Positions 1 to 64,000 of a stretch of 64,000 nt of DNA are shown here, piece by piece. Positions within the stretch are counted from its first letter, which is position 1, and each line of letters begins with the position of its first letter. The position numbers and the translations under genes were made by a program. The stretch comes from Branchinecta lynchi (Eukaryota > Arthropoda > Branchiopoda > Anostraca > Branchinectidae). The DNA lies in NCBI GenBank assembly GCA_023053575.1, contig JAKZAP010000017.1, forward strand, positions 21,809,023 through 21,873,022, given 5' to 3'. The notes beneath the pieces were generated by a model. The model did not search any database, was not told where the DNA came from, and saw only the letters and a list, made by a program, of their open reading frames with translations.

Positions 1-440
1 TTCAAAAACTCCCAGCAATGCTTGTTAGAAAAGGGTATATTTGAGATGTCACTAAAGTCAAGCCGCAGATGTAGTTTACGTGATTGTTCTAGTGATTCAT
101 CAGAAGTTCCATGGCTTAAAGTGCCTATTAAAAGTTTTTCTTTGTGAAATAGTGTTGCGAAGCTTGATTCACTTGCTTTATAAATGTACCAGAATATGCA
201 ATAAGCTTATAAAAAATAACATAGCTGTAAAAATCATTCAAAAACAAATAACCTATTCAATCTGTATTATACAAGCTGATTTATGCGTAGAATTAAGATC
301 TACTAAGCATTATAAGAAACATCACTTTTATCTTTGTCCAAGCTAGTAAATTGAGCATGTACTGGCCCACAAAATTACGCTTTGAAATATCACAGAGAGG
401 AAACTGTTGAAAAAGCTGCTGATCTAGGGGGTAAGCATTG
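1..440. other. No recognisable feature
   Basis: AT-rich sequence with only short chance open frames. I see no motif, terminal repeat or retrotransposon tail here. Confidence 0.5.
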
Positions 441-490
441 TTCCTAGGTTAGTGGGATTGGGGTAGTTTGATCTGCCCATTGAACTCTAA

Positions 491-631
491 AACAGTAGTT
501 TTTCTTAAAATCAGCCAATGTTTCGTCAACACAGTCGTGTTTTCTCAACAATAGTCGTTTGTATCTGTAAATCAGTCGGTAAAAATGACCAGACAGTCGG
601 TAAATACCTCCCCCCCCCCACAACATTTTGG
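491..631. repeat. Dispersed repeat U, copy 1, with poly-C tract
   Basis: Contains stretches of CAGT...TTTTTCTTAAAATCAGCC and ends in GGTAAATACCTC, a run of C residues and ACATTTT. The same order of words is found at 21,386-21,560, so this is an interspersed repeat. It has no coding potential and I cannot assign it to a class. Confidence 0.6.
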
Positions 632-716
632 CTAGTAACGCCTTTGGATCCAGCTGCTTACTTGCCGATAGCTACGACTTATATCATCTTACTGTGTGGG
701 AAGAGAATATTTTCTG

Positions 717-1465
717 AGTGGCTGTAAAATGCAACGAAGCTGCAAACTGCGCTATCCTTCGGGTAACTTGCGGAATGTAGTGACACTAGCTGCGTTCTAT
801 GTCACGGGAGTTCTCACTGGTGGTCTCCGGTTTTTCTTATCAGCCGTTTCTGCATCCACTGGTGAGTACTCACCAGTCTTGTAACCCGTTTTTGAACTAA
901 CCGATGTCCGGTTTTACATCACCGGTGCTGACTTAACCAGAACCTGCTCGGGGAGCCCGGCTTCAGCGAGGAGTTCGCAAGTTTTCATCAACTCACAGGT
1001 GAACCAGAAAACGAGTCATAAGAGAAGAACCGGACAGTGGTGATAAAACACCAGAGACAGCCCGGAGTGAAACGAACGCAACTACTACATCGGGTCGTTT
1101 TTGTATATATGTAGGTACAATCGGATCTAGCACGGTAGAGCGGCGTAACTGACCCTAACTACAAAGTGATAAAGTGAAATAAGGTAACGTTAGGCGACGC
1201 AGATACTTTCTTGCGTGGCTGTAAACGGAGCCGAAGCTGAGCACCGCGCCATCTTTTGTTACATCGGGCAGTTGGAATGCAGGGGTTTTCGGACATAGCG
1301 TGACAGGAGTTTTTTTTGCCCCTGCCAAAAGATGATAAAACGATTGAGCAAATATTTGTGGAAGACGAAAGCCTTTAAGTGCAAAACGGAGCCGAAGCTG
1401 AAAAATGTTCCACCTCTTGTTATATCGGCCGTCGGAATGTAAAAGCTTGCAGACATAGCGTGAGA
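717..1465. repeat. Three diverged copies of a short motif
   Basis: Segments at 717-780, 1,215-1,305 and 1,376-1,465 share the order GGCTGTAAA (or GTGCAAAAC), CGAAGCTG, CTTGTTA, ATCGG, GGAATG. The second and third also share GACATAGCGTGA. They look like old local duplications separated by unrelated sequence. The intervening DNA at 780-1,215 is GC-richer and has no recognisable gene. Confidence 0.55.
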
Positions 1466-1956
1466 CAGCTGTATATTTGAACCTAGCTCCGCATTCTCTA
1501 ACGATAATTTAAAAATTTTGGCAAGGGGTCTTAGGAAAAGTGATGCAGCATTTGGTTACGCTCAAAATTAGTTTCTCTGAATAAAACATCAGAGAGGCGA
1601 TACCCATTATGGTTTTAAATCTCTATCTATTTTGTCCAAGTTTTAATTGCATGATGGAGTGAGACTTGGTACTTAAAAGGTGTAATGACCGTTGGCTGAA
1701 AGCAGATAAGCCTAAATCTCAAATCATTTGCTGGCGAACAATCGTAAGCGAATAGGCAAGAACTCAGCTCCGAAGATAGCCATTCGCCATCTCTTCAGAA
1801 CAAGACAAATTTCCTTTAATGGTAATCTCTGTGGACCGTCAACATAGTGTTTTATTTTGCTTGTGTAAAGTTGGAATACATGAATCTGTTTGGATTAAAT
1901 AAATAAAGCACCTGCCCGAAGAGTCAAAGATGCATTTACAGTTTGACATGGGACCA

Positions 1957-2045
1957 GCGTTGCCACTGGTCGCAGAATTCTACGATTTAAGACAGGTTTT
2001 CGACTTCTTCAACAAGTCGAGCCAGAGTTCTGCGACCGTTAAGAT
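1957..2045 (+). repeat. Fragment of the repeat forming the 51-kb tandem pair
   Basis: The words GTTGCCACTGGTCGCAGAA, CAGGTTTTCGAC and a later CTGCGAC recur in the same order at about 51,095-51,160 and 51,446-51,530. This is a third, dispersed and more diverged copy. Confidence 0.6.
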
Positions 2046-2142
2046 CGTAGGAAAGGGATTGATTATGAAGCTGCAAAAGCGAGATTTCTCGTCAAAGGAC
2101 CTGTGTTACCCATAATAATAACACAACCTATTTCAATAATCA

Positions 2143-2245
2143 CTCCATATATTTCTAAACCCGGAGACCCCAAAATCGTATGGTAAATTCTAACCCCTCT
2201 AACAAAACCACGATGAAAAACCGGTTATGTAAACTGTTTCTCTGT
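2143..2245 (+). repeat. Dispersed repeat X, copy 1
   Basis: CATATATTTCTAAACCCGG followed by AGACCCC, TCGTATGGTA and ATTCTAACC is repeated almost unchanged at 19,966-20,140. Class unknown; no coding signal. Confidence 0.6.
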
Positions 2246-2580
2246 TTTCGCTATAAGTCAACGGGTCTCGGAAAAGGCTCAAAACAGCCAGAACCGTGGG
2301 TTATTTGTTGAAAGCACAGCCTAGTTTTAAAGTATTCAAATATTTTAAAATACTGTAAGCTGAAGAGTAAATAGTGTGAGGGGTCCTTTAAGAATTCTAA
2401 AAAATAGCCAAGTTTCGTGGGCGTCAGAACGCCACAGATTTTTGCGGTCAAATGTGTCACAACTTCCGTCAGAGAAAAGCGCCAACACTGTAAGGGATAG
2501 TCAGTCGAACGTATAAATTTACAACTGTACTTAGAAACTGAATTGTCCGACGTCACCGCTGCAGCATCGCTTCGGGCCGA

Positions 2581-2895
2581 ATGGAGAAGTTTCGTCGGCG
2601 ACCTATACAGGCACACCCAACGCCGACCAACCAAAGCGCTTACCAAAAATACACACCACTCCCAGCCTCTTCTTGGGTTGAGGAGGGGGTCAACGCAAAA
2701 AAAAACATAGCTTGTCTGCGTGAAGGAGTCCAAAGGAAAATTCCGCCGCTTTTGAAGCAGATGGAACAAGAACTGGCTCGAGCTCACAAAGGAATGGACC
2801 CGCAAGACCGCAAAGGTTGGAACTCGACTGTGGAACAACGGTCTAAACTAAGTTGTATCGGAATTCCGTACAAGCATGACGTCACACCTGTTTGA
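2581..2895 (+). CDS. Weak candidate exon, unidentified
   Basis: An open stretch of 104 codons with a GC-richer composition than its surroundings. The translated product is hydrophilic, with a charged helix-prone part near its end (KQMEQELARAHKGMDPQDRK). The opposite strand is also open (2,251-2,838), which weakens the case for either. I recognise no domain, and no splice sites stand out. It may be non-coding. Confidence 0.15.
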   Translation: MEKFRRRPIQAHPTPTNQSAYQKYTPLPASSWVEEGVNAKKNIACLREGVQRKIPPLLKQMEQELARAHKGMDPQDRKGWNSTVEQRSKLSCIGIPYKHDVTPV

Positions 2896-2944
2896 TCTAT
2901 TTTACCTCAGAAAATGAAAAATGTTTGTTTATTCCTGTCGGTTA

Positions 2945-3250
2945 ATATATATTTGAATATATAGATAGAGCCGAGCGGCCAAAGAGGCGCCGGTCGCGGT
3001 TGCATTTACTAAACGACCTAGGGACAATCAAACCCTATGTTAGGTCCTCAATCACACGACGTCACTGTCTACATCACCCCTTCATATATAGATATATAAT
3101 TAGTTATGCCCGCTTACAAAAGGGAAAAAGCTGAGTACTACAAAAGGGAAAAAGTGGAGTACATAAAGAAAAAGAAAAGAAGAAAAGAAACTAAAGAAAA
3201 TATATACACGTACTAAACATAACACTAAAACCTATACCACGAATTGAGTT
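2945..3250 (-). mobile_element. 3' UTR remnant of a non-LTR retrotransposon
   Basis: Read on the minus strand, 3,095-3,205 contains CTCCACTTTTTCCCTTTTGTA twice in variant form and then a TATA-rich tail. The same 3' UTR words follow the RT gene at 32,954 (-), so this is a short 3' fragment of a related element. At 2,968-2,991 the plus strand has a tRNA box-A-like stretch (GCCGAGCGGCCAAAGAGGCG) without a matching box B, so I do not call a tRNA. Confidence 0.5.
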
Positions 3251-3782
3251 AGTATATGGTTTCTGCAAGCATTTAAAGATCTTGCTCGAGCATTTGTTTC
3301 AGTTTTATGTATTTTTTTGGTGTTTTTTTTGTGTTTTGCTGATAGCTCCGTGTTTGAATTTCGCAGAGGGACACTAAGCAAAAATTGTGCGTACTTGTAG
3401 TACATGGTGCGTATTTTTCTTTGGTCTATTATTTTTAAAATTCCCCAAGTGGCAAAACATAAAGTACGTAAGGTGTAATTACTGCATTAAACAGACGGGC
3501 AAGAACAAACCGGTTGACACTGTGCTTACATTTTACCGAGCGGCCGTAACCACCGCGCTTCGCTTTACATACATTTTCAACTAGCGTTGTCCTCATAGAC
3601 TGAATATTTGACTTGTAGACTATTCTGAGGGGAGTCCGTGTGACGGGCTATGTGGTTTACGATCGACATTATGCGTTGCTCTTGCGTAACTTCATCAAAA
3701 CAATAAACTCGGTTTTACTCTGGAATTCCGAAACAACTGGATGGATGAATGTATTTTCCATTTAACGGGTTAGTGTAAGGAG

Positions 3783-4027
3783 TTAAGAGATTTGAGGAAG
3801 GAAATATTTGGGGAAACGGTGAGGGGGGAGGACAGATTTAAACAAATTTTAAAAAGTATAAGTCTTAGAGATGTTAGAAATTTGGGAAGATTCCTTAAGG
3901 TGGCTATGGTCCACAGGGGAAATATTTTTGTAGTTAAATATGTTGTTTAGGTTACGTTTCGTGTTGTTTTGTTGTTTCCATGGCCCTCTCTGCTATTACG
4001 GAATAAATCTTATCTTACCCTATCTTA
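3783..4027 (+). mobile_element. 3' end of a non-LTR retrotransposon (RT C-terminus)
   Basis: Fifty-five codons ending at TAG 3,948-3,950 encode the type of tail seen at the end of many Jockey/I-group RT proteins: LRKEIFGE, then VRNLGRFLKVA. A short 3' UTR follows, ending in GAATAAATCTTATCTTACC, a typical retrotransposon 3' terminus. The element is truncated on its 5' side; the zinc-binding Cys-His motif normally just upstream is missing. Confidence 0.6.
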
Positions 4028-4160
4028 GTGACACCGGAACAACTCGTGGATGCCAGCGAATACGGGAAGCAAGTACGAGTACGACAAACAAGTACGAGCA
4101 TAGGCATCACCAACGTTTCTGGGGGAACTCGAGGTTCTCAGGTAATGTCACACGAATCAC

Positions 4161-4480
4161 ATCTGTCCTTATTTCAGTACCGAACAATTTTAGAAATGAA
4201 CAAATGTCTCCAATCAACCCTTCTTCTGGAACATTTTTTAACCAGTTAAGCCCAAACGTATATCTAGAACAAATTCCAATACGATCCGGCCAGCGCTGTA
4301 CAAGATTTGAATGAACTGCGCTTTTTGTCTTGGAGTCTGCATGTGTAAACCTCCAGAAACGAACATCCATATTTTGAAAACGTCACGGTCAGGAGAAGAA
4401 TGCTCTCCGTGGCCATGTCTGTAAATGCATTATCCATGGTGTGATCAAGTATGGCTTCATTGTTCAGGTGTCCGTTAAAC
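4161..4480 (-). pseudogene. Repeat V copy 1, unidentified coding-like segment
   Basis: On the minus strand this encodes, across a frameshift, a protein segment also present at 21,869-22,308 and 53,375-53,820. Conserved words are HSNLVQRWPDRIG, SRYTFGLNWLKN, PEEGLI, CSFLKLFGTEIRTD and, upstream, HTMDNAFTDMATES. Conservation is clearer in the protein than in any long nucleotide word, which suggests decay of a once-coding sequence. I do not recognise the family. It stops at 4,161, where the other copies continue. Confidence 0.5.
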
Positions 4481-4733
4481 AAGCTTCTATCTGCCCAAGT
4501 AGGTAGCTGGTGTTACGCTTGGTTTAGTACTCGTAATTCTTACATGTGTGACACAGCTCTGAAATTAACACTGTGATGATTTGCGTTGCCTATGCATTCA
4601 GCGGTGATCAAACTTAGTTCATGGAAGGACTGTTTTGTCAAAGAAGGGAGGAGGAAGACTTAGGAGCTCCCATGGTCTAAGAGCTTCCATGGAGAGCCGT
4701 GGAAGTGTCCTCCAGCTCTCGTTCGTATATCTT

Positions 4734-5512
4734 GGTTAAAGTTTAACTGAAAAGGCAACTAATTTTTACATCATATTTGGAATTATTTTTACTCATCTAA
4801 CGGATTTTGTATTTTTTTCACCCGGGGCTCTAGTAATGACGTTCAGAATGCGCGCTGCTTGCAAGACAACCCAAAATTCACTCAGACGCGGAGAATTTAA
4901 ATTTCAACATAAGCCTGTCTTTCCATGTGTGACGAACGCTAAGCAAACTGATCAGATATATCTTTTTGTTATATGTGTTATTTTTCGGAAATGGCTTACC
5001 TTTGTAGTTCCTGATATTTCAACCATAGAGCGACAAGCACATAGAGGTTCCACATATCCGAAAGACATTCGATGAAATCGATTATCTATGAATAGGGGAC
5101 AAACGGAGTAACGCATTTTTATCGGCTTTCACGCTTTCCAGGCCTATTTAAGTAAATAAGTGAAGTGTAACCCGATAAAAAATTTATCTGAAAATAGTAC
5201 TATGAAGTAGTACGAAAAAGTAGCGTGCAGTACTAACGATGCTACTACATGTTTCTAATTCAAGGCTACCGTGCTACTGCATACTACTATATGCTACTAT
5301 TAACAAGGTTGGATGCTACTACGGCAAGACAGGATGCTACTGGATACTACTACATAAGATTGGACCAGTCTGAGGCACAATAAATGAGAGTATTCTTTGC
5401 TATTACATAGTATTACATGCAACTTTTTTGTACTACTACCATACTACTACGCAGGCTACAAATTTTTCATCGGGAACTAGACTGTGGCATCTCAGTCCTA
5501 TTCGGTTAAACT
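4734..5512. mobile_element. MITE family R, copy 1, interrupted by another MITE
   Basis: Terminal inverted repeats of the form AAAGTTTAACYGAAAAGG lie at both ends. Comparison with the uninterrupted copy at 7,455-7,911 shows the same internal order (CGCGGAGAATTT, AATCGATTAT, GTAACGCATTT, TCTCAG). It also shows that 5,171-5,474 is a later insertion. Non-autonomous; no coding capacity. Confidence 0.65.
5171..5474. mobile_element. MITE with CCCGATRAAAAATTT ends, copy 1
   Basis: The ends CCCGATAAAAAATTTATC and AAATTTTTCATCGGG form inverted repeats. The interior is full of short CTACTA / TACTAC words and includes ACCAGTCTGAGGCACA. A second copy lies at 42,100-42,392. The element sits inside MITE R copy 1. 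Confidence 0.7.
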
Positions 5513-5574
5513 TCACCTTCACTTGGCAATGTTTCAAAATGCTGATGTCCATTGCAAGCATAACACATGTTACC

Positions 5575-5845
5575 ACATGTGTGTTAATCCACAGTCTCAG
5601 AGGACAGAGCTGGAAATTGCGTGGTGACAGATTTCAGAAAGACACTGGAAAATGGAACTTCAGAACCGGATAGTTGAAGTTACTGGAATCATCTATGTGT
5701 TATAAATGCAGGATATATTAATCAGTCTAAAGCAGGTGTGGACCGTCACCTGGTTGACTTTCAATTGAGTGAAATTGTATTCAGAAATTCATAAGGCGAA
5801 AGCCTTTCTGGTGCAATTATATGGTTTATAAATACATTTTCAGTA
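5575..5845 (+). pseudogene. C-terminal remnant of a CR1-group RT (family D)
   Basis: Frameshifted reading frames give GDRFQKDTGKWNF, a YWN-type element and KAGVDRHLVDFQLSEI. These match the ends at 48,705-49,012 and 49,850-50,250. The pattern F....W.......YWN.LP...V.A...N.FK...D.H is the usual C-terminus of CR1/L2-group RT proteins. The 3' UTR word GGCGAAAGCC follows, as in the 49-kb copy. 5'-truncated and broken. Confidence 0.6.
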
Positions 5846-5879
5846 ACTAGTATAACTGTTAAATATTACGAGTTGCATA

Positions 5880-6063
5880 GGAATCTGTCGGTCGCCGCAT
5901 TTTCTCCGCATCACGGTTTTGTCCGTTTGTTTGTAATCTGTTCGAAGCGTAAATTTGTATCCTAATTTAAGTTGTGTTTCTTTCTTTTCTCTATACTCCA
6001 CTATTTCTATTTTATAGAACTGGGTTAATAAAAAGATTCATTCATTCATATTATTATTATTAT
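5880..6063 (+). mobile_element. Non-LTR retrotransposon 3' UTR with ATTC/ATT tail
   Basis: A T-rich stretch ends in TAGAACTGGGTTAATAAAAAG and then (ATTC)n and (ATT)n repeats. A tail of short tandem units directly after an AATAAA-like word is characteristic of CR1/L2-type 3' ends. No coding part survives. Confidence 0.45.
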
Positions 6064-6921
6064 GTCTCAAGGGGTTACACATTTATAGTGCTAGTTAGTT
6101 TTTAGCAAACTGAAGAAGATCTTACGCTTTATGAACACCGACAACTAATCCACTCATCCGTAAGGTTCATCTGCACACATTCCGACTACTCGAATGATCT
6201 CTAGGCAACTGGTGTCTCCGGGAATGGAGAATTCCCTGCTCAGAACTAAGGAGCTTTGATGCCGCCGCACGCACAAACTGCAAAGAAAACAAAGTAATTG
6301 GGAGAGCAAGGGCTAAGCCGGGGGAAGGGACACCAGGGAGCAGGGGAGGGAAAAGAGATAGTTGGATTATCCAGTTGTATCTAAATAAACGAAAAAGCAA
6401 AAGGGTAGATGAGCACGGCTAAACTTTTGCTTAAGGCCCCCCTCTCGGAAGTGAACCCAGTATCTCGTAATTACGTAAAAATTATAATATGTAAAAAGGT
6501 AGACTATAGTTGGTACTTGTCTATTTCATTCCCAATTTTACTTGTCAATTTTCTAAAGTCAAAGTGCATTAAATAAGCAAAGTAAAGTTTTTTTTCTTCT
6601 AAATTACCAAAAAGGGGGCAACAACTATGTTAACTGCTAGCTCGGGGCCATAGATGTTAAGCCCGGGCTTATAAATGAGTGGATAAAAAGGTTACGCTAT
6701 GATGGGTAATGGGTACACGGTGAGGAGGCTGTTTAGGATACCAGTGATTGCACGGAAGATAGTTTTTGCGAGGAGAAGCGGCATAAGGTCAATGGTTAGT
6801 ATGAGAACATGAAAGAGGATACACGAAGCAAAACGACCGACATATAGGCTACTAATGCGACTAGGACAAAAGCACAATTAAGAAAACACGTTGAGACATA
6901 CTTTAATACTCTTAATGACGA
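6064..6921. other. No recognisable feature
   Basis: Only short open frames on both strands, no terminal repeats or retrotransposon motifs that I can support. Confidence 0.4.
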
Positions 6922-7073
6922 AAGTGGGCCCTCACTGGCAATTGCAAGCTGTCTCGAAGCAATCTTAATGTGTCGTAAGCGGTAATTTTGGCAGTTTTCA
7001 GCCAATAAGAGCACGCCGGGTCCGTACGAGCTCGGTTACGACAGACTTACGATTGCCAGTGGAGGACCCACTT
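6922..7073. mobile_element. Small inverted-repeat element (MITE), about 152 bp
   Basis: The left end AAGTGGGCCCTCACTGGCAA and the reverse complement of the right end (AAGTGGGTCCTCCACTGGCA) match with one indel and few mismatches over about 28 bp. They continue as weaker similarity (CTGTCG). No clear target duplication. It contains no coding sequence. Confidence 0.65.
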
Positions 7074-7454
7074 AACTATTCGTGTCGATAAAGAATAGCC
7101 GTGCACCTAGGGAAGAGCCAGAAACGTCACCACAAGAAACGTTGTTGACTGGTTCACATAGGATTTGAATAAACTTTGAGGATTCGTTTGGGTGACCTGT
7201 CTCGTTCTTCCTTAGGATCACTGGCATAGTCATATAGAGTTGTAGAGTATAAAAGGTGTGCGGTGATGAGTCTAAACCAGTATATCAGTGCATGGACAGT
7301 ACAAATTACTGCTGTTGGAATTTCTGAAGAAACGGGTGTCGTAAGCAAAAGGGCTGATGTACCAGCACGACAAAGAGACAAGAAAAGCTGATAAAGATGA
7401 AACTGGAAACCCATAAAATGAGCGGATAACACTACAGCAGAATTGACACACTGA

Positions 7455-7911
7455 AAGGTTAACTGAGATGCAAATTTATTTTTGTATTTTTTAACTAAAT
7501 GTACTGCGTTATTTGGATTGTTTCAAGGGAATTTTTTGGGTATTCACTATTTGCTCTAGTATGACGTTTAAACTGTCTACGGCCGTCCTCACAGCGCAAA
7601 ATTCTACCGTTACGCGGAAAATTTGAATCTCAATACAAACGCGGCTTTTCAGTGGCCAGTGATCAGCTCGCAGAAAGAAGCTGACTGCGTAAATACTTAT
7701 TTTCGTAAATCCTTTTAGTCAAGCATGTAACAGAGGTACAAGCGCATCCAGGTACCACTAACCCAACAGGGAAATTCCCCTATGAAAATCGATTATGCCT
7801 GAATAGTGGAGCAACGAAGTAACGCATTTCATCGGGTCGTCAAGCCACTTTAAGTGATAAATGATGGGTACCTAGATTGTCCTATCTCAGACCTTTTCGG
7901 TTAAACTTTAA
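7455..7911. mobile_element. MITE family R, copy 2 (uninterrupted)
   Basis: Ends read AGGTTAACTGAGA and TTTTCGGTTAAACTTTA. The interior includes ATTTGCTCTAG, CTACGGCCGTC, GGAAAATTTGAATCTCAATA and TATCTCAGACC. It gives the pre-insertion arrangement for the MITEs nested in the copies at 4,734 and 16,955. Confidence 0.65.
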
Positions 7912-8280
7912 TCAATCAACGTGAACTCAGGAACGCATTACAAACGAACGTGACAAGCAGAGATCGCCTTTGGACTAATAAAACATAATCTTTGGAGGGG
8001 GGGAGGGGGAACTTGATTTGCTAGCACATTACGAAATGATTACGAAAGTACTTGCCTACAGAACGCTGCTCACACAGCCCAAACGAAGCGCCGGGCACAA
8101 TTAACGTAGATGCGCTGATGTGATGACGTCACGTTTTAATTTCTAATCTCCAAATCCAAAGTTGGTCCTCCAGTCTTTCTTGGAAATGCAGTAGCGGATA
8201 AACCTACCATATTTGATCAGGGTTCGGCATTATAGCAACAGGTTCAGGCTCTCGGTTCTAAGTGGCCTGTGATACAATAC

Positions 8281-8659
8281 AGTCGTTTACGCAGTTACCG
8301 TGGTACCTGATACCACGATCAAAAGGCTTTTTTGCAGTTATCGTGGTATCTGGCCAGTCATCGTTGTAACTGATCGTGGTATCTGAAAAAGTCATCTCAC
8401 TTTCACCATCACCAGCACTAGAGCCTACGATTTTGTCAAATTGGTGGGAAAGAAGTTTGACACTTAGTAGTGTGACTGGATATCAGTTTTTCCTTTGGGG
8501 TGACTTCGAAAAGCGCAATTTTGGCGCAATTTAAAGCGCAATTTTTATTTTTGCAGAGCAACCGTACGTGGTATCAGATACTAGTTACTGCAAAACCGAC
8601 TAATTGCAAATCAAGTTACCGTGGTAACAGATACCATGGTACCTGCAAAAACGCAACTC
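8281..8659. mobile_element. MITE family S, copy 1, rich in GGTATC palindromes
   Basis: Many copies of the half-site CGTGGTATC and its complement GATACCACG occur in both orientations. The right end is ACCTGCAAAAACGCAACT, which matches the other copies (23,672-23,997 and 41,287-41,752). The whole element could fold into a long imperfect cruciform. A short interior open frame is not conserved between copies. Confidence 0.65.
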
Positions 8660-8879
8660 ATGTAGCCATCACCGTGGCCTAGACGGTCGACTCGCCAACA
8701 TTTTTCTTACTCGGCATACACTTGCATGGTTTAATCTGCGCATAGGCCACAAAGGGGGCTGTTTTCCAGGCTCGGCAGGGGCATCGACGATCTGGACAAA
8801 GGAGGGACAAGACTGGATACAGTTTGGCACACAACTGTGGCTTCAGTAGGAGTGACGAGGGAATCGTTTTTCTTTTCTT

Positions 8880-9090
8880 TTTACTCTCTTTCTTTACCTC
8901 TTTTTTCTTTTCTTTTTTTAAAATATATCAGGTTAGTTTTTGTGTTATTATTTACTGCATAACTTTAAGTTAAAGGTGGTTAGAAGATACAACCACCTAC
9001 AGGATTTTTGTCTTTTATGTGGTTGTTGAGTTTTTTGTACAAGGTAGTTGTGTTTTTTTGGCGAAGTAAAAAATTTCTGAATCTGAATCA
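8880..9090 (+). mobile_element. Probable non-LTR retrotransposon 3' UTR
   Basis: A pyrimidine-rich stretch is followed by GTTGTGTTTTTTTGGCG, AAGTAAAAAATTTC and a short TGAATC repeat. This is the usual form of a retrotransposon 3' end, but no coding sequence survives to confirm it. Confidence 0.35.
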
Positions 9091-9378
9091 TATACCGCTT
9101 GAGAAACCGACGCGATCAGCAAAGGCGGACTCACAACTACTAACACCCCTTCCTTTTCTCCTTCTTCAATTATATACTTATTCTTCTTCCCGAACTACAC
9201 ACGAAGTACAACTGTTCACATAACTAACGAAATAATACAGTAAGCTACCAATAACAAAGTGATGCACAACATCAGTGAGTATTTACCACCGTCCGAAGTT
9301 TGATCAAATTTAATGCATTACTGCGAATTCTTATTTCAGACGTTACGGCGGATGCAGAAAACGATGAGAGATGATCCC

Positions 9379-9676
9379 CATTTAAACGTTATCTTTTCGC
9401 AAAGAATAAGACAAAAGGGTCATATCAAAATCTTATCATCATTCATCATACAACTGAACATGATGTGCATCCATGTGCTGCATAAAATGTTATTAAACTA
9501 CTGACAGTAGGCTATAGTCATTTCTCATTTAAATGTTATCTTTTCGCAAAGCATAACACAAAAGGGTCATATTAAAAATATTATCGGCATCCATCATACA
9601 CTGAACATGATGCGCATCCATGTGTTGTATAACATGTTATTAAACTATTGACAGTAGGCTATAGTCATTTCTGACT
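9379..9676 (+). repeat. Two-copy tandem duplication, 150-bp unit
   Basis: ATTTAAACGTTATCTTTTCG at 9,379 recurs as ATTTAAATGTTATCTTTTCG at 9,529. Both units run through GGGTCATAT, TGAACATGATG, GCATCCATGTG, ATGTTATTAAACTA and GACAGTAGGCTATAGTCAT. Identity is high, so the duplication is fairly recent. Short open frames inside are not conserved between units. Confidence 0.85.
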
Positions 9677-9679
9677 CTG

Positions 9680-10464
9680 TAGTACTGAGACAGGTGACCT
9701 TAACCAAAGTAGGCTATTTAGATCTAGTACCCTTCGAAACTTCGTCCAACAGAAACAACACAATCCTTCTTATCCCAAGTGTCAAATAAAACTAGCTATA
9801 CAAGAATAACGCAATGGATGGTTTTCACGAGGTTCTTTCGCAATGATGATGAAATTTGATTTACTTATTTATTATTACATTTAGCGTTAAAGGAACAGAA
9901 AACTTGACTCAAACTTGACTCGGGGAGCTAGCTGACATATCAAGAAGGTACCCTGAGTCGATATTGAGAGTAAGACAAATTCTCGTTACGACCATTGCAG
10001 TTTCCGGGTAGTTTCCGAGAATTCGACTTTTGAGCAAAAGCAAAAGATTTGTATACCGGGAGTAGGAATCGAACGCACGACCTCTTCACTTCTGTCCCGA
10101 TACTATGGCCGAAACACGACCAAAGGCGAACTTTTACAGTGCATAAGTGCATAATTACAGTGCATAAGGGGTAAGGGCCTGCCAGTTAACAGATAACAAA
10201 GAAGGGGGTTCTATCGACAATAAGTCCCTGTATCTTTATTAAGCCCCCCAGGTCGGTCTGATGGCCGAAAGTTGCGCAGACAGTTTTCTTTGCCTTTAAG
10301 CTTTTAGCTTGTCGCCATGGATATTACGCAGTGGATACGAAAAGGAAACCAGTGTAGAACAAGAAAGGAAAGAAAAAGTAGGCTGAACTCTGAATTAATT
10401 CCGAGTTAGTTTCCGACTTCAAAGTAAGCTCTAAGTTAAAGTTAGTCCTAAAGGGAAAGCTGGG
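9680..10464. other. Mostly featureless; weak tRNA-like stretch on minus strand near 10,030-10,110
   Basis: Reading the minus strand, CGTTCGATTCC near 10,070 matches an RNA polymerase III box B, and GGCCATAGTATCGG about 35 bases upstream is a poor box A. No convincing cloverleaf forms. It may be a decayed tRNA-derived SINE. The rest of the stretch shows no feature. Confidence 0.25.
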
Positions 10465-11412
10465 AGTTTTTGGGATCCCAAAACGTAATTGGAGGAATAC
10501 ACTATGACATCACAAAAGTTGTCCCTCTGTGCGTACGGTAACTCTCAAAGGGAATGAAATATGTTGACGAAACTTGGTGTGAGGGTTCTTTGGGTCAAGA
10601 ATAAGGTCGAGTTCGTAGACGGGCTATGTAGCCCTACATTTAGGGGTGGGGGAGAAGGTGCAAACTAACGGGTAAACAAAATATTTATAAACAGCTAATT
10701 TGATAGTCGATTCTGAGGTAAAAAGACATGCTGAACACGATGATGAAAAGCATTGTATCGCCGGACAAGTAGTTCGTCTGGAATCTGGCAAAAACCAAAA
10801 AGTTTGTTAAACTAGCAAATGTTTATCAGAAGTTGATTAGATGATAACACTTATACGAAAGTAATTTTCTACCCGAACAACTAGTTCGCCCGCAATCCGG
10901 ATCCGATTTTATTTTCCGGTTTTGTCGACAAAACCGGAAAATCTGTTAAAAGCAAAAGTTTTACTTTAAGTTGATTAGATGACAGATTTAGGGGTAAGAA
11001 TCGACGCTGAATCCGTATATGACAGTCATTTCTTATCCGGCCATTTAGTTCCTCTAGAATGCGACTGAAATTGGAAAATTTGTTTTAAGTTAAAGTTTTA
11101 TTTGAAGTTGATTAGATGTTTTTTATAGGGATACGGAGATACGCTGAATCCGTCTGTGCACTTTCTTTTTGTGCTGGACAAGTAGTTCACTTGGATTTCG
11201 GCCCAAACCGGAAATTTGAAGAAGTAAAGCAGGAAGTATCGATCAGCATCGTCAATGGAGATATGGCTTATAGAAGTATATCTGAACTTGGTTGTCTCAG
11301 ATAACTAGCTATTTGCTAAGTTAACCTGTTTCCAAAGGAAAGGCAAGGCAAGACCCAACTACCTGGATCAAATATCGAATTTTTGGGATCCCATCGAAAC
11401 CATTGGTCTTGT
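10465..11412 (+). mobile_element. Family G element, copy 1 (HINE-like)
   Basis: The left end is the palindrome TTTTGGGATCCCAAAA followed by CGTAATTGGAGG. The right end is TTTTTGGGATCCCATCGAA followed by ACC.TTGGTCTT. The interior holds three to four diverged tandem units, each with GCTGAACACGATG, TAGTTCGTCYGGAATCYGGC and GAAGTTGATTAGATG. After the left hairpin come TTGTCC..CTGTG and ACGGTAACTCTC, equivalent to the (GTCC)n tract of other copies. Six copies lie in the window in both orientations. Non-coding and presumably moved by an element encoded elsewhere. Confidence 0.75.
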
Positions 11413-11661
11413 TTAAAAAGAGTTTCGGAAGCCCTCCAAACCGACGACATATATAAAAAAAAAAATTCATGCAGAAGTGAATAATGGGAGACGGTAATAA
11501 TCTTAATTTAGATTTTAAAACCTTGTATATTTTTTGCTCAAAGTCAGTAAATGGGTCAAATGATATGGGTATAGTTTGTTATATACTGTATTTTCTTACT
11601 CATCAGTTTTGAAAGAAGTAAATGAATAAACAAATAATAAGTTAAATGTGCAACATAAAAA

Positions 11662-13345
11662 AGAACAAGAGGTGAAAGCTCATATGCAATTGTCGGAAAA
11701 GTTAGCATGTTTGTCAGTTTGTCCCCCTCCAGCTCCCCCCCCCCCCCAGTAATCAGACCCACTCCGGACTTGAAACTGAACATTTGAGACACTCGTTCTC
11801 GACACTGTAAAGTTTCATGCACGTCCGATCACCCGTTCTTAAGTTATGAATGTCACCTGATCCCGGATTCCCCATCCCTCTACTCCCCCCACAATGATCG
11901 GAATGGAGAAGGGACTATTTTCAAGTAAATATGTTAGAATCCCTAATAGGCTTGCCAAGTTTCATGGTCCTAGTACATCCAGAAGCACCCTAGCTAGATA
12001 TCACCGGAATTCCGGGAAACCCCCTCCAACTTCCCCCACCATGACAAGATCGAGTCCTGTTTTGTCAGGAATGTATCTAGGTTTACACTTATTCTTCCAA
12101 CCGAGTCCAACTCCGACCCCTCGACTTTAAGCGATTCACGAGATTTCCGGTGCCCCTTCCAGCTCCCCCCCTCCCCCAGTGATCAAATCCAGTCCAGACT
12201 TGAAACCGAACATCCGAGACACTTGTTCTTAATAATTACCAAGTTGCATGGATGTCCGGTCTCCCGTTCCAAAGTTGTCAATGTCGCTAGATTCCTGTTT
12301 CCCTACCTCTTTACTCCCCCCACGATGATCGGACCGGGGAAGGGACTATTTAAAAGTCAATATGGTAGAATCCCTAAAATGCCTGCCAAGTTTCATGGTC
12401 CTAGCACATCTGGAAGTACCCTAACTCGAGATCACCGGAATTCCGGTAAACCCCCAACAACTCCCCCCACTGTGACATGATAGAGTCTTGTTTTGTCAGT
12501 AATGTATCTAGGGTTTAAGCTTGTTCTTCCCAAACAAGTTCCATCCCGATCCCTCGAATCTGAGCCTTTCAGAAGATTTCCGGTGCCCCCTTCCAGCCCC
12601 CCCCCCCAGTCATCGTATCAGATCCGGATTTGAAAAGGAACATCTGAGGCACTTGTTCTTGACAATTGTCAAGTTTCATGCACGTCCGATTACCCCTTCC
12701 AAAGTTATGCATGTTACTAATTTCCGGATTCCCCATCCCTCTACTCCCCTACGATGGTCGGATCCAGGGAACGACTATTCTTAAGGCAGTTTGTTTGGGT
12801 CCCTGATAGGCCTACCAAATTTCATGGTCCTAGTACCGAACTCGCGGGACCAACGAATTCCGCCCCCCTAACTCACCCCACAGTGCCCAAATCCGGTCCA
12901 GTTATGTCAACGATGTATCTAGGCCTTTGCTTGTTCTTCCAACCAAGTTTCGTCCGATCCCTCCACTCTAACCGTTTCCCAAGATTTCAGGTTCTACCCT
13001 CTAGCTCCCCCCAAAATCACCGGATCCGGTCCGGATTTTAAGTGGGTCTTCTGAGGCACGAGATCTCTCCAAATATCAAATTTCATTGCTATCCGATCAC
13101 CCGTTCAAAAGTCATAAACACCTCAAGATTTCGAATTCCCCCTCCCTCCACTCCCCCAACGATGTTTGGATCGGGGAAGTGACTGTTTTCAGCTTAATCA
13201 TTTGGGGTCCCTGATATGCCTGCCAAGTTTCATCGTCCTAGCTTATGTGGAGGTGCCCGAACTAGCAAAACCCGGACCGACCGACAGACGGACAGAAATT
13301 GCGATCGCTATATGGCACTTGGCCGTAGAGCAAGTGCCATAAAAA
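11662..13345 (+). mobile_element. Family T element, copy 1, with 430-bp tandem units
   Basis: It starts with ACAAGAGGTGAAAGCTCATATG and ends in the hairpin TATGGCACTTG...CAAGTGCCATA at 13,311-13,341, preceded by a (GACC/GACA/GACG)n tract at 13,275-13,297. The body has units of about 430 bp (ATGATCGGA-type word at 11,894, 12,324, 12,753 and 13,162). Each is built of three related sub-units that begin with CAAGTTTCAT, spaced 125-148 bp. Sub-units share CTCCAACTCCCCCC, GATCGGATC and ATTCCGG. The termini match T3 at 38,618-40,293. Non-coding. Confidence 0.75.
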
Positions 13346-13982
13346 AAAAATCAATAAACCTCCGGCGGGCAAATCCCATCAGAAAGCGAAGGAAATGTGT
13401 TTCCGCGAACCTCTTTGTCAGCTCGTTTCATACTAGTATCCAGAAGATTATCATGTTCTATCGAAATCACTCATCCAAATCTGACGTTTATTGATTTATC
13501 TTTGATTCTTTTAATCGAATTATGAACTTTAAAGGACATGTCATACTATATTACTGATTCGCTTTTTATCTCTGATCGTCCCATCTATTTTTATTTGCGA
13601 GAATTCGAACTCCCGATGTCACTTACGTCCTAACGGCAGTTCACACCGGTTTTGCACCGAACATGTCCGACTGTCTTCGAAGATCAAGGTTCAAAAGAAA
13701 AAGAAACAAAAATCATAAACACTTTCGTCTCCCTATCTCTGTAGTAATACGACCAAGCGGAGTCGAATAATGTTCTCGATACCCTCAGACGAGCGGAGGG
13801 TAGGAGCTACGTGGAACATACTAATTATTTACTCCTACACACAGCTATATCGCAGTAGCGCCCCGGAGAAGAAATTCCCTTACAAACGCCGTCTGAGCTG
13901 TCCTTCACAGCTGATTTGTTGTTTATACCACTGGGACGACACGATTGACTCGCTGCAGAGCGGGTTCTCCATGCCTGCTACA
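13346..13982. other. Mostly featureless; possible decayed tRNA-like B box near 13,600
   Basis: On the minus strand GAGTTCGAATTCTCGC near 13,597-13,612 resembles a T-arm/box B. A D-arm-like GTGTGAACTGCCGTTAGG lies upstream, but no convincing full fold is present. Otherwise no feature. Confidence 0.2.
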
Positions 13983-15009
13983 GTTTTTGGGATCCCACAA
14001 CGTAAGTGGAGCAAAATCCCAAATCGCAAAAATGTCCGTCTGTCCGCCTGCCTGTAAGCACGATAACTCTCGAAGGAAATGAGATATTTTGATGAAGCTT
14101 GGTGTGAAAATTCATCGGATCAAGGGTAAGGTCAAGTTCGTAGATGGGTATATATTTAGGGACAAACAAAATATTTTTAATTAGCTAATGTGATAGTCGA
14201 TTATGGGATAAGAAGGCGTGCTGAGACCGATAGTGAAAACCATTTTCTTGCCAGACAAGTAGTTCGTCCGGAATCCGGCAAAAACTGGAAAGGTGATTAA
14301 AAGTAAAAGTTTTATATGAAGTTGATTAAATGTTCGATTAAATGTTCGCAAGAAAACCTGCTGAACACGACGGTGAAAACCATTTTCTCGCCCAACAAGT
14401 AGTTCGTCCGGAATCCAGCGAAAACCAAAAAGTTGGTTAAAAGTAAAAGTTTCATCTGAAGTTGATTAAATGTTAGATTTAGGGGTAAAAAGACAGGCTG
14501 AACACGATGGGGAAAACCATTTTCTCTCCGGACAACTAGTTCGCCCGGAATCCAGCCCCAACCGGAAAATTCGTTAAGAGCAAAAGTTCGATTAGATGAC
14601 AGGTTAAGGGGTAAGAAAAGAGGCTGAGTCTGTATATGACAAACCATTTTTTACCCATACATATAATTAGTCCGGAATCCGGTTGTAACCATAATTTCTT
14701 GTTCAGTCAAAGTTTGATTAGATGTTCTTTATAGGGATAAGGAGATACGCTAGGTTCCTTTCTGAATTTTCTTTTTTTGCTGGACTAGTAGTTCGCTCGG
14801 AATTTGGGTGAAACCGGAAACTTGGCAGAAGTAAAGCAGGAAGTCTTGGTCAGTACCATCAAAATAGATATGGCTTATAGAGGTATATCTGAAGTTAGTT
14901 TTCTCTGATGAGTGGCCTGGCGAAGACTGGATCTGGCGAAGACAAGACCCACTTCTCTGAATAAAATATTAGATTTTTGGGATCCCATCGACACCTTTGG
15001 TCTTGTTCA
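13983..15009 (+). mobile_element. Family G element, copy 2, five tandem units
   Basis: Bounded by TTTTTGGGATCCCACAACG and TTTTTGGGATCCCATCGAC. A (GTCC/GTCT) tract (GTCCGTCTGTCCGCCTGCC) follows the left hairpin, then CACGATAACTCTCGAA and GAAGCTTGGTGTGA. Tandem units start near 14,219, 14,350, 14,489, 14,613 and 14,749 (spacing 124-139 bp), each carrying a version of AGTTCGTCCGGAATCCGGC. The last two units are the most diverged and resemble the last units of copy 1, so the array order is conserved between copies. Confidence 0.8.
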
Positions 15010-15259
15010 TCTGGTCTGCGCAAAGGCGAAGTAGGAAGTAGACGGGCATCAACTCAAAGCTCACAGGAAGTACCTCTGGCTCCGCTCAGTTTTGTCGAAG
15101 TATCCAGTCGCTGCTTGAGACCAAAGAGGAAGGTTCTATTGGGTTTTTGTTGTTGCTGCTCCCAATGACTTCTTTGGCCAGAAAAACCGATTACGCAATT
15201 TTGTCCAAGTTCTCGTCAAAATAAAGTGGGATAAAACGGCCAAGTCGTGTACATTAGTA

Positions 15260-15947
15260 CAGTGGTTCCCAACCCTTGCAAGGGGTACGCGGAGGAACCC
15301 AGACTGGTTTAGTCTGTAGCTTCAAAATCTCGCCTCATTCATTTTTTATTGCCGAAAGCCTAATATTACCAGCAGAGGCATCACCAGCCAAAATGTCTCT
15401 TAAGGGGCAATGTATTTTTACAGGTCATTTTTACCTACTATTTTTTTTTTTTTTTTAAGTAACTGCTTTTACGAAAAATCAAGGCGCTTCGCCGGGGATC
15501 GGTGTTGTCAACCTGTGCGTGACGTCTCTGATTACAAGCCATAGTAAAAGTCAGTGAAATAGCGTTCTTTCAGAAACAGCTAGCCTACTGCCGTAAAATC
15601 TGTTCCTTTGTCAAACAGAATTGTTTCAAGAAGACATTGCAAGTGACGTTGTTGATCAGGTTGCGAATTAAGCTAACGAAAAAGTTTGCGATGCAGCTTG
15701 ATGACGAAACACGGACACAGGCTGAACAATATGCGGCTAACGACGTAGAGCCGAGATTTGACAAAGTTTTTGCTACAAGGCAGCCTCTAGTGATTGCCTC
15801 ATTGATTTTGTATATTTTTTTTTACACATGTATGCTTATCATTGATGATAATAATTATCGTATTTTTCACATTCTGGAAAAGGGGGTACGCAATCTTTTC
15901 GAACATTGATTAGGGGTACGCGGTACGGAAAAGTTTGGGAACTACTG
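15260..15947 (+). mobile_element. hAT-type DNA transposon remnant with perfect 8-bp TSD
   Basis: The ends CAGTGGTTCCCAAC and (reverse complement) CAGTAGTTCCCAAAC are typical hAT terminal repeats, extended by AGGGGTACGCGG near both ends. The flanks 15,252-15,259 and 15,948-15,955 are both CATTAGTA, the 8-bp target duplication expected of hAT transposition. At 688 bp it is far shorter than an autonomous element. It keeps a decayed piece of transposase (next entry). Confidence 0.9.
15620..15730 (+). pseudogene. hAT transposase fragment
   Basis: Frames around 15,625-15,720 give EDIASDVVDQVAN and, after a frame change, KLTKKFAMQLDDETRT. The pattern D..SDV..Q......K.FA.QLDE.T is found before the catalytic core of many hAT transposases related to ZBED/SCAND3-type proteins. 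Stops and a frameshift make it a pseudogene. It supports the class of the surrounding element. Confidence 0.6.
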
Positions 15948-16318
15948 CATTAGTAAATAGGAATATAAATTGTTTCAACTGCCTTGCTGCCTTTCATTCT
16001 TTTTTTTTCTTTATTTTTGTTCGAGTATTTCGTATTGTTGATTTTTTTTAAGGGTATTTAGTCCCTAACAGGCTAGCTCTGGGCATTGAAGAGTTCCACT
16101 TTTTCTTCAATAAACCCTTTACTATCTCTTGCTTTGAAGGACGGAAATCGATGCGAAAGGCTCGCCAACTTTTCACAGCAACGCAAAAACGAACGGAGAG
16201 CGATTCCGTGTTTTCATTCCTGCTAGCGAAAACCATCCTTTAGGTTACTTGTAAACCCACACAAATATCAACTATAAACTAGATAATGTTGCACTTTGGC
16301 CTTTCTAAAACGAAAGGT

Positions 16319-16788
16319 TTAATTATAGACACGAACAACAGGGACGGTCTGCCATTTCACAGTAACCTGAGTCTCATCGAAGCGTGGCAGAATAACACTT
16401 TCTATCACATCGATCGCTCGAAAGCTTGACTTTTTCCTTGTTTTATGTAACCACAGACCTTTCATATTGGTGCTTGTAAAAGACGGAGTAGTGTGTATAA
16501 ACTTCCAACGGTCCCACGGTCCTTCGTTGCGATTTGTTCGCCCTTTTACATTCTCGCCACTTTTATCAGTCCCAGAAGAGCGCCGTTTCACTTTGTGCCG
16601 TTTTTGTCAAAAAGGAGATCGCCGACATTCTCAGGTTTCGCGAGGCAAGGGCCAATAGTAACTCGCTCGTATGTTAAAGGTTCACTGAAGAGAGTATCGT
16701 TATATTTCATACCACGGACTTCCCGGAAATCTTCGGAAGGAAAAACATTGTCTCGCCACTGTGAATACACGCTACCCTATTACGCGCA
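16319..16788 (-). CDS. Candidate host exon(s), unidentified protein
   Basis: On the minus strand, TATTCACAG at about 16,765 could be a splice acceptor. It is followed by an open frame reading WRDNVFPSEDFREVRGMKYN, DTLFSEPLTYERVTIGPCLA and then KPENVGDLLFDKNGTK. A second open frame (16,319-16,591), offset by one, reads EGPWDRWKFIHTTPSFTS and RPRFDETQVTVKW-like sequence before a TAA. Either an intron or a frameshift joins them. Composition and the tryptophan-, proline- and tyrosine-rich sequence look like real protein, perhaps a small cilia or microtubule inner protein, but I recognise no family. Confidence 0.35.
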
Positions 16789-17049
16789 ATCTTGACTAGC
16801 ATCGCCAACAAACGTTGTCTCTGATTGGTTTGTAGTCCTTACCTCCAACCCAACCAATCACAAACGAAGATCTCCCGGTTGTACCGCGTGATAGTTTGAA
16901 TTAGCGACTTGGACCTAGACATTTTAAGCGCTAGGGTGCTTCCGATTTAACTCCTTTAAATTTTGACTGAAAAGCCAACTCATGTTTGTATCATTTAACT
17001 GGATACACTGCATTATTTAGATTGTTTTTCATTGTTCAGTATTTGCTCT

Positions 17050-17325
17050 GAGCGTGTTCCACCCTTTATTAGTTACTATTTCCGTCCAACCTCACGAAAA
17101 GTTGCTACGCTGACCGTTCCAACCTTGTCGAAATAGTAACTATTTGCTTACCACGCTCTGGAGCGTAGTAAGCGTGGTAACTACGGATATCTGTAACATG
17201 ATTGGCTGGATTACCCCGTGGAGTGATATTTTGCGAAAAAAAAAAAATGCGTTCCAGCCTTGACGTGAAGAAGCCAAATTTCATGACGTCGTGCATTGTA
17301 ACTACGGAAGTAGGATGGAACACTC
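17050..17325 (+). mobile_element. MITE-1 (GAGCGTGTTCCACCCT family), copy a
   Basis: Inverted ends GAGCGTGTTCCACCCT and AGGATGGAACACTC. The interior contains AGTTACTATTTCCGT, GCTTACCACGCTC...GAGCG.AGTAAGCGTGG (an internal palindrome) and TGACGTC near the right end. Six copies occur in the window. CTCT beside both ends may be the target duplication. Non-coding. Confidence 0.8.
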
Positions 17326-17362
17326 TCTCTATGTTCGTGTTCAGTACATCTACGGCCCTCCT

Positions 17363-17641
17363 GAGCTTCGTTCTTGTTGCAATAGCGCTGCCGCATCGCT
17401 GCTGCAGCACTTCTTTGCTTTTGCACAACATGCGTTTTTGGATTCACTTTCTTCTTGGTTGAAGCGGCAGCGCTGCAGCACCTTGCAGGGAAGCACGGAC
17501 TTGGTCCGTGAGCAAGTCCGTGATTCTCGAGAAGCGCTGCCGTCTTCCTTGAAAGCACTTCAGTGCAAAAACGGATGTAGAAAGAATCAGTCCGGAATCG
17601 GCCGAGAAGTGGACCTGCAGCATGCAACAAAAACGAGGCTC
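17363..17641. mobile_element. MITE with GAGCCTCGTTTTTGTTGCA ends, copy 1
   Basis: The left end GAGCTTCGTTCTTGTTGCA and right end TGCAACAAAAACGAGGCTC are inverted repeats of about 19 bp. The interior (GCTGCCGCATCGCTGCTGCAG, GACTTGGTCCGTGAGCAAG) matches the copy at 46,750-47,300. Its GC-rich interior creates long open frames on both strands that are not conserved as protein, so I do not call a gene. Confidence 0.75.
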
Positions 17642-17810
17642 TGACCACGCACAATTCTACTATCAAGCGGGAAATTTGAATCTCAATACAAACGTGGTTT
17701 TTCAATGGCGAGTGAATCTGCTCGTGGAGGGTAGCCCTCTGCGTGAACAGTTATTTTCTCGTTCCGTCAGTTCATGTAAATCGATTATCCGTGAACAGCG
17801 GAGCAACTAA

Positions 17811-18025
17811 TGGTGCATTTACACACTGCGTAAAATCCGAGCGTATTTTACGCACGTTTTGAGCTTGGAAACATTTCTAGCAATACGGACGTATTTGAGA
17901 AACCGGTCCGTTTTGTATCTAAATACGTCCGTATTGCTAGAAATCTTTCCAATCTCAAAACGTGCGTAAAATACGCTCGGATTTCAAAATACGCTCGGAT
18001 TTTACGCAGTGTGTAAACCCACCAT
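17811..18025. mobile_element. Fold-back element, about 90-bp arms, TAA TSD
   Basis: Nearly the whole 215 bp is one inverted repeat. Ends are TGGTGCATTTACACACTGCG and CGCAGTGTGTAAACCCACCA, with arms running through CGTAAAATCCGAGCG and AATACGTCCGTATTGC. The right arm has an extra 20-bp duplication around ACGCTCGGATTT. TAA on both sides (17,808-17,810 and 18,026-18,028) fits a PIF/Harbinger-like 3-bp duplication, but class is inferred. Confidence 0.8.
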
Positions 18026-18610
18026 AAGTATTGAGAACTAGTTTGTCCAGCCCTTTCCGGTTAAACTATAAGCAACATGCATACTCAGTCCAATTTCTGC
18101 AGTGGTAGTGGTAGGGGAGGAATTGGTGGATGGGTGGTCGGGGTGGTAGGGAGGGAGTAGGGTTGTAGGGAGGTACATGTTTGTTTTGGAGGTGATAATG
18201 TGAAGGAGTTTGGTCTGTTTCTTTTTTTATTTTTTTCGTGGTCTGTTCTTTTCTTTTTTTTCTTAGTTATGTTGTCTGTTGGTGTGTTTAGAAATGGTTA
18301 ACTTTTACTACTGCACGCCAGCAAAAACGTAGGTTTTTCAATTAGTGCAGTAGATGTAAATAGTAAAGAGTTAAATTGTGTGTATTAATGAAAAGAGTAT
18401 CAAGTATATCAAGGTACGATTCTTAGTGGCACATTTTAATACCGGAGACCTAACCAAATCACAGCTCTCTGCGGAATTTTGAGACCGAAACATTAGGGAG
18501 GACAGGACACCTGTTCCCAAGCAGGGTCCATTTTTTTATTGCAGTAAAAGAAACCGGATCCTACTCAATGTTAAGTTCATCAACGAATTTCATTCCTACT
18601 CGAACTATCA

Positions 18611-18774
18611 CTGTAAAAAGTTTGTCCGAGTAAGGATTAAAGTTAACTGCAGTATTTGCTACTGGGATTAATCTTATCCCTAGTAAGATAAGATTAATCC
18701 AAATTAGAGATAAGATTATTTTTTTAGAGACAAGATTAATCCCAGTAGCAAACACTGCAAGATTTTTTTTACAG
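18611..18774. mobile_element. Small fold-back MITE with CTGTAAAAA ends
   Basis: Outer ends CTGTAAAAAG and (reverse complement) CTGTAAAAAAAATC. An inner stem of about 26 bp pairs TGCAGTATTTGCTACTGGGA and following TTAATCTT (from 18,648) with the reverse complement ending at 18,759. No coding content. Confidence 0.7.
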
Positions 18775-19207
18775 AGCTACCTCCGCTATTTACAGCGAAT
18801 TTCATATGCGAAATCTTATCTGACTGTGTGTGGCGTGCCTTTTATAGTTTTCAACTAACCACAGATAATAGACTCGTGGGGAAAGACAATGAACTCGATA
18901 GGCGCAAGTTCTGATTTTTAGCTAAGACCCTTGCCAAGGACAGCCTAAGTACTGCCGAGACATAATTCCCGCCAACTATTTAAATTCTCCATCTTTCCGG
19001 CGGTCTCCTTTTTGCAAAAATGACAGAAAAACGGGAACGCGACGAAAAAGGTGAGAAATAACACATGATGTCTATTAAATAAAACGCAAGTTTTGTACTG
19101 GGAATCACTCGAACAATCAGCCATCTGAAGATCAGTCCTCACGCCTATGCGGTAACCTTCGATCTTGCCCGTCGCTGAAATACAAAGAGATTAGTTGAAA
19201 ACTGAAA

Positions 19208-19400
19208 CAATATAATAATAATAATAATCTGTATTTAAAGCCAGATGCCATATACATAAACAAGTTATACACTAATTAACCAACTAAATTAAACAAAATA
19301 TAACACAAATTCAACTTCTATTCTCTCGAAATTTCACTACTTCATCGATAAATCTACACACTTTGCGTATTATCTGCGCCGATGTACAATCCAAGATGTC
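19208..19400 (-). pseudogene. Non-LTR retrotransposon 3' end (family C)
   Basis: On the minus strand a short C-terminal frame (VCRFIDEVVKFRENRS) is followed by a 3' UTR ending in TATGGCATCTGGCTTTAAA and an (ATT)n tail at 19,213-19,228. The TATGGC...GGCT..AAATA terminus recurs at 52,310, 59,600 and 62,890, defining the family. 5'-truncated. Confidence 0.55.
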
Positions 19401-19546
19401 TGGAAGCCGCAAATTCCACCCAAGCAGAGACACCCATATATATACAGTGCGCTGAAGCTAAAACGCTACTAAGCTTCGTACTGAGGCTCCATAGCCGCAT
19501 ACAAATATTGCTGTTGTTTTTTTGTAATGTGTCTTTTTGTTTTGTT

Positions 19547-19547
<1 letters not shown>

Positions 19548-19577
<30 letters not shown>

Positions 19578-19850
19578 TGGATTGAAAAACCCAAAGCCCA
19601 TATACAGGATAAACAAACGATTCATAGGAAACTAAAAGCAACAAACTAAGAAACAGCACTTCTCAACTCGAGTGCTTTTTGCACAGAATTACCAAAAGAA
19701 ACAATCACTCTTGGTGACGTAGAGCACAAGATACCAAGAATCTGCCCACCATTCCCCGAAAATAACCCCGTAAGTACGAAAGCTCCTGGCACCTGGATAG
19801 AAAATGATCCAGACCATCCCGATAAAGATGGCAAAGAGGACAACAAGACC
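19548..19850 (-). pseudogene. RT C-terminal fragment with zinc-binding motif (family C)
   Basis: The minus-strand frame reads CPLCHLYRDGLDHFLSRCQE, a C-x2-C-x8-H-x4-C motif typical of the C-terminus of Jockey/R1/I-group RT proteins, then LSYLRGYFRG and stop. The 3' UTR ends in TATGGGCTTTGGG and an (AT)n tail (19,549-19,577). It abuts the end of family G copy 3, so one of them was truncated by or inserted next to the other. Confidence 0.65.
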
Positions 19851-19963
19851 TAAGGTTTCGATGGGATCCCAAAAATCTAATATTTGGTCCAGACAACTGT
19901 GTCTTGTCTTCGCCAGATCGAGTCTTCGCCAGGCTAATCATTAGAGAAAACCAAGTTCAGATG
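19851..19963 (-). mobile_element. Family G element, copy 3, terminal fragment
   Basis: Contains the end with GATGGGATCCCAAAAATC, GGTCCAGACAACTG, GTCTTGTCTTCGCCAG and AATCATTAGAGAAAACC, as in copies 2, 4 and 5. It then breaks off into repeat X. Only about 110 bp remain and the tandem body is absent. Confidence 0.65.
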
Positions 19964-19965
19964 TA

Positions 19966-20150
19966 TATACCATATATTTCTAAACCCGGAGACCCCAATT
20001 TCGTACGGTACATTCTAACCGCTCTAAGAAACCACGCTGATATTATCACTTGCTGTGTTTTGCTTCATTCGATGTGTATCACGCTGTCGACGGTTGTCGA
20101 ATCTGCGAGCAGTTTTCCATTAGAAAAACGGCTATGTAATTTCGTTTAAT
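19966..20150 (+). repeat. Dispersed repeat X, copy 2
   Basis: CATATATTTCTAAACCCGG, AGACCCCAATTTCGTACGG and ATTCTAACC match 2,143-2,245. The end has GCAGTTTTCCATTAGAAAAA. Unknown class. Confidence 0.6.
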
Positions 20151-20162
20151 TTTTCAGCGGTT

Positions 20163-21377
20163 TTTATGGCACTTGCCCTTCGGCCAAGTGCCATATAGCG
20201 ATTTCAATTTCTGTCTGTCTGTCGGTCCCGGTTTTGCTAGTTCGGGCACTTACAGATCAGGCTAGGAAGATGAAACTTGGCAGGCACATCAGGGACCCGA
20301 CCAGATCAACTTACAAATAATCATTTCCCGAATCCGACTTTCCCCGGATCCGGAGGCGATAAAGCAAAAGCGGAGCGAAACGTAGCAAAAAGAGCGCTGC
20401 CCAAATGCGGGATCGAACCACAAACCTCTGAGTCGTGAAGCCAGCGTTCTACCACTGCGCCAAGACTTCATGTATTCGGCAGCAAATGCGGGAATAGATA
20501 TGGTTTATTAAACTAAGATCAACTGGTCAAAACGAATGCGGTTAAACTAAACAAATCTACTGCAACGCTTCCACATAAGCTAGGACAATGAAACTTGGCA
20601 GGAATATCAGGGAACCGACCCCATTAACTTGAAATAATCAATTTCCAGATCCGATCATAGTGGAGGGAGTGGAGGGATGGGAAATCCGGAAAGTATTAAC
20701 ATGCATAACTTTGGAAAGGGTAATCGGACATGCGTGAAACTTGACATGTGTCAAGGACCAGTGTTTCGGATATTCAGTTTCAAATCCGGACCAGCTAGTT
20801 CGGGCACTTCCACATAAGCTAGGACGATAAAACTTGGCACGCATATCAGGGACTCCAAATGATAAGGTTGGAAATAGTCACTTCCCCCATCCGAGCACCG
20901 TGGGGGAGTGGAGGGAGGGGGAATCCGAAATCTTGAGGTATTTGTAACTTTTGAACGGGTGATCGGGTCTCGATGAAACTTGATATTTGGAAAGACCTCA
21001 TGCCTCAGATGACCCACTTCAAATCCAGACCGGATCCGGTGACTTTCGGGGGGAGCTGGAGGGGGCAACCGGAAATCATGGGAAGCGCTATGAGTGGAGG
21101 GATCGAGACGAAACTTGGTGGGAAGACACCTAGGAAACACTAGATACATCATTGACATAACCGAGCCGATTCGGGCAAGAAAGTCCAAAAATATCGCTGA
21201 TGAAGAATCGTAGCTGACGCATCCGTTGTAAACATTGTTTGAATAAGAGGAATCTTGAGGTATTTATAACTTTGAACGGGTGATCGGATCTTAATAAAAC
21301 TTGACATTTGGAAAGACCTCGTGCCTCACCTTCGTGCCTACTCGTAACAAGTGCCATATGAGCTCGTAGCTCTTGTT
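20163..21377 (-). mobile_element. Family T element, copy 2, with SINE-like insertion
   Basis: Minus orientation. The hairpin TATGGCACTTG...CAAGTGCCATA is at 20,165-20,195, followed by a (GTCT/GTCG/GTCC) tract at 20,211-20,228. The other end is CAAGTGCCATATGAGCTC and GAGCTCTTGTT-like sequence near 21,350-21,377. The body contains the CCACATAAGCTAGGAC, GAAACTTGG and GGGGGAGTGGAGGG words expected of the reverse complement of the T units. It is shorter than T1 and T3 because units are missing. Confidence 0.75.
20345..20520 (-). mobile_element. tRNA-derived SINE-like insertion
   Basis: On the minus strand at 20,470-20,399, TGGCGCAGTGG is a perfect polymerase III box A and GGTTCGATCCC a perfect box B, about 35 bases apart. 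The T-arm pairs well (TGTGG/CCGCA) and the D-arm nearly so, but the acceptor stem does not pair and there is no CCA. The anticodon position reads CAC by my fold. The sequence continues past the tRNA part into GCTCTTTTTGCTACGTTTCG and more, as in a SINE. It interrupts T2. Confidence 0.6.
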
Positions 21378-21385
21378 TTTCTTGG

Positions 21386-21560
21386 AAAAGATCGATTTTT
21401 CTTCAAAACAATCGATTTCTAGTAAAAAGTGGTCGATTTTTTCTTAAAAACAGTGTTTTTCTTAAAATCAGCCGGATTTTTCGTTAAAACAATCGTTTTT
21501 TCTGCAAAAACATTACATTAGGTAAAAATACCTCTCTCCCCCCCCCCCCAACATTTTCGG
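21386..21560. repeat. Dispersed repeat U, copy 2
   Basis: Repeated words AATCGATTT, TTTTTCTTAAAATCAGCC and GGTAAAAATACCTC, then a run of C residues and ACATTTTCGGG. Matches 491-631 in the same order, with an internally duplicated TCGATTTTTTCTT part. Confidence 0.6.
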
Positions 21561-21868
21561 GAACAAGACGAAACGTCATCCAAACGAACCCTCCAAGTTG
21601 ATTCATATACTGTGTAATCCGATCAACAACTTTTGTTGTCGTGATGTTTCTGGCTCTTTGCTGGGCACACGGCGATTTTTCATCGGCACGAAGAATTAGC
21701 CACCAAGAGCGTTACTGCTGCATTATGAGCCCCCCAAACCTTTTTGGAAAACGTACACTTTTTACAAGAACTTCTAAAGGTAGACAAGGACGAGCGACTT
21801 GCAAGAAAAGAAACTCGTCAAAGCTCAGAAATTTATTCCCTGGAAACGAACAATAATCCAGTAACGTT

Positions 21869-22308
21869 AAAGGAAACCTGAATGAAAAGTACCAAGTGCT
21901 GTATAACTACCGTTAACACTGCCTGCAGAAAACCCGACCCAAATACGAAATAGTGTTTCCAAGCTATGATTTTTGCTCCGTTTTGCATCTGTCCTTATTT
22001 CAGTACCGAACAATTCTAGAAATGAACAAATCTCTCTAATCAACCCTTCTTCTGGAATATTTTTTAACCAGCTAAGCCCAAACGTATATCTAGAAGAAAT
22101 TCCAATACGATCCGGCCAGCGATGTACAAGATTTGAATGAATTGCGCTTTTTGTCTTGGGAGTCTGCATGTGCAAACCTCCAGAAAGCAAAAATCCATAT
22201 TTTGAAAACGTCACGCTCAGGAGAAAAATGCTCCCCGTGCCCATATTTGTAAATGTATTCTCCATGGTGTGTTCAAATATAGTCTCATTATTAAGGTGTC
22301 CTTTAAAC
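21869..22308 (-). pseudogene. Repeat V copy 2, longest open copy of an unidentified segment
   Basis: Minus-strand open frame of 165 codons (21,867-22,364), of which about 130 are shared with the other copies. It reads through GHLNNETIFEHTMENTFTNM, FLLSVTFSKYGFLLSGGLHM, KTKSAIHSNLVHRWPDRIGI, SRYTFGLSWLKN and ETLFRIWVGFSAG. No stop interrupts this copy, unlike the 4.2-kb and 53.5-kb copies. TTTTCTGCAG at the end of the shared coding part looks like a splice acceptor in reverse position and may be chance. Family not recognised; could be a gene fragment carried by a mobile element. Confidence 0.45.
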
Positions 22309-22651
22309 GGAGGTATAGTGTCTTTTGAATTCCTGTTTTTTTTTAAGCACGCGAACTGCCACACCCATGCGACAATAATGCCTCAACATACTCAGGGAAT
22401 GGACTTTACCGTATTATTAGAACCACGACAAGTTCCCAGGGAGTTCCAAAAAAATTCACTCAAGCTCGGAATTGTCAACTCTGTTTGACAATATTGTTGT
22501 TATTTTATCGATGACCAAGTTTATGTTTGTTTTATTAATATTGATTTCAGTGTGTTGTTTCTACACCTAGCCATAAGTATTTGACCCAATGATCGAACAT
22601 TATTGTAACACAAAAAAATGGTATACAATATTAATAATACTTGTTCTCAGG

Positions 22652-22925
22652 AACATAGGTGTGAGCGTCTGGAATGACCTTCCAGAATCGGTCAGAGAGG
22701 CTGTAAGTCTGGCATCATTCAAGATAATGGTTAAATCGCATTATTTGAAAAGGAAAGAAGTGTGATAAGAGGAAAGGGTATTTATAGCGGATTCATGGTG
22801 GTTAGAATTAAGACCACAATCAGGATTCTTTTGTCTTAAAAGTGGCCGCTAATGGTAAATTGTTTGCTTAATTTATGTGTTTTGATGAAATTAAAAAAAT
22901 GTCTATGTCTGTCTGTCTGTCTATA
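22652..22925 (+). pseudogene. CR1-group RT C-terminal fragment with GTCT tail
   Basis: Thirty-seven codons, NIGVSVWNDLPESVREAVSL then ASFKIMVKSHYLKRKEV, end at TGA 22,763-22,765. This is the WN.LP..VR....L.SFK motif at the very end of CR1/L2 RT proteins; compare VWDIIPVEIRNSSHLASFK in the intact element. The 3' UTR ends with AAATTAAAAAAATG and (TCTG)n at 22,903-22,923. A minus-strand retrotransposon-like 3' end (GGTCCATAATAAAG) may start from the same simple repeat. Confidence 0.65.
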
Positions 22926-23111
22926 CTTTATTATGGACCAAATTAACAAACCGAAATTGTGTATTGCACGAAAATTATTAAGGTAATAGTATATTATGTA
23001 CTCGTATGTTAGTGAATTTTTATTGACCTATGCTATTTTTCGCAATGAAGAATTTTTGGACGAATAAAGTGAATTTGAAAAAGTTAAACGATATATCATC
23101 TTAGCTTTTTC

Positions 23112-23450
23112 AGTTCAGTTCAGTTTATTTTACGACCCAAATACATTTAACTATGTTGCCAGTACCCGCCCCAATTGAAAGGTACAAAAAGACACTTGCA
23201 GTTGGGCGGGTACATAAAACTCATTTCCTAACTAATAATTAACTAGAAACAAAACATACCAGAAAATAGCACTAAAACAAGAAATAATAAACAATCTCTC
23301 ATCAACTCATTTAATAATAATAATGAGAAAAAAGAAAAATAATAAGAAAAACAAGCAGAAAAAACTATGAACCTTGGCCTAACAAATACTTTTTCAATTT
23401 ATTATTGAAAATTTATTAACGTCGGTTATATTAGTATAGATTGGCACTCT
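23112..23450 (-). mobile_element. CR1-like 3' UTR with hairpin and AACTG tail
   Basis: On the minus strand a GTACCCGCCC (23,204-23,213 complement) and GGGCGGGTAC (23,162-23,171 complement) pair form a 10-bp stem with a loop of 32 bases. Then come GGGTCGTAAAATAAACTGAA and a CTGAA/AACTG repeat at 23,112-23,124. The arrangement hairpin, AATAAA-like word, pentanucleotide tail matches the intact element at 30,869-30,971. Coding sequence upstream is not recognisable. Confidence 0.55.
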
Positions 23451-23671
23451 TGATACGAAATACTATTCGGTGTTTATTTGTCCTAACCAGGTATCAACTC
23501 TCACAGGAACACCTTGCGAGAACATGCTCCACGAGGAATTGGTAAGAAACATGGAAAAGGAAAAATTTAGAGACCTTTCCCGGTTCGGGCCGGGAAACAG
23601 GCTATAAAGCAACGGGAGTGGTTTTGGCGCGATGAGCGGAGATCTATCGGTTTGTTTTTGGTGTTTATAAT

Positions 23672-23997
23672 AGTTGCGTTTTTACAGATACCACGGTCTA
23701 AGTCGTTTTTGCAGTTATCGTGGTATCTGGCCAGTTATCGTGGTATCAGATATTCAGATACTACGGCCCGACCATGGTAACTGATCGTGGTATCTGAAAA
23801 GTCATTTCACTTACATAGAATTTGTCAGATTGGTGAGAAGTGATGTAACTGTTTTTCTTTTGGGATGACTTCGAGATTCGGCAATAGTCGTTTTTGCAGA
23901 GCCCCGTATATCAGATACCACGATGGCTGCAGAAACGGCTAATTGCCGATCCAGTTACCGTGGTAACAGATACCATGGTATCTGCTAAAACGCAACT
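23672..23997. mobile_element. MITE family S, copy 2
   Basis: Ends AGTTGCGTTTTTACAGATAC and (reverse complement) AGTTGCGTTTTAGCAGATAC are inverted repeats of about 20 bp. The interior has repeated CGTGGTATC and GATACCACG half-sites. AAT flanks both ends and may be a 3-bp duplication. Confidence 0.75.
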
Positions 23998-24268
23998 AAT
24001 ATAAGCATAAGAATTTGCAAGTGTTTTTTTATTTTTATTTTTTTCCCGCCATAGCAGCTCAAGCTGTTGGGAAGATACATTAATTAGTTTTACAACTCCG
24101 GCGATCCTTAAGCGGTCGCCGTTTCACCAACGTTTCTAGCAAACTTCGAACCTGCTAGCTCGGAATGTTCGACGGTCAGAGTTTGAAAACGCGTCCGGCG
24201 ACTAAAAACGGTATTTAACAAGAAACTTACTAGTCAATCGGCAAAATCGTATGGACATGTTCTGCGAT

Positions 24269-24579
24269 CAGGGTTGCCCCATCAATAATATTTAGAGTGT
24301 GACTTTTGGCCCAAAACAGAGAGTGAATTGGGAGTGAAATTTATTTTTATGAAATGTTCATTTTTGGTCGGAATCGCCTCTGGAAAAAGTACACATCTTA
24401 ATTTTACTTTCATGCAAAAAAACTTGCAATAGTCAGTTCTGGTCAGAATCCCTGCTCCAAAAATGACACATTTAGTCATTTTCTGAAATATAGTGATTTT
24501 TATGTTCTGCGTCGGACAAGAGTGACAAAAACAAAATAGAGTGAACATTCACACTATCGGGCGACGTGTGGCAACCCTG
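24269..24579. mobile_element. Short element with CAGGGTTGCC ends (hAT-like)
   Basis: Inverted ends CAGGGTTGCC are perfect over 10 bp at 24,269-24,278 and 24,570-24,579, with GTGTGA / TCACAC just inside. The CAGGGTTGCC form is common for hAT-type ends, but I find no 8-bp duplication. A minus-strand open frame inside is not a recognisable protein. Confidence 0.6.
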
Positions 24580-24641
24580 TTGACTGCGACCACTGATAGC
24601 CGCAGTGGTCGCACACTTTCTTCAGCATAATTATTCTTAAA

Positions 24642-24915
24642 GAAATAGAAAACCGTGATTTTCGGTTTTTTTTTCTTGATCAGCTAGTTATCCCTCTAAG
24701 ATGATGTGCGAGGGATAAATATAAATTCCGATATTTCGGTTGCACTTCCGGCAAACCGTCCTCAGCGAAAAAAAACAACTAAATCATAAAATCCAACACA
24801 ATACCAACAGAAAAACGATAAGGAACCAATAAAACATACAACGACATGCAACTAAAAACCGCGAAAATCACGGTTTTCTATTTCTTTTGTAATAGTCTGC
24901 TTGGCTTCAAACCTT
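24642..24915 (-). mobile_element. 274-bp insertion flanked by 15-bp direct repeats; Penelope-like 3' region
   Basis: ATAATTATTCTTAAA lies at both 24,627-24,641 and 24,916-24,930, the size expected of a retroelement target duplication. The insert has inverted outer segments (GAAATAGAAAACCGTGATTT and its complement near 24,856-24,890). On the minus strand it contains CTGAGGACGGTTTGCCGGAA and continuing to CCGAAATATC, the same block as 47,909-47,945. This type of block, CTGANGA-stem-GAAA, is found in the terminal regions of Penelope-like elements, where it can form a hammerhead ribozyme. Confidence 0.5.
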
Positions 24916-25055
24916 ATAATTATTCTTAAACTTAAATTAGGTTTTACTTCTAATATTCTCTCCAAATTTTGCACGTGTTAACCTAGATGTTGCTAGAGCG
25001 TTCTTCGCAAGAAGGAAGATTCGAGTCTCAAACATCTTACAATTTTTATTTCAAT

Positions 25056-25100
25056 CAATCAATCAAATTTATTTCCAAATAGTTTAAAGCTAGGAGAGGA
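25056..25100 (-). mobile_element. Probable retrotransposon 3' tail
   Basis: On the minus strand GGAAATAAATTTG is followed by (ATTG)n at 25,056-25,067. The next few hundred bases on that strand have no recognisable RT sequence. The same form of ending (AATAAA-like word and short tandem tail) is used by the other non-LTR elements here. Confidence 0.4.
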
Positions 25101-25799
25101 ATAAGTATTTACGAAATACACAACAACGACAACAATGTAACTAGTACACTTACAAGACATGACCAGAAATAAGTGATGAAATGAAACTGTGTTCAAAAAT
25201 TGGGCTCAGGAATTAGCAGGATACGGAGTAAACTGATTGCCAGTGTTCCTCTCGGACCGACGCAAGCACGACGGGAGGGGAGAATAGACGGCTCACCTGG
25301 GGACAACACACTATCTGTGCCCCCAAATCGTTTGAAAGAGTATTTCTGGGGTCAGTGAACGTCCAGTTTAATGAGGCATCTTCATACGACATGTTATGAT
25401 CACCCAGAATGATTCTCAAAATGGACTTACTTCCTATCCTTTACTTCTAACTCTCTGATTCAAGCTTCATAAAGCAGTCGCTGGTAGTGTGGGTAGACTT
25501 CAGCGGTAGGAACATGGAGAGCGAAGTCGAGCGCCACTAGGACGGCGAACTCACAGGCGATTAGTTCTTTTCGACTCAGCCGAAAAACGGTCTCGATTTT
25601 CTGAAAGATTCAATAGTTTGGTTTTTGCTGGATGCTTTCCCCGTTTTAACAAAAAACGTGGAAAGTAAAAAGGTATTTCTAATTGGTAAGAACGGGATCA
25701 ATATCACCGGAAGCAAACTGATATTTGTAGGCCAAAAGTATTGACAGTTTTGCGTCCGTTCTTTTGACGCATGCTCGTCAAATGCTGTAATAGTAATAA

Positions 25800-26010
25800 C
25801 AATAATAGATTTATTGCCCATCATAATGCACAAACGTACAAAAAGACGGAGTAATTAAATGAAGTAGACGAAAACGAACAAGAAAGAAATGAAAAAAAAA
25901 GGAACATTACTGTCAACAGAAATAATGTAAAGAACACAAGAAACTTAAAAAGAAAACCACACAAACTGACAGAACTGTGGTTTTGTCCTCGGTTTTTTTG
26001 TTGTTTTTTT
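25800..26010 (-). mobile_element. Non-LTR retrotransposon 3' UTR
   Basis: Minus strand: a T- and C-rich 3' UTR ends with GATGGGCAATAAATC and a TATTATTGTTATTAC tail. GACGGAGTAA just upstream (plus-strand reading) is shared with the 3' UTR near 59,960-59,985, linking it to the zinc-knuckle lineage. No coding part remains. Confidence 0.45.
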
Positions 26011-26418
26011 TCCTAGCACTCCGATTTCATTTTATTCCTGGTAACTGGTAAGGGTCTAACCTTTGCGGTTTTTACGGCAAATGTGGATTTTAGGCCAGAT
26101 TGATGAATACGACAATACACTTTGGAAAGCTCCGTATAACTCTTGCCTGGGGCCAAAAAGGATGTTTTTTGCTTCTCCTCGAGCCAGAGCCTACGGTGTG
26201 CAAAGTGAAGTGGAGTTATGTCAGAGAGGACTATCTGAAGTTGTGCAGCCAACCTTTCGTTTCATCAAATCATGTTTCTGCTTTCAAGTGGAAAGCTCCG
26301 TTCTAGCACGCAAGCAGGCAGGCACCAGTTTCAAATTGAAGATGGACTAAAATCAATAAGTGTTAAATATATGCGTCAGTCATTCTCGGTCACTCAACGA
26401 GAGAAGGTCACTAAAATC

Positions 26419-26531
26419 GTGCTGTGTAAAACTTGTTTGACGGGTTCTCGTCAGGAAATTAGACTTTGTGGAGTTTGCAGTGCTGTGTAAAACCTGTTTG
26501 CGTCAGGAAAATAGACATTATCGAGCTTGCG
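26419..26531 (+). repeat. 5' UTR tandem repeat of the PWWP retrotransposon
   Basis: GTGCTGTGTAAAACTTGTTTG at 26,419 recurs as GTGCTGTGTAAAACCTGTTTG at 26,480. Both are followed by CGTCAGGAAA and AGAC, giving units of 61 and 52 bp. The second ends right at the ORF1 ATG (26,532). Repeated 5' UTR monomers commonly carry internal promoters in non-LTR elements; promoter function here is inference. Confidence 0.7.
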
Positions 26532-27551
26532 ATGTCCTACAGTATTAATGACGTTGCGTTTGGCAAATTCTACGGCTATCCTTTATGGCCAGTCCGAGTA
26601 GTTGGTGTAACTGCATCGAAGAAGGGGAAATCTTATCAAGTATTTTGCTATGGATCACACGAAAAAGCATCACTGAGTGAGGGATTCATTTTGCCTTTCC
26701 AAGAGAATTTCGCCGAAGCTTCAAAGAAAAAAACAAAAGGAGTTCAAGGTGCATTCACTGAACTTGCCACATTCCCAGATGTGTATCAAGAAATAATGGG
26801 AATCGCTGGTGCTGCCTCGACAAGCAGCGTATCTTCACTCTCGTCTACCCTTGTAAGCGCGCAGAGCGAAATTGCCAAACTGAAAGAGGATCTTCGTCGG
26901 GATATTCACAAACAGGTGATTGAGAAATGTGCAGGGGACAAAAGCGGGATCAATGAACAAGCAATTAACACTATTGTCACTCAGATATATGATGCGATCA
27001 GCCTCGAATACAGTGCAAAATTTACAAGCGTGGAAAAAATGCTCAAGGGGTTTCACGCTCAAATTGCGGCGCTGGAAAACCGCATCGAGAGTCTGGAATA
27101 CCGCAACGACGATTTGGAACAGGAAAGAAGATCGAATGTTCTTCTAGTCCACGGACTGTCTCAGATAGGTGGAGAAACGCTGCCCAATAGCGTCTTAGAG
27201 CTCTTCAGTACTAAGATGGGGATCAGTATGCTTGCTACTGATATCAAGTCAACTGAGCGCTTACGCACTCGAGTTAGTCCAGCGGATACTCTTCTCCCGC
27301 CTGTTCTTGTCACTTTTCATTCATCCGATTGTGCAAAACTCGTGTTCACGAACAAGAAGAAACTGGCCCGATCGAAAGTATTCATATCTGAATATTTAAC
27401 GCCAAAGCGTAAACAACTGCTGAATATGGCACGTGACAAATTTGGAGTTAGGAATGTGTGGACTGATGGTGGCCGCATTCTAGCCAAACCGGAAAACAGC
27501 TCAGCCATCTTGAAAATTAGGTCACTGAATGACTTGATCAGTGAACAGTAA
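26532..27551 (+). CDS. Retrotransposon ORF1 protein: PWWP domain, coiled coil, RNA-binding domain
   Basis: 339 codons from the ATG at 26,532, chosen because the PWWP fold begins just after it. Residues about 5-78 are a PWWP domain: FGKFYGYPLWPVRV has PLWP in place of PWWP (17-20), YQVFCYGSHEKASL is the second core strand (35-48), then FILPFQEN and a basic KKKTKG. By alignment with LEDGF-type domains from memory, aromatic-cage positions are F13, W19 and C39, so one cage aromatic is Cys. Residues about 100-210 are helical coiled coil (AQSEIAKLKEDL, ALENRIESLEYR). From about 217, RRSNVLLVHGL...PPVLVTF...FISEYLTP.R is the FP25K/L1-ORF1p-like nucleic-acid-binding module seen in CR1/L2 ORF1. The PWWP domain would let the ribonucleoprotein bind methylated histone H3 (typically K36) and DNA. 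A standalone host gene is unlikely because ORF2 follows in cis. Confidence 0.85.
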   Translation: MSYSINDVAFGKFYGYPLWPVRVVGVTASKKGKSYQVFCYGSHEKASLSEGFILPFQENFAEASKKKTKGVQGAFTELATFPDVYQEIMGIAGAASTSSVSSLSSTLVSAQSEIAKLKEDLRRDIHKQVIEKCAGDKSGINEQAINTIVTQIYDAISLEYSAKFTSVEKMLKGFHAQIAALENRIESLEYRNDDLEQERRSNVLLVHGLSQIGGETLPNSVLELFSTKMGISMLATDIKSTERLRTRVSPADTLLPPVLVTFHSSDCAKLVFTNKKKLARSKVFISEYLTPKRKQLLNMARDKFGVRNVWTDGGRILAKPENSSAILKIRSLNDLISEQ

Positions 27552-27706
27552 ACCATTTTAATGATACGTTGAGTTCATCTTCATTTTTTTTCGCTTATTT
27601 GGAATTGTCGGTTTTGTTTCCTTAATTTTTTGTCCTTAATTTTTCTGTTTGTTTCGTGCTTGAGATATCAAAGAGTTCTCATTCTTGAGTGTTTTAGAGT
27701 GTTATC

Positions 27707-30700
27707 ATGAATAGTTCGACCAGCAGACTCTCAGATTTAGAAAGTAATCGGCTGTCTGTTGACCAGTTCTTATCTACCCCCATTGCAAACGATAATCTAA
27801 GTGAAGGAAATAATACGCAAGCTATGAAAGCAAGTAATTATGTTGATAATCAGTCGCTGAAGAAATGGTCAGGCAAAGATGATATTGTTTTTGCATTTTG
27901 GAACTGCCAAGGCCTTAGAACAGCGTACCCTACCCTGTGTAACATATTAAGTGATATGCAAGAAACACCGTTAGTAATAGGGCTATGTGAGACGTTTGTG
28001 TCGAATGGGGATAATTATTCAGCGTGGGATTTCCAGTTTCCAGGATATGTCAGTGAAAGAAAAGAACGACAGGTTATGGAGCGAGGCGGTTTGGCTTTAT
28101 TGGTAAAGGAAGGAGTTTCATATTGGGTAAGGGAGGATCTCTCGCTGTGGCTTGAAGGAAGGCTTGAGACTCTTTTTATTGAAATAGAAGATAAATCTGA
28201 TAAAAATATAGTTGTTGGTTTAGTATATAAAACACCGTCATATAATGAGGAAACTTTTATTGAGGAGATGGAGACTTTAATGGAGAAATTGAATAATGAT
28301 CATAAATATAAAGTAGTTATGGGGGATTTCAATATTGACCTCCTTAAAAGTTCAAGCCGTCAAGATTTTCTTAATTCAATGATTTCTTCTTTCCAATACC
28401 CCCTGGTAACTATTCCTACACGAGTGACTGATAAGTCTGCGACGCTGATCGATAATATATTTGTGGATGGAAAGCTGCTTGAATGTTCATATGCTGATGT
28501 TTTACTTACGGATGGATCTGACCATTTTTTTCTTCTTAGTAAAATAAAAAAATCTTACGGGATTATAAATAAGGATGATCAAATAAATAAAACATTCTTT
28601 CGTGATTTAAGAAAAGATAATTTGAAAAAATTTGAGAAAGAAATGGGTGATACAGATTTTACTCCGGTATTTGAAGAAGACAACCCGTCGGTTGCGTATG
28701 ATGTTTTTGTCGCTATGTTTACAAAGGTATTGAATGAGACGTGCCCTCTTAGGAGACTTAAAAGGGGTAGTACGAAATTCCCAAAGAAACCATGGATTAC
28801 TCAGGGTATTCTAAATTCTATAAGTCGGAAAAATGAATTGTATAAAATATACTTAGGTGAACCATCTGTCATTAATTTTCAGCAATTTAAAAATTACCGG
28901 AATACTTTAAACAGATTGAAACGGAAAGCTGAAAAAATGTATTTGCAAGATGAATTTATGAAGCATAAATGTGATATGAAAAAAACATGGAAAACGGTAA
29001 ATTCACTCCTGGGACAAAAGGGTAAAATAGAAGTTATTAATAAATTAGAAACAGAGAGGGGGAATTTGACCACCCCAAAGGATGTCGCAAATTATTTATG
29101 TGAATATTTTTCTAGTGAGGGCGCGAAACTATGTGATGATGCTCGGAAAAGAATTAACCGGGCTCCCAAAATAGTTCAGCCAGAAGTTCCAGTAGATTGT
29201 CAGTTGGTTTTTAATGCTTGCGATACAAATGAAGTTGGAAAAATTATCAGTGGCATGCAATCAAATTCAAGTGGTGTAGATGGGATTTCTCTTAAGATTG
29301 CTAAATCAGTTAAACCAATTATAACACCAATTTTATCTAAATTGATTAATAAATCCATGGAAAAAGGGATTTTCCCAGAAGGTTTGAAGGTCGCTAAAAT
29401 AATACCATTGCATAAAGGAGGCAAGAGAGATGACCCTTCAAACAAAAGACCCATTTCTATCCTCCCTTTTTTTTCAAAAATATATGAAAAGGTGATAGGA
29501 TCCAGGCTAACTGATTACGTTGAAAATAATAAAATTCTTATAAATACTCAGTTTGGTTTCAGGAAAAAAATGTCAACTGAGATGGCGACTATTAAACTTG
29601 TTGACTGGGTAAATACGGCGTTTGAAGCGGGTCTGATTCCAGCTGCTTTATTCCTGGATTTGAAGAAGGCGTTTGACACGATTGACCATAAACAGTTATT
29701 ACTTGAGCTGGAAAAAATCGGTGTGACTGGAAAGAGTTTGTCATGGTTTGAATCTTATTTGAGTGACCGGAAGCAAATTGTGATGAATGGGTGTTTTACT
29801 TCTGTTGCTAGTGAGATAACTTGCGGAGTTCCCCAGGGGTCTATACTAGGTCCCCTTTTATTTTTAATTTTTATAGATCGGATTAAGTATTATTTGTCAG
29901 AGGCTGGTATAATCCTTTTTGCAGATGATACTCTTTTACTTGTAGCTGCTCCATCAGCTGATCTACTTTTTGATAAAATGAGAAAAGCATTGACCGAGTT
30001 CGTTGAGTGGGCAGATTTCAATCTTTTGACATTAAATTATACCAAAACTAATTACATTTTATTTTCTCGGATATCTAGTATTGACACTAATTTAGAATTA
30101 ATAGTAAACGGAAATCAAATAAAAAGAGTAAAGGTAACAAAGTACCTGGGTTTTATGATTGATGAAAATCTATCATGGAAAACACATTCAAATATTATAG
30201 CTTCAAAATTGTCAAGGACCCTGGGAGTGCTTCGCCGAGTTAAAAACCTAGTCTCACAGAAAATTCTTCGATTGCTTTATTTCGCTATTTTTTACCCGTA
30301 CATTTGCTATGGTTGCTCTATATGGGCAAGTAATTTTGTGTCATGTTATAAAAAAATCCAAAAAATCCAAAATAAAGCCGTTAAAATTTTGTCACCTAAA
30401 ACTTTAGTTACTCCTGATATTAATGAACTTTACATTAAGAATCAACTACTTGATATTTCAAAAACTAGAGATTATCAAGTTAGTATTTTCACATATAAAT
30501 TTCTCAATAATATACTTCCCTCCTCTTTTGAAAATTTTTTCTCCATTAATAGTGATCTCCATAGTCATGATACACGAGGGGCATCAAATGTGGTACACCC
30601 ATTTAGAAACACGACTAGAGCTTCTTTCGTGATTAGAAATTTTGCCCCCTCTGTATGGGATATAATTCCAGTTGAAATTAGAAACTCGAGTCATCTGGCA

Positions 30701-30745
30701 TCCTTCAAGGCTACAGCGAAGAGATTTTTCCTTGCAAAAGAATAG
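27707..30745 (+). CDS. Retrotransposon ORF2 protein: APE endonuclease and reverse transcriptase
   Basis: 1,012 codons, uninterrupted. The endonuclease spans about residues 58-285 with all expected catalytic groups: FWNCQG (N66), CETF (E95), GDFNID (206-211), TLIDNIF (246-252) and SDHF (271-274). RT spans about 500-800: KRPISILP, LFLDLKKAFDTID (D651), CGVPQGSILGPLLF (706-719), LFADDTLL (FADD 738-741) and TKYLGFMID. The C-terminus ends in the CR1/L2 motif VWDIIPVEIRN and SFKATAKRFF. The enzyme nicks target DNA and copies its RNA in place (target-primed reverse transcription). Motif spelling places it in the CR1/L2/Daphne/Crack group; the exact clade needs a tree. Confidence 0.95.
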   Translation: MNSSTSRLSDLESNRLSVDQFLSTPIANDNLSEGNNTQAMKASNYVDNQSLKKWSGKDDIVFAFWNCQGLRTAYPTLCNILSDMQETPLVIGLCETFVSNGDNYSAWDFQFPGYVSERKERQVMERGGLALLVKEGVSYWVREDLSLWLEGRLETLFIEIEDKSDKNIVVGLVYKTPSYNEETFIEEMETLMEKLNNDHKYKVVMGDFNIDLLKSSSRQDFLNSMISSFQYPLVTIPTRVTDKSATLIDNIFVDGKLLECSYADVLLTDGSDHFFLLSKIKKSYGIINKDDQINKTFFRDLRKDNLKKFEKEMGDTDFTPVFEEDNPSVAYDVFVAMFTKVLNETCPLRRLKRGSTKFPKKPWITQGILNSISRKNELYKIYLGEPSVINFQQFKNYRNTLNRLKRKAEKMYLQDEFMKHKCDMKKTWKTVNSLLGQKGKIEVINKLETERGNLTTPKDVANYLCEYFSSEGAKLCDDARKRINRAPKIVQPEVPVDCQLVFNACDTNEVGKIISGMQSNSSGVDGISLKIAKSVKPIITPILSKLINKSMEKGIFPEGLKVAKIIPLHKGGKRDDPSNKRPISILPFFSKIYEKVIGSRLTDYVENNKILINTQFGFRKKMSTEMATIKLVDWVNTAFEAGLIPAALFLDLKKAFDTIDHKQLLLELEKIGVTGKSLSWFESYLSDRKQIVMNGCFTSVASEITCGVPQGSILGPLLFLIFIDRIKYYLSEAGIILFADDTLLLVAAPSADLLFDKMRKALTEFVEWADFNLLTLNYTKTNYILFSRISSIDTNLELIVNGNQIKRVKVTKYLGFMIDENLSWKTHSNIIASKLSRTLGVLRRVKNLVSQKILRLLYFAIFYPYICYGCSIWASNFVSCYKKIQKIQNKAVKILSPKTLVTPDINELYIKNQLLDISKTRDYQVSIFTYKFLNNILPSSFENFFSINSDLHSHDTRGASNVVHPFRNTTRASFVIRNFAPSVWDIIPVEIRNSSHLASFKATAKRFFLAKE

Positions 30746-30971
30746 TAATTGATGCGTGAGTGTTTTTGTAAGCAGAATGTTTGTTGTATATGTGTGAACC
30801 GTGTATGAATGGCATTTAGAATAATGTAAAAATAATGTTACCACACTATGTAGAATAGAGAAGACTGCCACCTGCGGCCAACAAACCCTCTGGGGCTTTC
30901 TTAGCAGGTGCTGTAAAATGTTTTGTATACATGTGTAAAATAAAATTTAATCTAATCTAATCTAATCTAAT
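30746..30971 (+). promoter_or_regulatory. Retrotransposon 3' UTR with hairpin and TCTAA tail
   Basis: CACCTGC (30,869-30,875) pairs with GCAGGTG (30,904-30,910) to form a stem enclosing CCCTCTGGGG. The end reads AAATAAAATT and then (TCTAA)n to 30,971. In CR1/L2-type elements a 3' stem-loop plus short tandem tail is what the RT recognises for priming; the function here is inferred from that. Confidence 0.7.
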
Positions 30972-31946
30972 GCGGCAGTTACCCGGCCCCACAGACAACA
31001 TATCTTCTTTGAGTGATAAATAGAAAAATCTACAGAAACAACGAAAGTGCTGCTACCTATTGTTTCTATCCATTTCTGTTCGCAATTTCAGCTGAGTTTA
31101 TCATTCGTTTTTTTGCACTTGAGTTTGCGGCAGAGAACTGGTATCACACGTGCCTCTTAAACTTTTAAAGTTCTCTCACTGCTAAAGAAACTAGAGCTTA
31201 TCCTTTGTTCCTTTCTAAGTGGTGACGTTAGAAAGTTGGCCTACGGCAAAAAAGTCAACTTTTGAACAAAGACAGGTAGAATTTGGGTTTCGACGGCAAT
31301 CTATAGCCGTTGATAAGCTGATCAAAGTATATTGTCATCCAGTTTTTGGTAAAAAAATTCCTTCATGGGATACACCAGTTTGAAAATTCCAAGGGGTTGA
31401 CAACTTCAGTAGTAAGGTACATACTGAAACCAAAAATAGGCGATACCAGTTGTGAGACATGTAGGGGGACCTTGTAAGCAACATTCGACAGTTAGCTCAT
31501 AATCATCTTCGGCAATGAGGGGTTTGCAGCTTTTGCTAGTTGGTGTACCTGTTATTCGTTTCCGGTGTATTCGGTGGTAAGAACAATTTGGTTCCCAATG
31601 GTAAGATATGCCAGGGACTTGTAAGTAATAAATGGCTGTTATGCTACAATCATCTTCAGCGATGAGGAGGTTGTAACTTTTGCTAGCTGGTGTTCCCATT
31701 ATTTGTTTTCCGTGAACTTGATGTCTATCACGGGAGAGGGACTTGTAAGTAGGGATCGGTTCACGAGGGGCTAGAAATTTTGCCAATGGCAGCAAACTGT
31801 ATTCGATTTCTATAGATCTGACGGTAAGAAAGTTTGTGTTGATGGTCTATCGCTCTAACCTAGGATTAACTGTTTACGCAACGGATACAAACGAAAATGT
31901 AAAACAATGAGGTAGTTACATAACAATTAATAGTGTCATCTATTTT

Positions 31947-32638
31947 TTGGTCTTAATAAGCTTCTGAGGGTGAGTGATACGTTTACAGAGGAGCATAACA
32001 TTCAGTTTAATCCTAAGAAGACTGTGGCTATGGCTTTCCTACCTATTGGTTGTTCTGTACCTAGGATTCCCATTGTGTTGTCGGGCCGAAATGTTTGCTA
32101 CGTTACTGAATGTAGATATTTAGGTTTCTTCGTCAATGAGAATTTGAAGGATGATACTCACCTCCGTGACCTTGCGCACAGTGTTTGTAAGAGAGGGAAC
32201 GTTTTAATATGGAAATTTGGTTTTGTAAACAGTTCAATTAAGATTAGGCTGTTTAAGACGTATTGCTATCAGTTTTTTCCGCTAGCTTTATGTTATCGTT
32301 GTACTAACAGGTCGTACTGTAATCTGGAGGCTTGTCACAAGAGAATATTTAGGCGTCTGATTCGTCTGCCGGCTCGAGAGAGCATAAGTCAGGCATTTGT
32401 CCAGAACCATTGCTGCAGTTTTGCTGAACTTGCTCGTAAAGCCCGGTCATCTTTGGTTGTAAGGTTATGGCGGTCGGAGAACTGTCTGATCATCCTGGCA
32501 GCAAACCCCATTTTCTACAACCTACCAGTCTGGAGGCATCTGCTGGAGATACATTGATGTTGTACCATAGTGTTGTTGTTTTTTGTTTGTTGTTTGTATG
32601 TTAGTTTATGGCGAAAGCTGAATTAAAAAGTTAAAAAA
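31947..32638 (+). pseudogene. 5'-truncated RT fragment inserted in the array
   Basis: Open frame 31,970-32,557 (195 codons) reads HNIQFNPKKTVAMAF, RYLGFFVNENLKDDTHLRDL and RLIRLPARESIS. This is the part just after the YADD motif of RT (thumb region), then RLWRSENCL and stop. The 3' UTR ends TATGGCGAAAGCTGAATTAA and an A-rich tail. The junctions fall within CATCTAT...TATTTTAATC, which is continuous at 34,605-34,625. No RT core or endonuclease present, so inactive. Confidence 0.75.
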
Positions 32639-32834
32639 TAAAAATATTGTATTTTAATCTTGAAAAGATACGGATAGCTTTATAATACCAACTAGATTAT
32701 GTAAGATATTGTTGCAAGGTTTTCATCCGTCACGATGTCTACGATTGACAAGGATAAAGTTCAACTGACTGCAAAGTCTATTTAGTCCCTTCTTCTGATA
32801 TTCTTTTGTTGTTGTTTTTCAACGCTGGCTGTTA

Positions 32835-34330
32835 TAATAATAATAATAATAATAATTTATTTCTTACCCACTTACAAAGGGAAAAAGTGGAGTACAAGGA
32901 GAAAAAACAAAGAACTACAAATAACACAAAATACAAGAAAAAGAAATAACAATTTAGCAAAAGAGGCGGATAAGACGATTGTTAGGACCAAGACGGATTG
33001 GCGCTTCATCAGTTAATTTTGAACTTAGTTTTTCCACTGAAAGAACAATATCCGTTGCCTGATACTGACTAATTAACCTTCGGTTCCGAAATGAACGTGG
33101 TAAATAAAGTAAGAACTTACAATACCGATAGTAATCCGTCTTGACCCTCTTTACGTCACCTTTATTCAGAAGCATATAAAACCCAGCACAAAATAACACA
33201 GAATGGTCGCAGAAACTCGAGTACAGCTTTGTAAGTGCTTGTCGCCGGAAATGTCCACGATTTCCAACAATTTTAGAATACCCCAGTTTAAGCTTAATCT
33301 GAATATCCCGAATTGTCTGAAAACGAAAAGAACTTAGAGAATTGCAAAAAGAAATCCCAAGCCATCGAAAAGAAGTGACTTGTGGTACAGAAAAAGAAAT
33401 GCAATCCAAAGGATGAGACGAACTGACCCCATTAAATATAAGAAATTCACATTTATCTACGTTTAGCAATAATCCAATTCTTGCAAATGCAGCGGCGACG
33501 GAGCGGACAGAACGCGCCAAACCGGCCTCAGTTGGGCTAATAAGAAGCAAATCGTCAGCATAAGCTAAGTATGATACGTCTGTGAATCCTGTAAAACAAG
33601 AAGTACGTATACCAGACAAAACATTTTCAATAGAAGCATTAAAGATATGAGGGGAGAGAACTCCCCCCTGTCTAACTCCACACTTAACTGGTATATGTCC
33701 GAAAAAATCACCACTTCCTGACTTTAATCTTAAATAAGAATTTGAATACCAAAACTTCAGAACCAGAATCACAGACGCATTCACACCAAGTTGACTAAGA
33801 GCATACCAAGCTTGAGCATGGCAAACACTATCGAATGCTTTAGATATATCAAGGGTGCAAAAATGAAGACTATAACTATTCCGAGTGGCTTCCTTAATAA
33901 GCTGAGCTAAAACACGATGAGCATGTTGACAGCTCAGACCTGACCTGAAACCGAACTGGTTAGCCTCATAATTGACAAATTCATCGATATGTGGAAGTAG
34001 AACATACTCAAATAATTTGCTTAGAGTACAGGCGACGGTAATTGGCCTGTAAGAATTACACGAATTTAGATCTTTTCCTTTCTTTAAAATAGAAGTAACA
34101 CTTCCACATAAAAATGAATCAGGAACAATAGACCTTGAAAGGCACATCTGAAATAATAACTGAAGATGTGATAGAAGTTCAGCTGACTTCGGATCAAGAT
34201 GAGCCGCACAGATACCATCAAGGTCACAAGACTTTGACTTTAACCGTCGAAGAGATTTCACAATATTAGATTTATCAACAGGTATAACATGTCTTTGGCT
34301 CACACTATTAGGAAGAACCTTCACCACTAA
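32835..34330 (-). mobile_element. 5'-truncated non-LTR retrotransposon in the array
   Basis: Minus strand. RT gene 32,954-34,327 followed by a 3' UTR ending in CACTTTTTCCCTTTGTAAG, GGGTAAGAAATAAATT and an (ATT)n tail at 32,836-32,857. It lies between the end of block R and block Q; GGCTGTTAT and GGCTATGAT at the two borders may be a diverged target duplication. Endonuclease and ORF1 are missing because of 5' truncation. Confidence 0.8.
32954..34327 (-). CDS. Reverse transcriptase (partial ORF2), intact RT core
   Basis: 457 codons open from the truncation point to a stop at 32,954. Motifs in order: ILKKGKDLNSCNSYRPITVA (81-100), FCTLDISKAFDSV (D160), KCGVRQGGVLSPHIFN (215-230), YLAYADDLLLIS (YADD 256-259) and FRWLGISF. 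All catalytic aspartates are present. The protein lacks endonuclease and the C-terminal Cys-His motif. Related to the RT genes at 58,376 and 60,034 (-) but a distinct family. The first Met is not a true start. Confidence 0.85.
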   Translation of the reverse strand: MVKVLPNSVSQRHVIPVDKSNIVKSLRRLKSKSCDLDGICAAHLDPKSAELLSHLQLLFQMCLSRSIVPDSFLCGSVTSILKKGKDLNSCNSYRPITVACTLSKLFEYVLLPHIDEFVNYEANQFGFRSGLSCQHAHRVLAQLIKEATRNSYSLHFCTLDISKAFDSVCHAQAWYALSQLGVNASVILVLKFWYSNSYLRLKSGSGDFFGHIPVKCGVRQGGVLSPHIFNASIENVLSGIRTSCFTGFTDVSYLAYADDLLLISPTEAGLARSVRSVAAAFARIGLLLNVDKCEFLIFNGVSSSHPLDCISFSVPQVTSFRWLGISFCNSLSSFRFQTIRDIQIKLKLGYSKIVGNRGHFRRQALTKLYSSFCDHSVLFCAGFYMLLNKGDVKRVKTDYYRYCKFLLYLPRSFRNRRLISQYQATDIVLSVEKLSSKLTDEAPIRLGPNNRLIRLFC

Positions 34331-34985
34331 AGCATTAAAACGGCTATGATCTCTTCAGCGATGAGGGGTTTCCTTTTGCTAGCTGGTGTACCCATTATTT
34401 GTTTCCGGTGAACTTGATGTCCATCAAGGGAGAAGGACTTGTAAGTAAGAATCGTTTCACGAGGGGCTAGAAATTTTTGCAAATTGTATTTGATTTCTAT
34501 AAATCTGACTGTAAGAAAGTTTGTATTAATGGTCTATCGCTGTAACCTAGATTAACTGTTCGCGCAACGGGTACAAACTATATTGTAAAACATGCATTAA
34601 TAGTGTCATCTATGGTATTTTAATCCTGAAAAGTTACAAATAGCTTTATAATACCAAGTAGATTATGTAAGATATTGTTCCAAGTTTTCATTCGTCACGA
34701 TGTCTACGATTGAAAAGGATAAAGTTCAACTGACTGCAATGTCAATTTAGTCCCTTCTTCCGATATTCTTTTGTTGTTGTTAGGGCAATCGATAGCTCTT
34801 GATGAGGAGATCAAAGTATATGTCATCCATTTTTCGGTACAAAAATTCCTTCAAGAGATACACCAGTTTGAAAGTTTCACGGGGTTGACAACTTTAGTAG
34901 TAAGGTACACACTGAAACCAAAAATAGGCGATACTAGTTTAGTCCCTTCTTCCCATACTCTTTTGTTGTTATTTTTAGAACGCTA

Positions 34986-35556
34986 AGGATAAATAGTGTC
35001 ATAATTCACAACAGCCTCATGTGATTTTGTATTGTGTTCTTCTTCGAAAATACTGTTTTATTCGATAAGTTGACAACCTCAGCAATTAACTGACAGCAAA
35101 GAAACAGGACCAAAGTGTTGCTCTAGCAACAATTTAATCGGCGAAGCCGGACAAAGGTTGCCGCAATACTTCACGTTGCCCAGGCAACGTAGGTCTATTT
35201 TAAACTGAGTAAAGCATCTGCTGAGCTACATTAAGGCTGCGCTGAAAGCGCTCTCACCTTTCCCGAATAACCGATATAGGTCTTGCTACTCCATACTTTG
35301 AAGACAATCGGCTATTACTTGTCGAAGGTGGAACCCCCAGCAGATACTTTACATATTTGTAAAAAGATTTACGAATGTTTTTCAAATCTGAGCAGGAAAA
35401 CAGCTTCCAAAAAGGAGCCAAGGAACTGCAAAGGAATTATATATTTTAGCAAGAATAAATCTATTAAATTTTAATTTCATAGAAACAAGGATTCTGTATG
35501 CTTTACGAGCTTTATCACGAAGAAATGTTTTTGTCTCCCGGAAAAAGAAGACAAAA
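34986..35556. other. No recognisable feature
   Basis: AT-rich sequence; short frames only. TTGCCCAGGCAACGT and CTAGCAACAA near 35,130-35,190 are close to small palindromes but define no element. Confidence 0.35.
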
Positions 35557-36914
35557 GGTGTCGATGGGATCCCAAAAATCTAAGATTTGATCCAGACAAT
35601 TGGGTCTTGTCTTCGCCAGGCTAATCATCAAAGAAAACCGAGTTCAGATATTCCATCTATCTATCAATCTATACCTCTATAGGCCATATCTATTTTTATT
35701 CAAACAATGTTTACAACGGATACGTCAGCTATGATACATCATCAGCGATATTTCGGCCCTTCTTGGCAAGGGTCCTCGTCAGGCTGTCAATCCTCTGGTT
35801 CAACTTCGGGGAAGGAAACTAACCTGTAATAAGCTGAACCAGAAAGTTGAACCAGAGGATTGACAGCCTGACGAGGACCCTTGCCAAGAAGGGTCGAAAT
35901 ATCACTGATCCTCATAGCTGACGTATCCGCGTTGTAAACATTGTTTGAATAAATGTTTCAAAGTCAGCTTGGGCTCAAAGAATATTCATATCTATTTTGA
36001 TGATACTGAAAGTAACTTCCTGCTTTACTTCTGCCAAATTTGCGGTTTCGCCGGAATTCCGAGCCAACTACTAGTCCAGCAAAAAAAGAAAATTCAGAAA
36101 CGAATCCAGTGTATCTCGTTGTCCCTATAAGAACATCCACTCAGCATTAAATAGAACTTTGACTTAAAAAAATACGGGTACAACCGGATTCCGGACTAAT
36201 AATATGTCCGTGTAAATAATGATTGTCATATACAGACTCAGCGTCTCTTCTTACCCCTAAATCTAACATCTAATCAACTTCAGATAAAACTTTTGCTTTT
36301 GATATATTTTCCGGTTTTGGCCGGATTCCAGGAGAACTAGTTGTCCGGCGAGAAAATGGTTTTCACCATCGTGTTCAACATGTCTTCTTACCTCTAAATA
36401 AAACATTTAATCAACTTCAAATGAAACTTTTACTTCTAACCAACTTTCCGGTTTTTGCCGGATTCCGGACGAACTACTTGTCCAGCGAGAAAATGGTTTT
36501 CACCATCGTGTTTAGCATGTTTTCTTATCCCTAAATCAAACATTTAATCAACTTTAAATGAAGCTTTTACTTTTGACAAACTTTCCGGTTTTTGCCGGAT
36601 TCCGGACGAACTACTTGTCCGACGAGAAAATAAATTTCACCATCGTGCTCAGCGTGTTTTTTTTTACCCCATAATCGACTATCACATTAGCTGTTTAAAA
36701 TATTTTGTTTGTCCCTTACTTTGAACCCCCACCCCCAAATATAGGGCTACAGAGCCCATCTACGAACTCGACCTTACCCTTGACCCAAACAATCCGCACA
36801 CCAATTTTCATCAAAATATCTAATTTTCTTCAACAGGTATCGTGCTTACAGACGGACGGACAACTTTTGCGCTGTCATAGGTATCCCTCCACTTACGTTT
36901 TGGGATCCCAAAAA
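35557..36914 (-). mobile_element. Family G element, copy 4, interrupted by a fold-back
   Basis: Minus orientation: TCGATGGGATCCCAAAAATC at 35,560 and ACGTTTTGGGATCCCAAAA at 36,895-36,912. Near the second end is CTTACAGACGGACGGACAAC. The body has four units with AACTAGTTGTCCGGCGAGAA or AACTACTTGTCC..CGAGAAAA and CACCATCGTGTT, spaced about 120-130 bp. A fold-back element occupies 35,698-35,950. Confidence 0.8.
35698..35950. mobile_element. Fold-back of a Penelope-like block with hammerhead-like cores
   Basis: Two arms of about 105 bp are inverted copies of each other: TCAAACAATGTTTACAACG ... CTGGTTCAAC against its complement, with about 40 bases between. Each arm contains CTGACGAGGACCCTTGCCAA then GAAGGGTCGAAATATC (35,868-35,903 plus; 35,747-35,782 minus). 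That is CUGANGA, a 7-bp stem and GAAA. Half copies are at 21,190-21,246 and 50,424-50,457. Confidence 0.7.
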
Positions 36915-37319
36915 CCCTTTTTGGTTTGGTTGCAAAAAAATAACGAGGGATAGTGTTTTTGTAAATATTAAGTTTTAAACGAATGAAAATTTTAAGGAAA
37001 GGAGATTTAAGGCAGGAAAAGGTGAAGAAAAGGATTTAAAGATTTGCCGAAATTGGTAAAATGAAAAAATAAGGGTTAAAAGAAGGAATAAGAAATGTAG
37101 AGATAGAGGAAAGTGTAGGTGACGCTAAATATATAGGTCAGTCACTGAAAAAAAAACAAAATAATTTAAAATATTAGATGTTAGGACCGTTGGCATCACA
37201 GAGGGAAAGTGGAAGCGTAGTCACTTGGCCAACTTATGTTGGACAGGAAGAACGGAAAAGATGCTACGCGGCAATTAAAAAAATAGATTAAAACAAAAAA
37301 AAAAATCAGGAAGAAATGT
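36915..37319. other. Purine-rich stretch without a gene
   Basis: A- and G-rich sequence (AGGAAAGGAGATTTAAGGC and similar words). It could be the end of an old retrotransposon but no diagnostic motif remains. Confidence 0.3.
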
Positions 37320-37616
37320 TTTAAGAAGCGAACGGGTGGCACGGATACTGGTTCCCAGAGGTAGACCCAAGTACGTCAGAGACTCCTTGGGTTGCACAGG
37401 CTGGCCACAAATATCCACTTATACCACATCAGAAGGACGGCGATTAAAAATCATGACGTCAGTCTTAGACTGGTTAAATGGTAAACCTATTTTACTGTAT
37501 TCCGCATTAAGTATCCGAAAATCTGATTCGACTCCAGTCACTGTGCGACTAATATTTAAAATTTCATCTGCATAATTTGTCCATGACACATCCAGGCCTA
37601 GGAAAATACAAGTCAT
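37320..37616 (-). pseudogene. RT fragment around the YADD motif
   Basis: Minus-strand frame reads SWTNYADEILNISRTVTGVE, KIGLPFNQSKTDVMIFNRRP, a stop, then in the same frame ESLTYLGLPLGTSIRATRSL. It corresponds to motifs YADD, K.....F and YLG of RT, most like the RT at 60,034 (-). The second Asp of YADD is Glu and a stop intervenes, so it is dead. Both ends truncated. Confidence 0.7.
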
Positions 37617-37675
37617 AATCGCTTTTTCTTGTGCATCCTATGCATAGGAAAACCTGAACTTTAGCGTCAACGGTA

Positions 37676-38110
37676 AATCGTTTCTGCGGCTGCGGTGAAA
37701 AACCCGTAAGGCGTATTCTCGCCGTTGCTCGAGGACTACACTTGAGGAGTCCCCGAGTTTTGTTTGTCCCGGGGACTCACTCCCCGTATTCTCGCGAGTC
37801 CCCAAGGACGGGGAATGCTCCAGTCACCATCATCAAAAAGGACTCCCTCTTAAATTCGGAGGGGAATCAATTTTTGCTGGTGGTGGTGGAATACAAAATT
37901 AATTAAAAACAATCAGAATACACAAAACCAAAAATAAAGTGAATCCACACTAATTTCTTCAACTGCATATTTGTTTTCGAACAAAATCCGTTCTGGAAGC
38001 ATTCCCCGTGTTCTCGCTGTTTTCTGTACGCGGAGTGCGCGTGGTGTGACTCCCTCTATTCTCACCGTTCCCTTCGATTCCCCGAGCCTGTAGAAAGTCA
38101 GGATCCCTGT
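37676..38110 (+). repeat. GC-rich repeat W, copy 1
   Basis: Recurring word TATTCTCGCCGTT or TGTTCTCGCTGTT near 37,712, 37,787, 38,011 and 38,068, with GTCCCCGAG and GACTCACTCCCCG. The segment 37,690-37,850 matches the reverse complement of 46,287-46,425 (GAATCCTCC / CCCCGTCCTTGGGGACTCGC). Unknown class, possibly a MITE. Confidence 0.55.
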
Positions 38111-38204
38111 TCTGAGGCAGGGTGCCTGTTATGCTAAAGACACAGCGCTGACTTTTTTACTTGCCGTGTTTGGCTCTTTCAAGACAGATGAAAATACCGG
38201 TTAT

Positions 38205-38475
38205 GCAATTTTTTCCGTGTTTCTCAACAGATCGAAGGGGGCCAGCTGAGGCTAAAAAGGCCGGGACGGTTATGACATGAGAAACAGGGCACAAATTTTG
38301 AGAAAAAGAAGTCACGCGTTATAGAATACTGGAACAAGGCAAGTCTTTCCGTATTTCTTGTCAAATGGAAGGGGGCCAACTGACAATGAAAAATGGCGGG
38401 AAGGATATGCCATGAAAACTAGAAAAAAAAAAAAAAAAAGTTACGCGTTACAGAATATTGGAATAAAAACTGTCT
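38205..38475 (+). repeat. Two-copy tandem duplication, about 137 bp
   Basis: TTTTCCGTGTTTCT at about 38,211 recurs as CTTTCCGTATTTCT at about 38,348. Both are followed by GAAGGGGGCCARCTGA, a variable AAAAA tract, ACGCGTTAYAGAATAYTGGAA. The second copy has a 17-A run. Moderately diverged. Confidence 0.75.
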
Positions 38476-38617
38476 GCTGTAGAGCAAAATAACACTAGAG
38501 AATGACCCCAAAACCTATGCTTTCCATGCATCGGAAACGGGCCTTCCTCATAGCGCCGCCCACTACGCTCCAGCGTACTCTACTACACCTAAGATATAAG
38601 TCTGCACACGTCTAAGA

Positions 38618-40293
38618 ACAAGAGCTGAAAGCTCATATGGCACTTGCAAGACTTGGTAAATAAGAATGACGATGGACCCTTGGAAATCACGAGATTATAT
38701 CTTTTGGTAATTTTTTGTATTTCTGTAATCATCATAATCAAAACCCTTGAGGCAAAAATGATCATGGGCTCAAGAGGATCATGAAAATGTAGGTTTTGCT
38801 TTAAAAGTATTTTTTGGACTTTGCGATTAAGATGAGTACTTTAAGCGATGGTCGGATCTGGGAAGTGACAATTTCTAAGCCAATCTTGTCAAGTCTCGAA
38901 TGTTCAAGCCAAGTTTCATCGTCCTAGCACATCTGGAAGTAGCCTACCTTAAACTGCAACCACCGGAATTCAAGACCCCCTCCAACTTTCCCAGAGTGAC
39001 AGAATCCGGTCCGGTTCTATCACTATCACTGATGTATCTATGGCTTAAGCTTGTTCTTCCCTTCAAGTCTTATCTCAATCGATATATTCCAAGCGTGTCA
39101 CAAAATTTCCGCCCCCCCCCCCCCACCTCTCCCACATTGATCGGATCCTGTCTGCACTTGAAATGGGATATCTGAGACACGAGGTCTTTCCAAATATCAA
39201 GTTCTATTAAAATCCGATTCCCCATTCAAAAGTTATAAATGCGTCAATATTCCGGATTCCCCCTCCTCCACTATCCCCACTGTAGTCAGATAGGGGAAGT
39301 GACTATTTCCAAGCTATTTTGGTGGGGTCCCTAATACGCCTACCAAGTTTCATCGTCATAGCACATGTGTAAGCATCTTCATTCGGGATCACCGGAATTC
39401 CGGAACCCTTCTTCCAACTCTCCCCACAGTGCTTGGATCCGGTTCAGTCTTGTCATCTATGTATCTAGGGCTTGTGCTTCTACCCACCAAGTTTCATTCC
39501 GATCCGTCCGCTCTGAACATGTCACACGATTTCCAGTTCCCCCCTCCAACTCCCCCCGAAGTCACCGCATCCATTGAAGTGTGTCATCTGAGACACGAAG
39601 TCTTCCCAAATATCAAATTTCATCAAGATCCGATTCCCGGTTCAAAAGCTATAAATACGTCAGTATTCAGGATTCTCCCTCCCTCCATTCCCCCACAGTG
39701 GTCGGATCGAGGAAGTGACTGTTTCCAAGTTAGTTTGGTGGGATCCCCGCCTGCAAGTTTCATCGTCCTAGCACATGTGTAAGCATCTTAAGTCGGGATC
39801 ACCGGAATTCCAGAACCCTCCCTCCAACTCCCTCCACAGTGCTCGGATCCGATCCGGTCTTGTTGTTTCTGGGGCTTGTAACTGTTCTTCCCACCAAGTT
39901 TCATCGCGATCCATCAACTCTGAATATGACACCCGATTTCCAGTTCTCCCTCCCCCCCAACTCCCCCCAAAGTCATCGGATCCATACTGGACTTGAAGTG
40001 TGACATCAGGAGGTCTTTCCAAATATCAAGTTTCATTGAGATCCGATTCCCTTGAAAAGTTAAAATACGTCAATATTCAAGATTCCCCCTCCGTCGACTC
40101 CCCATGGTGGTTGAATCGGGGAAGTGACTGTTTCCAAGTTAGTTCGGTAGGGTCCCTAATATGCCTGCCAAGTTTCATCGTCCGAGCACATCTGAAAGTA
40201 CCCTACTTGAGATGAGTGGCCTGACAGACCGACCGACAGACTGAAAAGTGATCGGTATATGGCACTTGCGCGGAGCTGCCAGTGCCATAAAAA
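38618..40293 (+). mobile_element. Family T element, copy 3
   Basis: Starts ACAAGAGCTGAAAGCTCATA and TGGCACTTG, ends with GACCGACCGACAGACTG and the hairpin ATGGCACTTGC...GCCAGTGCCAT at 40,259-40,289. The first 200 bp are unrelated to the units. From 38,850 the CAAGTTTCATCGTCCTAGCA-type sub-units repeat in the same three-part order as in T1. Length (1.68 kb) equals T1. Short open frames inside are by-products of the tandem units. Confidence 0.75.
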
Positions 40294-40711
40294 GGGGAGA
40301 TTTTATCTTTTGGAGTTATCTAGTGTTGCTGATATTCGAGTGCGTGTCACTATTGTTTAAGTCCTGGTGCTACGCCCTAGTGTTATTTTGTATGGTCTGC
40401 TGTGACTTGGGCTTTAAGCTTAAGGTTTGGAAGTGTTCTAAGTCCCTGCCCCACCTTGTTTATGCTCAGTTCCAAAAAGGGAATCGCAGCCCTATCGCAT
40501 GGAACGCTCTAGTCTAAGCAGTGGAAAGTAACAATATCTACACCACAACGAAGTTTTAGATTCTGTTCGTTAATTTATTTTAATTTCCAGATTCAAGGGA
40601 TTACATTTGATAGAACAAAATAGAATAGGCTTTAATCAGACATGGGTGGGCCATACGCAGATTTTTACAAGCACCACATATACAAATAATAGCACATCGC
40701 AAACATAATAC
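40294..40711. other. No recognisable feature
   Basis: No retro motif, terminal repeat or conserved frame that I can support. Confidence 0.35.
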
Positions 40712-41075
40712 TTGCGTTTTTGCAGATATGTTTCTCAGTGTCTAAATCTGCTAGTACCTAATTATCTTTGTAATATACTGTCAACGAATTCTGCGTACCA
40801 TTCATATGAAACAAGGAATTCAGAGGACCTTGTACATGAGAGACGACATACTTCTCGGTCTAGTTTTGTGTTTAGAAACGCGGGTGTTTCAGTATGGAAT
40901 AATCTGCCGGAAAGCACTAGGATGGCCGAGAGTGTATATTCATTTAAAAATAAGATGAAACGTTTTTTGATGAGTAAAGATGGGTGAGGAGAGAGGGTTA
41001 CTTTGGGTATGAATCGGTCTTGGATTGCCACGAGGTTTAATTGTCTTCTGTTTATATATAATGTTTAAAAAAATA
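40712..41075 (+). pseudogene. CR1-group RT C-terminal fragment
   Basis: Ninety-one codons without stop encode the C-terminus: LLVPNYLCNILSTNSAYHSY, ETRNSEDLVHERRHTSRSSF and GVSVWNNLPESTRMAESVYS, then FKNKMKRFLMSKDG. The YHSYETRNS...RSSF..RN.GVSVWNNLP order matches HSHDTRGAS...RASFVIRN..PSVWDIIP of the intact element at 30,550-30,740, so it is a relative. The 3' UTR ends in AATGTTTAAAAAAATAAAAT. 5'-truncated. Confidence 0.8.
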
Positions 41076-41286
41076 AAATACATTTATATAGTTGTTTATG
41101 TGTAGTACTGCTTTTATTTTTTTCCCTTTTCTTTTTTGTTCCAAATATAATTAGGCTAAGTGATTAAATTGTTTAGTCCTGCCACAAACAAATCTGTATA
41201 GATTTTCACGTGGTATGTTATGATATTAAAATTTTCTTTTGTAAAATTCCATTATATATTAAATTTTTTGTCTCTCTCTTGCATCT

Positions 41287-41752
41287 CATACCAAGGTCTA
41301 AAGTCATTTTTGCAGTTATCGTGGTATCTGATACCACGGTCTAAAGTCGTTGATGCAGTTATCGTGGTATCTGATACCACGGTCTAAAGTCGTTGATGCA
41401 GTTATCGTGGTATCTGATACCACGGTCTAAAGTCGTTGATGCAGTTATCGTGGTATCTGGCCAGTTAGCATGGTATCTGATTTTCAGATACTAACCTACG
41501 ATCCGACCGTGGTAACTGGTCGTGGTATCTTAAATCATCTCCCTTTCATCGAATTTTGTGAAATTGGTGAGAAGGAAGTTTAGCACCTAGTGATGTAACT
41601 GGATATCAGTTTTTATTTTGCGATGAATTCATCGGCAACAGTCGTTTTTGCAGAGAAACCGTGTATCAGATACCACGGTAACTGCAAAATCGACTAATTG
41701 CAGATTCACTTACCGTGGTAACAGATACCATGGTATCTGCAAAAACGCAACT
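41287..41752. mobile_element. MITE family S, copy 3, with expanded 43-bp tandem repeat
   Basis: The right end GGTATCTGCAAAAACGCAACT matches copies 1 and 2. At 41,288-41,462 about four head-to-tail units of 43 bp repeat CCACGGTCTAAAGTCGTTG, ATGCAGTTATCGTGGTATCT. Each unit junction is the palindrome CGTGGTATCTGATACCACG. The left terminal repeat is not clear, so this copy may be truncated there. Confidence 0.8.
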
Positions 41753-42099
41753 AATAATATCGAAACATAGAAAATCATGTACCTCCTATTTAAATTTCCC
41801 CTCACGTAATCCCCCACCATTTATATTACTTTGTAGTTATAGTCGGTTCCAATATCCCAGGGAAGAGCCCCCCAGGCCCAAACTGGTCCGGTAAAGGGGA
41901 TTTCTGGCACTGCCTTAGGAAGTAAGTAACACTGTCCTCCCCAGTCAAACAGATTGGACATCTGTAGTTATCCCTGATTGGCAATGTGACAGCTGCCAAT
42001 ACGCAACTTCAGAGCCAAGGATAAGTTCTACGATTTGAAGCTGAGTATGCCCATTTTTAGGTTCTCTCGAGAACAGGACCCGATACCTCGGACAACCTC
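41753..42099. other. Possible RT C-terminal relic, otherwise empty
   Basis: GCCTTAGGAAGTAAGTAACA with CTCCCCAGTCAAACAGATTG and GGACATCTGTAGTTATCCC, read on the minus strand, resembles a decayed RT Cys-His region (CPICLTGEDSVTY-like). I cannot confirm it; no other feature. Confidence 0.25.
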
Positions 42100-42392
42100 T
42101 CGATGAAAAATTTATCTCAGAATATTAGTATGAAGTTGTACGAAAAAGTACTAGCTGATGCTACTACATGCTTCTACTTCAAGGCTACCGTGTTACTGCA
42201 TCTACTGCATGCTACTATTAGCAAGACGGGATGCTCCTAGAGCAAGACATGATGCTACTGGATACTACTACTTAAGAATGGACCAGTCTGAGGCACATTA
42301 AATGATAGTATTCTTTACTGTTACGTATCACTAGATGCAACTTTTTCGTACAACTATCATACGACTACGCAGGCTACACATTTTGCATCCGG
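42100..42392. mobile_element. MITE with CGATGAAAAATTTATC ends, copy 2
   Basis: Full-length match in order to 5,171-5,474: ATGCTACTACATGCTTCTA, TTCAAGGCTACCGTG, GACCAGTCTGAGGCACA, ACTACGCAGGCTACA. The ends CGATGAAAAATTTATC and ATTTTGCATCCGG are decayed. Confidence 0.7.
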
Positions 42393-42426
42393 TGTGTTCC
42401 ACTTTAGCAAAGCGTTATTAAGACGT

Positions 42427-42442
42427 GGGGGGGGGGGGGGGG
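42427..42442 (+). repeat. 16-G homopolymer
   Basis: Uninterrupted run of 16 G. A run this long can form intramolecular or intermolecular quadruplex and is prone to slippage and sequencing error. Confidence 0.8.
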
Positions 42443-42544
42443 CAAGGTTTTGACAGGTCATCTAAAATTCAGAATCGTATAAATCATATTTATTTTTAAA
42501 TGAGCGCGGACCCTTTCCCGGTCAGGTCTGGGGTTAGAATTCCG

Positions 42545-42760
42545 TGTTCAATTCAAATCAATTTATTTATTTATATCTACCAAAGCTGGCGAGTAAAAAA
42601 AATATAATAAAATATAAGTAATAGGTCTACAACTGATTACTAGACCATATACTTTCATAAAATTACATTCAATTCATTTGAAAAAGTATTTGTTTTCTCT
42701 TTAAAAATGTTTTTCATTTTTTTTTTTAAATCGTCCCTTTTTGCTCCGTTTAAGGACCGG
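42545..42760 (-). mobile_element. Probable non-LTR 3' end
   Basis: Minus strand: CTCGCCAGCTTTGGTAGA, TATAAATAAATAAATTG and ATTTGAATTG tail. Same terminal layout as the other retro 3' ends; coding part absent. Confidence 0.4.
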
Positions 42761-42835
42761 GCCAACCTTTTTGTGACAAGCGATCTTTGACAGTCCTTTG
42801 GTGATGAGCAAACAACGTTACTTGGACACGACCTA

Positions 42836-43336
42836 AGGTTTGATAGGATCCCAAAAATCTAATATTTGATCCAGACAAATGGATCCTGTCTTCGCTACGC
42901 TAATCATCTGAAAAAAAACAAGTCCAGATACCGCTATAAACCATATCTATTTTGACGTTACTGATCGAAAATTCCTGCTTTACTTCTGCCAACTTTCCGG
43001 TTTCGACCGAATTCCGGACGAACTACTTATCTGGCAAGAAAATAGTTTTCACCATCGTGTTCACCATGTCATCTTACCCCATAATCGACCATCACATTAG
43101 CTGTTTAAAAATATTTTGTTTGCCCCTTAATTTGAACCCCGTCCCCCACCCATAAGTGTAGGGCTACAGAGCCCATCTACGAAATTGACCTTATCCTTGA
43201 CCCAAAGAATCCTCAAACAAAGTTTCTTCAAGATATCTCATTCCCTTCGAGAGTTACGTGCTGACAGAAGGACGGACGGACAACTTTTGCGATGTCATAG
43301 ATATCCCTCCACTTACGTTTGGGGATCCCAAAAACC
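42836..43336 (-). mobile_element. Family G element, copy 5, short form
   Basis: Both ends are present: GATAGGATCCCAAAAATC at 42,842 and ACGTTTGGGGATCCCAAAA at 43,316-43,334, with AGAAGGACGGACGGACAAC nearby. Only about one tandem unit (CGGACGAACTACTTATCTGG, CACCATCGTGTT) remains, so the array contracted to a minimal form. Confidence 0.75.
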
Positions 43337-44767
43337 GGATATCCAATTATTAATTATCCATCAATCTCATGCTCAAGCACGTCTGGTGAACATACCTAAT
43401 ACCAGGAAAATGGGAGTCGCACTAATTCTAACTAATGCATGGAGGATTTAAACCACGTTTTATTTGTGCAAGTTCTTACACCACTTGTAGCCCTGGTTCA
43501 ATCGCGCCGTTCCTCGGTTTTGTTTACGGACTCCTTATCTTATTAAACAGAACTGGAAAAGTTTGTGTCAGACGACTCTGTTAAAACTTAAAAGAATGTA
43601 ATTAATTACTCTAGTTCGTCCTTCGAATCAAGAGGTCCAAATAATGATCCGTTTTGCTAGGAGTGTCACAACAACAGACCCAATCCAAATTAGTAAGAAA
43701 ATCGATTGGCAATGAGGAACGGACCAGAAGGAACAAAGGTAGCGGCAATTGACAGCTAGGTCAGATGTAATCACTTGTATCCAGAAATTAAAACAGCATA
43801 ACAGTAACAAACTGTTCCTATGGTAAAAAAGCAAGATATGATTTACGATCTTTGATGGAGCACGACTCGGAGAAGGTAACGAAGGTAAGGTAAGAAGTTA
43901 AGGTAAGGAAGGTAAGGTAACGAAGGTAAGATAAGAAGGTGCGGCCACGCTTCATCTGAGAGAGCAAAGTCATTCGTGAGTCGGCACAATTGAAAACGGC
44001 TTCTTAACGTGGTCAGTTGTGTCATAAGAGCGCGACCGCACTCTTTGCCTTCTCGAAGTCGCTCTCGATTCTGCGCAGTGAAAAGTCTTGACCAATATAT
44101 ACCGAAGCAATTTTTTTTTTGTTTTATGTTACTGCAATTTACAGATTCAAGTGATTACATATGTCACTGTCACGCATTAGCCTATGTGGTCAAGCGACAG
44201 TTTTCGTGAAAACGCGTTATCGATAATAGGGCTATGGAGCTTAGCTTCTGCATCTACTTCAAACTTTTCAAAACCTTACGACAAGGCGTTCCCGAGATAC
44301 ATGAGTTGCTCAAAGATCTAGCCACCACGAGGACGGTTCAAAAGAGCTAAACGACAACAGTCAAAAGCAGCAATGCGACGTAAAAATCATTAGTATATCG
44401 GTAAAAAAAAATGTTCTTTTCTTCTATCCGCTGTAAAGAAAGATGTTATTCGACGTAAAAATCATCAAGATCGGTTGAAAAACAGATTTTTTACTTTTTT
44501 CTTCTGAACATTCTCAACTTTCGCTTGACCCCTTAATGCGTGCCAGCTACGATATCGAACCTGTTGGGTGCAGATACGCCCTTTAAGGGGGGAAGGATTC
44601 ATATTAATATGTAGCGCTTGTCCGATCGATTATATAAATCGAGGGAAGTTGCACAGAATCGACCGTCAACAAGCAAAGCAAACTTTATCACGCAAGCCCC
44701 TAAAGGCTTGTGAAGCGCACGTAACAATCTTCTGTTTCATTGACATCGGCCAGGAGTGCGACGCATA
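43337..44767. other. No gene; GGTAA minisatellite at 43,870-43,945
   Basis: The 43,870-43,945 part is a run of GAAGGTAA / GGTAAGGTAA words (GGTAACGAAGGTAAGGTAAG). The rest shows only short unconserved frames. Confidence 0.5.
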
Positions 44768-45061
44768 GAGCGTGTTCCACCCTTCTAACAATAGTTACTA
44801 TTTCCGTTCCATCCTCACAAAAAGTTACTACGCTGACCGTTCGAACCTTCTCGAAATAGTAACGAATAGTTACTACTTGCTTACCATGCTCGGGAGCGTG
44901 GTAAGCGTGTAACTACGCATCTCTGCAACGTGATTGGTCGGATTCGCCCGTGGCATGATATTCTGCTGGAAAATAGAAAAATCGTTCCCGCCTTGACGGC
45001 AGAAAGCGAGAATTCGTGACGTCATGCGTAGTACCTACGGTAAGTAGGATGGAACACGCTC
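44768..45061 (+). mobile_element. MITE-1, copy b (best preserved)
   Basis: Ends GAGCGTGTTCCACCCT and AGGATGGAACACGCTC are inverted repeats of about 16 bp. Interior landmarks are AGTTACTATTTCCGTTCC, GCTTACCATGCTCGGGAGCG (internal palindrome), TGATTGGTCGGATT and GACGTCATGCGTAG. At 294 bp this is the reference copy for the family. Confidence 0.85.
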
Positions 45062-45187
45062 ATGGTTGGAGGGGGCAGAACATTCGAAGGTCAACAAACT
45101 CAAGCATCTTCTATACGAATGGACTCCTCCAAACTCCCCGACTCATCACTGCAAAAAAGCATATGTAGGCTAGTTGAACTAGACCAA

Positions 45188-46174
45188 AGGTTTCGATGGG
45201 ATCCCAAAAATTCAATATCTAATCCAGACAACTGGGTTGTCTTAGTCAGATCCAGTCATCGCCAGACTCCTTGAACATTTTTACAATTAAATTCATAAAC
45301 AGATTAAGGCCAAATAGCTAATCATCTGAGAAAAACTTCCTGCCACTACCGCCAATTTCCCGATTTCGGCCAAACTCCAGAACTAATTGTCCGGCGAAAA
45401 AATGAAAGCTCAAAAATGAACTCAGGGTATCTTCTTTCCCCAAGAATGAACATCTAATCAACTTCAAATAAAAATTAAAATATGATTGTCACACACGGAT
45501 TCAGCATCTCCTCTTACCCCTAAACCGGTTATCTAATCAACTAGAAATAAAACTTTAACTTCTACCAATTTTCCGGTTTCGGCCGGATTCCGGGCGAACT
45601 ACATGTCCGGATAGAAAATTCTTTTCACATAAGTGTTCATCATGTCTTCTCGCCTAAATCGAACATCTAATAAACTTCAACTAAAACGTTTAATTTTAAC
45701 AAACTTTCCGATTTGGGCCGGATTCCGGGCGAACTACTTGTCCGTCGAGAAAATGGCTTTCACCACCGTGTTCAGCGTGTCCTCCTACCCCTAAATCAAA
45801 CATCTAATCAACTTATAATAAAACTTTTACTTTTAACAAACTTTCCGGTTTTAAAATAGTTTTCACCATCGTGTTCAGCATGTCTTCTTACCCCATAATC
45901 GACTATCACATTAGCTGTTTCAAAATATTTAGTTTGCCCCTTAATTTTAAACCCCTCCCCCACCCCTAAATGTAGGGCTACATAGCCCATCTACGAGCTT
46001 GACTGGTCCGACGACCCAACGAATCCTCACACCAAGTTTCACTAAAATATCTCATTCCCTTCGAGAGTTATCGTGCTTACAGACGGACGGACAGACGGAC
46101 GGACGGACGGATAGACGGACAAATTTTGCGATGTCATAGGTATCCCTCCACTTACGTTTTGGGATCCCAAAAAT
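45188..46174 (-). mobile_element. Family G element, copy 6, with expanded GACG tract
   Basis: GTTTCGATGGGATCCCAAAA at 45,190 and ACGTTTTGGGATCCCAAAA at 46,154-46,172. The tetranucleotide tract at 46,080-46,119 has about ten GACR units (AGACGGACGGACAGACGGAC and on), the longest in the family. At least four body units with CCGGATTCCGGGCGAACTAC and TGTCCG..GAGAAAA occur. Confidence 0.8.
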
Positions 46175-46286
46175 TAGTCCAGATCCACTTTATTTTTGGT
46201 TTTGTTTATGCTGATTGTTTTAATTAATTTTACATTGCACATACACCAACACAAATGTATATTTCTCTTCCGAATCTGTAGGGATT

Positions 46287-46425
46287 CCTCTTTGATGATG
46301 GTGATGATAATCGGAGGATTCCCCGTCCTTGGGGACTCGCGAGAATGCGGGGAGTGAGTCCCTGAGACAAATGAAAACACAGGGGGGGGGGGGGGGGACG
46401 GCGAGAACACGCCTTATTGCGCGAA
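46287..46425 (-). repeat. GC-rich repeat W, copy 2, with 16-G run
   Basis: GATTCCCCGTCCTTGGGGAC, TCGCGAGAATGCGGGGAGTG match the reverse complement of 37,690-37,850. A run of 16 G at 46,382-46,397 is followed by ACGGCGAGAACACGCC, the W core word. Confidence 0.6.
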
Positions 46426-46749
46426 GACGTTACTTTTTTATATACGGTCCAAGAACTACGTTGCAGAGAACGCTGGGTGTCCTCAACCTTCCCAGCTAAC
46501 ACCTACTACTCCTAAAAGCTGAAACAATCTTCCAGCGAAAAACGGGATTGGTACAGACCGGTTTGCACCTCTGTCGAGCCCTCTTACTGATAATTATTTT
46601 TGTTTATCTTGTGCATTTACTATATTATCGAGAGCTCAGTGTATGTTTTCCTTTTCTTTGTCTGTACTGCGATTTCCCTCTTCTTAAGTGCGTTAATAAA
46701 ATTTCATCATCATTAGTTGCGAGAAAGTGGCTGCTAAAAGCTACGACTA

Positions 46750-47300
46750 GAGCCTCGTTTTTGTTGCAATAGTGCTGCCGCATCACTGCTGCAGCACTTC
46801 TTTGCTTCTGCACAAGATGCGTTTTCGAGTTGCACGATTTCTTCTTGGTTATAATTGAAGCAGGACCTGGAGAGAAGCATGGACTTGGTCGGTAAGCAAG
46901 TCCGCGATTCTCAAGAAGCGCTGCCGTCTTCCTCGGAAGTACCGCAGTGCAAAAACGAATGTATATATGACTGCAGACAAGCCGTCTCACCACCCCTGGA
47001 GCGGCATTCTATTTTAGTATTTATCGAATTTGTTGTTGTTTTTGTATTTGGGTTTTTATATATGACTGCAGACAAGCCGTCTCACCACCCCTGGAGCGGC
47101 ATTCTATTTTAGTATTTATCGAATTTGTTGTTGTTTTTGTATTTGGGTATGAGTTTATTAGTTCCTTCTTTTTTCTTTTCTTTGTTCTGTACTCCGTTTC
47201 ATGCTTTTGTAGCTGTTGTAGATGGGTTATAAATAAATACATACATACATAAAGAATCAGCCCGGAAGCGGCCGAGCAGCGTGCAAAAGAAACGAGGCTC
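46750..47300. mobile_element. GAGCCTC-ended MITE, copy 2, split by a retro insertion
   Basis: Left end GAGCCTCGTTTTTGTTGCA at 46,750 and right end GCAAAAGAAACGAGGCTC at 47,283-47,300. The interior matches 17,363-17,641 (CAAGCAAGTCC-type word AAGCAAGTCCGCGATTCTC). The uninterrupted copy reads GGATGTAGAAAGAATCAGTC, so 46,964-47,250 is a later insertion. Confidence 0.75.
46964..47250 (+). mobile_element. 5'-truncated retrotransposon 3' end with internal 95-bp duplication
   Basis: Two near-identical 95-bp copies (ATGACTGCAGACAAGCCGTC at 46,967 and 47,062) are followed by TTCTGTACTCCGTTTCATGC, GGGTTATAAATAAA and a (TACA)n tail at 47,238-47,250. The duplicated portion is almost unchanged, so the duplication is recent. 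Element class inferred from the AATAAA plus tetranucleotide tail. Confidence 0.65.
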
Positions 47301-47900
47301 AGATATCTGATCTGGTAAACTAGTTACAGATGTCCATTGTCTTTTTCCGGACAGTAAGAGCTGGTGACAGAAACATGTAACACAGCTTTAAATAGGAAAG
47401 GTAATTTAAGATAGGTAGGTAGGTTTTCATTTTTAACCAAAACATTGAAAATAAATCCTATTGCACCAAAAAGAAAGTCCTAAGGACTTGTGCTGCAATT
47501 TATTAAACTACTTGTATCTAATAAATAAAAAACTAAACACAAGAACTTACAATTATCCACCTAGCCTATGATTTAAATAACAGACAATTAAACGAATTAG
47601 TTTAATTTCCAGTAGTTCTGTGGAAGTTTTTATTCAGTGATCAAATGTATTATGGATTTTTGGAGTGGGCCCTTTTCTGGGTGAAAGCTTCTGCGCTTTC
47701 CCAGACGAATAGTAAATTGTAAATAATCACAGATTTGTACATATACACTTTTAACACGCATATTTTATCTTTCGTTATTTTATTTTTATCTGCATATCGT
47801 TCAGCCCGCACCGTTCGTCTGGTCTTTGGTTACATGACGTCTTATTGTCTGTTGGTTCCGCATCGTTGTGATTGTGGTGGATTATATGATTTAGTTTTTT
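47301..47900. other. No recognisable feature
   Basis: AT-rich. GTCCTAAGGACTTGTGC near 47,478 is a small inverted repeat. A minus-strand retro tail is possible near 47,420-47,470 but lacks a motif. Confidence 0.3.
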
Positions 47901-47990
47901 TTTTTTCGCTGAGGACGGTTTGCCGGAAGTGCAACCGAAATATCCGAAATTTATTTATCCCTCGCACATCATGTAACTAGCTGATCAAGA
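47901..47990 (+). other. Penelope-like block with hammerhead-like core
   Basis: CTGAGGA (47,909-47,915), an arm pair GGTT/AACC, and GAAA (47,937-47,940), then TATC and ATTTATTTATCCCTCGCACA. The same block is on the minus strand at 24,660-24,770. A hammerhead ribozyme core is CUGANGA, stem II, GAAA. Here one extra base sits before stem II, so activity is doubtful. Confidence 0.4.
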
Positions 47991-48002
47991 AAAAACCCAG
48001 AA

Positions 48003-48195
48003 AATCTCGCACAGAGGAAGAGGGCCTTTTTCTGGTTGAATGCGAGCAACTCTCAGACCTCAGGAGACACTTTCTTAATGGGTATAGTATCAAGTTCCCC
48101 GATATTCTTGAAACAAAAAATAAAGCTAAGATATCCATACTGTATTTGAGACAATTAAACGTGAACACTATACATGACAAGAATCCTTTACTCCT
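48003..48195 (+). pseudogene. RT C-terminal fragment (Cys-His region)
   Basis: Frame reads EEEGLFLVECEQLSDLRRHF and LNGYSIKFPDILETKNK then ILYLRQLNV. The LFLVEC..LSDLR word equals HFLLECQELSHLR at 52,080. The first cysteine pair is lost. Short and truncated on both sides. Confidence 0.55.
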
Positions 48196-48261
48196 TACCA
48201 GCTTCAGCCCCGCCCTAACAACTGTGAAAAAAAGAAAGAAAAAAAAGAAGAAAAAGACCAC

Positions 48262-48375
48262 ACATTATTAATTAAGTGGAAAGTTTTCAGTTTCTTTTTA
48301 AACCCGTATAAAGTGGCAGACTCCCTGATGCTAGCCGGCAGATTGTTCAAAACAGAAGGCCCCAGATTATGAATC
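48262..48375 (-). pseudogene. CR1-group RT C-terminal fragment in CABLES intron
   Basis: Minus strand frame: [20 protein letters not shown] then [18 protein letters not shown], the VWN.LP..IR....L..FK motif of CR1/L2 RT C-termini. It begins about 24 bases after the GT donor of the CABLES exon, in the same orientation as the gene. Confidence 0.65.
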
Positions 48376-48398
48376 ATATAATAACAAAAGATTCCTAC

Positions 48399-48603
48399 CT
48401 CGATTAATGAGTGAAGGACTTCCCCTTTCACGTCGTTCAGTTTTGCAGCCAGTAGTAAGCAAGCACCAGCGCAGAGCTTCCGGTTCAGCTTGTGGATCTT
48501 ACCACGAATTACCAGTTTTTCAAAGTAAACATATCCTACAGCCACTGTAAGCAAGTTGGTACCGCGTTCCTGTTTTGCAATTTTCCTCATATCTCGTTTC
48601 AAG
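48399..48603 (-). CDS. CABLES: CABLES (CDK5 and ABL enzyme substrate) exon, cyclin-box part
   Basis: A 205-nt exon on the minus strand with clean borders: TTTATTTCAG before 48,603 and GAG|GTAGGAAT after 48,399. The first base completes a codon from the previous exon; 68 full codons follow. Key words are [32 protein letters not shown] and [19 protein letters not shown], ending HSLIE. From memory of the family, animal CABLES proteins have the same LKREMR...[27 protein letters not shown] segment in the C-terminal cyclin box, which binds CDKs. CABLES links CDK5/CDK2 with Abl-type kinases. Neighbouring exons were not found in the window; flanking introns hold retro fragments in both orientations. 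Confidence 0.85.
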
Positions 48604-48704
48604 CTGAAATAAAATGCATGTTCAGAAAGTAGACTAAATGATTCGTACTGTTTTTACAAAACATTAATATCAGAAGAACTGAACAAACTCATGAGACATG
48701 ACAT

Positions 48705-49012
48705 AGTTACTATGATAACATAAGGCCTGATGATGTCCTCACTTTCAATCACAACGGTCTCAGACACAGCTTGAAAATTCTTGGTGAGAAATTCCGAAAA
48801 GACATTGGAAAATGGAGCTTCAAAAACCGGATAGTGGAATACTGGAATAATCTCCCCGAAAATGTCGTAAATGCCGAAACTATCAATCGGTTTAAAGCAG
48901 GCGTGGATCGTCACCTGGCTGAAATTCAATTTAGTGTCCACAGTGCCTCGAGAAATTAACAGAGGCGAAAGCCCTTTTACTGCAGTTATATTATTATTAC
49001 TATTATTATGAC
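48705..49012 (+). pseudogene. CR1-group RT C-terminus (family D), antisense in CABLES intron
   Basis: Reads DNIRPDDVLTFNHNGLRHSL, LGEKFRKDIGKWSFKNRIVE and YWNNLPENVVNAETINRFKA, GVDRHLAEIQFSVHSASRN then stop. This is the standard end of a CR1/L2 RT. The 3' UTR GGCGAAAGCCCTTTTACTGC and an (ATT)n tail end near 49,010. It lies about 100 bases upstream of the CABLES acceptor, opposite in direction. Confidence 0.75.
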
Positions 49013-49849
49013 AGTGGCACACGGTTCTGGATCGGCGTGCTCGAATATTACACCTCATCACCCCGAAATTAGTTATTAGGTTAGCTTGATCAGCTGATTA
49101 AGGCATAGTTTCGTTTTATATATTATATAGTCGTATATTAGAGACAGTCGCAAGTTTTGAGGTTGCCATATTATGAGGCAGTTTGGTGAATTTCGACAGC
49201 AAATGACCTATTTCTGGTCGTATGGTTGTATAGAGATTTTCTACTAGTCATTGCGAAAAATACGAAAAATCGTGAATAACAGTCATATGTTTCAAATTTG
49301 TCAGAGCGACATAAATGCCATTACCAAATCGTGATTTTCACTATGGTAGCCTACTTCTCAGTTTGAGGAAAATACATGAATAAATAAATTAAAGGATACA
49401 CGTCGCAGCCCGGAACAACAGGACAGAACCGGGCGAGAGTGTGAATGAACCAGACACTACCATGTCTGTTTGGCTTGGGCTAGTGTTGTACACAAATGTG
49501 TATCTTCCACATAAACGGAGGTACAACACAAATATAAAGGGCGCTTTTTATTGAATGCTTTACAATGATTCAATCAAATAGTCCTACCCTCGGCAAATTC
49601 AAACAACTCTTTAAACCTGAAGCGAGTCGGACGCGCTGCCTGGGAAAAAGGTGGTTCAACAAGGGCAAAGTTTATCCCGAAGCCCAACAAACAGCGAGAA
49701 GAGGTAAAGCAAAGAGAAGGGATAGAGTTTACACAGCATAAGTTGAAAATTTTCATACCTTCACAACACTGAGGAATTCAACACTTTACTTAATACAAAG
49801 CCTGAAGTTCGAGAAGAAAATCAGAAGGATTTACAACGACGGCATCGCC
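49013..49849. other. No recognisable feature; one weak minus-strand frame
   Basis: A minus-strand frame near 49,574-49,690 (FALVEPPFSQAARPTRFRFK, ELFEFAEGR) looks protein-like but has no supported splice sites or family. Confidence 0.25.
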
Positions 49850-50250
49850 TTGAATAAGTACAGAGAAGAGCATCGAAAACAGTCCTTCCGTTCGCCATCT
49901 GCACTGTGACAACTAGCTTGAAAACCTACAGGTACTCAGTAAATCTTATAGATTCCTCCGCGGTGATCTAATCGAAACTTTCCAGACCTCGTCATGATTG
50001 ATATGACACTGTCAGGCCAGAGGATGTCTTCATCTTTTACCGCGACGGTCTTAAAGGAGACACTTGGAAACTTGGTAGTGAGAAATTTTGGAAAGACATT
50101 GGAAGGTGGAGGATTAAAAGGCCAATTGGTCGACTATTGGGATCGTCTTCCTAAAAGCGTTATGGACGCAGCAAACATAAATCAGTTTAAAGCAGGTGTG
50201 ATGGACAAAGGGCTGCAGTTCAGTTGAACAGTGTGCTGAGAAATCAGTAG
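49850..50250 (+). pseudogene. CR1-group RT C-terminus (family D), frameshifted
   Basis: Across several frame changes it reads RRASKTVLPFAICTVT, YRFLRGDLIETFQ, YDTVRPEDVFIFYRDGLKGD, SEKFWKDIGRWRIKR and DYWDRLPKSVMDAANINQFK. The LRGDLIET motif and the DYW..LP end are the classic CR1/L2 RT C-terminus. Related to 48,705-49,012. Confidence 0.7.
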
Positions 50251-50952
50251 AAAGTTTTGTTCAGGCGTAAGAATTGATTGCATTTTTTCTATTATTATTT
50301 CAATAAGAGGCAAAGCATGAGCGCAAATTTGCATGAGCACTTGCTTCATTTGTACACTGTAAATTATCTAAAAAAAAACAAAAAAAACCTTACAGGTTCG
50401 TTTCTTCCAAATACAACCCGAATAGGACCCTTACCAAGAAGGGTCGAAATATCACGGAAGAATATCCTAGATAATTTTTTCCATTTTCAGTTATGTGATT
50501 CCTAGTCAGCTTAGGCTGACAGAATATTGGTTGCCCACACCCACACCAGTGACCAGATAACAGTAGCCTACCCAATTGAAGGCGAGGTCTTTCCCCAATC
50601 TGAGCGAGTAGTAGATGCAATAATAACAATCCTTCAGAGGTGTTCTAGGATATGTCCCTCGACAAAGATCAAACATCTCCCTCCCTACGGCAGGAAAGCG
50701 GTGCCGGTACTGAATGGGCCAACTTCAATGGCTCCACTGTAATATCAACTTGTTGCTCCACTCGCTTAGAATAATATGGAAATTCAGGTAGCGAAAGGAC
50801 TGTCAATAAAGGAAATGAATAGAGCGAGAGTTATTGACCCCTAACAAAGAGCACTAAAGGGGGTGAGCTCCTGGAATTTCAATTCCACTGTTTGGCTGCA
50901 GAAGTGGCGGCAATTTTCAATGAAATTTGTTCAATAAATAATAGAAGGAGGA
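50251..50952. other. Mostly featureless; half Penelope-like block
   Basis: 50,424-50,457 reads AGGACCCTTACCAAGAAGGG then TCGAAATATC, the stem and GAAA part of the 35.8-kb hammerhead-like block without its CTGA. No gene seen. Confidence 0.4.
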
Positions 50953-51640
50953 AGTTCTATCCTATCTTAAGCGTGTTCAAACTACTTTACCCCACACCTC
51001 CACCTCAAATTCGATAAAAGTTGTTTTGCCATCCTACCTCAGGCTATACAAGGTATGTTGCCCTAACAACGTAGCGTTTATTTGTAGTTACAGTGCACTG
51101 GTCGCAGAAATCAGCGGTTTTTCACAGGTTTTCGACTTCTCTCCAAATTCAAAGCTGCGACAAATGCTTGGTCTGAAGGAATGTTCCTACCAAACGTAAA
51201 CATAAACTTGAGTTTTCGAATAGCCCTACTAATCCCGTCATAGCTAGGTCGTAAATTTAAGAAAGAATTGAAGAATAAAAGAAAAAAAAGTAAATAATAA
51301 AATGAAAAGCTCTATCCTATCTTAAGTGTATCCAAATTACTTTACTCCACACCTCCACCTCTGAATTCAATACAAGTCGTGTTGCCATCCTACCTCAGGC
51401 TATGCAAGGTATGCGGACCTAACAAAGTAGCGTTTTTTGGAAGTTACAGGGTTGCCACTGGTCGCAGAATTATGCGGTTTTCCACAGGTTTTCGACCTCT
51501 TTCTCGATCCACAGCTGTGACAAAATTGCTTGGGCTGAAGATATCCATACCAAACGTAAACGTCAACTTGAAGGTTTCGACTAGCCCTGACAATCCATTC
51601 GTAGCCAGACCGGAAATTAAAGAAAGCAATGAAGGTCCTA
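50953..51640 (+). repeat. Two-copy tandem repeat, 354-bp unit
   Basis: AGTTCTATCCTATCTTAAG at 50,953 recurs as AGCTCTATCCTATCTTAAG at 51,307. Both units continue with TACTTTACYCCACACCTCC, TTGCCATCCTACCTCAGGCT, CTGGTCGCAGAA, CCACAGGTTTTCGAC and TACCAAACGTAAAC. A third, dispersed fragment is at 1,957-2,045. Open frames on the minus strand in the second unit are not open in the first. Confidence 0.85.
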
Positions 51641-51944
51641 ACAGATCTGGTTAATTTCCGTATCCAAAAATAAAATCCCGAAAAAGTCTTCAGCTTTTGC
51701 TTCATGCAAATCCGACACAGGCAACTCCGGCGGCAAGTCGACACATTCCTGTCCTCAATATTATTATTTTTAATAGCAAAACAAAGGCCGAAGCCTCTAC
51801 AAAGTTCTACGAAATTTATCAACACAATCTTGTCGGTTCCAAAATTTTCATCCAGCGCAAATAGCAAACAGCAACAGATTTCGAAAGAATACATCCAATA
51901 TTCGCAAGGATTAACTGTTTACAAGATGGCGCCTAAAACTCACA

Positions 51945-52335
51945 AATAACTTGGTTCCAGCTCCGATCTAACAGTCTACCGATCCTTAGTAAAAATAAAC
52001 TTTTCAATGGGAGGAAAGCTGGCACGGGAGAGACTTACATTTGCCCTCTTTGCAAGTTGCACGAGGAGGATTTGAACCACTTCCTCTTAGAGTGCCAAGA
52101 GCTTTCGCATTTGAGAGTAACATTTGTTGGGGGTGGGTTGGTATCGCTTTGCGGTATCCTGAAATCTACAAACCCCAAATGTATCGTAGAGGTTTGGAAA
52201 TATGTGGTTAAAGGATTCAGTCTCAGGAAGGAAAGTTTAGGTTAGATTAAGTAGAAGTGTATTGTAGAGGTGTAACTGTTTATTTGTAAAGTGAAAAGTG
52301 TATAAAATCTTGTATGGCCTTTCGGCTAAATAAAC
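51945..52335 (+). pseudogene. RT C-terminal fragment (family C)
   Basis: Frame reads WFQLRSNSLPILSKNKLFNG, ETYICPLCKLHEEDLNHFLL and ECQELSHLR, a C-x2-C-x7-H-x4-C motif, then SLCGILKSTNPKCIVEVW. It aligns well with 62,530-62,800 (LWFQLRTNSLPL, CPICLVGEDTVAHLLGQC, GILTST). The 3' UTR ends TATGGCCTTTCGGCTAAATA. 5'-truncated at about 51,945. Confidence 0.7.
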
Positions 52336-52435
52336 AAGATGAATCAGTCTGGTCCCGGGAAGAATGTAGGAATCCCCGGCATCGACGATTTGGGCGAAAA
52401 GAGACGCAGGTGATGATCACGGGGATAGAGACTCT

Positions 52436-52702
52436 GAGGTGTTCCACCCTACTTACCGTAGTTACTACGCATGAAGTCACGAATCCTGGCTTCAGCTGGA
52501 ACACATTTTTCTATTTTCGTCAAAATATTGTGCCACACGCTGCTCGGTCCACGCCAACCACCCACCTCAGCGTGGTAAGCAAACAGTTACTAATGTAGTT
52601 ACAACTCGAGAAGGTTCGAACGGTCAGTGTAGTAACTTTTCACGAGGTTGGAACGAAAATAGTAACGAATAGTTACTTTTGTTAGAGGGTTGGAACGTGC
52701 TC
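52436..52702 (-). mobile_element. MITE-1, copy c
   Basis: Reverse orientation: GGTGTTCCACCCTACTTACC at left, GAGGGTTGGAACGTGCTC at right, with TCAGCGTGGTAAGCAAACAG and AAGGTTCGAACGGTCAG inside. It interrupts nothing recognisable. Confidence 0.75.
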
Positions 52703-52961
52703 TCTGTAATTAACGACTGAAGGAAAGGAATTGCTTTGGCGAAAGGAAAATTACAGGTGTCATTAAAAAGAGTAGAGTTGGTTTGAAGCAAAAACAGCGT
52801 ATTCTGGGACCATCTTTGTTAGTTATGGATAAATAGCTTGAGTACGGAATCTGCAGAAAGAATGGAAATGTACAAAATCAATGCATATTCCCTTTCGAAC
52901 CCCATCGAAATCTTTTATCGCGTTTACAAAGATACCACAACTTTCTGCCGTTGACATGTAT

Positions 52962-53253
52962 GAGTGTGTAACACCCTACTTACCGTAGTTACTACGGGTG
53001 ACGTCACGAATTGCTTTTCGCCGTCAAGGCTGGTACGATTTTTCTATTTTCCACCACAATATCATGCCACAGCTAAATCCAACCAATCACGTTACAGAGA
53101 TGCGTATTTACCACGGTTGCTACGCTCCCGAGCATGTTAAGCAAATAGTTACTATTTGGAGGAGGTTGGAACGGTCAGCGTAGTAACTTTTCGTGAGGTT
53201 GGAACGGAAATAGTAACTTATAGTTACTATTGTGAGGAGGGTAGAACAGGCTC
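52962..53253 (-). mobile_element. MITE-1, copy d
   Basis: GAGTGTGTAACACCCTACTT at left and GGAGGGTAGAACAGGCTC at right. The interior has GTGACGTCACGAATTG, ACGCTCCCGAGCATGTTAAG and GGTTGGAACGGTCAGCGTAG. Only 260 bp from copy c, same orientation. Confidence 0.75.
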
Positions 53254-53374
53254 TATATTTGTGTGGTTTACCTCTGCTCGACGTATTTTGTGTGATTACT
53301 AGTTAAGGTGTCTATGTGTAATCTAACGTATAACTAGCGGATCACCCCAAAAGATGGCTTCAGGAGATCGTGTC

Positions 53375-53820
53375 TCTTAAAGGAAACCTGAATGAAGAGT
53401 ACCATGTATCATCCCTATCTGTATGACTTCTGTTACCCTGCAGAAAACCCAATCCAAATACGAAATAGTGTTTCCAAGCTATGATCTTTGCTCCATTTTG
53501 CATCTGTCCTTATTTCCGTACCGAACAATTTTAGAAATGAACAAATGTCTCCAACCAACCCTTCTTCTGGAATATTGTTTGACCATTTAAGCCAAAACGT
53601 ATATCTAGAACAAATTCCAATATGATCCGGCCAGCGCTGTACAAGATTTGAATGAATTGCGCTTTTTGTCTTGGAGTCTGCATGTGCAAACCTCCAGAAA
53701 CGAACATCCCTATTTTGAAAACGTCACGCTCAGGAGAATAATGCTCTCCGTGGCCATGTCTGTAAATGCATTCTCCATGGTGTGTTCAAGTATGGTTTCA
53801 TTGTTCAGGTGTTCTTTAAT
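53375..53820 (-). pseudogene. Repeat V copy 3, unidentified coding-like segment
   Basis: With one frame change the minus strand reads HLNNETILEHTMENAFTDMA, IHSNLVQRWPDHIG-like, SRYTFWLKWSNN, EEGLVGDICSFLKLFGTEIR and HSLETLFRIWIGFSAG. It matches the 21,869-22,308 copy over its whole length, including the non-coding end AAAGGAAACCTGAATGAA. Broken. Confidence 0.45.
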
Positions 53821-55390
53821 ACTCGAAGATCTACCAACACATACTTAGGAACCGTAGCGCGGATCATGCCAATATTCTAGCTTGGAAACAAGCTGAACCC
53901 CTTTTCGTAAAGGCGACGAGACAACAAATTGTTCAGGAGCCAAACTCATACAACAGACTAGTGTTGCCAGAATCAATTAAGTTGGCCTCAATCAGCCTAA
54001 GTTTCTACCTCCCATGATTACCTGAGCAAAAGGATTCGAAGCCCTATCTAGACTGCGTCAACAACATCGAGGTCATCCCGGGCGACATGGAAGGGGACGC
54101 TATGCAAGACAGGCAGAGCTGAGTGACGAGGGTCTTGACTGAGCCAAGAACATAATACGGAATACCCAGGATCAGAAAAAAAAGAGATAAATAAATATAA
54201 GAATATAAGGTACGTACACACACGCACGCAGTTTTCTCCCTAATGACATGGATTTCGCATGCGAAAAGTTATCAGACTTTATGTGCATGTAGCTTAAGTG
54301 TTGAATCCGGTTGTGTTACTTTTCGTTTTTGTAAGTTTCTGCCAAGCCTAACTATGTGGACAAGACATTCCTTAATCAGCGAGAGAACAGCATTCTCGAT
54401 CCGTAGCCTACATACCCGATGAAAATATGTAGCATGTGCCTAAATGGTGTATCTATGGGCAATTGTGCAAATTGTACAACAAAAAGTTAACTGTGCTTCA
54501 GACTGGGATAATCTTGCTTTTCAAGTGCTTACTTTTCGAGACTGGGGCAATTTCTGCTCTTCAAGAACCCTTTGCTTTTTAATATTTTCACACCCCCAGC
54601 GACGACGCACTTGGTGCACTAACCTCCGAAACAAAATCCGTTCGATTTACATCATTTGAAATTTTCGCTTTTCAGTGCTAGATAAGATTTTCCAGTATTG
54701 CCAGGCAATAACTTAGTTTTGTCTGGAGACGTCATCCTCGGTCCTCAGCATTTGACCACGAATTTTAATTTTTTTCGCAAGGAAAAAATACATTTTTGTG
54801 CCAAGTCCGGCCAGGGGCGGCAAGTGCTAATAAGAGAATCATTAATTTCATGAAGCAACTATGAGAATTTTTGAAAAACAATAATTTCGGACCATTTTAT
54901 CACGAAAAATCCATTTCTAGTAAGAGTTGTGCTTTAAGGGATCTGCATAGTGTTTCTGCTCAGATGTTCCGAAACAATGGGCCACTTTACAACTAAGCTA
55001 TGCTTACAGAAAATTACACACAGCTTTGACTGTTTTCAGCCTCTTTCCATGTCCCTTACCTAGGATGACAATCTCGGTCAAATTTGCATAACCGGTCTCG
55101 GGATGAACAAGCTCTTCGGAAAGAATGGTCGTGCGAATGATACGTCACGTAAAGAGAACAAACATAACACGCGGATAATCAGTGTATTGCTAATAGCGGA
55201 GATAGGATAAACTTATGAAGCGAAGAATTTGGGGAATGGATGAGACTATTACTAAAGTAGATTGTAAGTAAGACATGTCCTTTAAGCAGCAGTATCCAGT
55301 AGCATCCAGTCTTACTGTAGTAGCATTCCGTGGCAACAGTTACTGCTGTATGCAGAACTTTATATAACTAATTTTTTGAAAATCTCCAAT
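53821..55390. other. No recognisable feature; MITE relic near 55,280-55,360
   Basis: 55,278-55,360 has GCAGTATCCAGTAGCATCC and TGTAGTAGCATTCCG, similar in style to the CTACTA-rich MITE at 5,171 (reverse orientation), too short to confirm. The rest has no supported feature. Confidence 0.3.
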
Positions 55391-55395
55391 CGGGA

Positions 55396-55662
55396 ATGTA
55401 TATGCAGCCCTTCAGAATCGGATATCTCCCAACAGACAATCGCTCAGTGTGGATGTATCGCCGTTTGTTAAGTCATGGTGATTTATGTCGCATAGTTCGT
55501 AATTATGCCCACTCAGCTTTTTATGGTTTACAGCCTTCGGCTAAAGTTCCGTATAGGCTAATGATTGCTTTTCTGTCGGTCGATCGGTTCGCTAAACAAG
55601 AGTTGGGGTACTTCCCGACAGTAGGGGATAAAACTTACCAGGCATTCCCTATTATGGCATAA
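55396..55662 (+). CDS. Unidentified 88-codon open frame upstream of retrotransposon
   Basis: Reads MYMQPFRIGYLPTDNRSVWM and FAKQELGYFPTVGDKTYQAF. It lies about 130 bases before the ORF1 start of the zinc-knuckle element and could be part of its 5' region, or chance. No family recognised. Confidence 0.2.
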   Translation: MYMQPFRIGYLPTDNRSVWMYRRLLSHGDLCRIVRNYAHSAFYGLQPSAKVPYRLMIAFLSVDRFAKQELGYFPTVGDKTYQAFPIMA

Positions 55663-55791
55663 GCCTATTATTTTATATCCCGCTGAAAATGCTAGGTTGA
55701 CTTCCTAGGTCAATGCTAGGTCAGTCATTCACTGGCACCCAGCCTGATCAGTCGTATTTCATTTCGGTATAAATAACCGGTTTCTGGTGCT

Positions 55792-56880
55792 ATGCGGTTG
55801 ATATGGAATGCGGTCCTGAACTTTGTGCCGCGGTCAATGCTTGGTGAAATAAAGAAAGATGTCTTTCTAAACAGACCAGTGGAATTTTTCAAACACGACG
55901 ATATTCTGGCTGCGAAATAACTTTTGCATAAGGAAGCTGGCGTGACCGAAAGATGCGTGAAGTCGGCTAAGGACTTGGATAATGTCACAGACATAGCAAA
56001 GTGGTTCGCCGTTTGCGCTAAAAACAATGTGGCGCTTCCCAAGTTTGTGATATTCGAGCCCCAGGAAGTGCCCACCTGTGCCGAGGATATAGGCGCGTGC
56101 ATCAAAACTCAGGTGAACACGATGTTCAGAAAGTCTGACGGACTTTACGAACAGATGATATCCAGAGGACAAGGTCAGGTCTCTAAACCAGTAAGCAGTC
56201 CTCTTAGTCCTACCCCCCTCCCATATTCGGTAGTCGTCAAAAATCCCCCCTCGCTAAATTCTCCCGAAGAAAGAATGACTTTCATCAACGATATGTGTGG
56301 CGATCATCTAAGGGATGAGCCGGTCGAGCTAAAACAGACTAAAAACGAATGGCGTGTTGTCGTCAGAAGAAAGGCAACTGCCAATCATATAGCCTCCTCG
56401 CTTAAGAGCAAGTATGAAGGGCTGGAGACTCTCGTGAAAACTCCGGTATTTATTGGTGTGTTAAAGCGAATCCCCCGATTGTACAGTGCTGAAAAACTCA
56501 AAGACAGTATCCCCAACTGTACGAAAGTTGAACAGTGCGGGCATACTCGTACATTCAAGGTATTTTTCGATACACGAGAAAACCTCACTAGTGCGGTAAA
56601 CGATCCTCCCAAATTCGGCTACGAACGTTTTCAGATACAAGAGTTTGTCTTCCTGCCAAGGCGCTGCTTCCAGTGTCACTCATATGGGCATATTGCCGCA
56701 CAATGTACGAATAGCCCCCGTTGTCAAAATTGCGCAGATGAAAAGCACTGCGACTCCCCCAACGAGCGGTGCTCAAGACCAGTGGCTTGTACTCTCTGCA
56801 ACCAAAAGGGTCACAATTGCAGCTCATTCAAGTGTCCTGAACCGAGGAAGCTCACTGGGCGCTCCACTAACTCCAAATGA
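55792..56880 (+). pseudogene. Retrotransposon ORF1 (zinc-knuckle Gag-like), one premature stop
   Basis: From ATG 55,792 the frame reads MRLIWNAVLNFVPRSML, NRPVEFFKHDDILAAK, stop TAA 55,918-55,920, then LLHKEAGVTERCVKSAKDLD and on to TGA at 56,880. TAA replaces what was probably a Gln codon. The central part has an RRM-like fold candidate. The C-terminus has CFQCHSYGHIAAQC (C-x2-C-x4-H-x4-C, 56,664-56,706), CQNCADEKHC and CTLCNQKGHNCSSFKC. Three Cys-His knuckles are usual in ORF1 of Jockey/R1/I-group elements, where the protein coats the RNA. Overlaps ORF2 by 4 nt (ATGA). Confidence 0.8.
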
Positions 56881-58617
56881 AAGTCATATCGTGGAATATG
56901 AATGGCGGAGTCATAAACAAAACACCGATAATCGAACATTTCTGTAGCACTGCCGATATAGTTTGCGTGCAGGAACACTTCCTCACTAGTGACAATCTTA
57001 GCCTATTAACTTTCCCTGACCGGTACTGTGTAACGGCTGTCCCTGCAAAAGTAAGCCTCACTGGAGGGCGGCCCTCAGGCGGCCTAGCAGTGCTATCGCG
57101 CTTGCACCTTCGACACGTGCTGATAATGCAGTCGGACTATTTCTTGGCCATCCGCATTGACAGACTTGCCGTGATCTGCGTATATCTCCCAACAAACTAC
57201 AATAACGAGAAGTCTGACTATAAGTTCAACTTGAGTATCGAATCCCTTGCGTGTTGGATGAGAAAAGTCAAACTGCTCGGCATCGATAGCGTCATCATAG
57301 GCGACTTTAACTGTGATGTCATGGATCCCCCCTCGCACTGAACCCAGTCCCTCCTAGGAGTATTAAATGATGAGTTTAAAGTGCTTCCAAAGGACGGCCA
57401 GTTTACCTACGTGCATACGAGCGGGTCTACATCGAACCTTGATCATGCTTTTACCTCTAGCGGGATTTCGGGCTCAGTCTCTCTAATGTATGAATCGTTC
57501 TCGATTGATCACATTCCCATACAGTGCTCGCTAAGCTTCCAAGAACCTCCGACAGTGTCAGCTAGAATGGATAGAAAATGGTTCGAAGTGCGTGACTGGA
57601 AACGATTTGACTGTTCCTTATACCAGTCAGTGCTCGACGGTGTCCTGTCCAAAATCCGTGTTCCCTTCGATTTACTACAGCCTAGGTTACGTGGTTCTAT
57701 CAGTGACGCTAAAACTCGGTTGAATATTTTCCTAGCCGAGATAAGCCACGGTCTTAAAGTCGCAGAATCTGCCGCGGTTCCCGTCCGGAAAGTAAGGAGA
57801 GGCACAGAAGTGCCAGGCTTCACATCCGATCCTAGCCTGGTAAACTCCTGTAAAAGTGCAAAGTTCTGGTTTGCCGTGTGGAAAGAGTGTGACCAGCCGC
57901 GATCGGGCGTCGTTAACTCGCTGTGAGTGTATACAAAGCGAAAGTTCGATAAAGCTCTCAGGAATCACCAGTGTAAAGTCAAGGCGGGATTTACCGAGCG
58001 AATAATGAATAATCCATCTTCAATATGGAAGTTACGTGATAAAGAATCAAATGTATGCTACAAAGAAAAAATTTAATCTAAAGTCTGGCAAACTTATTTT
58101 ACTAATGAATTTTCAGCACCTGACGTTACATTATCTTCACCATTTGCGGTCGGATTGGATAATATTCTCATAGATCCTCCCCCGTCGAATTTTGTTGTGT
58201 CGCGGGATGCAGTCATTGATTGTATTTTAAAATTAAGTAAGAAACGATCTAGTGGTTCAGAGGGTATTTCTGCTATCCAACTTATTTATGGAACTTTACT
58301 ACTGTTCGATTACCTTACTCTTCTGTATCAAATGATTTTTGCACAGGTATTGTCCCAGATTCATTTTGTGTCGGTATGATAACACCCGTGCTAAAGAAGG
58401 GCAAACCTGAGAACTCTTGCTCGTCTTATCGCCCCATTACTGTTTCATCAACGTTTTGTAAGATTTTTGAGCGTCTTGTATCTGCTAGTATTCGTAAGTT
58501 TTGTTGGATGCCTGAATTCCAGTGCGGATTCAGGAAGGGTTTAGGTTGCTTGCAAGCCCTGCTCGTGCTTTCTGAAGTGCTCATTGTTGACTTCTCAGAG
58601 AAACGAAACATCTGGTC
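56877..58617 (+). pseudogene. Retrotransposon ORF2 (endonuclease and partial RT), broken
   Basis: Starts at ATG 56,877 inside the ORF1 stop. Endonuclease: VISWNMNGGVINK, VCVQEHFL, IIGDFNCDV (57,294 on), TSNLDHAFT and SIDHIPIQCSLS. In-frame stops at 57,339-57,341, 57,924-57,926 and about 58,073; a frameshift near 58,330; then GIVPDSFCVGMITPVLKKGK, SSYRPITVSSTFCKIFERLV, FQCGFRKGLGCLQALLVL. The protein ends at a MITE-1 insertion (58,613) before the catalytic Asp motif, and the rest of RT does not resume beyond it. Inactive. Confidence 0.85.
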
Positions 58618-58874
58618 AGTATTCCACCCTGCTTACTATAGTTACTACGCATGACGTCACTGCTCCTGGCTTTTTGTCGTCGTGCCACGGGCTAATCGGG
58701 CCAATCACATCACAGGGAACGTAGTTGCCACGCTTACTACGCTCCCGAGCTTGGTAAGCAAATAGTTGCTATTAATTACTATTTCAACAAGGTTGGAACG
58801 GTCAGCGTAGTAACTTTTCCCGAACTTAGAACGGAAATACCGAATAGTTACTACTGTAAGGGCGGAACACGCTC
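58613..58874 (-). mobile_element. MITE-1, copy e, inserted in RT
   Basis: TCAGTATTCCACCCTGCTTA at left and GGCGGAACACGCTC at right, with CGCATGACGTCACTG, ACGCTCCCGAGCTTGGTAAG and GTTGGAACGGTCAGCG. It breaks the RT reading frame just after SEKRNIW. Confidence 0.8.
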
Positions 58875-59560
58875 CTCTTCAGATAAATAAGATTGCGCCT
58901 TTAAAGCAGGACCGTTTATCCAAGCCTCCAAACCGCCATCTAGAGTGACGTGTGATCGAGGAGTCAGTCTTTCTCGACATGGGAAAAAATCGCTTACTGG
59001 GCACACTGAACTGCATGGACATGAGGGAGAATCCAAGCGAAAACTTATTTTTAGGAATTCAGGGCAATAGTCAAGATGTTAGCATGGAAAGCTAGCAGCT
59101 AGGAATACGATGCTAGATTCGCGGGGACTTGAAATAACACAGGATTCGCCGTACCATGACCAAAGATTGACCTAATTCTTCGCTTGTTTACCTGATCTGA
59201 AAATTCACCCACAGACGTAAATATTTATTCATTACCGTCTCCTAGCTCACGGAACCACTCTAGATACTTATGCCCCCGCATTCGCTGAATAAAGGAGCCC
59301 CCCCCCCCCATTCTCGGTCGATTAATTAGATCGCTGCCATTGATCCACATTTGGAGGAAATATCGCACGATGTTTTTAGAGCCTCTCCCTACAGAAATAA
59401 ATTGCGGAGGTGACCTTGATTGCTTTCCGGAGAACTTTGCACAACTGCGTCGAGCAAATGAAATAAACTGCGAGCCGATGCGGGGGGACGTTTTCACTAT
59501 CTTCAGAGGATGACGAGGGTCTGACGAAACTAGGATTAGTTAAAAAAAAATTCAGGGACG
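58875..59560. other. No recognisable feature
   Basis: Contains a 10-C run near 59,299-59,309. Short frames only. The missing 3' half of the interrupted RT is not found here. Confidence 0.35.
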
Positions 59561-59564
59561 GGAT

Positions 59565-59711
59565 TATAATAATAAGTGTATTTAATAGCCCAGGGGCCAT
59601 ATACAGAAAGTGGTCCGTGTTTTCCTCTTCCCCTGCTTTGCAAAGTCGGCAATTATACCTGACATCTGAACTAGTCCTATCCCTATCAAAAACTCTAAAT
59701 CTACCAAACAC
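59565..59711 (-). pseudogene. RT C-terminal fragment (family C)
   Basis: Minus strand: FGRFRVFDRDRTSSDVRYNC, RLCKAGEEENTDHFLYMAPG, i.e. C-x2-C-x8-H-x4 with the last Cys lost, followed by TATATGGCCCCTGGGCTATT and AAATACACTTATTATTATAA. Very short 5'-truncated insertion. Confidence 0.65.
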
Positions 59712-59914
59712 GAAAGATAAGTTTAGCTCTGGCCTGGATCCATAACTTCATAAAATTTTGAGGTAGATTCATTTTAAAATAAAAAATAAATAATAAAAAA
59801 AACATGACACTTGTTACGCGTGAAAGATACAGTAATGTAAACGATCCGAGAACGTCACCAAATTTTTGCGCCCACATCCCAACACCCTCACCGTCGCAGT
59901 ATGGGAGGGACTTT

Positions 59915-62100
59915 CATCATCATTTTATTTGTAGCCCGTCACTGAACAAAACTGGGCGAGGCCCAGAAAAGACGGAGTAAAAAACAAGAAAAACGAAAGA
60001 GAAACAATAGAAAGGAAAAACATACTTCGATAACTAAGAACTCGGAACAAACAAAAAAGACCAACAATGGAATGACTCCTGACATTCGGTAGAAAAATCA
60101 TTAATCCGCTTCTCAATAACTCCCGCTGGGTTTACCAATCGGTACTTTCTTTGCAGAAAATAATTACTTGTCCACGCTGGCAGTCCCATCAAATACTTTG
60201 CAAATTTGAAATAAAGGCGGTGAACTTGCTTCCGCTTACCACAATTAAAAAAAGACCAAACGGGAGCAAGAGCGAGTAGGTGAGGAACTGTTAGGCTATT
60301 ATATAACTGAGATCGGTGTGCTCGACTCAGATACGAAAAGTTTGAAGCCAGGGATGCGTATGCGGCCCGGATCTTTCGAGCATAATTTTTCAGTGCTAGG
60401 TTTCCAGTTTCTTTCAGGTTCGCTCCGATTGGCATACCCAGGTAAGTAAGACTGCTAGCGAAAGGAACTTCAGGGCCCGATAGACTTATTGAACGTCTGT
60501 TTCCTTTGTAGTTAAACGGTAGAACAACTGTCTTATCAGTGTTAAAACTCAAACCGATATGCTTGTACTCTTCTTGGAGACGCTCAAAAGTCGAAGAACA
60601 TCCTTGGAAGGTGCAAGAAAGGTTCAGTAGATCATCCGCAAACGTAACTAGCGACAGATCAACTCCTTTAAAGATAAAAGTGCAATTTAACTTATCCTGT
60701 GCACCATTGACACAGTTATTGAATAAAACTGGAGAGGTCAGAGCTCCTTGGCGCACACCTTTCAGGATTTCAAATAGCAGACTACCATCTTTAATTTTAG
60801 CTTTCAGGTTTCTGTACATATATCTTAGACAAAAAATTACCGCAGCATCAACACCTTTCTTATGAGCCTCAAGCAAAACCTGCGCGAATATACACGAGTC
60901 AAAAGCTCTTGCGACATCAAGTGCACATAAAATCAAAAATTCACCTCGGTCTTAAATGTCCTTTAGCACATTTATAAGTAGAAGGAGAGCATGCTCTTTA
61001 CCTAAACCTCGCTGGTACCCGAACTGGCGAGGAGGGGCGGAACATTTCTCTTCAATGTCTCTTATCAAAAATGACTCAAAGAGCTTGAACGTAGTACAGG
61101 AGACAGTAATGGGGCGATAAGAACTGCACATGGAACCGTCTTTTTTACCCTTTTTAAGGATGGGAGTTATTTGTCCGACACAAAATTGCATAGGGACTAC
61201 ACCGCGAACCAGGATCATCTGAAACAGTAGAGCTAGATGTTGCTCGATTAAAGGACCTGCAAGTTGTAGGTGCCTTGCTGTAATAGAGTCAACACTAGAG
61301 GATGATTTTTTCTTTAATTTTCGAATTAGAGAGTGAATGACACTTGGCGACACAAACAGGAAAGATTTCAACTTATTTGAAAGAGCAAGGTCTAGCTGTT
61401 TTTCAAAAAACTCCTGTGTATTTTGGTTTGGTGCACTGAACTCGCGCTCAAAATATTCAACCCACTTTTTTTCAGGCACACTGGTACTCGGGACTTTGGC
61501 AGGCTTGATATTCTTCCAGAGTTTGGAGGGGTATTCAGCAATCCGGATAACATTTTTCTGAATCAGCATTAGCTTATGGTTTTTCAGTTCCTTGTTGAAT
61601 TTCCGTTTCGTACGGAGTCTCAGGTCGTTGACTAAGCCATCTCGCGGTCGACCACAATCATTCCAAACAGAAAGCCAGAGCTTAGCCGAATTACACACAT
61701 TTACTAAAGCTCTGTTTTTTTACCAATCTTCGACCTGAGACTTTTTACGAACACGTCGAAGAGGAACAGCACTTGATTCAGCACATTCCAACGCGTGATT
61801 TATTTGTGCTAAGTAGGAAGTGAGCTCAACTGAGGTATTCTTTTCACTTTGTGGCAGCACAGCCTGATCACATAGGAGATTGAAAGGCACTTTGATTTTG
61901 GTCAGGATCTCGTCACAAACTTTACTGAATGTCTCACTTGATACATTTTTCCAGTCTCGGTATGAAAACCAGTTCGATTCTTTATTTTCAGTTGCCGGTG
62001 GGAAGGAATCAAAACAAGTAGAGATGGGAAGGTGGTCCGAGTAAAATCCGTCTTTCACAACTTTGACTTCATGACAGCCGAACGAAGCAACAACGAGATT
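59915..62100 (-). pseudogene. 5'-truncated zinc-knuckle-lineage retrotransposon, two stops
   Basis: One minus-strand frame from about 62,098 to 60,034 is broken only by TAA near 61,719 and TAA at 60,952-60,954. It begins in the endonuclease (HEVKVVKDGFYSDHLPIS). It continues through YRDWKNVSSETFSK, SAKLWLSVWNDCGRPRDGLV, ITPILKKGKKDGSMCSSYRP, CALDVARAFDSC, LKGVRQGALTSPVLF and SLVTFADDLLNLS (FADD), then LTYLGMPIGANL. The 3' UTR ends GACGGGCTACAAATAAA with an (ATG)n tail at 59,915-59,925. Same lineage as 55,792-58,617 but a different family. Confidence 0.85.
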
Positions 62101-62104
62101 GATT

Positions 62105-62930
62105 GGACTTCACCCAACGACTCATACCCAGGCAGTCAGAGGAGAGCTTGGCCTATTCACAATGAAAAAATCTAGGCTGTTGCAGATACTACGGTTTTGG
62201 CTGAAAATTATTAGAATACCAGAGGATAGGCTGCTAAGAGTAGCATATAAAGAAATGCTAGAGATAGGAGGACCAAAATCCTGGCCGTTCCAGGTTAAAG
62301 CCATGCTAGATCGTGCTGGCTTGTCATTTGCTTGGAACGGGGGATCAGGCCCAGAGGACCACTCCCAATTACTGAAACAATTCGAACTTGCTATAAGCGA
62401 CCAGGAGATACAAAGCTGGCATGGGACAATTCAAATCTCTGAGACTCTAAATTACTACAAATTGTTGAAGCGAAATTTTCATATGGAATTTTATTTTAAG
62501 TTAGGTCTACCAGCACAGACTCTGAAACTTTGGTTCCAGCTCCGAACAAACTCGTTACCACTTGGTTTTAGGAAAAAGGTGTTTGAGAGGAGGAAAAATA
62601 GGGTTGGGCTAATCATTGATAATTACAGGTGTCCGATTTGTCTTGTTGGAGAGGACACTGTTGCTCACCTCCTAGGGCAGTGCCAGGAGTCTCCTCTACC
62701 GGTTCAGTTTGGGGGAGGGTTGCTCTTCCCTGGTATACTGACATCAACTAAAGACAACGTTATCAAAACGGTTGTAAAATATGTGAGTGGGAACTTAAAT
62801 AGGAGATAGTTTATGTAAGTATCGAAGGATCATTTTGTTTTAAATGCATTAATACAATTGTATGCCGTGTATATAAAAATCTGTGTATGGCCCATTGAGG
62901 CTAAATAAACACTATTCTATTCTATTCTAT
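62105..62930 (+). pseudogene. 5'-truncated non-LTR retrotransposon, RT C-terminal domain (family C)
   Basis: Open frame to 62,809 encodes the domain after RT: LQILRFWLKIIRIPEDRLLR, WPFQVKAMLDRAGLSFAWNG, LNYYKLLKRNF, KLWFQLRTNSLPLGFRKKVF and CPICLVGEDTVAHLLGQCQE (C-x2-C-x7-H-x4-C). The 3' UTR ends TATGGCCCATTGAGGCTAAA, TAAACA and (TTCTA)n to 62,930. It lies head-to-head with the minus-strand element ending at 62,100. No stop in the surviving 230 codons, so a young insertion. Confidence 0.85.
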
Positions 62931-62976
62931 ATGAAAAGTTGTCACTCTTAGGCCAATCACAATAGTCACGCTTTAA

Positions 62977-63216
62977 GAGCGTGTTTTCTATTTTCCAGCA
63001 TAATATCATGTCACGTGTGAATCTGAGCAATCACGTTAAAGAGATGCGTAGTTACCACGCTTACTACGCTCCCAAGCATGGTAAGCAAATAGTTACTATT
63101 AGTTGATTTTTCGCATATTTTGAGAAGGATGGAACGGTCAGCGTAGTAACTTTTTATGAGGTTGGAACGAAAATAGTAACTAATAGTTATTATTGTTAGA
63201 AGAGTGGAAGACGCTC
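62977..63216 (-). mobile_element. MITE-1, copy f, internally deleted
   Basis: GAGCGTGTT is directly joined to TTCTATTTTCCAGCATAATA, skipping about 70 bp present in other copies. The right end is AGAGTGGAAGACGCTC. The interior ACCACGCTTACTACGCTCCC and GGATGGAACGGTCAGCGTAG are conserved. Confidence 0.75.
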
Positions 63217-63359
63217 TAAGTATTAAATCTGAGGCAACTGATAGTATTAACCATCAAGTTTCACACATCACCCGTTTACAATTAATTCACGTCCCAACGT
63301 GAGACGATCTCGGACTACCCACAACTACCCAAAACCCATCGGATAATCAGAACCGGAGC

Positions 63360-63510
63360 CATTATTTTCATGGCATGTTTCATCGTTCAAGCTTACGTGG
63401 AAGTGCCCCGAACTGGAAATATTGGTGGAAAAAGTCCGAATGGACAGACAGACGACACGATCGCTGTATGGCAATCGAGCTAAAGGCTGCAGGGGCCACA
63501 TATACAAAAG
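63360..63510 (+). mobile_element. Family T element, terminal fragment (decayed)
   Basis: GGCATGTTTCATCGTTCAAG, GGAAGTGCCCCGAACTGG, GGACAGACAGACGACACG and TATGGCAATCGAGC keep the order sub-unit, GACA tract, hairpin of T1. The hairpin is eroded. Confidence 0.55.
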
Positions 63511-63913
63511 AGAAAAAAAAAAGGCGAGAGACATACCGAACACAAATGTGAGCTTGCAAAGGACTTTTTTTTTCGGAAAGAATTAATGAATTTTTATTAT
63601 CCATTTAAACAAACGTAGCGCAGCAAAGAAAGACAAACAAATCCCACTGAGCTTGCTATGGTACGGTAGATTCAAAAGATCAATAAAAAGGAAGCCCCAC
63701 AAAATAATCGGTCATACACAAAAAATGTTTCCTTCATCACTAGCGGCAAAAGAGATAAAATTAAGAGGTTGGTTGGACTTGCCCTTTTTCCAGTCGTGGA
63801 ACCTGTTACAGTCGCTCAATTTAGTTTTCGCTTATCCCCAGATTCCTGGCTAGAGCGACCGGAACGAACTGTCTTTCTTGATAATGAACATATCAGTATT
63901 TAGTCTGTTTGTT

Positions 63914-64000
63914 TTATGGCATTAGCAGTCTCTGGCTAAAGTGCCATATGTCGATCGCAATTCCGTCTGTTGGTCCGTTTTTTTTTGTCATACATTTTCG
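63914..64000 (-). mobile_element. Family T element, cut by the window end
   Basis: TTTATGGCATTAGCAG...CTAAAGTGCCATA hairpin, then TCGATCGCAATTCCGTCTG and TTGGTCCG, as at the hairpin end of T2. The remainder is outside the window. Confidence 0.6.

Follow-up and report, generated by a model that had tools for sequence, protein, structure and literature searches.

A LINE of Branchinecta lynchi with a PWWP domain in its ORF1 protein

The window, the whole stretch of DNA analysed here, is 64,000 nucleotides of the Branchinecta lynchi genome (contig JAKZAP010000017.1, positions 21,809,023 to 21,873,022 of the forward strand). It contains a complete LINE with two open reading frames, the first of which encodes a protein with a PWWP domain. 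The features of the element, numbered from the first letter of the window, are as follows.

26371..26375, no strand: 5' target-site duplication ATGCG, flanking the element and present as a single copy in the empty sites L020, L021 and L028
26376..30969, + strand: complete LINE, 4594 bp, with ends common to six other genomic copies
26419..26530, + strand: 5' UTR with an imperfect tandem duplication at spacings of 61 and 52 bp (repeat families D11 and D5)
26532..27551, + strand: ORF1, 339 aa, an open frame from ATG 26532 to TAA 27551, with PWWP, coiled coil, RRM-like domain and C-terminal domain (Pfam, model and fold search)
26532..26801, + strand: PWWP domain and its C-terminal helices, residues 1-90 (PF00855, HDGF alignment and model)
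26829..27128, + strand: coiled coil, residues ~100-199 (helices 100-133 and 142-199 in the model)
27129..27551, + strand: RRM-like domain (residues ~200-280, predicted fold only) and C-terminal domain (residues ~281-339, PF25298), from Pfam and Foldseek
27707..30745, + strand: ORF2, 1012 aa, intact, with AP-type endonuclease and reverse transcriptase (PF03372 and PF00078)
30869..30910, + strand: short stem-loop in the 3' UTR with a 7-bp stem, CACCTGC / GCAGGTG (centroid fold)
30949..30969, + strand: (AATCT)n 3' tail, seen in the sequence, with a repeat number that differs among copies
30970..30974, no strand: 3' target-site duplication ATGCG, on the same basis as the 5' copy

The initial annotation gave the coordinates 26532 to 27551, which are right for ORF1 but not for the whole element (26376-30969). 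Six other copies in the same genome are 98.96-99.91% identical to it, and their alignments begin at 26376-26379 and stop at 30967-30971. Since these copies have common ends, the PWWP domain lies inside the mobile element, which excludes the concern raised at the outset that it might belong to sequence outside the repeat. Copy L010 has a 191-base internal deletion in ORF2, and both ORFs are full length in the other five. The LINE is judged to have been recently active because its copies are near-identical. The insertion host is another repeat, which is found in uninterrupted form in L020, L021 and L028 (TTAAATATATGCGGCAGTTACC). The element is flanked by ATGCG at either end, and the empty sites have this motif once; therefore, the duplication is 5 bp. 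Duplications in the L2 clade peak at 3-5 bp and those of CR1 are similar (PMC4245944), and the duplication of the window copy fits this short class. The stability of the whole 3' UTR is not above that of shuffled sequences (z 0.11), and an Rfam scan of the window returned nothing at gathering thresholds.

The window also has several features related to other repeats. The repeat that hosts the LINE occupies 25974-26380 and 30970-31943, with the LINE nested within it. A 457-aa open frame at 32957-34327 on the minus strand matches PF00078 (E 9e-36) and represents a second retroelement. Shorter open frames with PF03372 endonuclease and PF00078 reverse transcriptase matches are located at 56877-57338 (+) and 60037-60936 (-). 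Three similar-looking tandem arrays with units of ~135-140 bp are located at 14220-14588, 36237-36657 and 45500-45851; the first is apparently opposite in orientation, and the three are perhaps one dispersed satellite family. A 106-nt unit occurs twice in 31471-31723, spaced 147 nt, and the two units are 73% alike.

The intact ORF2 initially reported downstream of ORF1 was borne out. Its matches to PF03372 (E 7.3e-10) and PF00078 (E 7.7e-32) are both above the cut-off, and it contains FADD, GDFN and SDH motifs. The element is a LINE by its endonuclease and reverse transcriptase ORF2, its copies with common ends and its target-site duplication. In an ORF2 tree of 121 rows (FastTree), drawn from the best 120 of 1091 matches, the ORF2 of the window groups with P0014 and then with P0015-P0018 at a local support of 100. 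Among the matches listed, the PHD domain PF00628 is present in the ORF2 relatives P0033, P0062, P0127 and P0128. These PHD-bearing relatives, together with the domains of ORF2 and the 5-bp duplication, are consistent with a CR1/L2-type element, as initially annotated. A linkage of the ORF1 P0012 to the ORF2 P0043, suggested by their contigs of equal length (4442), was considered and not used, since the 13-row clade that surrounds the ORF2 of the window does not include P0043.

The PWWP domain that the initial annotation proposed in ORF1 was recovered by PF00855, which matches residues 7-72 with an E-value of 5.6e-7 and a score of 30.4 bits against the curated cut-off of 25.6. PF25298 matches residues 290-335 (E 8.4e-7), and an NCBIfam search with four proteins gave no match above the cut-off. 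The best solved sequence relatives of ORF1 are HDGF-family PWWP domains; the first is 2nlu (E 1.2e-8), and its alignment over residues 2-84 takes in the helices after the barrel. A profile search with the 13-row alignment gave a best HDGF match of E 4.4e-12. By best match, the domain is therefore assigned to the HDGF/LEDGF-type PWWP subtype.

The AlphaFold2 model of ORF1, built from 13 sequences, has a mean pLDDT of 82.8 and a pTM of 0.56. Strands are predicted within residues 8-55, helices within 56-88, a long coiled coil over 100-199 and then a mixed fold. In Foldseek the human LINE-1 ORF1p trimer ranks first (2yko, E 1.4e-5), followed by the PWWP domain of HDGF (5xsl, E 2.4e-5, target TM 0.78). 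The distant relative P0012, which is 39% identical, gives the same model and fold matches with a mean pLDDT of 86.0. The predicted models of the two family members P0001 and P0012 have the five-stranded barrel followed by helices that is typical of a PWWP domain, and their coiled coil, RRM and C-terminal domain suggest a Type II (LINE-1-like) ORF1. The fusion of a PWWP domain to the coiled coil and RNA-binding part of a LINE ORF1, as first suggested, is thus seen in the model and in the LINE-1 ORF1p fold match. When the model was compared with the viral library, baculovirus Fp/25k ranked first (E 3.3e-5). The PWWP domain of Shuguo solved with ssDNA (6kco), which we take to be a Drosophila protein, is among both the sequence and the fold matches.

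Searches of the protein database found 12 relatives of ORF1, and some of them may belong to this species or a near relative of it. In ten of them the protein is full length and its alignment includes the PWWP domain; the two closest, P0002 (82% identical) and P0003 (75-76%), have their annotated start at an internal Met and are without it. PF00855 is found at E <= 0.001 in eight of the ten, with P0004, P0005, P0007, P0009 and P0010 above the cut-off and P0008, P0012 and P0013 just below it. P0006 and P0011 have no PF00855 match at E <= 0.001; at E <= 0.1 the domain is found in four of six members, the fourth presumably being P0006. Viral contigs scanned with ORF1 and ORF2, and prokaryote genome contigs scanned with ORF1, yielded no relatives.

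The ORF1 protein is widespread in its own genome. A search of the 575.7 Mb assembly scored 119 of 549 candidates and gave at least 134 matches at E <= 0.001. Of these, 73 span from residue 20 or before to residue 279 or beyond, 15 are N-terminal pieces that reach no further than residue 106, and 44 start after residue 20. Twenty loci were picked to cover the whole of ORF1 and a range of identities, and are not a random sample; six of them are the copies of the window element described above. When clustered at 80% identity together with the ORF1 of the window, their ORF1s fall into nine groups, whose representatives are 33.8-61.9% identical to each other. PF00855 is above the cut-off in all 10 own-genome ORF1s scanned, which cover all nine groups, and 20 of 20 loci have a downstream match to ORF2 in the same orientation. 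The match at L025 is only a fragment (query 93-150) and that at L027 covers query 12-521; ORF2 is open for at least 1000 aa at nine of the 20 loci (L009, L011-L014, L019, L021, L024 and L026). The search for further copies, suggested at the outset, therefore found the same domain order in nine lineages.

In the ORF1 tree the database proteins are interleaved with the own-genome lineages. The pairs L027/P0006 and L028/P0013 are starred, and L024 pairs with P0012 at 81. This interleaving fits an old diversification of the PWWP-ORF1 lineages. The ORF1 of L026 is 38.5% and its ORF2 53.8% identical to those of the window, and the values for L019 are 45.6% and 53.2%; an exchange of ORF1 between lineages is possible from these identities.

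A search of the same genome with PF00855 gave at least 115 matches (150 of 173 candidates scored). Compared with the 119 main ORF1 places, which leave out the 15 N-terminal pieces, 72 of the 115 overlap, 14 are within 1.5 kb and 29 are elsewhere. Seven matches were inspected, six from the 29 plus L034, which is 1.4 kb from an ORF1 match and belongs to the L015 lineage. L030 is a host gene, since its best match is ZMYND8, and the FFG motif of L029 suggests a host protein as well. L031 and L032 are near-identical and have an F/I-C-Y-G motif (FCYG or ICYG), and L031 is closest to HDGF among solved structures; the two may be further LINE lineages. L035, a PWWP match away from the ORF1 matches, has a CCYG motif and is possibly another such lineage.

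Mean pairwise identities were calculated over the 55 pairs of 11 full-length proteins, the one of the window included. The PWWP core (residues 1-55) has a mean of 52.9% and the C-terminal domain 53.4%; the values are 41.7% for the post-PWWP helices, 32.1% for the linker, 44.2% for the coiled coil and 43.9% for the RRM-like domain. The constraint on the PWWP core is thus similar to that on the best-conserved of the remaining parts of the protein, which argues for a function. Between the window and L015, dN is 0.239 in residues 1-90 and 0.334 in residues 100-339; since synonymous sites are saturated between lineages, no dN/dS ratio is given.

The methyl-lysine cage of LEDGF is formed by M15, Y18, W21 and F44 and is flanked by H48 and E49 (PMC3663649). 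In HMMER alignments the equivalent residues of the window are F13, Y16, W19 and C39, flanked by H43 and E44. Across the 21 own-genome ORF1s, the positions of the first three walls are Phe in 21, Tyr in 20 and Phe in one, and Trp in 21. The F44 position is Cys in all 21, the H48 position is His in 19 with one Arg and one Gln, and the E49 position is Glu or Asp in 20 and Gln in one. Many of these proteins are near-identical, so the independent number is nine lineages. The 11 proteins of the database alignment (window included) have Phe in 11, Tyr in 10 and Phe in one, and Trp in 11 at the aromatic walls; Cys in 10 and Ala in one at the F44 position; and His in 11, followed by Asp in seven, Glu in two, Asn in one and Thr in one, at the flanks. 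Since the F44 equivalent is Cys or Ala, the cage differs from that of LEDGF, and the domain is not classed as a LEDGF-type reader, although it may still work like one. The retention of the Cys across nine lineages looks like an adapted site and not a decaying one.

Cage mutations have been described in related proteins. In HRP3, F48A lowers the affinity for an H3K36me3 peptide 6.7-fold and Y22A 15-fold (PMC6547440). LEDGF F44A does not bind nucleosomes and is perhaps misfolded (PMC3663649). The PWWP domains of LEDGF and HRP3 bind both DNA and H3K36-methylated tails (PMC3663649, PMC6547440), and the basic loop of LEDGF that contacts DNA is K73-R74-K75. This loop is only partly kept in the LINE proteins; it is K-T-K in the window and gapped in four of the 11 proteins.

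The favored reading, in line with the steering proposed in the initial annotation, is that the PWWP-bearing ORF1 protein docks the LINE nucleoprotein on nucleosomes, most likely those with H3K36me2/3, near transcribed chromatin; we put its probability at roughly 0.58. The probable source of the domain is an HDGF/LEDGF-like host protein, from which it would have been acquired long ago. By analogy with LINE-1 ORF1p, the protein would trimerise via its coiled coil and coat the LINE RNA with its RRM and C-terminal part. The PWWP domain would then contact nucleosomal DNA and the histone tail as LEDGF and HRP3 do, with H3K36me2/3 the most likely mark, and the ORF2 protein would thereby be brought close to transcribed chromatin, where it would carry out target-primed reverse transcription. 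The cage Cys may give an affinity or a ligand preference other than that of LEDGF. Since three aromatic walls are kept and the fourth is Cys, chromatin docking appears likely and classical H3K36me reading plausible, and the mark preference is the weakest step of the mechanism. The points against this reading are the non-aromatic fourth cage position, the incomplete basic loop, the lack of a PWWP domain in P0002 and P0003, and the PF00855 scores of the ten full-length database relatives, five of which exceed the cut-off. More tentative is the fuller picture of a large, old group of LINEs with its own LEDGF-like tether and a Cys-modified cage, preferring a chromatin state such as H3K36-methylated gene bodies.

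It is also conceivable, but rather unlikely, that the PWWP domain no longer reads methyl-lysine and serves as a DNA- or RNA-binding or nucleosomal-DNA module without a mark preference. Such a role would fit the Cys or Ala that the LINE proteins have at the F44 position, whereas host gene L030 and host-looking L029 keep Phe there; the other inspected matches have Cys (L031, L032, L034 and L035) or Thr (L033). A net charge of +2 to +6 over the first ~90 residues in all 11 proteins and the ssDNA-bound Shuguo structure among the matches point the same way. However, the other three walls are largely retained, as are the His that follows and the acidic residue (the latter in 9 of the 11 database-alignment proteins and 20 of the 21 own copies), and pure DNA binding has no obvious need for any of these.

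Another alternative is that the domain binds a host protein or another histone mark and acts in nuclear import, retention or escape from silencing. The conserved F-Y/F-W-C cage is unlike that of the HDGF relatives and would fit a changed ligand. No result suggests a partner, however, and PWWP domains of the HDGF/LEDGF type are best known for nucleosome binding; therefore, this alternative is improbable. A chance fusion, an assembly artefact or a host exon beside a LINE fragment has a negligible probability, since only the lack of a PWWP domain in P0002 and P0003 speaks for it, and ten full-length database relatives, the six copies with common ends (against chance or a chimera) and the same fusion in nine lineages (against a neighboring host gene) speak against it.

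The nine lineages coexist in a single genome, and some of them have near-identical copies, which makes them a natural system for the comparison of insertion maps. A further question, posed by the conserved cage Cys, is what an altered PWWP cage recognises.

Several known systems share parts of this architecture. HDGF, HRP2, HRP3 and LEDGF/PSIP1 have the same PWWP subtype by best match, with an alignment through the post-barrel helices; these are host proteins with Phe at the cage position where the LINE ORF1 has Cys. The human LINE-1 ORF1p trimer is matched by the predicted coiled coil, RRM-like domain and C-terminal domain of ORF1, and we know of no PWWP domain in LINE-1 ORF1p. The baculovirus protein FP/25K, for which PF25298 is named, matches the C-terminal part of ORF1; it is a viral protein and not a LINE, and no PWWP domain is named in the match.

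The closest parallel among LINEs comes from the work of Metcalfe and Casane (2014), who classified the ORF1s of 448 Jockey-superfamily elements (PMC4120745). The Type IIC CR1/L2 LINEs described there, with a PHD finger and a LINE-1-like Tnp22 ORF1, have the same arrangement of a reader-type N-terminus followed by coiled coil, RRM and C-terminal domain, and their ORF2 likewise has an AP endonuclease and a reverse transcriptase; they carry PHD whereas the LINE described here carries PWWP. The word PWWP is absent from the main text of that paper, and the PWWP passages of PMC3978060 are unrelated. The initial annotation knew of no described PWWP domain in a CR1-type ORF1, and none in any LINE was found in the open PMC literature by title and start of abstract, although a description in Repbase only or in a closed source is possible. 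As far as these searches go, a PWWP domain at the position where relatives carry PHD is an undescribed ORF1 architecture. Most AP-endonuclease LINEs are described as having relaxed target specificity (PMC4120745).

Chromoviruses, which are Ty3/gypsy elements with a chromodomain on the integrase, likewise carry their own chromatin reader, which is thought to influence insertion (PMC3605345, PMC2832683). These are LTR elements with an integrase, and both the domain and the protein differ from those of the LINE. In retroviruses, host LEDGF/p75 tethers the retroelement complex to chromatin via the same type of PWWP domain. This retroviral use of LEDGF/p75 is treated in PMC13204740. There the reader comes from the host, whereas the LINE encodes its own, and this self-encoded PWWP domain would make chromatin-guided LINE insertion directly testable, in parallel to HIV and LEDGF.
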